Shown here in pieces: positions 1 through 33,943 of a DNA stretch of 33,943 nt. The position numbers and the translations under genes were made by a program. This DNA comes from Patescibacteria group bacterium (lineage in GTDB: Bacteria; Patescibacteriota; Gracilibacteria; UM-FILTER-43-11). The stretch lies in assembly GCA_018825145.1 (NCBI GenBank), contig JAHJFD010000035.1:1-33943 (forward strand), written 5' to 3'. The first letter of the stretch is position 1. Each line of letters starts with the position of its first letter. The notes under the pieces were generated by a model, which had not been told where the DNA came from, did no database searches, and saw only the letters and a program-made list of their open reading frames with translations.

Positions 1-1
1 C

Positions 2-112
2 AGCTGGGTGATCCACATTCCCGCTGTACAGAAGGCGGGAGATTACACAGGTATAAACACATTTGCCGCTTCAGCTGCATCTGACAACATTTGCAGCGGT
101 ACTCTGTACTAG
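2..112 (+). CDS. 3' end of a secreted B-type protein (partial)
   Basis: Reading from base 2 gives 36 residues and a TAG stop. The tail (IHIPAVQKAGDYTG) lines up with the last residues of the 570-residue secreted protein ending at 3188 (IKIPDIQAAGSYTG), and both end in a Cys-containing stretch a few residues from the stop. I therefore read this as the C-terminus of a second B-type paralogue whose start lies outside the window. Function is unknown. The match is short but spans the whole visible part and includes the stop region. A strong terminator follows, so this gene ends a transcription unit. Confidence 0.7.
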   Translation, partial: SWVIHIPAVQKAGDYTGINTFAASAASDNICSGTLY

Positions 113-137
113 CTCTGAATATCGTTAAACTTAAAAT

Positions 138-180
138 CTCCCCTTCCCGGCTTTACGCTGAGAAGGGGGTTTTTGTTTTT
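138..180 (+). terminator. Rho-independent terminator after the B-type fragment
   Basis: CTCCCCTTC and GAAGGGGG pair across a 12-14 nt loop and are followed directly by a T-rich run (TTTTTGTTTTT). It lies 26 nt after the TAG at 110-112 and separates that gene from the promoter at 230-258. Confidence 0.85.
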
Positions 181-229
181 GCCATGTCCTAAATGTGTGT
201 GAGTTGTTTACAGTCACCTGATTTGTCCA

Positions 230-258
230 TTGAAATTAGCGCTCATTTGTGATATAAT
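230..258 (+). promoter_or_regulatory. Sigma70-type promoter for the A1-B1-A2 genes
   Basis: TTGAAA (230-235) and TATAAT (253-258) are separated by 17 nt. Transcription would start near 265, leaving a leader of about 19 nt before the ATG at 284. There is no convincing Shine-Dalgarno sequence near the start. Confidence 0.75.
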
Positions 259-283
259 AAAAGGATTTTAAGCATATCAGAAT

Positions 284-1498
284 ATGAAATTTACCCGATT
301 TAAACTCTTTTTTGCCGCTTTCACACTTATAGGTCTGTTTTTGGGTATGTTTTTGAATATTTCTTCCTCCAAAGCGGCTTTTGGAACTTCTCCACCATGG
401 GTGAGGAATGACCATTTGCTTCCGGGTACCACTTTTGAACAAGTTGTAAATTTAAGTCGAAATGAAACGGAAAAAGCAATGCAAATCATAGCTACGATTA
501 GAGGAGACGAGAAGTTGGCTAAATGGATTACAATTCCGAATGAAGAAGACCTGATCATGAAAGTGGGGCAATCCATCTTGCCCATGAAGGTTATTGTCGA
601 TGTTCCAAAACGTGCCGCGTTAAAAAATTACCGTGGCAGCATTTATATCACCCTCTCACCCATAAAAGCTGATAATTCCCTAAGTGGTGGGGAGGTAGGC
701 ATTGCTTTGGGGGCGAATGTCAGCGTGAACATAACAGTAATTGGCGAAAAGGTTACCGAGTATTCGATAAGATCTATTTCCATCAACCCCTTGCAGGAAG
801 GAGACCCATTCAGTATAAACATGGAAGTGCAAAACCTGGGTAATACCGAGATCACCGACCCTAAGGGCCAGATTGAAATCTATAATTACGCGCAAACTGA
901 AATATTAAAGTCTTTCGATTTTATTCTTTTAAGTGAGCCTGTCGCGCCTGATGAGACCAAAATAATCAAAATGGTTTTTGAAGATGTAATACTGGATCCC
1001 GGAAAATACTGGGTTGTTGCCAAGTCAATTAAGGATGGAGAAATTCTTTACGAAAATCGTTTGTTTCAGGAAGTACAGGCCAAAAAGGCTCCTATTATAA
1101 CTCCTGCAGACATTGATGTTAAGAAACCCGCATTACCAGGAGCTGCTGAAAAACCTGCTACTACGCTGCCTGCGGATCAGCAAGTTTCTGATTCAGATGT
1201 CAGACAGGCCGCCCCAGTTGCCCCAATCGTTGTAAACGCGCCTGAAACTAACGGCGTGTTCCTCATTTTCGGTTTGGCGGGGCTTGGTTTAGGCCTGGTC
1301 GCTCTGATCGGCATTATTGTGGTCCTCATTATGGTGCTGAAAAACCAACGGCAGGACAGGGTGGAGCGCTATATTGTTCAGGAACAACCCAAAAATGAGA
1401 CGCCCGCGAGCCCGGTATCGCCAAACACGGCGCAGAATAATAACGTCGCCGAAACAAAACCAAACCCAAATTTTAATGCGGAGAGCCAACAGCAATAA
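284..1498 (+). CDS. A1: membrane-anchored extracellular beta-sandwich protein
   Basis: 404 residues. An N-terminal signal peptide (basic start, hydrophobic residues ~8-24) precedes an all-beta extracellular region of about 240 residues that resembles bacterial Ig-like or DUF916-like sandwich proteins. A Pro/Ala/Thr-rich linker follows (~270-315), then one transmembrane helix (~323-350) with a basic stop-transfer sequence (KNQRQDR) and a polar Gln/Asn-rich cytoplasmic tail. It is probably anchored in the cytoplasmic membrane and faces outward. It is clearly paralogous to the 217-residue protein at 3208: both have FGTSPPW right after the signal peptide, then RNDHL and GQSILP. The reading frame overlaps the next gene by 23 nt, suggesting co-translation. 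The family name is uncertain; the topology is well supported. Confidence 0.85.
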   Translation: MKFTRFKLFFAAFTLIGLFLGMFLNISSSKAAFGTSPPWVRNDHLLPGTTFEQVVNLSRNETEKAMQIIATIRGDEKLAKWITIPNEEDLIMKVGQSILPMKVIVDVPKRAALKNYRGSIYITLSPIKADNSLSGGEVGIALGANVSVNITVIGEKVTEYSIRSISINPLQEGDPFSINMEVQNLGNTEITDPKGQIEIYNYAQTEILKSFDFILLSEPVAPDETKIIKMVFEDVILDPGKYWVVAKSIKDGEILYENRLFQEVQAKKAPIITPADIDVKKPALPGAAEKPATTLPADQQVSDSDVRQAAPVAPIVVNAPETNGVFLIFGLAGLGLGLVALIGIIVVLIMVLKNQRQDRVERYIVQEQPKNETPASPVSPNTAQNNNVAETKPNPNFNAESQQQ

Positions 1499-3188
1499 AG
1501 GCCTTTCAGAATTTTTATTTCCGGTGTTTGTTGCCGGTATTTTTGCCTTGTTTATTGTCGTCGGTGCTTACGCGGCATCGGATACAGTTAATCTGACAAT
1601 TAATGTCGCTAATGTCGCTCCTTCTGTGGGCAGTCCAACGGATAACGGCTCAAGCACAGCCACACCCACCAATGTGGGAACTAATGTGACCTTTTCAACC
1701 ACCGCCACAGATCCCGGTGGCGACGGCTATTGGCTGGCTGTCTGCAAAACAGGTGGCACAATTACGCCTGACGCCGGAGGCGGGGCACCCACCTGCACGG
1801 CAGGCGACTGGTGTATCAGCTCGTCCGCGGTGGCCAGTGGCGCCCAAAACAGTTGCACTTATGGCGCCCAGCAGTCCGACGCCATGTCGAATGCCTGGGA
1901 AGCCTACGCCTGCGACGATAACGCCGCGGGCAGTGCGTGTTCTTCTGTTTCCACCGGAGATTCTCCATTCAACGTCAACCACCCGCCTGTTATCGGCACG
2001 GTGGTCATAGGCCCATCATACGGCTCATCGGCCAGTGTTGACCCGGGCAACGGGGGAACGGGCGAAGTATATTTCCGCGTCGGAGTCACCGACCCCGATA
2101 GTGAAGCCCCGCAAGATACAATAGACATGTATGCGTGTTCTTCCGCTACCACCAGTTTTGATGCAAGTACGGGCACTTGTACAGGTGGCTCTCTTTTATG
2201 TAGCGTCACAGATGTAACCACCGGAACCAACGCCGACTGCACCGATGCCGACCTTGCGTCCATTCCCACGGCCCACGGCAGTCATAATGTCAAAATTTAT
2301 CTTCGCGACAACAGCAGTACCAAACTGGCCGACGACGGAAGCAATAACGCGCAGGCTTACACGGTGACCGACGTGACGCCCACGATTTCAGGATTAAATA
2401 TCGGTTCCAACCCCCTAATCCCATCAGCAGGGGGCAGTGTGACTCAGTCTTACACGGCCACGGTAAGCGATGATAACGGTTATGCCGACGTTGATTCGGC
2501 CTTTGGCGCCATTTACGTGGCTCCTGCCACTCTGACCGGCAACGGAGTATGTTCAACTGCCTCCGAGATTAACTGTTACGACGTGAGCTCCTGCGAATTA
2601 TCCGGAGGAAGCGGTACTAACGTAACCGTTACATGCGGTACCGGCGGAACACCGCTCACCACATGGTTCAATATCTTTCCGAGTGACTCCTGGAAGGCTC
2701 ACATAAGCGTTTTGGGAACTCCTACCATCTATAGTTTTGCGACGGAAGGAACTTTTACGGTCAACGCGCTCAGCGCCGTCAATGTGGCTGAAGGCAACAT
2801 TCCTTACGGCCCTGTGGCACTGGGTGGCACCTCTGCTTCACAGCCTACCACTCTGCAGAACGCTGGTAACATCGTTATCGATGTACTGATTCAGGGCAGC
2901 GACATGGCTTCTAATGGAGATACTATCTCAAGAATCCAACAGCACTGGGCGCCGGTAACAGGGTTTACCTGGGGTACCGATGACTACGCTTTGCTTGAAA
3001 CAGCGTCAGTCGGCAGTGCCGTAAATGGCTGTTCGGACCGCTCAATTCCCGTTACAACGGACCACACCAATTACACCACCTCCCAGATCTTCTGGAAGAT
3101 CAAAATCCCCGACATTCAGGCGGCAGGCAGTTATACCGGCACTAACTACTTTATTGCCACGCCGGATGATTGCTCCGGAGGAATATAA
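1476..3188 (+). CDS. B1: secreted Cys-containing repeat-type protein
   Basis: 570 residues from the ATG at 1476. I chose this start because it is followed by a classical signal peptide ending in GAYA-A; the open frame extends 34 codons further upstream but only as a shadow of A1. The start overlaps the end of A1 by 23 nt, which implies translational coupling. After the signal peptide come Ser/Thr/Gly/Asp-rich beta modules with paired cysteines (for example CKTGG..TC..GDWC and CSS..C..LLC) and NHPPVIGTV-type Ig/PKD-like starts. There is no C-terminal anchor, so it is probably released or held by a partner. Its C-terminus matches the fragment at 2-112. No enzymatic motif is visible. The alternation with A-type genes suggests the two products act together, which is inference. 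Confidence 0.8.
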   Translation: MRRANSNKGLSEFLFPVFVAGIFALFIVVGAYAASDTVNLTINVANVAPSVGSPTDNGSSTATPTNVGTNVTFSTTATDPGGDGYWLAVCKTGGTITPDAGGGAPTCTAGDWCISSSAVASGAQNSCTYGAQQSDAMSNAWEAYACDDNAAGSACSSVSTGDSPFNVNHPPVIGTVVIGPSYGSSASVDPGNGGTGEVYFRVGVTDPDSEAPQDTIDMYACSSATTSFDASTGTCTGGSLLCSVTDVTTGTNADCTDADLASIPTAHGSHNVKIYLRDNSSTKLADDGSNNAQAYTVTDVTPTISGLNIGSNPLIPSAGGSVTQSYTATVSDDNGYADVDSAFGAIYVAPATLTGNGVCSTASEINCYDVSSCELSGGSGTNVTVTCGTGGTPLTTWFNIFPSDSWKAHISVLGTPTIYSFATEGTFTVNALSAVNVAEGNIPYGPVALGGTSASQPTTLQNAGNIVIDVLIQGSDMASNGDTISRIQQHWAPVTGFTWGTDDYALLETASVGSAVNGCSDRSIPVTTDHTNYTTSQIFWKIKIPDIQAAGSYTGTNYFIATPDDCSGGI

Positions 3189-3207
3189 GCTCCGGCTGTA
3201 ATAAAAA

Positions 3208-3861
3208 ATGAAAAAACTACTCTGTTCACTGGCGGCCATCACGTTTATAGGCCTGTCCGTGAGCGTGTTTTCACATATTCCCACTGCCGGGGCGGCCTTT
3301 GGCACTTCCCCGCCATGGATCAGAAATGACCACCTGTCCCCGGGCGACAGGCTTGAAGAAGTTATTTACCTGAGCCGGAACGATACGGAGACAGCGAAGA
3401 AAGCCGCTATCAGAATTGCCGGCGACAAAGACCTGACCGGATGGATCGAAATTCCGGATGAGGATAATCTGATCATAAAAGAAGGACAAAGCATCCTGCC
3501 CGTGAAATTTATTGTCAATGTGCCTGTGAGCGCCACAGCCGGGAATTACAAGGCGAGTATTTTTGTTAACCTTTCACCTCTGGCAGGTAGCACACCGGCA
3601 GAGGGCGGCGAAGTGGCAATAGGTCTGGGCGCCCATATTTCGGTGGATTTATCGGTTCTCGAAGACACGACAAAAAAAGATACCGTCACAAAGGAGTCTT
3701 CACTAAGCCCTTCAGTGCCAACCACTCCAACCATTCCAACCACTCCAACCATTCCAACTCCACCCGCCGCGCCCGAAACAAATAATCTGATTTTTGACCT
3801 GGCCGGACTCAGCTCTGGCTTCATTAACCTGATCAAAATGTTCGCGGATCTGTTTCTATAA
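3208..3861 (+). CDS. A2: short paralogue of A1
   Basis: 217 residues. It has a signal peptide, then the same start to the mature protein as A1 (FGTSPPW, RNDHL, DLTGWIEIPDEDNLI). Only the first beta-sandwich region (~30-150) is kept; the second sandwich of A1 is missing. A Thr/Pro-rich linker follows (PTTPTIPTTPTIPT, encoded by an 18-bp tandem repeat near 3719-3757), then a short hydrophobic C-terminal segment (LIFDLAGLSSGFINLIKMF) that could be a membrane anchor or a cleaved sorting tail. It starts 19 nt after B1 and probably belongs to the same transcript. It may be a natural short form or a deletion derivative of an A1-like gene; a matching tail remnant occurs downstream at 4170. Confidence 0.83.
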   Translation: MKKLLCSLAAITFIGLSVSVFSHIPTAGAAFGTSPPWIRNDHLSPGDRLEEVIYLSRNDTETAKKAAIRIAGDKDLTGWIEIPDEDNLIIKEGQSILPVKFIVNVPVSATAGNYKASIFVNLSPLAGSTPAEGGEVAIGLGAHISVDLSVLEDTTKKDTVTKESSLSPSVPTTPTIPTTPTIPTPPAAPETNNLIFDLAGLSSGFINLIKMFADLFL

Positions 3862-3866
3862 CCGCA

Positions 3867-3889
3867 AAAACAACTAGTTTTGTTTTTTT
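3867..3889 (+). terminator. Weak intrinsic terminator after A2
   Basis: AAAAC and GTTTT pair around a 5-nt loop and are followed by G and seven T. The stem is short and A/T-rich, so efficiency is doubtful, but it sits just after the A2 stop. Confidence 0.45.
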
Positions 3890-3917
3890 GGGTTAGAGTA
3901 TGGTAAGCTCTTTTACC

Positions 3918-3975
3918 CACTACGCGGATTACACCCCCTTTTCTCCAGTGAATCCACCCCATAATCACCGTAGTG
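3918..3975. promoter_or_regulatory. Inverted repeat upstream of the RHH microprotein gene
   Basis: CACTACG (3918-3924) and CGTAGTG (3969-3975) form a perfect 7-bp inverted repeat with the related strings GGATTACACCCCC and GAATCCACCCC between them. It ends 21 nt before the small RHH gene. RHH repressors commonly bind such sites in their own promoters, so this may be an autoregulatory operator; that role is inference. Confidence 0.35.
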
Positions 3976-3996
3976 ACCTAAAGAGATATAGCCAGC

Positions 3997-4122
3997 ATGA
4001 AGAAGATCAAAAAGATTACACTTGAAATTTGGGATGATTTGCTCAACCGGGTTGATGAAGCCGCCATAAAAGATGGTTTTAACAGCCGTTCAGAATTTTT
4101 GCGTTTTTTGATTGTGACTTAG
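3997..4122 (+). CDS. 41-residue ribbon-helix-helix (CopG/Arc-like) DNA-binding protein
   Basis: ATG at 3997 to TAG at 4120-4122 encodes 41 residues. The beta strand (KKITLEIW), first helix (DDLLNRVDEAAIKDG) and second helix starting at a Ser-rich turn (NSRSEFLRFL) fit the ribbon-helix-helix fold used by CopG/MetJ/Arc regulators, close to the minimum length for that fold. It would bind DNA as a dimer. The gene lies between A2 and a remnant of an A-type tail, upstream of the giant surface-protein promoter, so it may regulate the surface-protein genes; that is inference. No strong Shine-Dalgarno sequence is seen (AGAGATATAGCC precedes the start). Confidence 0.7.
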   Translation: MKKIKKITLEIWDDLLNRVDEAAIKDGFNSRSEFLRFLIVT

Positions 4123-4169
4123 CGGAAAAACAAATTACCAATTCTGCTCAGTAAAATACGTTCATTTAC

Positions 4170-4223
4170 AGCAGCTTCATCAGCCTGATTAAGATGCTTG
4201 TGGATCTTCTTTTTACATTATAG
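4170..4223 (+). pseudogene. Remnant of an A-type C-terminal tail
   Basis: The frame ending in TAG at 4221-4223 reads SSFISLIKMLVDLLFTL, closely matching the A2 tail SSGFINLIKMFADLFL. An in-frame stop lies a few codons upstream and no start or signal peptide remains. This is what would be left if a third A gene had been deleted, with the RHH gene now in its place. Confidence 0.6.
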
Positions 4224-4236
4224 CCATAAAATAATC

Positions 4237-4265
4237 TTGACAGGCTGACACTTATGACGTATAAT
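4237..4265 (+). promoter_or_regulatory. Perfect-consensus sigma70 promoter of the giant surface protein
   Basis: TTGACA (4237-4242) and TATAAT (4260-4265) are both exact consensus hexamers separated by the optimal 17 nt. The start would be near 4272, giving a leader of about 49 nt that is almost entirely A/T and has no Shine-Dalgarno sequence. It is the strongest-looking promoter in the window. Confidence 0.9.
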
Positions 4266-4320
4266 GAAATAATACATTCAAAATTTCATTATATTTTTTT
4301 ATTAATTAACCAAAATAAAA

Positions 4321-7300
4321 ATGAAAAATCATTTATTTAAATATAAGCACCACTACCTGGCGGGATCCCTGCTGGGCATTTTGATTGCTATATTGTTCCT
4401 GGGTTTACAGCTACAGGGTAAAACCGTGGCTCAGACCACAACCGCGATTTGCGGCAATGGAATTCTTGAAGAAGAGGAAGAATGCGATGACGGCAACCTG
4501 GTTAGCGGGGATGGTTGTAATTCAATGTGTATCAAAGAAATTGGAATGGTAATTCCTACTGAGCAACATCCTCTTAATGCAGATGAATTACTTTCTCCTC
4601 TCAACTGGGAAGAAGGGGGGATATTAGAAGAATTTGAACCTGAAGATGAAATAGTCGAAATGAGAGACGCGGTTTCCAAACATTTTGAAAATCCTGACGG
4701 AACTATCACGGCAATTATTACTACAGAAGGAACTTTACATTACGAAGAAGATGGCGTGTGGAAAGAAATTCACCGTGAAATCACTGATAATGATTCAGGG
4801 GTTCATACTGAGTATGCTTATGCCGCCACAAAAAATGCTTTCCAGAGTTATTATCCGGCTGAAAGCGGTTCCCAGGGATTGCTAGTTGATTTAGATGAAG
4901 GAACTTTCAAAGATTGGATTAACCCGGAACTCCGATGGGTTACATCTACCGGAGAAGCCAGTGCGCCAGTAAGTGGTGCAGCTATTACCGGTGATCTTAA
5001 TACTGATGCTATTACTTACTCATCAGTCTTTGACAATACTGACGTAATCCTTACACAAGGAACCGGCAGTCGTAAGATGGATATTGTGCTTAAAGACGCG
5101 TCAGCTCTTGCCTCAATGCCTGCAGATGCCGTGGAAGCATCTTATTGTGAACAGGTAGTTATGCCTGATGGCTGGACTCTTGCAACAGAAAACAATCCTG
5201 AGAATTCTGAAGAAGTGATAGGAATCACATTTAGGGACGGAAATGGCAATGAAATGGTGCAGTATGCTCAGCCAATGATTTATGAACCCAGTCCACTGTC
5301 TACAGAGGAGGAGGAAATTATACCACCTGAAGCAGAAACAACGGGGGGAGGACCACTTGAAGAAACGATTGAAATGTCTGAAGAAGAAATAAATCGCATG
5401 CCGATTATAAGTGGTAAATATAGTATAGAAAAATCAGGAGACACTTTGACAGTTTGTACAACAGTTCCCGCATCCTGGTTAAGAGCTGAAAACAGAGTAT
5501 TCCCGGTAATTATTGATCCAACGACTAACGTTTACCCACAAAATGCTTCTTATTGGACGGGTAATGTTTATGAGACTGTAGGGACAGGTTATTATAAGAA
5601 TTGTTCTACCGAGGCACAATGTAATACTATGGGATGTTATTCATCATACACAGGCACACAGCCCTGGAGTTATTCTTCAAGTAAAGGTAATGACACTATA
5701 TCAACACAATATTCTCAGAGTTGTACAAATGGTATCTGGGGTTATGTAGTATATAGAACTACTTATCGTGGCTGGTCCAAATTTGATATTTCCAGTATCC
5801 CTGACACAGCCGAGATTAATAATGTAGTTCTTTGGGTATACAAAAATTACGGTAGTGGGACTGAATATATTCGTTCATTAGAAAATGACCCCGTTGTAGA
5901 GAATTTTTCCACAATCTGGAATGATATTGTGGGTGGCAGTAACTATGGAACTATAGGTGGTAGTACCGGCTGGAGATCCCAGGATCTTGGCAGTACTGCT
6001 GATTCTGATCTTCGGAGTGCCTTGAGTAGAAATTGGTTTGGTGTGGGACTATACAATGGTTATTCATACTACTACGGCTATTCCAATAGTACTTACAGAC
6101 CTTATATCGCAGTGACGTACGCCGGTGATTCTGACGGAGACGGTTATGATGACCCTGTGGATAATTGTCCATATATTGCTAATCCCGGTCAGGAAGATGC
6201 AGATAGTGATGGTGTAGGTGATGTATGTGATAATTGTCTAAGCGTTGCTAATCCCGGTCAGGAAGATATGGATGAAAATGGTGTTGGCGATGCGTGTAAT
6301 GATTTTGAGGATGCAGATGGTGATGAATGGGCTGATGATCTGGATAATTGTCCTGAACTTAATAATCCCGGACAAGAACCTGATCAGGATTGTGATACTG
6401 TTCCTGATGCCACGGACAACTGTCTAACGGTGCCAAATCCTGATCAAGACAATAGCGATGAAGGTAGTGGGAATCTTGTTGTTGATTTTGAATCAGGTTT
6501 TACAGGTTGGTCTTCTTCCGGCAATGTAGGATGGCAGAGTTCAGCAACAGTATATGAAGGCACCTATGGTGCACAAAACCAAAATATAAGTGATGGCCAA
6601 ACTTCCTGTATGTACAGGAATGTTACTCTTATCCAAAACGATAATATTTCTTTTTGGTGGAAAGTAAGCTCCGAAAGTGGCTATGACTATTTACGTTTCT
6701 ACATTGATGGAAGCGAGCAATCTGGAAGGATATCAGGAAATAGAAGTTGGGCACAAAAAACTTTTAACCTATCCGCAGGAACCCGTCAAATAAAGTGGTG
6801 CTATACAAAAGATGGTAGTGTTAGTAGTTACAATGACACAGGCTATGTTGACTATATCGTAATTGGTTCAGCAGGAACATCAGGAGATAGTGTCGGTGAC
6901 GCATGTGATTGTGATGATGAAACCTGTGATGGAAGAGAGGTTGATTATTGTATCGATCAAGGTACACCTGATCCGACATGTGTACCAACAGAAGTCTGCG
7001 GAGATGGGGTTACAGAAGGTAACGAACAATGCGATGGTGATGCTTGTTGTACAGAAACATGTACATTCTCGACCTCTGAATGTAGAGCGAGTACCGATGT
7101 CTGTGACTTGGCAGAGATGTGTACAGGCTCGGACGCAAGTTGTCCTGCTGACACATTCCAGCCATCAACTACAGAATGTAGAGCAAGTGCAGGTATTTGT
7201 GACATGCCAGAGATGTGTACAGGCTCAGGCGCAAGTTGTCCTGCTGACACATTCCGACCATCAACTACTCAATGCAGAGTAAGTGCAGGAGTTTGTGACT

Positions 7301-10300
7301 TGGCAGAAATGTGTACAGGCTCAGGCGCGAGTTGTCCCAGTGACGCTAAATCAACTGCTGAATGCAGAGCGGCGGCAAGTGTCTGTGATGTTGCGGAATC
7401 CTGCAATGGTGTGTCTAATAGTTGTCCTGCAGACGGTTTTCAGCCGCTTAGCACATATTGTTCTGTAACAGGAGACAATGCGGCTAATCACTGTGACGGA
7501 ACCGGACTTTGTGTATGTCTTTCAAGCCCGGAAGATACACTTGCGGCATGTACAGATACAAAAGATAACGATTGTGATGACCTGATAGATGCGGCAGATT
7601 CTGATTGTGATTCAGATGGCGACGGCATCGTTGATTTTGTGGACAACTGTCCGGCTGTACCTAACCCGGGCCAGGAAGACTCAGATAGTGACGGAGTAGG
7701 CGATGCCTGTGACAACTGTTCAGCAGTTGCTAACCCCGGTCAGGAAGATAGTGATGGCACAGGTGGTGAATTCATCACGAAGTGGGGAAGATCTGGCACT
7801 GGAGATGGCGAACTCGATCACCCATGGGACCTTACTGTGGATGACGATGGTAATATCTATGTGGGAGATAATGGGAATCACCGCGTCCAGAAGTTTACCA
7901 ATACAGGTGCTTTTATAACGAAATGGGGTAGCGAAGGAACCGGAGATGGCCAATTCGGAGCCATTCTTGGTGTAGCCATTGATGCCAGTCGCAATGTCTA
8001 TGTAAAGGATAGTGATAACTACCGCATGCAAAAGTTTGATAGCACCGGTACCTTTATAACGAAGTGGGGAAGATATGGCACTGGAGATGGCGAACTCGGC
8101 GGCCTGTATGGTGCTGCCGTGGATACCACTGGCAATGTATACGCGGCGGATACCGGTAACGACCGAATTCAGAAGTTTGATAGCACCGGTACCTTTATAA
8201 CAAAGTGGGGAAGCTTAGGCACTGGAGATGGCCAATTCAACGAGCTCCGCGGTATTGCCGTGGATACTCTTGGCAATGTCTATGTGGCTGATAGCGGTAA
8301 CAACCGCGTCCAGAAGTTTAGCAGAACCGGTACCTTTATAACAAAGTGGGGAAGCTTAGGCACTGGAGATGGCCAATTCAATACGCCATATGATGTTGCC
8401 GTGGATACTCTTGGCAATGTCTATGTGGCTGATAGCGGTAACAACCGCGTCCAGAAGTTTAGCAGCACTGGTACCTTTATTACGAAATTGGGAAGCTTAG
8501 GCATTGGAGACAGCCAATTCGATACACCCTATGGTGTTGCAGTAGATGCCAGTGGCAACGTCTACGTGGCTGATACCAATAACAACCGCATCCAGAAGTT
8601 TACCGCAGGTACTCTTGGTGACGGTGTTGGCGATGCCTGTGACAACTGTCTAACCGTTCCAAATCCAACACAAACGGACGCTGATAGTGACGGTTTGGGA
8701 GACGCTTGTGACGATTGCGCGACCATTTCCAGTCTTGATCTAACAGGATTGGTCTCCTGGTGGAAAGGTGACGGTAACGCTCTGGACTCTGTAGGTCCTA
8801 ATAACGGAACCCTTGGCACAAAAGCCGGCTATGGTACGGATCCTACATACTCAGCCGGTAAGGTAGGTCAGGGATTCAGAATCCCCGACAGATATGGTTA
8901 TGTGAATGTGGGAACCGACTCAAGTCTTGATATCACCGGTGACTATACCGTTGACGCGTGGGTAAAATCCGATACCCATTCCGATCTTATCCACAGTAGC
9001 TGGAATATAATCACGCAGAAGGGATACAGAAATGAATTCGGGCTTTATAAAGGAAGTCCGAAGATGACTTTTAAGCCATATAACACTTCAGGATCCTCTT
9101 ATAGCGTGGACTGGGAAGACACGGTTATGCCGGCCAATACATGGTATCACGTTGCAGGTGTAAAAAGAGGAAATATGGTGGAACTTTACGTGAATGGAGT
9201 ACTGGTAGATTCAAAAAACAATTTCACAGGCCTTCTTGATACCAAACCCGGTGAACCTATGACCATTGGTAACAGTAAACCGGGAAGTCAGAATGGCTTT
9301 GTAGGTGTTATAGATGAAGTGGAACTATGGAATCGTGGACTTTCCGCAACAGAAATCCAACAGATTTACAACGCGGGTGCTGTTTACGGAGTAGGAAAAT
9401 GTCTGGGTGATATAAGTGCGCCGACAGTTTCCCTTACAAGCCCGTTGGACGGAGTCACAGTATCTAATACAGTTACTGTTACCGCCACCGCTTCCGATGA
9501 CGTAAGAGTTACTTATGTGGAATTCAAAGTTGACGGTGTTGCAGTTGGTGCTGATTCCACAGCGCCTTATACAACGGATTGGGATACAAGATCAGTAGCT
9601 AACGGCGGACACACTTTGGCCGCGGTCGCTTACGATCTGTCCGGAAACAGCGGCACATCTTCGGTAACCGTTACGGTTGATAACGTTTCTGTTATTGAAG
9701 TAAGAAGCCGCGTTTCCGCAAAAGAAGACGATGCTGAAGAGAAACTTAGTGGCGGATATGTAGATCGATACAGCAGTGATTTAGAGCTCATCAATGACGG
9801 CGGTTCTACGCCACAGGAAGTAGGCATGAGGTTTAATAACATCGCGATTCCATATGGAGCGACCATATCCAAAGCCTATATCCAGTTTACTGTTGATGAA
9901 ACAGATTCAGGAACCGCTAATTTGGTTCTGCGCGGTGAAGCAACAGATAACGCTGCTACATTTGGCAGCGCTAACTATAATATCACCAGCAGACCTGACA
10001 CTGTCAGTAATGTTGCATGGAGTCCAGTGGCATGGAATACAGTAGGCGAATCAGGGCCTGCCCAACGCACGTCGGATCTTTCTCCTGTCATCCAGGAACT
10101 TGTGAATCGTGATCGCTGGCACTCAGGAAATTCGCTGGTGATTACAGTGACCGGCAGTGGTGAACGAACTGCTGAATCCTACGATGGCGATTCGTCCAAA
10201 GCCCCTGAACTGGTTGTCGAGTATGAAGAACAGGACGAATATCCTACTCCTCCGCCTCCTCCAGCTTTAGACATGACGGGCCTGGTCTCCTGGTGGCAGG

Positions 10301-10923
10301 GTGAAGGTAACGCGCTGGACTCAGTTGGTCCTAACAATGGCACCCTTGGTACAAAATCAGGTTACGGAGCAATGCCAACGTACGCGACCGGTAAGGCTGG
10401 TCAGGGATTCAGAATTCCCGACAGATACGGTTATGTGAATGTTGGAAACAACTCAAGTCTTGATATTACCGGTGACTACACTGTTGAAGCGTGGGTGAAG
10501 TCCGATACTCATTCCGATCTTATTCACAGCAGCTGGAATATCATCACGCAGAAGGGATACAGAAATGAATTCGGGCTTTATAAAGGCGATCCGAAGATGA
10601 GCTTTAAGCCATATAACAATTCCGGATCATCCTTTCTCGTGGATTATGACGACACGAATATGGAAGCCGGCACATGGTATCACGTGGCAGGTGTAAGAAG
10701 GGGAAACATGGTAGAACTCTATGTGAATGGAGCATTAGTAGAATCAAAGAATAATTTCACAGGCCTTCTTGGTACTAAACCCGGTGAACTTATGACTATC
10801 GGAAACAGCAAACCGGGTAGTCAGAACGGCTTTGTAGGAGTTATCGATGAGGTTAAGGTCTGGAACCGCGGACTTTCCGCGGCAGAGATTGGGCAGATTT
10901 ACTATACAGGTTCAGGTCTGTAG
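4321..10923 (+). CDS. Giant secreted mosaic surface protein (TSP3, disintegrin-like, NHL, LamG, Ig)
   Basis: 2200 residues. A signal peptide (~1-38) is followed by a DUF4215/Myxo-type Cys motif (44-70, CGNGILEEEEECDDGN), a beta-rich domain with a DNRLRE-like part (SKFDISSIPDTAEI, ~410-600), thrombospondin type-3 Ca-binding repeats (~603-714), a jelly-roll/CBM-like domain (~720-852), a second CGDG..C motif (~893), four disintegrin-like Cys repeats (~919-1050), more type-3 repeats (~1097-1149), an NHL beta-propeller of six 47-residue units (~1150-1430), a further type-3 unit, LamG domain 1 (~1474-1694), a Big/Ig-like domain (~1700-1790), a second DNRLRE-like domain (~1791-1972) and LamG domain 2 (~1982-2200). 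There is no C-terminal membrane helix or sorting signal, so it is secreted or held non-covalently. The domain set points to Ca-dependent adhesion and glycan binding, perhaps to a host or partner cell; no catalytic motif is visible. It forms its own transcription unit. Confidence 0.93.
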   Translation: MKNHLFKYKHHYLAGSLLGILIAILFLGLQLQGKTVAQTTTAICGNGILEEEEECDDGNLVSGDGCNSMCIKEIGMVIPTEQHPLNADELLSPLNWEEGGILEEFEPEDEIVEMRDAVSKHFENPDGTITAIITTEGTLHYEEDGVWKEIHREITDNDSGVHTEYAYAATKNAFQSYYPAESGSQGLLVDLDEGTFKDWINPELRWVTSTGEASAPVSGAAITGDLNTDAITYSSVFDNTDVILTQGTGSRKMDIVLKDASALASMPADAVEASYCEQVVMPDGWTLATENNPENSEEVIGITFRDGNGNEMVQYAQPMIYEPSPLSTEEEEIIPPEAETTGGGPLEETIEMSEEEINRMPIISGKYSIEKSGDTLTVCTTVPASWLRAENRVFPVIIDPTTNVYPQNASYWTGNVYETVGTGYYKNCSTEAQCNTMGCYSSYTGTQPWSYSSSKGNDTISTQYSQSCTNGIWGYVVYRTTYRGWSKFDISSIPDTAEINNVVLWVYKNYGSGTEYIRSLENDPVVENFSTIWNDIVGGSNYGTIGGSTGWRSQDLGSTADSDLRSALSRNWFGVGLYNGYSYYYGYSNSTYRPYIAVTYAGDSDGDGYDDPVDNCPYIANPGQEDADSDGVGDVCDNCLSVANPGQEDMDENGVGDACNDFEDADGDEWADDLDNCPELNNPGQEPDQDCDTVPDATDNCLTVPNPDQDNSDEGSGNLVVDFESGFTGWSSSGNVGWQSSATVYEGTYGAQNQNISDGQTSCMYRNVTLIQNDNISFWWKVSSESGYDYLRFYIDGSEQSGRISGNRSWAQKTFNLSAGTRQIKWCYTKDGSVSSYNDTGYVDYIVIGSAGTSGDSVGDACDCDDETCDGREVDYCIDQGTPDPTCVPTEVCGDGVTEGNEQCDGDACCTETCTFSTSECRASTDVCDLAEMCTGSDASCPADTFQPSTTECRASAGICDMPEMCTGSGASCPADTFRPSTTQCRVSAGVCDLAEMCTGSGASCPSDAKSTAECRAAASVCDVAESCNGVSNSCPADGFQPLSTYCSVTGDNAANHCDGTGLCVCLSSPEDTLAACTDTKDNDCDDLIDAADSDCDSDGDGIVDFVDNCPAVPNPGQEDSDSDGVGDACDNCSAVANPGQEDSDGTGGEFITKWGRSGTGDGELDHPWDLTVDDDGNIYVGDNGNHRVQKFTNTGAFITKWGSEGTGDGQFGAILGVAIDASRNVYVKDSDNYRMQKFDSTGTFITKWGRYGTGDGELGGLYGAAVDTTGNVYAADTGNDRIQKFDSTGTFITKWGSLGTGDGQFNELRGIAVDTLGNVYVADSGNNRVQKFSRTGTFITKWGSLGTGDGQFNTPYDVAVDTLGNVYVADSGNNRVQKFSSTGTFITKLGSLGIGDSQFDTPYGVAVDASGNVYVADTNNNRIQKFTAGTLGDGVGDACDNCLTVPNPTQTDADSDGLGDACDDCATISSLDLTGLVSWWKGDGNALDSVGPNNGTLGTKAGYGTDPTYSAGKVGQGFRIPDRYGYVNVGTDSSLDITGDYTVDAWVKSDTHSDLIHSSWNIITQKGYRNEFGLYKGSPKMTFKPYNTSGSSYSVDWEDTVMPANTWYHVAGVKRGNMVELYVNGVLVDSKNNFTGLLDTKPGEPMTIGNSKPGSQNGFVGVIDEVELWNRGLSATEIQQIYNAGAVYGVGKCLGDISAPTVSLTSPLDGVTVSNTVTVTATASDDVRVTYVEFKVDGVAVGADSTAPYTTDWDTRSVANGGHTLAAVAYDLSGNSGTSSVTVTVDNVSVIEVRSRVSAKEDDAEEKLSGGYVDRYSSDLELINDGGSTPQEVGMRFNNIAIPYGATISKAYIQFTVDETDSGTANLVLRGEATDNAATFGSANYNITSRPDTVSNVAWSPVAWNTVGESGPAQRTSDLSPVIQELVNRDRWHSGNSLVITVTGSGERTAESYDGDSSKAPELVVEYEEQDEYPTPPPPPALDMTGLVSWWQGEGNALDSVGPNNGTLGTKSGYGAMPTYATGKAGQGFRIPDRYGYVNVGNNSSLDITGDYTVEAWVKSDTHSDLIHSSWNIITQKGYRNEFGLYKGDPKMSFKPYNNSGSSFLVDYDDTNMEAGTWYHVAGVRRGNMVELYVNGALVESKNNFTGLLGTKPGELMTIGNSKPGSQNGFVGVIDEVKVWNRGLSAAEIGQIYYTGSGL
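7078..7450 (+). repeat. Four disintegrin-like Cys-rich repeats (~96 bp)
   Basis: Repeats start at 7078, 7174, 7270 and 7360 (spacing 96, 96, 90 bp) and encode units of the type ECRAS..CDLAEMCTG followed by CPADTF. The first three are very similar at DNA level; the fourth is more diverged (CDVAESCNG). Confidence 0.85.
7768..8610 (+). repeat. NHL propeller repeats, 141-bp period
   Basis: Six units of the type FITKWGS.GTGDGQF..P.GVAVD..GNVYVAD..NNR.QKF. The GGTACC marker recurs at 8047, 8188, 8329 and 8470, exactly 141 bp (47 codons) apart. Units 4 and 5 share long identical stretches, indicating recent duplication or gene conversion. Confidence 0.9.
8740..9385 (+). repeat. LamG/concanavalin-like domain, first copy
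   Basis: Encodes LTGLVSWWKGDGNALDSVGP through IDEVELWNRGLSATEI. A second copy at 10270-10920 is nearly the same in protein (for example PDRYGYVNVG, HSDLIHSSWNIITQKG, ELYVNG, SKPGSQNGF in both) and has extended DNA identity. Confidence 0.85.
10270..10920 (+). repeat. LamG/concanavalin-like domain, second copy
   Basis: C-terminal copy of the LamG domain, ending one codon before the stop. Differences from copy 1 are scattered substitutions (KGDG to QGEG, TVDAWV to TVEAWV, DTKPGEP to GTKPGEL), as expected for an intragenic duplication kept under selection. Confidence 0.85.
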
Positions 10924-10960
10924 AAACTGTTGGTGAATTAGTTCAATAAATCAGGCTATT

Positions 10961-10992
10961 AAATACCCCGGGTATTCCGCCCGGGGTATTTT
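10961..10992. terminator. Bidirectional terminator between convergent genes
   Basis: A perfect 12-bp stem (AAATACCCCGGG / CCCGGGGTATTT) with a 7-nt loop has A-rich and T-rich flanks, so it can end transcription of both the giant protein gene (+) and the beta-CASP nuclease gene (-). Confidence 0.9.
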
Positions 10993-10999
10993 GAAAATT

Positions 11000-12394
11000 T
11001 TATAATTTTACCGACTTCTCCGGCTCCATCACAATAGACTCCGCGTCGCTGTAGGTCTTTATTCTTTCGGCAAAAGCCTCCGACTGAGTCGGCTCCCCGT
11101 GTACCAGCATGATTTTTTTAAGCCCCTTAATTCTTTTGATGAACTCGTCCAGGTCATCCTTGTCGGCATGCGCGCTGAATGATTCTAAAATCACCACTTC
11201 CGCGTTCACCTTGTACATCTGATCGAAGATTTTAATAAATTCAGCCCCATCTACCAGCTTACGGCCCAGCGTGTTCTCAGCCATATAGCCCACAATCGCG
11301 ATCGTATTCTTGGGATCCTCAATATTATTCTTCAGGTGATGTCTGATGCGACCCGCCTCACACATACCACTACTCGAAATAATAATGCAGGGGCCGATAA
11401 AAAAGTTGAGATTCTTCGATTCCTCAACCGAATTCGTATGTTTCAACTGCCTGGGGTCAAAAGGATTCTGGCCCAGTCTGAAATTTTCCCGAATATCCTC
11501 GTCATAAAGCTCAATATGTTGTTTGAAGACATCCGTAAGATGGGTGGCAAGCGGACTATCGATAAAAATCGGCAGGTTTGTCGGAATTTCTTTCTGATCA
11601 ATCAGAAGATGGATGGAATAAATAAGCTCCTGTGTTCTTTCAAAAGCGAATGAAGGAATAATAATTTTTCCGCCACGTTTCACCGTGCGGTTGATCACCC
11701 GGGCCAATTCCGGAACACCTTCTTCAATCGGCGCATGTTTACGGTTGCCGTAAGTACTTTCAATAAGTAAATAATCCGACATCTGCAAATCATAAGGATC
11801 ATTAATAATAGGCAGTCTGTCCCGCCCCAAATCACCTGTGAACACCAATCTCTTCTGCTTGCCGTCTTCCTGATCCAGAATATCCAGAGCGATCATGCTC
11901 GAGCCAAGCACATGTCCAGCTTCATGAAAAGTCACATAAATACCATCATAAAGCTTATATTTTGTGTCGTAAGGCAGTTCATGAAATTGTTCCAGCGTAT
12001 GCTCCACATCCGCGGCATCATAAATAGGCTCAATAGAAAGCGCTGAATTTTTTAGCTTCCTGCTAAAATATTTGGCGTCCTGTTCCTGAATATACGCACT
12101 GTCAAGGAGCATTGGGAGGCACAGGCTTTTGGTGGCTTCCGTGCAGTAAATGACCCCCTTAAAGCCTTCTTTTACTAAATGAGGAATATTACCCGTATGG
12201 TCAATATGAGCGTGAGAAACCAGCAGAACATCAACCGAAGCGGGATCATAAGCAAAATGCTGATTCTTTTCAAAGGCAAGCTTCCGATGACCCTGGAAAA
12301 GACCGCAATCCATAAGAATCTTTTTCCCGTTTACCTCAAGCAAATGCTGAGAGCCGGTCACTTCAAGTGCGGCCCCGTAACTCGTTATTTTCAT
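11000..12394 (-). CDS. Beta-CASP metallo-beta-lactamase-fold ribonuclease (Ysh1/COG1236 type)
   Basis: 464 residues. Zn-binding motif HAHIDH at 61-66, FTGDLG for motif 3, then the beta-CASP insert with SFAFERTQEL and the SSGMCEAGRIRHHL and SFSAHADKDD motifs typical of beta-CASP RNA nucleases. In this family the enzyme uses two zinc ions to cut or trim RNA in the cytoplasm. The length fits the compact COG1236 branch and lacks the extra C-terminal domain of RNase J. It begins 9 nt after the gap stop codon, so it is the third gene of the prs-gap operon. A role in mRNA turnover or rRNA processing is expected from the family; the exact substrate cannot be read from sequence. Confidence 0.92.
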   Translation of the reverse strand: MKITSYGAALEVTGSQHLLEVNGKKILMDCGLFQGHRKLAFEKNQHFAYDPASVDVLLVSHAHIDHTGNIPHLVKEGFKGVIYCTEATKSLCLPMLLDSAYIQEQDAKYFSRKLKNSALSIEPIYDAADVEHTLEQFHELPYDTKYKLYDGIYVTFHEAGHVLGSSMIALDILDQEDGKQKRLVFTGDLGRDRLPIINDPYDLQMSDYLLIESTYGNRKHAPIEEGVPELARVINRTVKRGGKIIIPSFAFERTQELIYSIHLLIDQKEIPTNLPIFIDSPLATHLTDVFKQHIELYDEDIRENFRLGQNPFDPRQLKHTNSVEESKNLNFFIGPCIIISSSGMCEAGRIRHHLKNNIEDPKNTIAIVGYMAENTLGRKLVDGAEFIKIFDQMYKVNAEVVILESFSAHADKDDLDEFIKRIKGLKKIMLVHGEPTQSEAFAERIKTYSDAESIVMEPEKSVKL

Positions 12395-12403
12395 ATTGAT
12401 TTT

Positions 12404-13405
12404 TTATTTACCGGCTATATAACTGGCAAGATCCACCATTCGGCAGCTGTATCCCCATTCGTTGTCATACCAGGATAGCACCTTTACCATATTACCTTCC
12501 ATTACCATCGTGCTCTGCGCGTCCACAATCGAAGAATGGGAATCCATCTGAAAGTCCTTAGAAACCAAAGGCCTGTCTTCCACTTTCAATATCGTTGGAA
12601 TTTCAGCGGCGCGTTTTCTTAAAGCCTCATTTACCTCCTCAACCGTCACATCCTTTTCAAGCTCAATCGTCAGATCCACCAGCGAAACGGTTGGAGTGGG
12701 CACGCGAACAGCCATACCTGTCAATTTTCCCTTCAATGCGGGAATAACCAGGCCGACCGCTTTTGCGGCGCCGGTGGTTGTGGGAATCAGGTTCTGCATA
12801 CAGCTGCGGGCGCGACGGGCGTCTTTATCGGGCGCGTCCAGAACCCTCTGACTGGCAGTTACCGCGTGAATAGTCGTCATAATTCCCCTCTTAATGCCGA
12901 AAGCATCATTCAGAGCCTTGGCAAATGGCGCCAGACAGTTGGTGGTACAGCTGGCGTTCGAAAGAATCTGTTCTTTGCCTGTCAGAATTTCCTCATTACA
13001 CCCCATCACAATAGTCGCATCAGGACCTTCCTCGCCTTTGGCGGGAGCGGAAATAATTACCTTCTTCGCGCCGGCCTTGATGTGAAAACCGGCTTTTTCC
13101 TTGGTGCGGAAGACGCCGGTACACTCCATAACCAAATCCACTCCAAGCTTGCTCCATGGGAGTTGGGTAGGGTCTTTTTCGGCAAACATTTTGATAGCCT
13201 TTCCGTCCACAACCATTTCATTTCCCTTTAGCTCAACTGTGCCTGGATATCTTCCATAAGTTGAATCAAACTCAAAAAGTAGCGCCAGCATTGCCGGATC
13301 ACTTAAATCATTGATGGCGACCACTTCCAGATTGCTATCGGTCTGCATAATTCGATGAAGAATCTGGCGGCCGATGCGGCCGAAGCCGTTAATTGCGATT
13401 TTCAT
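12404..13405 (-). CDS. gap: Glyceraldehyde-3-phosphate dehydrogenase, type I
   Basis: 333 residues, full length. NAD-binding GFGRIGR at 8-13, Asp33 favouring NAD over NADP, catalytic Cys153 in SNASCTTNC, His180 in TTIHAVT, and the C-terminal WYDNEWGYSCR. It oxidises glyceraldehyde 3-phosphate to 1,3-bisphosphoglycerate in lower glycolysis, in the cytoplasm. It lies 29 nt after prs and 9 nt before the nuclease gene, consistent with one operon. Nothing is missing at the active site. Confidence 0.97.
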   Translation of the reverse strand: MKIAINGFGRIGRQILHRIMQTDSNLEVVAINDLSDPAMLALLFEFDSTYGRYPGTVELKGNEMVVDGKAIKMFAEKDPTQLPWSKLGVDLVMECTGVFRTKEKAGFHIKAGAKKVIISAPAKGEEGPDATIVMGCNEEILTGKEQILSNASCTTNCLAPFAKALNDAFGIKRGIMTTIHAVTASQRVLDAPDKDARRARSCMQNLIPTTTGAAKAVGLVIPALKGKLTGMAVRVPTPTVSLVDLTIELEKDVTVEEVNEALRKRAAEIPTILKVEDRPLVSKDFQMDSHSSIVDAQSTMVMEGNMVKVLSWYDNEWGYSCRMVDLASYIAGK

Positions 13406-13434
13406 TTTATTTATAATTAAAAGATTAAAGATTC

Positions 13435-14382
13435 TTAATAAAACAATTTACTCACTGATTTTTGATGGGTCACACTGCCGATAATATCCGCGAGTAAGGG
13501 GGCTACCGAAATCTGCCTGAGGCCCGTAAACTTCTTCTCCTTCTCAATAGGCAAAGTGTCGGTGACTGTGACCTCTTTAAATCCGGCTTTATCAAGCCGT
13601 TTTTGGGCCGGGCCGGAAAAAATCGCGTGCGTGGCGGCCAGATAAATATCTTTTTTCGCCCCCTGATCAACTAATGCTTTATGAGCAGATATAACACTGC
13701 CAGCTGTATCAATCATGTCATCGTAGATAATACAAGTCCTGTCTTTCACATCACCTACGACGTGAGTTGTTACAGCTTCATTATGGGCAGGACGGGTCTT
13801 ATGCAGGATGGCAATAGGCACACCTAAGTCATCAGCCAGCTTTTTGGCGTTTTTGGCTCCGCCGGCATCGGGTGAAACTACCGTTACATCTTTGAGCTTC
13901 TTCTTTTTGTAGTAATCCGCAAAGAGTTTGTGAGTATTAATATTGTCTACCGGAACGTCAAAGAAAGCCTGTGCCTGATCCGCGTGAAGGCCAAAAGTAA
14001 TCACGTGATCGGCCCCCGCCTTCACGATCAAATCCGCCATCAGTTTGGCGCTGATCGGTTCACGGGGCTTATGCACTTTATCTTGTCTGGCGTAACCGAA
14101 ATGAGGGATGATGACATGAATTTTTGATGCGAAAGAAAGCCTGGCCGCGTCTATCATCAGGAAAAGCTCCATATAATCCTCATTCACCCAGTAATCACGG
14201 CAGGTCTGAATAATAAATACTTCCTGCCCGCGAACCGTTTCATCGAGCTTTACGTATTTTTCGCCGCAGGAAAAAGTCGAAAGGGTCAACTGCCCCAATT
14301 CCTTTTTCATATCTTTCGCGACGGCCTTGGCAAGCTCTTTGTGAGAAGATCCCGCGAAGATTGTGAATTTATTTGTAGCCAT
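13435..14382 (-). CDS. prs: Ribose-phosphate pyrophosphokinase (PRPP synthase)
   Basis: 315 residues. The PHFGYARQDK motif (93-102), the ribose-phosphate region VVSPDAGGAKNA (168-179) and the PRPP loop DDMIDTAGS (221-229) identify PRPP synthase. It converts ribose 5-phosphate and ATP to PRPP for nucleotide synthesis and salvage; guaA at 28288 is another purine gene in the window. The usual PYFGYARQDRK is here PHFGYARQDKV, a mild change. An extended -10 promoter lies just upstream, so prs is probably the first gene of the prs-gap-nuclease operon. Confidence 0.96.
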   Translation of the reverse strand: MATNKFTIFAGSSHKELAKAVAKDMKKELGQLTLSTFSCGEKYVKLDETVRGQEVFIIQTCRDYWVNEDYMELFLMIDAARLSFASKIHVIIPHFGYARQDKVHKPREPISAKLMADLIVKAGADHVITFGLHADQAQAFFDVPVDNINTHKLFADYYKKKKLKDVTVVSPDAGGAKNAKKLADDLGVPIAILHKTRPAHNEAVTTHVVGDVKDRTCIIYDDMIDTAGSVISAHKALVDQGAKKDIYLAATHAIFSGPAQKRLDKAGFKEVTVTDTLPIEKEKKFTGLRQISVAPLLADIIGSVTHQKSVSKLFY

Positions 14383-14406
14383 AAATTTCAGTTACGTTCA
14401 AAAACA

Positions 14407-14415
14407 ATTCTATCA
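14407..14415 (-). promoter_or_regulatory. Extended -10 promoter for prs
   Basis: Reading the minus strand, TGATAGAAT forms an extended -10 element (TGnTAGAAT) with TTTCGG 17 nt upstream as a poor -35. The leader would be about 18 nt. The rest of 14383-14517 contains only a short hairpin (CGTG / CACG, followed by CTGTTTTTTG on the minus strand) that may be a weak terminator for the gene upstream. Confidence 0.55.
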
Positions 14416-14517
14416 ATTTCTCACCTTTTCCGAAACTGCAATTTCAGCAATTTTCAAAAAACAGCGTGTTTTTTCGCACGGCCGAAAAGCCGACAACGCA
14501 AAACTTTTTAGTAATCA

Positions 14518-14805
14518 CTAAGTGGTAGCTTCACCAAAACTATCCAAAGGTGGAATAGATGAGGGGCGGGAAGCGGAAGCTCCACGCCGAAATCCCCGCA
14601 ATGCTTCCCGAACTTCCAAAATAGCCATGCGAGCATTCTTTTTACCTTCAGGCTCAGGCAAATCTTCTATTGCACTGGCGATAGTCCGGCGAATTTTTGT
14701 GGCACCCATTTTTTCAGCCTGAGCGTCAAGCTCTCTGAATTCTTCCAATAAAATAACTGATGTCTGAGATATTGGAGCGGTATCGCGACTATTTGAAAAT
14801 GTCAT
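14518..14805 (-). CDS. Small protein of unknown function
   Basis: 95 residues from the ATG at 14805; a TTG 21 nt upstream would add seven residues. The protein looks soluble and largely helical, with a charged middle (EEFRELDAQAEKMGATKIRR) and a Ser/Pro-rich C-terminus. No signal peptide, membrane helix or known motif is seen. It sits 50-70 nt after cysS on the same strand. Being short and unmatched it could be spurious, but the frame stays open across the whole cysS-prs gap and shows coding-like composition. Confidence 0.5.
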   Translation of the reverse strand: MTFSNSRDTAPISQTSVILLEEFRELDAQAEKMGATKIRRTIASAIEDLPEPEGKKNARMAILEVREALRGFRRGASASRPSSIPPLDSFGEATT

Positions 14806-14876
14806 AATTAAATAATTAGGGGGCAAAGCCAGCCCAATTTACCCGACAGCCGACATGATGTCAAATTAGAACAACA

Positions 14877-16283
14877 CTAATTCGGCCGCACCTCCGTTCC
14901 ACCTGGGCCGTCTTTCACCATCCATTTGCCGGAAGCTTCGATTTTCTCGCGGATTTTATCGGCCTTTTTCCAGTCTTTAAGTTCCCTGGCCTCATTGCGT
15001 TCCAGAATCCATTGAGTGATCTGCGGCGGCAATTCAAATTCGATTGGCTCATTAAGCTTCAGGCCAAGTACGGTGTCCATTTTTTTGATCGTGGCCAGCT
15101 TATCCGCATCCGGCACTTCCGCGTCATCCACTAGCTCCCAGGCAATGGCCAGGCCCTGCGCGACATTCAGGTCATCGCTGACCGCCTCGGTAAAAGGCCC
15201 CATATAATTTTCAGCAAGACTTTCCTCGGAATCTCCAAGGGCAAGCACCTTTTCTTTCAGGCGCCTCAGTCCGGTCCTCGCGGCCGTCAGTCCTTCCCAG
15301 TCAAAAGCGAGTTCTTTGCGATAATGGGATTGCAGGCAAAAATACCGGTAATCCAGTGGATCATAACCCTCTTCCACAAGCCTTCTGAGCGTCAGAAAAT
15401 TACCCTCCGCCTTGGCCATCTTCGCGCCCTCTTTCAGCACCAGAAAATTTCCGTGCATCCAGATTTTCACCCAGGGCTTCTTGCCGGTCGCGCCCTCGGC
15501 CTGAGCAATCTCGTTGGTGTGGTGCACCGGAATATGATCGATGCCGCCGCAATGAATATCAAACTGCTCACCCAGATAACGCACACTCATCGCGGAGCAT
15601 TCAATATGCCAGCCGGGAAATCCGCGGCCCCAAGGTGCACCCCATTTTGCCGGATCCCACTGCATCTCCTGATCGCCGTGCTTGGACTCCACAAACCACA
15701 GAACGAAGTCATGCGGATTCTTTTTGTTCTCATCCACTTCTATGCGGGCGCCAGCCTCACCGCCGCGGAAGGGCTGTTTATCGAGTTGGGCCAGCTTTCC
15801 GTAGTCCTCAAACTTTGAAGTGTCACAATAAACGTTTCCGTTCTCGCCCACATAGGTGAATCCATTTGCCTCCAGCTTTTGAATCTGCCCGATCATTTCC
15901 TGAATATGGTCAGTAGCCTTAGGTTTCCAGTGTGGTTTCAGTAAATTCAGGCGATCCATATCCTCCAAAAAAGCCTGCGAATAATGCTCGGCAATTTCCC
16001 ACACGGTCTTTTTCTCGCGCTCGGCGCCTTTTTTCATTTTATCCTCGCCCTCATCCGCGTCGCTCGTCAGATGCCCAACGTCGGTAATATTCATCACATG
16101 ATTTACCACGTAACCATTAAATTCCAGCACGCGCCTGAGTAAATCTTCAAACACATAAGTCCGCAGATTCCCGATGTGCGCGTAGTTATAAACTGTGGGT
16201 CCGCAACAATAAAGCCCTACCCGATCAGGCTTTTCGGGGTTGAATTCTTCCTTTTGCCGGGTGAGTGTATTAAAAAGTTTCAT
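14877..16283 (-). CDS. cysS: Cysteinyl-tRNA synthetase
   Basis: 468 residues, the normal length. HIGN (36-39) is the class I HIGH motif; Cys27, Cys229, His254 and Glu258 have the spacing of the Zn-binding cysteine-recognition site. WHIECSAM and [13 protein letters not shown] are typical of CysRS. The KMSKS loop is KMAKA (288-292): both lysines are kept but both serines are replaced. It charges tRNA-Cys in the cytoplasm. An extended -10 lies upstream next to the palindromic element at 16361-16472, and the GT2 gene diverges from the other side of that element. Confidence 0.96.
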
Positions 16284-16336
16284 GATTCAGAAATTTCAGA
16301 CTTTTTTCACGGAATATTTTTTTCGCGTTCGCCAAA

Positions 16337-16345
16337 ATTCTAGCA
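16337..16345 (-). promoter_or_regulatory. Extended -10 promoter for cysS
   Basis: On the minus strand TGCTAGAAT is an extended -10 (TGnTAGAAT). The leader would be about 45 nt. It lies 15 nt from the left edge of the palindromic element. Confidence 0.5.
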
Positions 16346-16360
16346 AAAAAGGCGGGGGTG

Positions 16361-16472
16361 GGTATATACCTTTTGGGGTCAGGAATTCTGATGCACAAAC
16401 TTTGCACAGATATTGCACAAACTTTGCACAGATATTGCACAACAGAATTCTATACCTCCGGGAGGACACCCC
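16361..16472 (+). repeat. Palindromic element copy 1 with 22-bp tandem core
   Basis: About 112 bp. Near-inverted outer arms (CCTTTTGGGGTCAGGAATTC on the left; CAGAATTCTATACCTCCGGG on the right) surround two exact 22-bp tandem units at 16392-16413 and 16414-16435, plus a partial third. The units are built from repeated TTGCACA/TGCACAA words. It occupies the divergent intergenic region between cysS (-) and the GT2 gene (+). A second copy lies inverted at 21579-21691. It could be a small mobile palindromic element or a compound binding site. Confidence 0.8.
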
Positions 16473-16594
16473 AGGGTCTCCGGATTTATACCAAAAAAAG
16501 ACAATTTTTATACATGTCAAATTCGCGCAAACTACCTGGCACAGTCTTCTTTACGCAGTCTATTTTTCTGTCACGCCCTTCACGCGGTTTGCTG

Positions 16595-16600
16595 TATAAT
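16595..16600 (+). promoter_or_regulatory. -10 box placed for leaderless transcription of the GT2 gene
   Basis: TATAAT lies exactly 6 nt before the ATG at 16607, so transcription would begin at or next to the start codon. The -35 position has no good match. Confidence 0.6.
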
Positions 16601-16606
16601 TCCTGT

Positions 16607-17485
16607 ATGAAGTTATCAGTGATTATCCCCACACACAACCGCGCCGATATCCTTGAGCTCTGCCTCAACAAAATCACCCAGCAACAGGGTGTCGATTTTG
16701 AAGTGATTGTGGTCGATGATGGCTCCGAAGACCATACCGCCAAAGTCGTGGCAGGTTTTAAAGAGGTGATTTACATCAAACAAAAAGCCTCTCATCAGGG
16801 CACGGCGCGCAATAAAGGGGCTAAAAAAGCCACGGGCGACATTCTCGTCTTCATCGGCGATGACATCCTTGCCGAACCGGGTTTTCTTATGCAGCACGCG
16901 AATATCCACACTCTCAATCCGGGCGAAGAGGTGGTTGTTCTTGGTTACACCGCGTGGGATCCGTTTCTGGAAATCACGCCTTACATGGAATTCCTCGAAT
17001 CCTCCGGCTGGCAGTTCGCTTACTTCCTCCTACAGCCAGGCTTTACCGACCACCCCGAACCTTACAAATTTTTCTACACTTCTAACATTTCCCTCAAAAA
17101 ATCCCTTTTCGACAAAGAAAAATTCAGTACCAAATTCACTGAATACGGCTGGGAAGACATCGAACTTGGTTACCGTCTGTGGGCCAAACATGGCATGCGT
17201 CTTTACTACGAACCTGATGCTGTCGTTTTGCATCACCACACCATCTCCGAGTCTACCCTCGAAAAAAGAATGCAAACCGTGGGCCGTTCCGCCGTCACAT
17301 TCGAAAAACTCCAGCCCGACGTACAAGTAATCCCCCGGGGCGCCAAAGCCATTCTACTCAAATTCCTTGCGCAGCCTATCATTCTCGCTTTTATTCGCTT
17401 TTTTGGAGGAGTAAATAGCTATTACAAATTCAAATCCTGGCAGCAGTTTTTGGAAGGCGTAAAGGAAGCGACCGGAAAAAAATAA
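16607..17485 (+). CDS. Family 2 glycosyltransferase
   Basis: 292 residues from the ATG at 16607. The open frame runs further upstream, but only through the palindromic element, and IIPTHNR follows this ATG as in most GT2 proteins. GT-A fold motifs: VIIPTHNRA (~5-13), VVDDGS (~37-42), IGDD for metal and nucleotide-sugar binding (~83-86) and EDIELGYRL (the ED acceptor motif, ~182-190). A short hydrophobic patch near the C-terminus (ILLKFLAQPIILAFIRFF) may associate with the membrane. It probably adds a sugar to an envelope polysaccharide or lipid-linked glycan; the Wzy-like gene downstream fits that. Donor and acceptor are unknown. Confidence 0.9.
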   Translation: MKLSVIIPTHNRADILELCLNKITQQQGVDFEVIVVDDGSEDHTAKVVAGFKEVIYIKQKASHQGTARNKGAKKATGDILVFIGDDILAEPGFLMQHANIHTLNPGEEVVVLGYTAWDPFLEITPYMEFLESSGWQFAYFLLQPGFTDHPEPYKFFYTSNISLKKSLFDKEKFSTKFTEYGWEDIELGYRLWAKHGMRLYYEPDAVVLHHHTISESTLEKRMQTVGRSAVTFEKLQPDVQVIPRGAKAILLKFLAQPIILAFIRFFGGVNSYYKFKSWQQFLEGVKEATGKK

Positions 17486-17570
17486 ACAAAAGACCCGCCG
17501 TAATGGCGATGAAATTTGATTTGTAACGCGTTTTTCCGTAAAATAAATAACAACCGCGAAACAAAAAACC

Positions 17571-19046
17571 ATGAAAAAAAATACCATTCGAATCATCGCC
17601 GTACTTCTCATACTGATGGCGCCTCTTTTTCTGTCCGGCTGTAAAAAGAAGTGTCCCAAACCGACCGAAAACATTCCCGGCACCAGCACTTTCCGCGATG
17701 ACTGCCCTTATGAAGAGGCGACAACCGCCGGAACGGGCCAGAAAGTCCTCGACCTGTGGATCATCTACGACAACACCGACGCCTTCCGCGAGCAGGTTCA
17801 GGCCTTTCAGAGTAACTTTCCCGGCGTCCGGGTAAACGTGAAGAAATTCACTAACCTTCCGGAATATGAAGACCTGGTCATCAGTGAAATCGCCGAAGGT
17901 GAAGGTCCTGACGTCTTTATGGTTCACAATTCCTGGATGCCAAAGCATTTCAAAAAACTCTACCCGCTCCCTCTCGACCAGCCCATTGTCATGAATGCCG
18001 AACTTTTCCGCCAGACCTTCTTCCAGGCCGCGGCCAACGATCTCATCATCGACGAACAGGTATACGGCATGCCGCTGTCCATCGACAACCTCGCCGTCTT
18101 TTACAACAAACAGCACTTCAAAGACCTCATCGCCACCAGCGACAAGCCGGGCGCCTTATGGGAAGAAATCAAAGAGCAGACCACTGAACTCACCAAGCGC
18201 GACAACAGCCCCGAACGTTTCGCGCTTTCCGGAATGGCTTTAGGCCGGGCCGACAACATTTCCAGCGCGGTCGACATTCTTTACGCCCTCATGCTCGAAT
18301 ACGGCGTGCAGTTTTACGATGAAAAGGAAGAGCGGGCCACTTTCGCCACGGGCGGCGGGCTCACGGGCGACAATCCCGGCGTTCAGGCCCTCGAACTCTT
18401 TACCAGTTTCGGCCTGCCAAGTTACCGCAATTACAGCTGGAATGAATACATCACCGGCTACTCCCCCGCCGAAAAGGAAATCAATCCCTTTGTCCGCGGC
18501 AAGGTCAGCATGATCATCGGCTATCCTTACCTTTATGGCGAAATTCAGACGGCCATTCAGGAACAGCAAAAATCCGGAGGCCAGCACATCGATATCGAAA
18601 ATGTGGGTATTACCTCTTTCCCCCAGCTGGTCAGCGGCACCGAGGCCACCAAACGCGACACTTACGCCAGTTACTTCCCGCTTGTCGTGGCCCGCACCAC
18701 CGACATGCCGGCCGAGGCCTGGTCACTCGTCCAGTTTCTCACCAGCTCAGACGCGCTCCAGACCTACCACAAAATCACCAACCGGCCCACCAGCCGAAAA
18801 GACATGGTTTCCGAACAGCAAACCGAACCTCTCTTCGGCACTTTCGCCTTTCAGGCGCCCTTTGCCAAAAGCTTTAAAATCTACGATGACGCCGCCTATC
18901 GAAAGGTCTTCACCGACGCCATTCAGGATGTGATGAAGAATGTGTCCAGCGCCCAGCAGGCGCTCACTGCCGCCCAGCAAAAAATCACCTGTGTCGTGCA
19001 GAAAGAAAAAGAGCTGATTGATATAGGAACCGATTGCGGCATTTAA
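17571..19046 (+). CDS. Extracellular solute-binding lipoprotein (ABC sugar-binding type)
   Basis: 491 residues. A lipoprotein signal peptide ends in the lipobox LSGC with Cys24 as the predicted lipidated residue; lspA at 24132 would process it. The mature part resembles family 1 solute-binding proteins: LDLWIIYDNTDAF near the start, EGEGPDVFMVHNSW, YGMPLSIDNLAVFYNK, KGKVSMIIGYPY-like region and AEAWSLVQFLTSSD. It would capture a sugar or oligosaccharide at the cell surface. No permease or ATPase gene lies nearby; instead it sits between a glycosyltransferase and a Wzy-like gene, 12 nt before the latter, so it may deliver or sense glycans. Cysteines at 28 and 41 and a Cys pair near the C-terminus are unusual for the family. 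Confidence 0.88.
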   Translation: MKKNTIRIIAVLLILMAPLFLSGCKKKCPKPTENIPGTSTFRDDCPYEEATTAGTGQKVLDLWIIYDNTDAFREQVQAFQSNFPGVRVNVKKFTNLPEYEDLVISEIAEGEGPDVFMVHNSWMPKHFKKLYPLPLDQPIVMNAELFRQTFFQAAANDLIIDEQVYGMPLSIDNLAVFYNKQHFKDLIATSDKPGALWEEIKEQTTELTKRDNSPERFALSGMALGRADNISSAVDILYALMLEYGVQFYDEKEERATFATGGGLTGDNPGVQALELFTSFGLPSYRNYSWNEYITGYSPAEKEINPFVRGKVSMIIGYPYLYGEIQTAIQEQQKSGGQHIDIENVGITSFPQLVSGTEATKRDTYASYFPLVVARTTDMPAEAWSLVQFLTSSDALQTYHKITNRPTSRKDMVSEQQTEPLFGTFAFQAPFAKSFKIYDDAAYRKVFTDAIQDVMKNVSSAQQALTAAQQKITCVVQKEKELIDIGTDCGI

Positions 19047-19057
19047 CCGGGTAGCCA

Positions 19058-20305
19058 ATGAACCGACTCATTCGGACACTTTGGAAAATCTTCCTCTTCA
19101 CCTTCCCTTTTTCCGTCCATTTTGTCTTATACGAGCAAAACAGTTACCGCTTTGGCAATTTCAGCACCTGGGTCACCGGATTTTTGTTTTTGCCCGAACT
19201 TCTGCTGATACTTACTTTCATCCTTTGGGTCATTCAGAAAATCAAAAACAAAGAACTCGGCAAACTCAAAACGCCCGGCTGGGGTCTCGCTCTTTTTCTC
19301 CTGTTCATGGTGAACGCGGGAGTTGTAACTTTTTTGCGGGGTGACATGATGCTTTATCTTTTCTTCCTTATCCGCGTGCTTGAGGCCGGGGCGGTGTACG
19401 TGCTGATTCGCCAAAAACTCGTTCCTCACAACGAACTCATTACCTGGCTTTTATATGGCGCGGTATTCCAGATTATTCTGGCTTACATTCAAACCCGCCT
19501 TAATCACTCGGTCGGTCTTACCTTTATCGGCGAACAGGTCATTGGCCCGGGGGTGCCGAACGTGGCCAAAACCGACCTGGCGGATGGCTCTAAACTCATT
19601 CGCCCTTACGGCACTTTTCTGCACCCCAACATTCTGGGCGTCTATCTGCTAACAATTTTCTTCCTCAGTCTTGCCTATCTCAAAAAAACCGCCCTGCTTT
19701 TCTGGGTGATTCTCATGTCGGTCGGCATATACCTCACGGGCTCTCAGGCGGCTCAGCTTACCCTGCTCATTACGGTTGGTATCCTGCTGGTTCTCAGTTT
19801 TATCAAAGTGGCTACCCAAAAAAGGGCCCTCTCCATTGGACTGTTGGGCCTCATTTTTTTCGGAAATCTGTGGATTTACATAAACAGTGCCTCTCTCGCC
19901 TGGGACTACCCCTCAATTCAGGAACGCCTTCTGCAGAACGTCATCAGTATCAACATGTTCCTGCACAAATTCTGGGGCGTAGGTGTGGGTAATTTTACGC
20001 TGATGATGGAACAGTTTTCCAAAACCAAACTTCTGCCCTGGGAATTCCAGCCGGTCCACAACACTTATTTTCTGATTCTCAACGAAACCGGCATTCAGGG
20101 GCTTATCATCCTGATTCTCATCATCGCTTACCTCCTGCATGGTTACTGGAAAACGGGCCTGAGTTACTTTCTGCGTGACAAAGCCCGAGTCCTGCCCCTC
20201 TTCGCGCTCATTGTGGTCGCTTCCTTCGATCACCTGCTGTGGACAAGCTGGGTCGGGCCTATTCTGGCCGGAATGGTGGTAGCCGAAACCACCCGATCCG
20301 CGTGA
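19058..20305 (+). CDS. O-antigen ligase/polymerase-like (Wzy/WaaL) membrane protein
   Basis: 415 residues with about ten predicted transmembrane helices. The long loop near residues 165-195 (GVPNVAKTDLADGSKLIRPYGTFLHPNILG) and the later HNTYFLILNETGIQGL motif are hallmarks of the Wzy_C/O-antigen ligase superfamily, where Arg and His residues in periplasmic loops act on lipid-linked glycans. It would polymerise or transfer a glycan at the outer face of the membrane. It begins 12 nt after the solute-binding lipoprotein gene, so the two are probably co-transcribed. The final residues (ETTRSA) lie in GC-rich sequence that forms a hairpin over the stop codon. Confidence 0.88.
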   Translation: MNRLIRTLWKIFLFTFPFSVHFVLYEQNSYRFGNFSTWVTGFLFLPELLLILTFILWVIQKIKNKELGKLKTPGWGLALFLLFMVNAGVVTFLRGDMMLYLFFLIRVLEAGAVYVLIRQKLVPHNELITWLLYGAVFQIILAYIQTRLNHSVGLTFIGEQVIGPGVPNVAKTDLADGSKLIRPYGTFLHPNILGVYLLTIFFLSLAYLKKTALLFWVILMSVGIYLTGSQAAQLTLLITVGILLVLSFIKVATQKRALSIGLLGLIFFGNLWIYINSASLAWDYPSIQERLLQNVISINMFLHKFWGVGVGNFTLMMEQFSKTKLLPWEFQPVHNTYFLILNETGIQGLIILILIIAYLLHGYWKTGLSYFLRDKARVLPLFALIVVASFDHLLWTSWVGPILAGMVVAETTRSA

Positions 20306-20319
20306 AGCAGATCAGGTGG
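20289..20319. terminator. Hairpin over the Wzy-like stop codon
   Basis: CCACCCGATC (20289-20298) and GATCAGGTGG (20310-20319) pair at 9 of 10 positions around an 11-nt loop containing the TGA. On the minus strand it is followed by TTTCGG. It may stop transcription of the GC-rich minus-strand gene; the lack of a T run makes this uncertain. Confidence 0.4.
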
Positions 20320-20341
20320 TCGTCGGGTGTGGTCACGATGG

Positions 20342-21349
20342 TCAGCCGGGCCCCTCTTGCGAGGGCACGGGCTCTGATGGTGCCGGCCTGTTCAGGATGG
20401 CGTCCAGCCCCTGAAGGTCGATCTCCTTGCCACTGGAATCCGAAAATCCACGGGCGAGGAACCAGAAGTTGATTTGCAGGTTTGGGGCCTCTTTGACCAC
20501 GATCGAAAAGAGCGCCTTGCTTTTGGGTTTTGGGACCCCTGCATCGGCGCCGCCTTCCTTCTGCTTCTCGACTTCTTTCGAAGTGATGAAGTAGACGAGA
20601 AGCATAGGCCGCTTCTTTATCGTGGGCTCCGCCGACTTGGACTCCTCGCCCTTTTTGTTGCCTTTCTTGCCCTTGTCGTCCTCAGGAGGCGGCGGTGGCG
20701 GAATGACCTCCGTCACCTCCACGCTCTCGAAAATGATGAGAGTAAATTTCTCTCCTTTTTCGAGCGCGGCGGAATGGTAGGGTGAAAGCCTGTCGGCTTC
20801 GACCCCAATCATTCGGGCCGCAGCCAGAATGGCCCCGCGGATGCGGCCGCCATCTTCACCATCCGGGTCCATCTGCTTTAGCAGCTTCTGGCCCTTCTGG
20901 TCGAAGATTTTGGGGTCTACATTCCAGTCGTAGTAGACCCGGGGCGGATCCATCAGCCGGTTGTAGTCGGCGAAGAACATCTTGCCGTAGTAAGTGAATA
21001 CCCACGGCGCGGCGAACGGGCCGACCAATAGCAGAAGCACAAGCTTCTTTTTGTGCTTCCCTGCCAGGGTCAGAGCCCCCTCCTTGCCCTTGCTCTTGTA
21101 GTAGAGCAGGGCGATGCCCACGATGGCCAGCATGGTACTGAGCACCCGCCAGTCCACCACATTGGAGCGGTGGAGCAGATACACTGCCACCACCGTTACC
21201 GGCACGAGAAACGCCATTTTGTGGCGCCTGACGAAGTCCACTGCCCTGACGAACAACATTTCGTCATCGCCATCAGGCTCGGCGCCTGAATAAGGGTCCA
21301 GGTGTTTTTCGCCCGAAGGCGGCACGGAATTTCCGGTATTTTGACTCAT
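20342..21349 (-). CDS. GC-rich membrane protein of unknown function, probably foreign
   Basis: 335 residues from the ATG at 21349, which is preceded by a textbook AGGAGG seven nt upstream; native genes here lack such a site. It has about three hydrophobic helices (~MAFLVPVTVVAVYLL, VLSTMLAIVGIALLYY, KLVLLLLVGPFAAPWVF), then a soluble region with YYDWNVDPKIFDQKG and a low-complexity linker (six Pro, then Lys/Gly/Glu-rich), and a Pro-rich C-terminus. No known domain recognised. GC content and third-codon GC are far above those of the flanking genes. The gene faces the Wzy-like gene and is bounded by inverted GTGACCACACC-type sequences. Horizontal acquisition or an assembly artefact are both possible. 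Confidence 0.75.
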   Translation of the reverse strand: MSQNTGNSVPPSGEKHLDPYSGAEPDGDDEMLFVRAVDFVRRHKMAFLVPVTVVAVYLLHRSNVVDWRVLSTMLAIVGIALLYYKSKGKEGALTLAGKHKKKLVLLLLVGPFAAPWVFTYYGKMFFADYNRLMDPPRVYYDWNVDPKIFDQKGQKLLKQMDPDGEDGGRIRGAILAAARMIGVEADRLSPYHSAALEKGEKFTLIIFESVEVTEVIPPPPPPEDDKGKKGNKKGEESKSAEPTIKKRPMLLVYFITSKEVEKQKEGGADAGVPKPKSKALFSIVVKEAPNLQINFWFLARGFSDSSGKEIDLQGLDAILNRPAPSEPVPSQEGPG

Positions 21350-21385
21350 GGATACGCCTCCTGGGCGAATAGTTTTGGGTTTGGG

Positions 21386-21466
21386 TTGATTGTGACCACA
21401 CCGAGTGATCACAAGTCGCCCCCCGCCTTGGCGGGGGAAACTAATGACACGATGAGTCACAATCAA
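21386..21466. promoter_or_regulatory. Long inverted repeat upstream of the GC-rich gene
   Basis: TTGATTGTGAC (21386-21396) and GTCACAATCAA (21456-21466) are perfect 11-bp inverted arms enclosing a second hairpin (CCCCGCC TT GGCGGGG at about 21421-21436). It lies 37-117 nt upstream of the start at 21349 and may be an operator, a leader structure or the end of an inserted segment. Confidence 0.5.
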
Positions 21467-21578
21467 AAATATGATTTCAAAGAGCAGGGGCTGATTAAAA
21501 TACTACATTTCCAGTTTTGAGTCAATTGGATTGACACAGAACCTAAGAATGATAATGTCATATAATTTTGAGACCTCC

Positions 21579-21691
21579 GGCATATACCCTTCCGGGGTAG
21601 AAAATTCTATTGCACATACTTTGTGCAAGATCTGTGCAAACTTTGTGCAAGATCTGTGCAACAGAATTCCGCACCTCAAAAAGGGTACCCC
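21579..21691 (-). repeat. Palindromic element copy 2, inverted relative to copy 1
   Basis: About 113 bp. On the minus strand it reads TACCCTTTTTGAGGTGCGG, GAATTCTG, then TTGCACAGATCTTGCACAAA-type units, then AGAATTTTCTACCCCGGAAGG, matching copy 1 (16361-16472) from end to end. Two exact 22-bp tandem units lie at 21618-21639 and 21640-21661. Like copy 1 it sits in a divergent intergenic region, between the GC-rich gene (-) and the tsaE-HD gene (+). Confidence 0.78.
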
Positions 21692-21779
21692 GGCTCCCGC
21701 CCCTACCGCGTTTCAGAAATTGCCCCCCGGCTCCCGCCCCTACCGCGTTTCAGAAATTGCCCCCCGGCTCCCGCCCCTG
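21688..21779. repeat. 37-bp GC-rich tandem repeat, 2.5 copies
   Basis: CCCCCGGCTCCCGCCCCTAC plus CGCGTTTCAGAAATTGC repeats at a 37-bp period (GGCTCCC at 21692, 21729 and 21766). The two full copies are identical; the third is cut short and ends in CTGCCG. It lies between the right edge of palindromic copy 2 and the tsaE-HD promoter. Confidence 0.9.
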
Positions 21780-21822
21780 CCGTATTTTTTGCGATAACCT
21801 CGCCACTTTTTTACGCATCAGT

Positions 21823-21828
21823 TATAAT
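21823..21828 (+). promoter_or_regulatory. -10 box for the tsaE-HD gene
   Basis: TATAAT lies 10 nt before the ATG at 21839, leaving a leader of only a few nt. No good -35 is seen 16-18 nt upstream. Confidence 0.5.
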
Positions 21829-21838
21829 TTCCGTTGCC

Positions 21839-22897
21839 ATGAAAACAATTTACCAAACCAAAACCCCTGAAAAGACCATCGAACTCGGAATCCAGCTGGC
21901 CGCCCGCCTGAAACCGGGCGCCACAGTCCTGCTTTTTGGCGATCTTGGCAGTGGTAAAACCCAGTTCACCAAAGGTATCGCCAAGGGTCTGGGCATCAGC
22001 GAACTGATCAAAAGCCCCACTTTCACCTACGTCAACAAATACGATCTTCAGACCGGCCCGCAGACAGGCCCTCACTTCTATCACTACGACTTATACCGCC
22101 TCAAACACGGCGAAGACTATGAATCCATCGGCCTTGAAGAGACCATGCACGATGACCGCTCCATCAACGTCATCGAATGGGCCGACCGCATGGCTGGCAG
22201 GCACCCCGCAACTTATATCCGCGTGGATTTCCATTCGCTGGCCGACCACCACAAAATAATCTTTCAATTTGAAGACTCCGAAATCGTCCCCGATGAACTC
22301 GTCGATAAATTCTGGCGGGACTGGGTTACCCCTCTGCACGTCCGCGCTCACAGTAAAAAAGTCACCGACGTATGCCTGCAAATTGGTCAGGCTCTTGCCG
22401 ACAAGAATATCCTCGTCAACCTCAGCCTCCTCAATACCGCCGGCCTGCTTCACGATATGGCCAGGGTTTGCGATTTTACTGAACTCAACCGCGACAAATT
22501 CCATGAAGAAGTCACCGATGATAAGTGGACTAAATGGCTAGACTTACAAAAACAATTCAAAGGAATGAATCACGCCGATGTAGCCTGCGGAGCGCTGGCA
22601 GATGATGGTTACAACAAAACCGCCGAACTCGTCCGTCTGCACAACTCCCTGTCTATTTTGGAAGAACCCGAAAAATTCGCTTACCTCGAAGTGGCCATTC
22701 TCTTCTATGCCGACAAACGCGTCAAACACGATGAAATAGTAAGCCTTGCCGAGCGCTTCCGTGACGGCCGCGAGCGCCATGGAAAATTTGATAATCTCAA
22801 GACCCAAACCATGTTTGAGGAAGTGGAAAAAAGAACTTTTGAACTTGAGAAACAGCTATTTGCCCTTATTTCCATAAAGCCGGAAGACATAAGTTAG
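21839..22897 (+). CDS. tsaE: TsaE (t6A biosynthesis ATPase) fused to an HD-domain hydrolase
   Basis: 352 residues from the ATG at 21839. The open frame continues upstream, but only through the repeats, and the TsaE fold starts at this Met. Residues 1-150 are TsaE: Walker A GDLGSGKT (34-41), SPTFTYV (~60-66), HYDLYRL and VIEWADRM. TsaE helps TsaB/TsaD make N6-threonylcarbamoyl-adenosine on ANN-decoding tRNAs. Residues ~170-345 form an HD-type metal phosphohydrolase: HVRAHSKKV, AGLLHDMAR with the HD pair, MNHADVACG and YADKRVKHDEIVSLAERF. Bacterial TsaE is normally ~150 residues alone, so this is a fusion. No other t6A gene is visible here. The hydrolase substrate, perhaps a nucleotide, is unknown. 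Confidence 0.9.
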   Translation: MKTIYQTKTPEKTIELGIQLAARLKPGATVLLFGDLGSGKTQFTKGIAKGLGISELIKSPTFTYVNKYDLQTGPQTGPHFYHYDLYRLKHGEDYESIGLEETMHDDRSINVIEWADRMAGRHPATYIRVDFHSLADHHKIIFQFEDSEIVPDELVDKFWRDWVTPLHVRAHSKKVTDVCLQIGQALADKNILVNLSLLNTAGLLHDMARVCDFTELNRDKFHEEVTDDKWTKWLDLQKQFKGMNHADVACGALADDGYNKTAELVRLHNSLSILEEPEKFAYLEVAILFYADKRVKHDEIVSLAERFRDGRERHGKFDNLKTQTMFEEVEKRTFELEKQLFALISIKPEDIS

Positions 22898-22940
22898 ATG
22901 TTCCGGATGTTGATAACATAGGCGATATAATAAAGACCCC

Positions 22941-22970
22941 TTGACTTGAGCCTGGAATTTGTTTTAGAAT
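22941..22970 (+). promoter_or_regulatory. Promoter for the 126-residue protein
   Basis: TTGACT (22941-22946) and TAGAAT (22965-22970) are separated by 18 nt; the start would be near 22977, 27 nt before the ATG at 23004. Confidence 0.55.
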
Positions 22971-23003
22971 CTGCATCCATTTATCAATCAATACCCTTAT
23001 TCA

Positions 23004-23384
23004 ATGAATGATTCGTTGAAGAATGAACAATTAAAGGCTGAAGGAGCTGAAGGAGTAAAATCAAGGCAGAGCCAAGCGCCGGAAAGCCTGCGGGCCCCGG
23101 AGGGTGAAGACCCAGAAAAATGGGCGGCTATCAAACGACTTATCACCGAAGAAGGCAGAAAAAGGTTTATGATGACATTTGAAGAAAAATTAAAAGGATA
23201 TAAAGCTCTTATTCAGAGCGGCGGCGGCTTCCTGCTCAAGCCACAACTTTCCGACATGCAGGAAACAGCGGCAAAACTGAAAGAACGCTACCCCAAAACA
23301 GCGGAATTCATTGAACAGGCACGGGCAAAAGTTCAGCAATTACTGGACTGGTGGGAAAAGAACAGGAAAAAAGAGGAAAAATAA
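23004..23384 (+). CDS. Small soluble helical protein of unknown function
   Basis: 126 residues, no signal peptide or membrane helix. The N-terminal third is polar and probably disordered (Glu/Gln/Ser-rich); the remainder looks helical and charged (RLITEEGRKRFMMTFEEKLKG, then AAKLKERYPKTAEFIEQARAKVQQLLDWW) and ends in Lys/Glu. No known domain recognised. It has its own promoter and converges on the membrane-protein gene, whose stop is only 8 nt away. Confidence that it is real is good because of the promoter and coding-like composition; function is unknown. Confidence 0.7.
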   Translation: MNDSLKNEQLKAEGAEGVKSRQSQAPESLRAPEGEDPEKWAAIKRLITEEGRKRFMMTFEEKLKGYKALIQSGGGFLLKPQLSDMQETAAKLKERYPKTAEFIEQARAKVQQLLDWWEKNRKKEEK

Positions 23385-23392
23385 GTAATCGC

Positions 23393-24121
23393 TTAAACCC
23401 GGTCGTCATCTCCCTCACCCGCATCCTCGTCTTCCTCATCTTCGGACTCTTTTTCAATCATCGTGTCTCCGCCTAAATCAGTCTCCACGTTCAGGGCGTC
23501 CACCCCGTAAAACCTCAAAAAATTATCATAAATAAGTTCCACAAAGCCACCCACCAATTCCAGAATAAACCAGACAGCCGGCATAGCCCCCAGCGTCAAT
23601 ACCAGTTGGGACACGTTTGAATTAAGCATAAGCAGGGCTATTCCAATGCTCACAAAAATACCAAGACTGCTGGAATAAATTCCAACAAGTGAATATTCGT
23701 AGCCGGCCAGCACTTCCATAATCAGTGCCGACACATAAGCGCTAAGCAAAAAATGCAGGGCCACCACACCGGTCGTGATCTCCAGCGGAATAGCGATTAA
23801 ATACAGGGGAATTGTCAGAAAGAAAAGCACCAGATTAAACAGAAATACCTGTGTGATTGTGGTTTTCCGGCGGCTGTACTTTTCGTGGTCCATAAAGGTC
23901 AGCATAACAGCTGTTATGGTATTCGCGCTCAGAGTGGCCACAAAAGCCATCACAATAATGGCGAAAAATGACAGCGAAGACACCGCTTCCCCCGAAGGAA
24001 TAAAAGTGGACATTATAAAATACACCACAAAAGCGATCAGCATTCCGACCACACCTCCCGTGATACCGCTCAACAGCCTGAGAGCGAACAATGTAGCGGA
24101 TAAAGGCCTTTTCTCATTCAT
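23393..24121 (-). CDS. Polytopic membrane protein of unknown function
   Basis: 242 residues from the ATG at 24121; the frame is open further upstream but that part overlaps lspA in another frame. About six hydrophobic helices (GITGGVVGMLIAFVVYFIM, FFAIIVMAFVATL, VFLFNLVLFFLTIPLYLIA, and others) are followed by a very acidic C-terminal tail (IEKESEDEEDEDAGEGDDD) that would lie in the cytoplasm. No transporter motif is seen. It starts 10 nt after the lspA stop on the same strand, so the two are probably co-transcribed. Confidence 0.78.
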   Translation of the reverse strand: MNEKRPLSATLFALRLLSGITGGVVGMLIAFVVYFIMSTFIPSGEAVSSLSFFAIIVMAFVATLSANTITAVMLTFMDHEKYSRRKTTITQVFLFNLVLFFLTIPLYLIAIPLEITTGVVALHFLLSAYVSALIMEVLAGYEYSLVGIYSSSLGIFVSIGIALLMLNSNVSQLVLTLGAMPAVWFILELVGGFVELIYDNFLRFYGVDALNVETDLGGDTMIEKESEDEEDEDAGEGDDDRV

Positions 24122-24131
24122 AATATTAGTT

Positions 24132-24617
24132 TTAGTTTTTACTTTCAGATTGTCTCGACGACAGCCATATTGTAGCAAATAATACCACCAGTCCAACAGT
24201 AATTCCTATATCCGCCACATTAAAAACCGGAAAAGGCCTGAGGACAATAAAATCAACCACGTAGCCGTAAAATATCCGGTCCACCAGATTGCCAAGCCCT
24301 CCGCCTATAATCGCCCCCAAAAGCCAGTGCTTAAAAATGGCAGGTTTTTCCGGCCGGCAGATATATTCAATGCCCGCTTTATACAGCAAAAACAGAATAA
24401 TCATACTTCCCGCGATCTGAAGCGACAGGGGCAAGTCAATTCCAAAGGCAATGCCGTCATTTTTGTGGGGCGAAGTGATGTAAAAAAAATCCCTGATAAA
24501 AACAAATGGCTTAATTACCTCTTTGGCAACCAATAACTTCGTCACAAAATCCAGAATCAGAATATCCAGAATACCCGCGACAAAGAAAACCCAATGCAAC
24601 CGGCATTTATTTTGCAT
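24132..24617 (-). CDS. lspA: Lipoprotein signal peptidase (signal peptidase II)
   Basis: 161 residues with four transmembrane helices. The catalytic aspartates are Asp113 (GNLVDR) and Asp136 (FNVAD), and the NDGIAFG loop (53-59) matches the conserved N-x-G-x-A-F region. It cleaves lipoprotein signal peptides just before the lipidated Cys in the membrane; the solute-binding lipoprotein at 17571 is a likely substrate. A TGCTACAAT extended -10 ends 6 nt before the ATG, so the mRNA is probably leaderless. Confidence 0.94.
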
Positions 24618-24623
24618 GGCCCC

Positions 24624-24632
24624 ATTGTAGCA
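24624..24632 (-). promoter_or_regulatory. Extended -10 for leaderless lspA
   Basis: On the minus strand TGCTACAAT is an extended -10 (TGnTACAAT) with six nt (GGGGCC) before the ATG, the same spacing as at the GT2 gene (16595-16607). Confidence 0.65.
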
Positions 24633-24745
24633 AATTTAAAAAAGCCCTCTGCCTGGGCATCCGACAGCATTGACATTCTCTTCCCCGGTATTTTCTTTCA
24701 GCCCAAACACGGGTATAGTATGTAAGCTCCGATTTTAAGAAACTC

Positions 24746-25948
24746 ATGCGAAAAGCAACTATCGACATCCCTTTGGCCATCGTTATTTTCTGTCTCATTA
24801 TTTTTGGGATTATTATGATTTCGTCAGTCAGCGTGTATGAATCTTACCAGATGACCAACAATATGGTTTCTCAGGGGCTGCGTGACGAAGCGTCAAATAG
24901 CTTTTATCTGTGGCGGCATTTTTGGCGGGCGCTGATTTCCATTCCCATTTGGATTTTTGCCATTTATTTTCCACTCAAATTCTGGAAGAAGGCCGCCCTA
25001 CCCTTCTTCGTTATCACGATTCTCATGCTGTTCGCCCTCTTTCTGCCGGGAATTGGCGCGAATTATGGCACTTCCACTTCCTGGATAGACCTACCCTTTC
25101 TGCCTTCCGTTCAGCCGGCGGAAATGGCCAAATTAGGCCTTATCTTCTATCTTGCAGTATGGATGGAAAAACGGCAGGAACTAGTCCGCTCATTCCAGTA
25201 TGGCTTTATACCCTTCACTATCTTACTTAGCATTGTGGTTATTCTGCTGGCCATGCAGCCGGACTTCGGGTCCGTTCTGGTGATCGCGGTAATAGCCGCT
25301 TCCATGTTTTTCGCGGCAGGCGGAAGCCCCCTTCACATTCTGGCGGGGGGGCTTTTGGCGGCGGCAATGGCCTACCCCATCATCATGAGCAAGGACTACA
25401 TCCGTAACCGCTTTCTCACCTTTCTCAACCCGGAACTCGACCCTCTCAACATCGGCTTTCAGATCAAACAGGCCTTGATTGCCATCGGCAGTGGCGGCGT
25501 TTTTGGGGTAGGCTTCGGAAAGTCCATCCAGAAGTTCGGTTATCTGCCCGAGGTGCAGGGTGACACCATCTTCGCGGCCGCCGCCGAAGAACTTGGTTTT
25601 ATACGCATCAGCTTTCTGGTCATCGCCTATCTGGTCATCGCCTATCGCGGTTATAAAATTGCCGGTAACGCGCAGGACCGCTTCTCGATGCTGATTGCCA
25701 CAGGCATTACCAGTTGGTTTGCCTTTCAGGCTATCATCAATATGGGTGTCAATCTGGCCATTCTGCCGCTGACCGGTCTTACCCTGCCATTTGTGAGCTA
25801 CGGCGGATCCTCACTAATGGTGAATGTGCTGGCGGCAGGCATTTTACTTAATATTTCCCGCTATGCGGAAGTCGGTACGAATTTTGCTGACCGGCGGCGG
25901 ATCAGGAGGGCATATCATCCCCAACCTCGCCGTCGCGTCAGCCATTAA
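24746..25948 (+). CDS. ftsW: FtsW-type SEDS peptidoglycan glycosyltransferase
   Basis: 400 residues, about ten transmembrane helices. Typical SEDS motifs: QPAEMAKLG, MQPDFGSVL, LDPLNIGFQ, GKSIQKFGYLPE, FAAAAEELGF and LPFVSYGGSSL. SEDS proteins polymerise lipid II into glycan strands at the division site (FtsW) or along the wall (RodA); the adjacent murG favours FtsW. The expected TDFIF is here GDTIF. The last 28 residues (Arg-rich, ending RRAYHPQPRRRVSH) are read over the start of murG in another frame, and this basic tail would lie in the cytoplasm. Confidence 0.92.
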   Translation: MRKATIDIPLAIVIFCLIIFGIIMISSVSVYESYQMTNNMVSQGLRDEASNSFYLWRHFWRALISIPIWIFAIYFPLKFWKKAALPFFVITILMLFALFLPGIGANYGTSTSWIDLPFLPSVQPAEMAKLGLIFYLAVWMEKRQELVRSFQYGFIPFTILLSIVVILLAMQPDFGSVLVIAVIAASMFFAAGGSPLHILAGGLLAAAMAYPIIMSKDYIRNRFLTFLNPELDPLNIGFQIKQALIAIGSGGVFGVGFGKSIQKFGYLPEVQGDTIFAAAAEELGFIRISFLVIAYLVIAYRGYKIAGNAQDRFSMLIATGITSWFAFQAIINMGVNLAILPLTGLTLPFVSYGGSSLMVNVLAAGILLNISRYAEVGTNFADRRRIRRAYHPQPRRRVSH

Positions 25949-26906
25949 AGATAGGCAGCCTGATGCTAAGCTCCTTTACGTCAGCTCCCGAAGCAAGCTC
26001 GATGCCGGGCTTCTAAAAGGTACGGGAATTCCGGTTCGCCGAATTTTCTCGGGCAAGTGGCGCCGTTATTTCTCCTGGCAGAATTTTATCGACCCGTTTT
26101 TTGTCTTACTGGGCTTCTTTCAGTCACTGATCATCCTGATCCGCTTTCGGCCGCACATCGTCTTTTCCAAAGGGGGATTTGTAAGCCTGCCGGTAGTTTT
26201 GGCGGCCTTCTTATTGCGCCGCCGGATCATTCTCCACGAATCCGACAGCCGAATGGGCATTGCCAACCGAATCGCTTCCGGATTGGCGTCCGTGGTATGC
26301 GTGGCATTCCCCGATTTACTTAAAAAGGGCAAAAAATACCGCATGACAGGTAATCCGATTCGTACGGAGATTGCTCAGGGGAGCACCGCTAAAGGCTACA
26401 GACTCACCGGCTTCAAAGCCGGCATCCCAGTCCTTCTGGTCTGGGGAGGTAGTCAGGGGGCGGCCGAAATTAACAATCTGATAAAGAAGGATTTTGAAAA
26501 TCTCACCCGCAAATTTCAAATCATCCATATCACCGGCCCCGATAAAGACATTGGCAAAAAAAACTCCAATTACATCAGTTTTGAGTATCTCGATCAGGAG
26601 CTGAAACATATCTACGCCATTACCGACCTGGTCATAGGGCGGGCCGGCGCCAATTCCCTTTACGAACTGGCTTATCTCGGAAAGCCCAATATTATCATCC
26701 CCCTGAATAATTCCGACCAGTTAAACAACGCCCGATATTTCGAAGAAAAAGGCGCCAGTATCGTTCGCAAAGGAACTGACAGACTCTTTGATATGGCGCG
26801 TAATTTGTGGCAGAATAAAGCCCTCCAAAACGCGATGAAAAAAGCACTTGCTGAAATTTCCGGCAATCATGCGAATGATAAGATCGCATCAATCATCTTA
26901 GATTAA
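25863..26906 (+). CDS. murG: UDP-GlcNAc:lipid-I N-acetylglucosaminyltransferase (MurG)
   Basis: 347 residues from the ATG at 25863. ILLTGGGSGGHIIP follows after six residues, as in MurG proteins, and no later in-frame start precedes this glycine-rich motif (GTACGA cannot serve). Further motifs: VFSKGGFVSLP, LHESDS, WGGSQGAAEINN and GRAGANSLYELAYLGKP of the UDP-GlcNAc site. It makes lipid II on the inner membrane face, the substrate that FtsW polymerises. The start lies 86 nt inside ftsW, an unusually long overlap, so translation of the two is probably coupled. Confidence 0.95.
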   Translation: MRKSVRILLTGGGSGGHIIPNLAVASAIKDRQPDAKLLYVSSRSKLDAGLLKGTGIPVRRIFSGKWRRYFSWQNFIDPFFVLLGFFQSLIILIRFRPHIVFSKGGFVSLPVVLAAFLLRRRIILHESDSRMGIANRIASGLASVVCVAFPDLLKKGKKYRMTGNPIRTEIAQGSTAKGYRLTGFKAGIPVLLVWGGSQGAAEINNLIKKDFENLTRKFQIIHITGPDKDIGKKNSNYISFEYLDQELKHIYAITDLVIGRAGANSLYELAYLGKPNIIIPLNNSDQLNNARYFEEKGASIVRKGTDRLFDMARNLWQNKALQNAMKKALAEISGNHANDKIASIILD

Positions 26907-26914
26907 ACCAGATT

Positions 26915-28036
26915 ATGAAAATCGGGATCAACGCAAGATTTTTGTCACAGCCTTATACCGGAATTGGAAAGTATTCCTATAATTTGCTCAAGGCGCTTTC
27001 GCAGCTGGATGAACAGAATGAATATTATCTTTTCACGCCTCAGCTGGTTGATTTTCCTTTACCAGATAACTTTAAGCAGATCCGCGTGCCCGAAAAGGAC
27101 TTTTCTTCTCCCAGCCTCCGGAAAGCGCACTGGGAATACAGCCTGATCCCCAAAGAACTAAAAAAATGGGAAATTGACATGGTTCACTTCCTCTATCCCA
27201 GCAATCCCCTAATAAAACCGGGCATCCCCACTATTGTGACCGTCCATGACATGATTCCATGGAGGTTGCCGGAATACAACAAACGCTTCCGCTCCAGACT
27301 ATATCACTGGCACGCCAAATGGGCCTTAAAGCGGGCTGACCACCTCATTACAGTTTCAGAATTTTCCAAAAGTGAAATCCGGAAAATCATCAAAACTGAA
27401 GATAAAAATTTATCTGTGACACACCTGGCTCCGCCAATTACTCATTACGATGACATGCCGCCGGGCTTAACATTACGACGCAAATTTTTGCTTTACGTAG
27501 GCGGTTACGACGCCCGAAAAAATATACCTATGCTCATGATCGCTTATCAGAAGTTCATTGCCAATTATTACCCCATCGATCTGATTCTGGTAGGTGGAAA
27601 GGGAAGGGGGCTGGAAGATTACATCACGGACGCGTTTATAGAAAAAGTAGCCGGTCAATATCCGGTAAAACAAAAAGGGAAAATTATTTTCACCGAGGCA
27701 TTACAGGACTCCGAATTGGCCGCTTTGTACCGGCAGGCCATGGCGCTGGTCCATCCGTCCGGTTATGAAGGCTTCAATCTTCCTCTGGTGGAAGCCATGA
27801 AATATGGCCTTCCTCTCGTAATCTCCGACATTCCGGTTCACCACGAAGTGGCGGAGGACGCCGGTTTTTACGTCAATCCAAAATCAGAAGACACGTTCGG
27901 TATCGGACTGCATGAATTCCTGAACAACGCCAAACTCCGGAAGGAACTGGCAGAAAACGCGGCTAAACGCAGTAAAAGTTTTGACTGGAAGGAAGCGGCA
28001 CAGCAGACTCTGGATGTCTATAATCTATTTATATAG
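26915..28036 (+). CDS. Family 4 glycosyltransferase
   Basis: 373 residues, GT-B fold. The N-terminus (MKIGINARFLSQPYTGIGKY) and HDMIPWRLPEY are typical of GT4 proteins; YVGGYDARKN and HPSGYEGFNLPLVEAM with the E-x7-E catalytic motif complete the assignment. It starts 8 nt after murG, so it is probably part of the ftsW-murG operon. It may decorate a surface glycan or lipid; the sugar cannot be inferred. Confidence 0.92.
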   Translation: MKIGINARFLSQPYTGIGKYSYNLLKALSQLDEQNEYYLFTPQLVDFPLPDNFKQIRVPEKDFSSPSLRKAHWEYSLIPKELKKWEIDMVHFLYPSNPLIKPGIPTIVTVHDMIPWRLPEYNKRFRSRLYHWHAKWALKRADHLITVSEFSKSEIRKIIKTEDKNLSVTHLAPPITHYDDMPPGLTLRRKFLLYVGGYDARKNIPMLMIAYQKFIANYYPIDLILVGGKGRGLEDYITDAFIEKVAGQYPVKQKGKIIFTEALQDSELAALYRQAMALVHPSGYEGFNLPLVEAMKYGLPLVISDIPVHHEVAEDAGFYVNPKSEDTFGIGLHEFLNNAKLRKELAENAAKRSKSFDWKEAAQQTLDVYNLFI

Positions 28037-28051
28037 TAAAATAGACCTGCT

Positions 28052-28291
28052 ATGTCAATGAGCCTTATCACTTTCATCATCATTCATCTTGGAGTCTTCG
28101 CATTTATGGTAGAAATGCTAAGAAGACTTACCATGAGACATCGTGAGTATCCGCTTGATGAAAACAGAGAGACCCTGCCGTTTGGCTTTTTAAGACTGCG
28201 CCACATCGTTGTGATGTTTATTATCAGCTATATCGCCTGGGTGCTTTTTTCACTGTGGCTTTATCAATTGTTTATTGGGGATCTATTATGA
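28052..28291 (+). CDS. Small two-helix membrane protein
   Basis: 79 residues with two hydrophobic helices (LITFIIIHLGVFAFMV and IVVMFIISYIAWVLFSLWLY) separated by a charged loop (RRLTMRHREYPLDENRE). A second ATG two codons in is an alternative start. It lies 15 nt after the GT4 gene, and its stop overlaps the guaA start in an ATGA, so translation is likely coupled to guaA. No known family recognised. Confidence 0.75.
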   Translation: MSMSLITFIIIHLGVFAFMVEMLRRLTMRHREYPLDENRETLPFGFLRLRHIVVMFIISYIAWVLFSLWLYQLFIGDLL

Positions 28292-30117
28292 AGCACAATA
28301 AAATCGCAGTCCTCGATTTTGGAGGACAGTACGCCCACCTGATTGCCAACCGAGTTCGCCGTTTGGGAGTTTACAGTGAAATTCTTGATAACGACATTCC
28401 CGCCAGTCGGCTCCGCGAATATAAAGGCGTAATTCTTTCCGGTGGGCCGGACAGTGTGAACGACCCCAACGCTCCCAAATGCGATCCAAAAATCTTCAGC
28501 CTGCCAATTCCTATTCTGGCCATCTGTTACGGACACCAGCTTATGCAGCATATGACGGGTGGGCGCGTTGCTAAAGGAAAAACCAAAGAATACGGATTTG
28601 CCACCCTTCACGTTAAAAAAGCCGAAGGGATTTTTAAGGATTTCCCTAAAAGTTCCCGCGTCTGGATGTCGCACTTTGACATGGTGCGGGAAATGGCCGA
28701 TGGATTTGAAACCATCGGCGAAACCGAAGACTGCCCCACCGCCGCCATCGCCGACTTCAAAAAAAACCACTACGGCATCCAGTTTCATATGGAAGTCACG
28801 CATACCGAAGAAGGCCAAAGGCTTCTCGATAATTTTCTTAATATTTGCGGTGTCAGGCGTGACTGGAATATTAAACAGTTTATCAAAGATGAAATCGAAG
28901 TGATTAAAAAAAAGATCGGCGACAAAAAAGTTTTTCTACTGGTTTCCGGAGGGGTGGATTCCACCGTTTGTTTCGCCCTTCTCGAAAAAGCCCTCGGCCC
29001 GAATCGCGTTTACGGCATGCTGGTCGACACCGGACTTATGCGCTTTCAGGAAGCCGAAAAAGTCCGTAAGACCCTTGCCGGCGCCGGTTTTACCAATCTG
29101 CATGTGGCCGACAAAAAAGATCTCTTTTTAAGCCGCCTCAAAGGCGTTTCGGACCCCGAAAAAAAACGAAAAATCATCGGCGATCTGTTCTGGGAGGTTA
29201 AAGAAGACGTGGCCGAAGAGCTTGGACTGAACCCAGATGAATGGATCATGGGGCAGGGAACCATTTACCCCGACACCATCGAAACCGGCGGCACCAGGCA
29301 TGCCGATAAAATCAAAACCCATCACAACCGTGTGGACCTGATGCAGGAAATGATACGGGCGGGAAAAGTGATTGAACCTATTTCCGAACTATACAAAGAC
29401 GAAGTCCGTGAACTTGGCGAAGAGCTTGGTCTGCCTCACGAGCTCGTTTGGAGGCACCCCTTCCCGGGGCCGGGCCTTGGCGTGCGCATTTTGTGCACCG
29501 GTAAAAAGGAAGTGGCCGCCGCTCACGCCAGAACTTCGGCTGTGTACGAACTCAGCGAAAAAATCACCAAATTTATTCGCGACAAATTCAACCTTGGAAT
29601 AACAGCAAAAGTCCTGCCCTGCAAATCGGTTGGTGTGCAAGGCGATGAGCGCACTTATCGTCATCCGGTTGCGTTATTTACCGATTTGCGCGACTGGGAA
29701 GTGCTTGAAAAAATCTCCACCTCAGTCACCAATAATTTTTCTGAAGTAAACCGAGTTATACTCACTTTGCATGGCGAAGCGGGCGACTTCAGACTCAAGC
29801 TTGCCGACACCAGCGCCGACCGTGTAACAGCTTTACAAAAAGTGGACGACGCCGTCACCAAAATCATGGCAGAGGCCCCCGAAGACTACGGTATCTGGCA
29901 GTTCCCGGTGGTACTCGTACCCGTCAGCACAAAGCCCGATCACGAATCCATCGTCTTTCGGCCAATTGTTTCGACCGAAGCAATGACCGCCAGTTTCGCC
30001 AAAATCGACTCCGCCACCCTTCAAAAACTCACCGCAGCCTCATCCTCTGAATCTTCCATTTCACACATCTTTTACGACCTCACGCACAAACCACCCGGCA
30101 CGATTGAATGGGAATAA
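28288..30117 (+). CDS. guaA: GMP synthase (glutamine-hydrolysing), long form
   Basis: 609 residues from the ATG at 28288. The class I amidotransferase domain has Cys80 (AICYGHQ), His167 and Glu169 (GIQFHMEV). The ATP pyrophosphatase domain has SGGVDST (220-226), and the C-terminus ends PGTIEWE as usual. It converts XMP to GMP with glutamine and ATP. Usual bacterial enzymes are ~510-525 residues, so this one carries about 85 extra residues, mostly in the C-terminal half around VLPCKSVGVQGDERTYRHP and the following dimerisation region, as in the longer eukaryote-type enzymes. Start chosen because VLDFGGQYAHLI follows and upstream codons only shadow the small membrane gene. Confidence 0.95.
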   Translation: MKHNKIAVLDFGGQYAHLIANRVRRLGVYSEILDNDIPASRLREYKGVILSGGPDSVNDPNAPKCDPKIFSLPIPILAICYGHQLMQHMTGGRVAKGKTKEYGFATLHVKKAEGIFKDFPKSSRVWMSHFDMVREMADGFETIGETEDCPTAAIADFKKNHYGIQFHMEVTHTEEGQRLLDNFLNICGVRRDWNIKQFIKDEIEVIKKKIGDKKVFLLVSGGVDSTVCFALLEKALGPNRVYGMLVDTGLMRFQEAEKVRKTLAGAGFTNLHVADKKDLFLSRLKGVSDPEKKRKIIGDLFWEVKEDVAEELGLNPDEWIMGQGTIYPDTIETGGTRHADKIKTHHNRVDLMQEMIRAGKVIEPISELYKDEVRELGEELGLPHELVWRHPFPGPGLGVRILCTGKKEVAAAHARTSAVYELSEKITKFIRDKFNLGITAKVLPCKSVGVQGDERTYRHPVALFTDLRDWEVLEKISTSVTNNFSEVNRVILTLHGEAGDFRLKLADTSADRVTALQKVDDAVTKIMAEAPEDYGIWQFPVVLVPVSTKPDHESIVFRPIVSTEAMTASFAKIDSATLQKLTAASSSESSISHIFYDLTHKPPGTIEWE

Positions 30118-30185
30118 TTGAGGTGAGAGAAAAAATATCACTATCGTTTTGATATTTAAGAATCAAAAATCTGATACCTCCAACC

Positions 30186-30262
30186 ACACTCCAACCACAC
30201 TCCCCCCACACTCCCCCCACACTCCCCCCACACTCCCCCCACACTCCCCCCACACTCCCCCG
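30186..30262 (+). repeat. 11-bp minisatellite, seven units, G4-capable on the minus strand
   Basis: ACACTCCCCCC recurs at 30186, 30197, 30208, 30219, 30230, 30241 and 30252 with exact 11-bp spacing; the first unit has CCAACC. The opposite strand carries five or more runs of five to six G separated by AGTGT, which meets the pattern for a G-quadruplex. Confidence 0.92.
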
Positions 30263-30398
30263 CACCACTTGCAAAACTTACACATAACTGCACATCTCAA
30301 TGTATAGTCATCGCTACCTATATGGTGCAAAATTGCGAGTGACTTCAGGGTGCATACCCCGGGGTGGCAGTTTGCCGATTCTTCTTATGACATTTTTC
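30263..30398. repeat. Degenerate relative of the palindromic element
   Basis: TTGCAAAACTTACACATAAC followed by TGCACATC resembles the tandem core of copies 1 and 2 with small gaps. Downstream, GGGTGCATACCCCGGGGTGG resembles the outer arms. GCACCA near 30263 and TGGTGC near 30322 form inverted arms. The match is weaker than between copies 1 and 2. Confidence 0.35.
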
Positions 30399-30426
30399 TT
30401 GCAAAACAGAATCATCCTATTATAAT
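30399..30426 (+). promoter_or_regulatory. Promoter of the RHH regulator gene
   Basis: TTGCAA (30399-30404) and TATAAT (30421-30426) with 16 nt between. The leader would be about 40 nt, A/T-rich, without a Shine-Dalgarno sequence. Confidence 0.65.
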
Positions 30427-30473
30427 AACCCCCTGATATTTAGTATATATTTAGCAATTAATTGATTTTTTGT

Positions 30474-30755
30474 ATGAAGAGAATGTTATTTCATATTTCC
30501 GATCAATTGGCTGATCAAATCGAGGAGGCCATTGAGCGCTGGGGTTTTGTGAATAAGCCCGAGTTTTTTCGCTATTCGGCCATTGAATTCCTGCGAAACG
30601 ACGCACGCCTTATGCCCGCCGATGAGACCCTGAAGGAACACGCCAAAGCTATTCGAAGGGTGCATGCGCATAAGTCCATCCGGGAACATCGCATGGCTTG
30701 GTACAAAAAAGAGAACGAGGACGAGAGCGAAAGAAAGGTACATCTTTATCGTTAG
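30474..30755 (+). CDS. Ribbon-helix-helix-type regulator
   Basis: 93 residues from the ATG at 30474; a TTG 12 nt upstream is a less likely start. MLFHISDQLADQIEEAIERW then NKPEFFRYSAIEFL has the strand-helix-turn-helix pattern of RHH proteins, followed by a charged helical tail rich in Lys, Arg and His (AIRRVHAHKSIREHRM). It would bind DNA as a dimer. It has its own promoter, lies next to the degenerate palindromic element and precedes the ECF sigma gene by 55 nt. Whether its targets are these nearby sites is unknown. Confidence 0.72.
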   Translation: MKRMLFHISDQLADQIEEAIERWGFVNKPEFFRYSAIEFLRNDARLMPADETLKEHAKAIRRVHAHKSIREHRMAWYKKENEDESERKVHLYR

Positions 30756-30758
30756 AGT

Positions 30759-30787
30759 TTGCCAATCTCGCATAACTATGCTATAAA
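30759..30787 (+). promoter_or_regulatory. Promoter of the ECF sigma gene
   Basis: TTGCCA (30759-30764) and TATAAA (30782-30787) with 17 nt between, beginning just after the stop of the RHH gene. The leader would be about 17 nt. Confidence 0.6.
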
Positions 30788-30810
30788 TAACCTACTTGAT
30801 TTGATTTTCC

Positions 30811-31368
30811 GTGCCCAAAAAATCTGATAAAGACTTAGGCCGACTCGTTGACCTCGCGCAAAACGGTGACACCGAGGCCTTCGGAAAAATTTATGATGCT
30901 TTAGTGAAGCCGGTTTACCGTTATATCTACTACCGCGTTGACAAGCACATTGCCGAGGATCTTACTGAAGAGACTTTTTTGAAGGCCTGGCAGAATCTTT
31001 CCAAATACAAAGCCGGGAAACACCCTTTTTCCGCCTGGATTTTCCGAATTGCTCACAATCTTGTCTGCGATCACTACCGGAGGAACGAAACATCTTCCGA
31101 GATCGACGAAGGTCTGCCGGACACCAAACTTGACGCAAGCCCCTCTTACCAGCTTGACCTCAAGCTCAACGAAGTCAGACTCCGGAAAGCCATCAACAAA
31201 CTTCCCGAAAACTATCAGCAGGTCATTTTACTGAAATATATCAACGAAGAGGAAAACGAAGTGATCGCCAGGGTGATCGGAAAATCTGAAGGAGCCGTCC
31301 GAACCATCCAATTCAGGGCTCTGGAAAAGCTCCGAAGCCTCCTTGAAGAAAGAAAAGAAGATTTTTGA
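30811..31368 (+). CDS. ECF-type RNA polymerase sigma factor
   Basis: 185 residues from a GTG start; no ATG is available near the start of the sigma-2 domain. Sigma-2 region: FGKIYDALVKPVYRYIYYRV, EDLTEETFLKAWQNL and FSAWIFRIAHNLVCDHYRR. Sigma-4 region: LPENYQQVILLKYINEE and IGKSEGAVRTIQFRALEKLR, the helix-turn-helix that contacts the -35 element. It has the two-domain layout of extracytoplasmic-function sigma factors, which direct polymerase to stress or envelope promoters. The next gene, 48 nt downstream, encodes a transmembrane FecR-like protein, the usual arrangement of an ECF factor with its regulator. Confidence 0.94.
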   Translation: MPKKSDKDLGRLVDLAQNGDTEAFGKIYDALVKPVYRYIYYRVDKHIAEDLTEETFLKAWQNLSKYKAGKHPFSAWIFRIAHNLVCDHYRRNETSSEIDEGLPDTKLDASPSYQLDLKLNEVRLRKAINKLPENYQQVILLKYINEEENEVIARVIGKSEGAVRTIQFRALEKLRSLLEERKEDF

Positions 31369-31416
31369 AACAAAATTGGTTTTTTTACGTTATAACAAGT
31401 GCGAAACCCCATCTTA

Positions 31417-33438
31417 ATGGACAAGTTAGACAAGGAACTGCGCAGAATGTCGAAAATCGAGCCTTCCAAAGGCTTTATCAGCGCATCCAAAAATCGTCTG
31501 ATGCAGCAGATTGCTCTGCACCAAAACGAAACCTGGTTCAGGTCTGTGCTCAGACGTCTGGGGGCAATTCAAATTTCTGCGGATTTTATAGCTCAGGCCC
31601 GCGCGCGCCTTATGTATAGAATCGCCGCTTCTCCTCAGCCAATCAAAGTATCACTGCGCGGTATGGCTCTTTTTCTCAGCTACACTAAAAAAGCCGTGGC
31701 CTCAACTATGATCATGCTGATCGCTGTCACATCCACTCTCTTCTTTGTGGAAGGAAGTACTGTGGTAGAAGCTTCAGATGACTCTTATCTCGAAATCATT
31801 TCAGGCAGCGCTTCTGTTAAACACCCCGACCTCATTATCTGGGAAGATGTAAACAACCTCATTGAGGTACAGGCGGGGGATCTCATAAAAACGGAAGAAG
31901 GCTCTGAAGTCGTCATCCACTTTTTTGATGATACGGAAATCCGTTTAGGCGAAAACACCGAGTTCCTCATCAGTCAGCTGGCCGTCAGTCCGACTTTTGG
32001 CCGTCAGGCCATAATCGAAGTATTCCTGCACAAAGGATCAGCCTGGGTCCAGACCCTCAACGTTGAGGATGGCTATGCCGGCCTTACCTTTAAAACCCGC
32101 GACGCGGTAATGAAGGCGCTCAACGGTACTTTTAATGTAGTAACCGACGTTACAGAACCTACTTCAGTTTACGTCCTTAACAATAAGGTGAGTATTACAA
32201 GTCTGACGCCTGAAACCATGCAGGCTGTAAAAACCCTCAAACTCACCGCCAACCAAAAAGCGAATGTTCGCATGGTTAGCGGCAAGCCGGTCATAACCAC
32301 CGACACCCTGACCCAACAGGACCGTTCAACCCCCTGGTTTCAGAGCAACCTCAATCGTGATCACGAACATCTGACTATGTTGCGCGAAAAAGGAATTGAA
32401 CGCCTGGCCCAAATTGCCGGAACCCTACCGGGCCAGATGCTTTACCCCATCAAACAAACAAAAGAACGCCTGAAATTAGCCCTCAGCTCAGATTCAGACA
32501 TGGCTGTTCAAATCGAAATCGCCAACAGCAGGCTCAATGAGGCATTAGTTCTTTTTGAAGCAGGCGATCAGCAAAAAGGCCGCGAAGCGCTGATGGCTTA
32601 TCAAAGCATAGCCCGCCAGATTGCCGACGCCAAAGTAACCAAAGAAGTGGCGCGCAGAATTATCATCCCGCACCAAAAAACCCTTACGGCTGAACTGCCC
32701 AATGACATTAACACGGGTTTGGTAAAAGAGACCCTGCACCAGACCGCTGAAATCCTGGCCAACAACCCGGTCGAACTCGAAAAAATCCGCCTGAACAATT
32801 CGGTTCAGCGTCTTCAGGACGTGACCACTCTTGTGGCGGAAGGCGAAATGGACGCGGCGAAAGAAAGACTGGTAAGCCACCAGCTGGCCGTCAGTGACGC
32901 GCTGGAAACGACCCAAGCCATCGAAGACGAAGAACTGAAAAAAGAAGTTCTTCAGGAAGTAATCGAGCTAAAACAGGAGGAATTGACTCTGCTCAATTCG
33001 CTTACAGATACCCTTGGACCCGAAACGGATCAGGGCAATGGATTGGCGGCCATGGTCGAATCAGCCTCCGCCGCCGCGGAAGAAGATCTTGAGAGCACAA
33101 TGGCGGTAGCACGGCCCCTTATACCCGAACTTCAGGAAACGGAAGAGCTTGTGGCCGAACTTTCCGCGGAAGAAATAAAAATGGCCGAACTTATCGATAA
33201 GATTTATATTTATAATTCCCGGGAAGGCCAGCAGAACCAGATCGCCAGACTCCTTAAAAACGAACTGGAAAACACGGACAGCATCGATTACCTGATTGAC
33301 GTTAGGAATCATCTTAGAGGCAGAGCTTATGACTACCTGAACCTGCGCATATTACAACTGCAGAGAAAGGTTGAATTCCGGAAGCATAAAGCCACAGAAC
33401 AAAAAATCGAACGGTCAAAAAAACTGCGCGAAAACTAA
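31417..33438 (+). CDS. Transmembrane FecR-like/DUF5667-like protein, probable anti-sigma factor
   Basis: 673 residues from the ATG at 31417; a GTG 18 nt upstream is an alternative. Two copies of a helical motif lie at the cytoplasmic N-terminus: KGFISASKNRLMQQIA (~18-33) and ADFIAQARARLMYRIA (~56-70). One transmembrane helix follows (~93-112), then a FecR-like beta domain (~124-285; GDLIKTEEGSEVVIHFFDD, IRLGENTEF) and a DUF5667-like helical region (~336-395; LPGQMLYPIKQTKERLKLAL, then RLNEALVLFEAG), then long charged helices likely to form coiled coils. The N-terminal motifs may bind the sigma factor, and the outer part would sense the envelope. No zinc-binding HxxxCxxC motif of ZAS anti-sigma factors is seen. 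Confidence 0.87.
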   Translation: MDKLDKELRRMSKIEPSKGFISASKNRLMQQIALHQNETWFRSVLRRLGAIQISADFIAQARARLMYRIAASPQPIKVSLRGMALFLSYTKKAVASTMIMLIAVTSTLFFVEGSTVVEASDDSYLEIISGSASVKHPDLIIWEDVNNLIEVQAGDLIKTEEGSEVVIHFFDDTEIRLGENTEFLISQLAVSPTFGRQAIIEVFLHKGSAWVQTLNVEDGYAGLTFKTRDAVMKALNGTFNVVTDVTEPTSVYVLNNKVSITSLTPETMQAVKTLKLTANQKANVRMVSGKPVITTDTLTQQDRSTPWFQSNLNRDHEHLTMLREKGIERLAQIAGTLPGQMLYPIKQTKERLKLALSSDSDMAVQIEIANSRLNEALVLFEAGDQQKGREALMAYQSIARQIADAKVTKEVARRIIIPHQKTLTAELPNDINTGLVKETLHQTAEILANNPVELEKIRLNNSVQRLQDVTTLVAEGEMDAAKERLVSHQLAVSDALETTQAIEDEELKKEVLQEVIELKQEELTLLNSLTDTLGPETDQGNGLAAMVESASAAAEEDLESTMAVARPLIPELQETEELVAELSAEEIKMAELIDKIYIYNSREGQQNQIARLLKNELENTDSIDYLIDVRNHLRGRAYDYLNLRILQLQRKVEFRKHKATEQKIERSKKLREN

Positions 33439-33458
33439 ATAGCCGTTCGGTCCCGGAA

Positions 33459-33481
33459 GCGAAGTTCTTTCGCGTTTTTTT
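33459..33481 (+). terminator. Intrinsic terminator of the sigma/FecR unit
   Basis: GCGAA (33459-33463) and TTCGC (33469-33473) pair around a 5-nt loop, followed by G and seven T. Confidence 0.75.
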
Positions 33482-33491
33482 ATGGTGAAGA

Positions 33492-33523
33492 GGCCCGCTC
33501 CGACTTGTTAGGTCAGAGGGGCC
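33492..33523. terminator. Hairpin facing the GC-rich partial gene
   Basis: GGCCC/GGGCC outer arms and TCCGAC/GTCAGA inner arms (one wobble pair) form a two-part stem just after the minus-strand stop at 33541. There is no adjacent T run on either strand. Confidence 0.45.
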
Positions 33524-33540
33524 TTCTCGTGGCGATGCTC

Positions 33541-33942
33541 TCAGGAGGCGGGGGGCGGGCCCCCATCCAGGGCGTCGATCCGCTGTCCGTTCCGGACCAC
33601 GGCCCCCGCCACCTCGTCCAGCCGTTTCTTCGTGTCCTTCCAGTAGAAGAACCCGAAGCCGGCGAAGACGAGCGCCAGCAGGGCGCTCACGACGCCCAGG
33701 GCCACCTTCCAGAAAAGGCTGGCCTCGGCGGCGCGCTTGTTGTCGTAGGCCTCGACTGCCTGTTCGAAGGTGAGGCAGTCGCCGTTTTCGTCCTTGCCGT
33801 AGTGGCATTCCACCTCGGCAGGCTTATTACAGCGCGCCTCGGACCACTCGTTGGCGGGAATTTTCTTCCCCTCCTTCTCGCAGTCCTTCATGGCGGGCCC
33901 ACCACCACCACCCTTGGGTGGTGCCGTCGGCTTGGCGGTGGC
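33541..33942 (-). CDS. 3' part of a GC-rich membrane protein gene (partial)
   Basis: The minus-strand frame is open from the window edge to the TGA at 33541-33543, giving 133 residues. An internal ATG at 33891 is possible, but the frame upstream reads a Pro/Gly linker (APPKGGGGGPA), so the gene more probably starts outside the window. A Cys-rich part (KDCEKEG, ARCNKPAEVECHYG, DCLTFEQ) is followed by one strong transmembrane helix (LFWKVALGVVSALLALVFAG) and a short charged tail with a coiled-coil look. GC content is much higher than in the adjacent genes, like the gene at 20342. No family recognised. Confidence 0.65.
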   Translation of the reverse strand, partial: ATAKPTAPPKGGGGGPAMKDCEKEGKKIPANEWSEARCNKPAEVECHYGKDENGDCLTFEQAVEAYDNKRAAEASLFWKVALGVVSALLALVFAGFGFFYWKDTKKRLDEVAGAVVRNGQRIDALDGGPPPAS

Positions 33943-33943
33943 C

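What the first reader, a model, noticed from the sequence alone, without database searches (positions are those of the whole stretch)
16361..21691. Two inverted ~112-bp palindromic elements bracket a 5.1-kb glycan gene cassette
Copy 1 (16361-16472) and copy 2 (21579-21691) match end to end when one is reverse-complemented: outer arms, GAATTCTG/CAGAATTC inner arms and a 22-bp tandem core. They enclose the GT2, solute-binding lipoprotein and Wzy-like genes and the GC-rich gene. Inverted copies at both edges suggest either a non-autonomous transposon family (MITE or REP-like) that can mobilise or invert the cassette, or paired regulatory sites. No transposase is visible in the window.
Basis: partly seen in the sequence, partly recalled or inferred. 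Interest (0 to 1): 0.8.

Follow-up and report, generated by a model that had tools for sequence, protein, structure and literature searches.

The report
Palindromic docking arrays for DNA-binding protein
The two ~112-bp repeats belong to a family of about a dozen near-palindromic intergenic elements per genome in three related Patescibacteria, each holding (usually five) short words 11 bp apart, and they are likely docking arrays for a small predicted ribbon-helix-helix protein encoded beside one of them; the word differs between the species together with one predicted DNA-contact residue of that protein.

Summary
The repeats are real, but 'inverted' is empty: each copy is its own near-palindrome, so the pair is 81/115 alike direct and 80/114 inverted. 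They are two of 13 classified copies in this genome (13 in G001, 11 in G002). 34 of 37 hold five word slots at 11-bp spacing between conserved arms ATTCTGATG/CATCAGAAT. At least 8 of 13 sites are occupied at the orthologous spacer in a congener, and the GT2-SBP-Wzy cassette has the same order in G002 with no element matched there. So the elements do not look like carriers of the cassette. Copy 2 is a likely gain at tsaE. In all three genomes one copy is centred 130-148 bp upstream of a 76-77-aa predicted ribbon-helix-helix (RHH) gene; several RHH paralogues have other 11-bp arrays upstream. The unit is TTGYRCAA where predicted contact residue 7 is Phe (G001, most of G000) and TGGYRCCA where it is Arg (G002). 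Cores are homogenised within G001 and G002, in either orientation. Best reading: dispersed, autoregulatory operator arrays of an RHH regulator whose DNA word was rewritten genome-wide. Neighbours include comEC and dprA; a DNA-uptake regulon is untested.

The parts
16351..16480 (.). Element copy 1, between cysS (start 16283, -) and the GT2 gene (start 16607, +)
   Evidence: element upstream of cysS also in G001:C78
16391..16442 (.). Core of copy 1: five units (ATGCACAA, TTGCACAG, TTGCACAA, TTGCACAG, TTGCACAA) at 11-bp spacing, TTG type
16383..16390 (+). Left inner arm GAATTCTG of copy 1
16443..16450 (-). Right inner arm CAGAATTC of copy 1
21570..21697 (.). Element copy 2, between the GC-rich gene (start 21349, -) and tsaE (start 21839, +; name by eye); likely gain in G000
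21610..21661 (.). Core of copy 2: five units (TTGCACAT, TTGTGCAA, CTGTGCAA, TTGTGCAA, CTGTGCAA) at 11-bp spacing, TTG type
21662..21669 (-). Right inner arm CAGAATTC of copy 2 (left arm 21602-21609 reads AAATTCTA)
30474..30755 (+). Paralogous predicted ribbon-helix-helix protein (MKRMLFHISDQL...), not the presumed cognate one, which is G000:C47:43956-44186 on another contig
30167..30272 (.). Different 11-bp tandem array (CTCCAACCACA/CTCCCCCCACA) upstream of the RHH paralogue
16607..20305 (+). GT2 (16607-17485), solute-binding lipoprotein (17571-19046), Wzy_C/O-antigen ligase (19058-20305): syntenic in G002, so not evidently element cargo

Best explanation
[quoted passage not shown] Shown: each window copy is a near-palindrome; in 34 of 37 elements the arms enclose five 8-bp word slots at 11-bp spacing (mostly TNG-YR-CNA; G000:C34 is degenerate); words and whole cores occur in either orientation; at least 8 of 13 sites are shared between species; one array sits just upstream of the rhh gene in all three genomes. 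Inferred: RHH dimers bind each word on one face of the helix and line up along the array, repressing or tuning promoters nearby, including their own. Inferred from three genomes: when contact residue 7 changed between Arg and Phe, the word changed (TGGYRCCA versus TTGYRCAA), and new cores spread from site to site by copying across the palindromic arms, in either orientation. A role in DNA uptake and surface genes (comEC, dprA, a T4SS-pilin operon, Wzy) is a weaker, untested inference.
For: Dispersed family and fixed register (34 of 37 five-unit, one 4-unit, two 3-unit). Orthologous sites: at least 8 of 13 G000 sites. rhh start 130-148 bp from an array centre in 3 of 3 genomes. RHH assignment: a profile of 14 family members hits NikR (2bj1, E = 6.5e-6; 1q5v, E = 0.073, profile 1-37 on residues 1-37); 7 of 14 match Pfam RHH_1 at E <= 0.1, best 2.5e-7. 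11-bp arrays within 300 bp upstream of 9 of 19 RHH genes at empirical P <= 0.02 against 299 control ORFs, versus 0-3 of 19 for each other period from 8 to 15 (19 of the 21 matches were tested). The nine fall into five groups: the cognate trio, a second trio of orthologues (by eye), the window paralogue, G001:C78 and G017:C74, which is in another genus. Word versus residue 7: G001 12 of 13 TTG type (Phe), G002 11 of 11 TGG type (Arg), G000 9 of 13 TTG (Phe). In 25 homologues (P0001-P0025) residues 3 (R) and 5 (H) never vary while residue 7 is F 11, Y 2, R 9, K 3, and residue 4 is V with F/Y and I with R/K in 25 of 25. AmrZ precedent: K18, V20, R22 read bases, half-site GGC (PMC3325190, passages). 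Plasmid RHH protein omega binds direct and inverted repeats comparably, at sites overlapping promoters (PMC5016525, passages). 11 of 13 G000 arrays lie within about 215 bp of a facing start codon (for C66 the start is an inferred GTG).
Against: No binding data. The cognate RHH itself scores below Pfam's cut-off (12 against 20.5 bits) and its own 24-row profile finds NikR only at E = 0.32; the AlphaFold monomer is weak (pLDDT 71.8) with a helix where the strand should be, and Foldseek gives NikR only at E > 1. Contact positions come from alignment ranges and recalled NikR biology, not from a complex. The residue-7/word association rests on three genomes and two states. Four of 13 G000 arrays (one degenerate) and one of 13 G001 arrays are TGG type despite Phe7. 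Two G000 arrays (C17, C24) lie between convergent genes, odd for operators. Ten of 19 RHH genes show no 11-bp array at that cut-off. The outer arms and the strong hairpin are not explained by RHH binding. By AmrZ analogy residue 7 might read the central base pair and not base 2. Two arm-sharing copies (C31, C37) have another core.
Confidence: 0.7

Rival explanations
1. A MITE or REPIN-like non-autonomous mobile element: the arms are terminal repeats used by a transposase in trans, and the 11-bp array is a minisatellite passenger, as in the P. gingivalis BrickBuilt MITE.
For: Near-palindromic ends, intergenic, about a dozen copies, a likely lineage-specific gain at tsaE, within-genome homogenised cores, arm-sharing copies with another core (C31, C37). 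BrickBuilt (PMC4596501, abstract) is an intergenic MITE with a 23-bp tandem core.
Against: At least 8 of 13 sites are shared between species whose flanking proteins are mostly about 65-90% identical; no clear target-site duplication at tsaE; the 11-bp register is kept through word changes and in the 3- and 4-unit copies; strong matches only within the genus among the genomes sampled. Transposases were not searched for.
Confidence: 0.2
2. Chromosome-organising or centromere-like sites: the RHH protein is a nucleoid or segregation factor (ParR/CdbA-like) and the arrays are its anchors, with little effect on transcription.
For: Convergent-gene sites C17 and C24, conserved positions, no ParB_N match in 3 of 3 genus genomes; CdbA is an RHH nucleoid protein (PMC7156744, passages); ParR and omega use repeat arrays (PMC5016525, passages).
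Against: ParB_N is also unmatched in most relatives (found in 13 of 78), so its absence is not tied to the elements; 11 of 13 G000 arrays sit near a facing start codon; no ParM-like partner was sought; replicon position could not be mapped on draft contigs.
Confidence: 0.2
3. The word difference between species is drift plus gene conversion of a repeat and is unrelated to the RHH residue change.
For: Cores are plainly copied between sites; only two states in three genomes; the tree of homologues is unresolved.
Against: The array beside rhh carries the genome's main word in 3 of 3 genomes; three further RHH genes that look orthologous (G000:C44, G001:C56, G002:C30) also differ at contact columns (TSV, VST, TST) and in their arrays, while the G000:C42/G001:C36 pair with like residues (K,I,D and K,I,E) shares a 33-nt upstream stretch unchanged.
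Confidence: 0.25
4. DnaA-box clusters (datA/DARS-like).
For: Arrays upstream of dnaN (named by eye) in G000:C44 and G001:C99 also run at 11 bp and one includes TTTTGCACA.
Against: G002 uses TGGCGCCA, unlike the DnaA box as recalled (TTATCCACA); words are near-palindromic; the two dnaN arrays lack the arms. The dnaN array of G002 was not examined.
Confidence: 0.04

Closest known systems
RHH operator/centromere arrays of plasmids (ParR-parC of R1/pSK41; omega-parS of pSM19035)
   Same: Small RHH protein, repeated words, array upstream of its own gene, direct and inverted words both used by omega (PMC5016525, passages; the 11-bp R1 repeat length is recalled)
   Different: About a dozen arrays scattered over a chromosome, each framed by an imperfect palindrome; no motor protein linked; word differs between species
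AmrZ / NikR / MetJ type RHH regulators
   Same: Predicted contact residues at strand positions 3, 5, 7; palindromic half-sites (GGC in AmrZ and within the G002 word); autoregulation (AmrZ: PMC3325190, passages; MetJ recalled)
   Different: Five-word arrays at one-turn spacing, palindromic arms, copy-like spread of cores
CdbA of Myxococcus xanthus
   Same: RHH protein with many chromosomal sites (PMC7156744, passages)
   Different: More than 500 sites with moderate specificity against about a dozen arrays
BrickBuilt MITE of P. gingivalis
   Same: Intergenic, inverted-repeat ends around a tandem-repeat core, 19 copies (PMC4596501, abstract)
   Different: 23-bp unit; here most resolved sites are shared across species and an array stands next to a putative regulator gene
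REPINs (RAYT-mobilised REP doublets)
   Same: Palindromic, intergenic, populations within a genome (PMC3116915 and PMC8049555, search listing; details recalled)
   Different: About 13 copies, long-lived orthologous sites, phased core; RAYT not searched

Membership tests
RHH DNA-binding protein (the presumed cognate factor) | Sequence-profile relation to known RHH domains | tested here: met
   Family profile A3 (cognate plus paralogues) hits NikR at 6.5e-6; 7 of 14 members match RHH_1 at E <= 0.1; the cognate protein alone is below cut-off and its own profile reaches only E = 0.32
RHH DNA-binding protein (the presumed cognate factor) | Strand-helix-helix dimer fold | tested here: inconclusive
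   Monomer model has helices 4-23 and 28-41 and no strand; Foldseek: NikR only at E > 1
RHH operator array | Specific binding of the RHH protein to the array | not testable with these tools
   Needs EMSA/footprinting
RHH operator array | Phased words, array upstream of the regulator gene | tested here: met
   Five slots at 11-bp spacing in 34 of 37; array next to rhh in 3 of 3 genomes
ParMRC-type partition system | Motor gene (ParM) in an operon with the RHH gene | tested here: inconclusive
   In G000 rhh stands alone on its strand between dprA (Pfam) and a 344-aa gene that was not scanned; ParM not sought genome-wide
MITE | Terminal inverted repeats | tested here: met
   Imperfect palindromic arms; less clear outer arms in G002
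MITE | Target-site duplication / clean empty site | tested here: inconclusive
   tsaE spacer without element in G001 and G002, no clear duplication
MITE | Related autonomous element with transposase | not tested
   No transposase search was run
REPIN/RAYT | RAYT (Y1 transposase) in the genome | not tested
DnaA-box cluster | Words match DnaA boxes | tested here: not met
   G002 words are TGGCGCCA against the recalled box TTATCCACA; by eye
Rfam RNA element | Match over gathering score | tested here: not met
   Window 16000-22200: one hit, mir-2778, 24.8 against 86 bits

The most novel reading that the evidence does not exclude
A bacterial regulon caught in the act of changing its DNA alphabet: one contact residue of an RHH regulator of DNA uptake toggles between aromatic (Phe/Tyr) and basic (Arg/Lys), and its dozen operator arrays are overwritten genome-wide by copy-and-paste of a master core through palindromic arms, in either orientation, with laggard sites still spelling the old word.
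Probability: 0.3. Interest if true: 0.85.

Novelty: new variant of a known kind. Interest (0 to 1): 0.62.

Why it matters
How a transcription factor and all its sites change specificity without breaking the regulon is a long-standing question. Here are orthologous sites in three species with different words, laggards included, one candidate residue, and about two dozen natural protein variants that make the idea directly testable. It also gives a candidate dispersed regulator in Patescibacteria, with comEC and dprA among the genes beside its presumed sites. A genetic system for Patescibacteria exists (PMC10633639, search listing; that it rests on natural DNA uptake is recalled). Two searches of the open library (Patescibacteria + ribbon-helix-helix, 2 papers; RHH + coevolution + binding site + specificity + orthologs, 2 papers) listed nothing on this subject, judging by titles and abstract starts.

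Tried and rejected
Cassette mobilisation: rejected, since G002 has the same gene order with no element matched. Rfam and plasmids: nothing that stands. MraZ idea: weak 11-bp arrays upstream of rsmH (by eye) in G012 and G074 suggested MraZ; dropped for the RHH gene beside the array, but MraZ was not searched for. DnaA boxes: see rivals. Integron attC: considered from memory only, no test. ParB-replacement idea: ParB_N unmatched in the genus but also in most relatives. The first background for periodicity was contaminated by the elements themselves and was redone with them masked. The tree of RHH homologues is unresolved (bootstrap trees need 7-10 changes of residue-7 class, no better than shuffled labels, and one origin is not formally excluded). 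Rows dropped: before the counts, G000 C53, C44, C31, C37 and G001 C99 (other words or arms only); G002 C23 and C4 hits were never fetched, G009:C62 and G011 of the 21 matches; P0024 from the tree and from A5.
Full report
Observation. The strongest shared part is 41 nt at 93%. However, each copy is a near-palindrome (72 of 116 and 70 of 114 alignment columns equal its own reverse complement), and the pair is equally alike direct (81/115) and inverted (80/114). 'Inverted copies' therefore carries no information. Both window copies fold beyond shuffles as DNA (z -3.83 each) and as RNA on both strands (z -3.87 to -5.46).

A dispersed family. BLAST with each copy finds further copies on other contigs of the same genome. 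A sequence-only covariance model of 18 copies and one of 33 copies find the family in all three genomes of the genus. I classified 37 elements: 13 in G000, 13 in G001 (which matches OFTM208, JAJDCF, 'Patescibacteria group bacterium') and 11 in G002. 34 have five word slots at 11 bp, one has four and two have three, so lengths differ by whole units; one five-slot copy (G000:C34) has degenerate words. In 18 family genomes, matches at E <= 0.01 are the three genus members plus G006 and G012 at 0.009 and 0.0042; in 145 class genomes, at E <= 0.001, the three plus G023, G074 and G094 at 3.6e-6 or weaker. Two of the weak hits, in G012 and G074, lie upstream of rsmH (gene named by eye).

Architecture. 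The core word is an 8-bp near-palindrome T-T/G-G-Y-R-C-A/C-A. Inner arms ATTCTGATG and CATCAGAAT are the best-kept flanks. Further out, GGGTATACC-like sequence recurs, less clearly in G002. Two G000 sites (C31, C37) share arms but have another core.

Sites are old. For 8 of 13 G000 elements (C17, C26, C39, C40, C41a, C47, C64, C66) an element sits beside orthologous genes in G001, G002 or both, the proteins mostly about 65-90% identical. One more pair (G001:C53 and G002:C5) is shared by those two. C41b is a likely gain: the GC-rich gene to tsaE spacer is 489 bp in G000 against 204 and 218 bp, and the extra DNA lies between sequence resembling a -35 and a -10 (promoter reading by eye). The other four sites were not resolved. 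In G002 the cysS-GT2 spacer keeps arm-like sequence without the array. The cassette order is the same in G002; in G001 the genes are split over two contigs, with one extra gene between the element and GT2 (alkD by eye) and another between GT2 and the SBP gene.

The trans-factor. At site C47/C91/C9 a 76-77-aa gene starts 130-148 bp from the array centre in all three genomes. The family profile matches NikR's RHH domain (E = 6.5e-6) and 7 of 14 members match RHH_1 at E <= 0.1; alone the cognate protein falls below Pfam's cut-off and the profile of its close homologues reaches NikR only at E = 0.32. The monomer fold is inconclusive. Of 19 RHH genes tested (of 21 matches), 9 have an 11-bp array within 300 bp upstream at empirical P <= 0.02 against 299 control ORFs; each other period from 8 to 15 gives 0 to 3. 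The nine are five groups, two of them trios of orthologues. Arrays of different paralogues use different words, for example ATTGAYCC before the G000:C44 gene and TATATAATTCA before the G017:C74 gene.

Word and residue. The profile aligns with NikR 1q5v 1-37 on 1-37 (ranges only), which would put residues 3, 5, 7 on the DNA face (contact roles recalled for NikR, read for AmrZ). They are R-H-F in G000 and G001 and R-H-R in G002. Inner units with T..A at positions 2/7: 36 of 38 in G001, 25 of 39 in G000, 0 of 29 in G002; with G..C: 2, 10 and 27. Centres are CG in 19 of 29 in G002 and 1 of 38 in G001. Laggards: G000 C66, C39, C26 and C34 and G001 C89 are TGG type. At the four of these with a G002 counterpart (C66, C39, C26, and C89 whose G000 partner is C40) G002 also has TGG, so TGG is the likelier ancestral word. 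Among 25 homologues residue 7 is F, Y, R or K while residues 3 and 5 never vary. Attributing the base change to residue 7 is inference, and AmrZ suggests it may read the central pair.

Homogenisation. In G001, 9 of 12 five-unit cores are one haplotype within 2 substitutions (6 forward, 3 reverse-complemented) and 3 are a second. In G002, 8 of 9 are one haplotype within 4 substitutions (6 forward, 2 reversed). G000 was not tested in this way and looks more mixed. Copying between sites, in either orientation, is the simplest account; gene conversion guided by the palindromic arms and re-insertion are both possible.

What it may control. Eleven of 13 G000 arrays lie within about 215 bp of a facing start codon (for C66 an inferred GTG); two (C17, C24) are convergent. 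Neighbours include ComEC (PF03772), DprA (PF02481), a VirB6/TrbL gene followed by a T4SS pilin, Wzy_C genes, a PolX-like polymerase, a DHH-family protein, pgk, cysS and tsaE (the last three by eye), but also NadA (convergent), an M23 peptidase (convergent) and an Ig/fn3 protein. G002 has arrays at the same two sites: its dprA starts 182 bp away, its comEC 504 bp away with a short reading frame between. A DNA-uptake and surface regulon is suggested, but post hoc and without an enrichment test.

Verdict. Probably not a mobile cassette. Most likely dispersed operator arrays of an autoregulated RHH protein (0.70). The exciting part is the apparent genome-wide rewriting of the word together with one contact residue; it rests on three genomes and needs the upstream DNA of the metagenomic homologues.

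Noticed in passing
window 30167-30272 and 30474-30755: An 11-bp tandem array (CTCCAACCACA/CTCCCCCCACA, about eight units) upstream of an RHH paralogue in the window itself.
   Followed up: partly
window 4006-4131: A second RHH-like reading frame in the window with one TAG inside; a similar gene in G001 (C78:5050-5322) has no stop and has a CCCCGTAGAAT-type 11-bp array upstream.
   Followed up: partly
window 20342-21349: GC-rich gene (0.578 against 0.48 for the window) with no Pfam hit, at the same place in all three species but only about 23-34% identical: unusually fast evolving beside well-kept neighbours.
   Followed up: partly
window 21669-21787: Three tandem copies at 37-bp spacing (CCCCGGCTCCCGCCCC...) directly beside element copy 2, absent from the congeners' tsaE spacer.
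   Followed up: no
G000:C44 ~15372 (L140) and G001:C99 ~1055 (L154): 11-bp arrays of DnaA-box-like words upstream of dnaN (by eye), differing in word between the two species; likely oriC.
   Followed up: partly
G000:C31 ~8530 (L138) and C37 ~20413 (L139): Two elements with the same arms but an unrelated, mutually similar core, suggesting that the arms can frame other cores.
   Followed up: partly
G010 (L038, L040, L042): A different repeat with paired GGTGGGTATATACTT-like ends in another genus of the family (58 first-look candidates).
   Followed up: no
G012:C105 (L169) and G074:C90 (L196): 11-bp arrays of GTGCA-type words upstream of rsmH (by eye), possibly MraZ boxes.
   Followed up: no
G000, G001, G002: No ParB_N match in the genus and in only 13 of 78 relatives searched.
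   Followed up: partly
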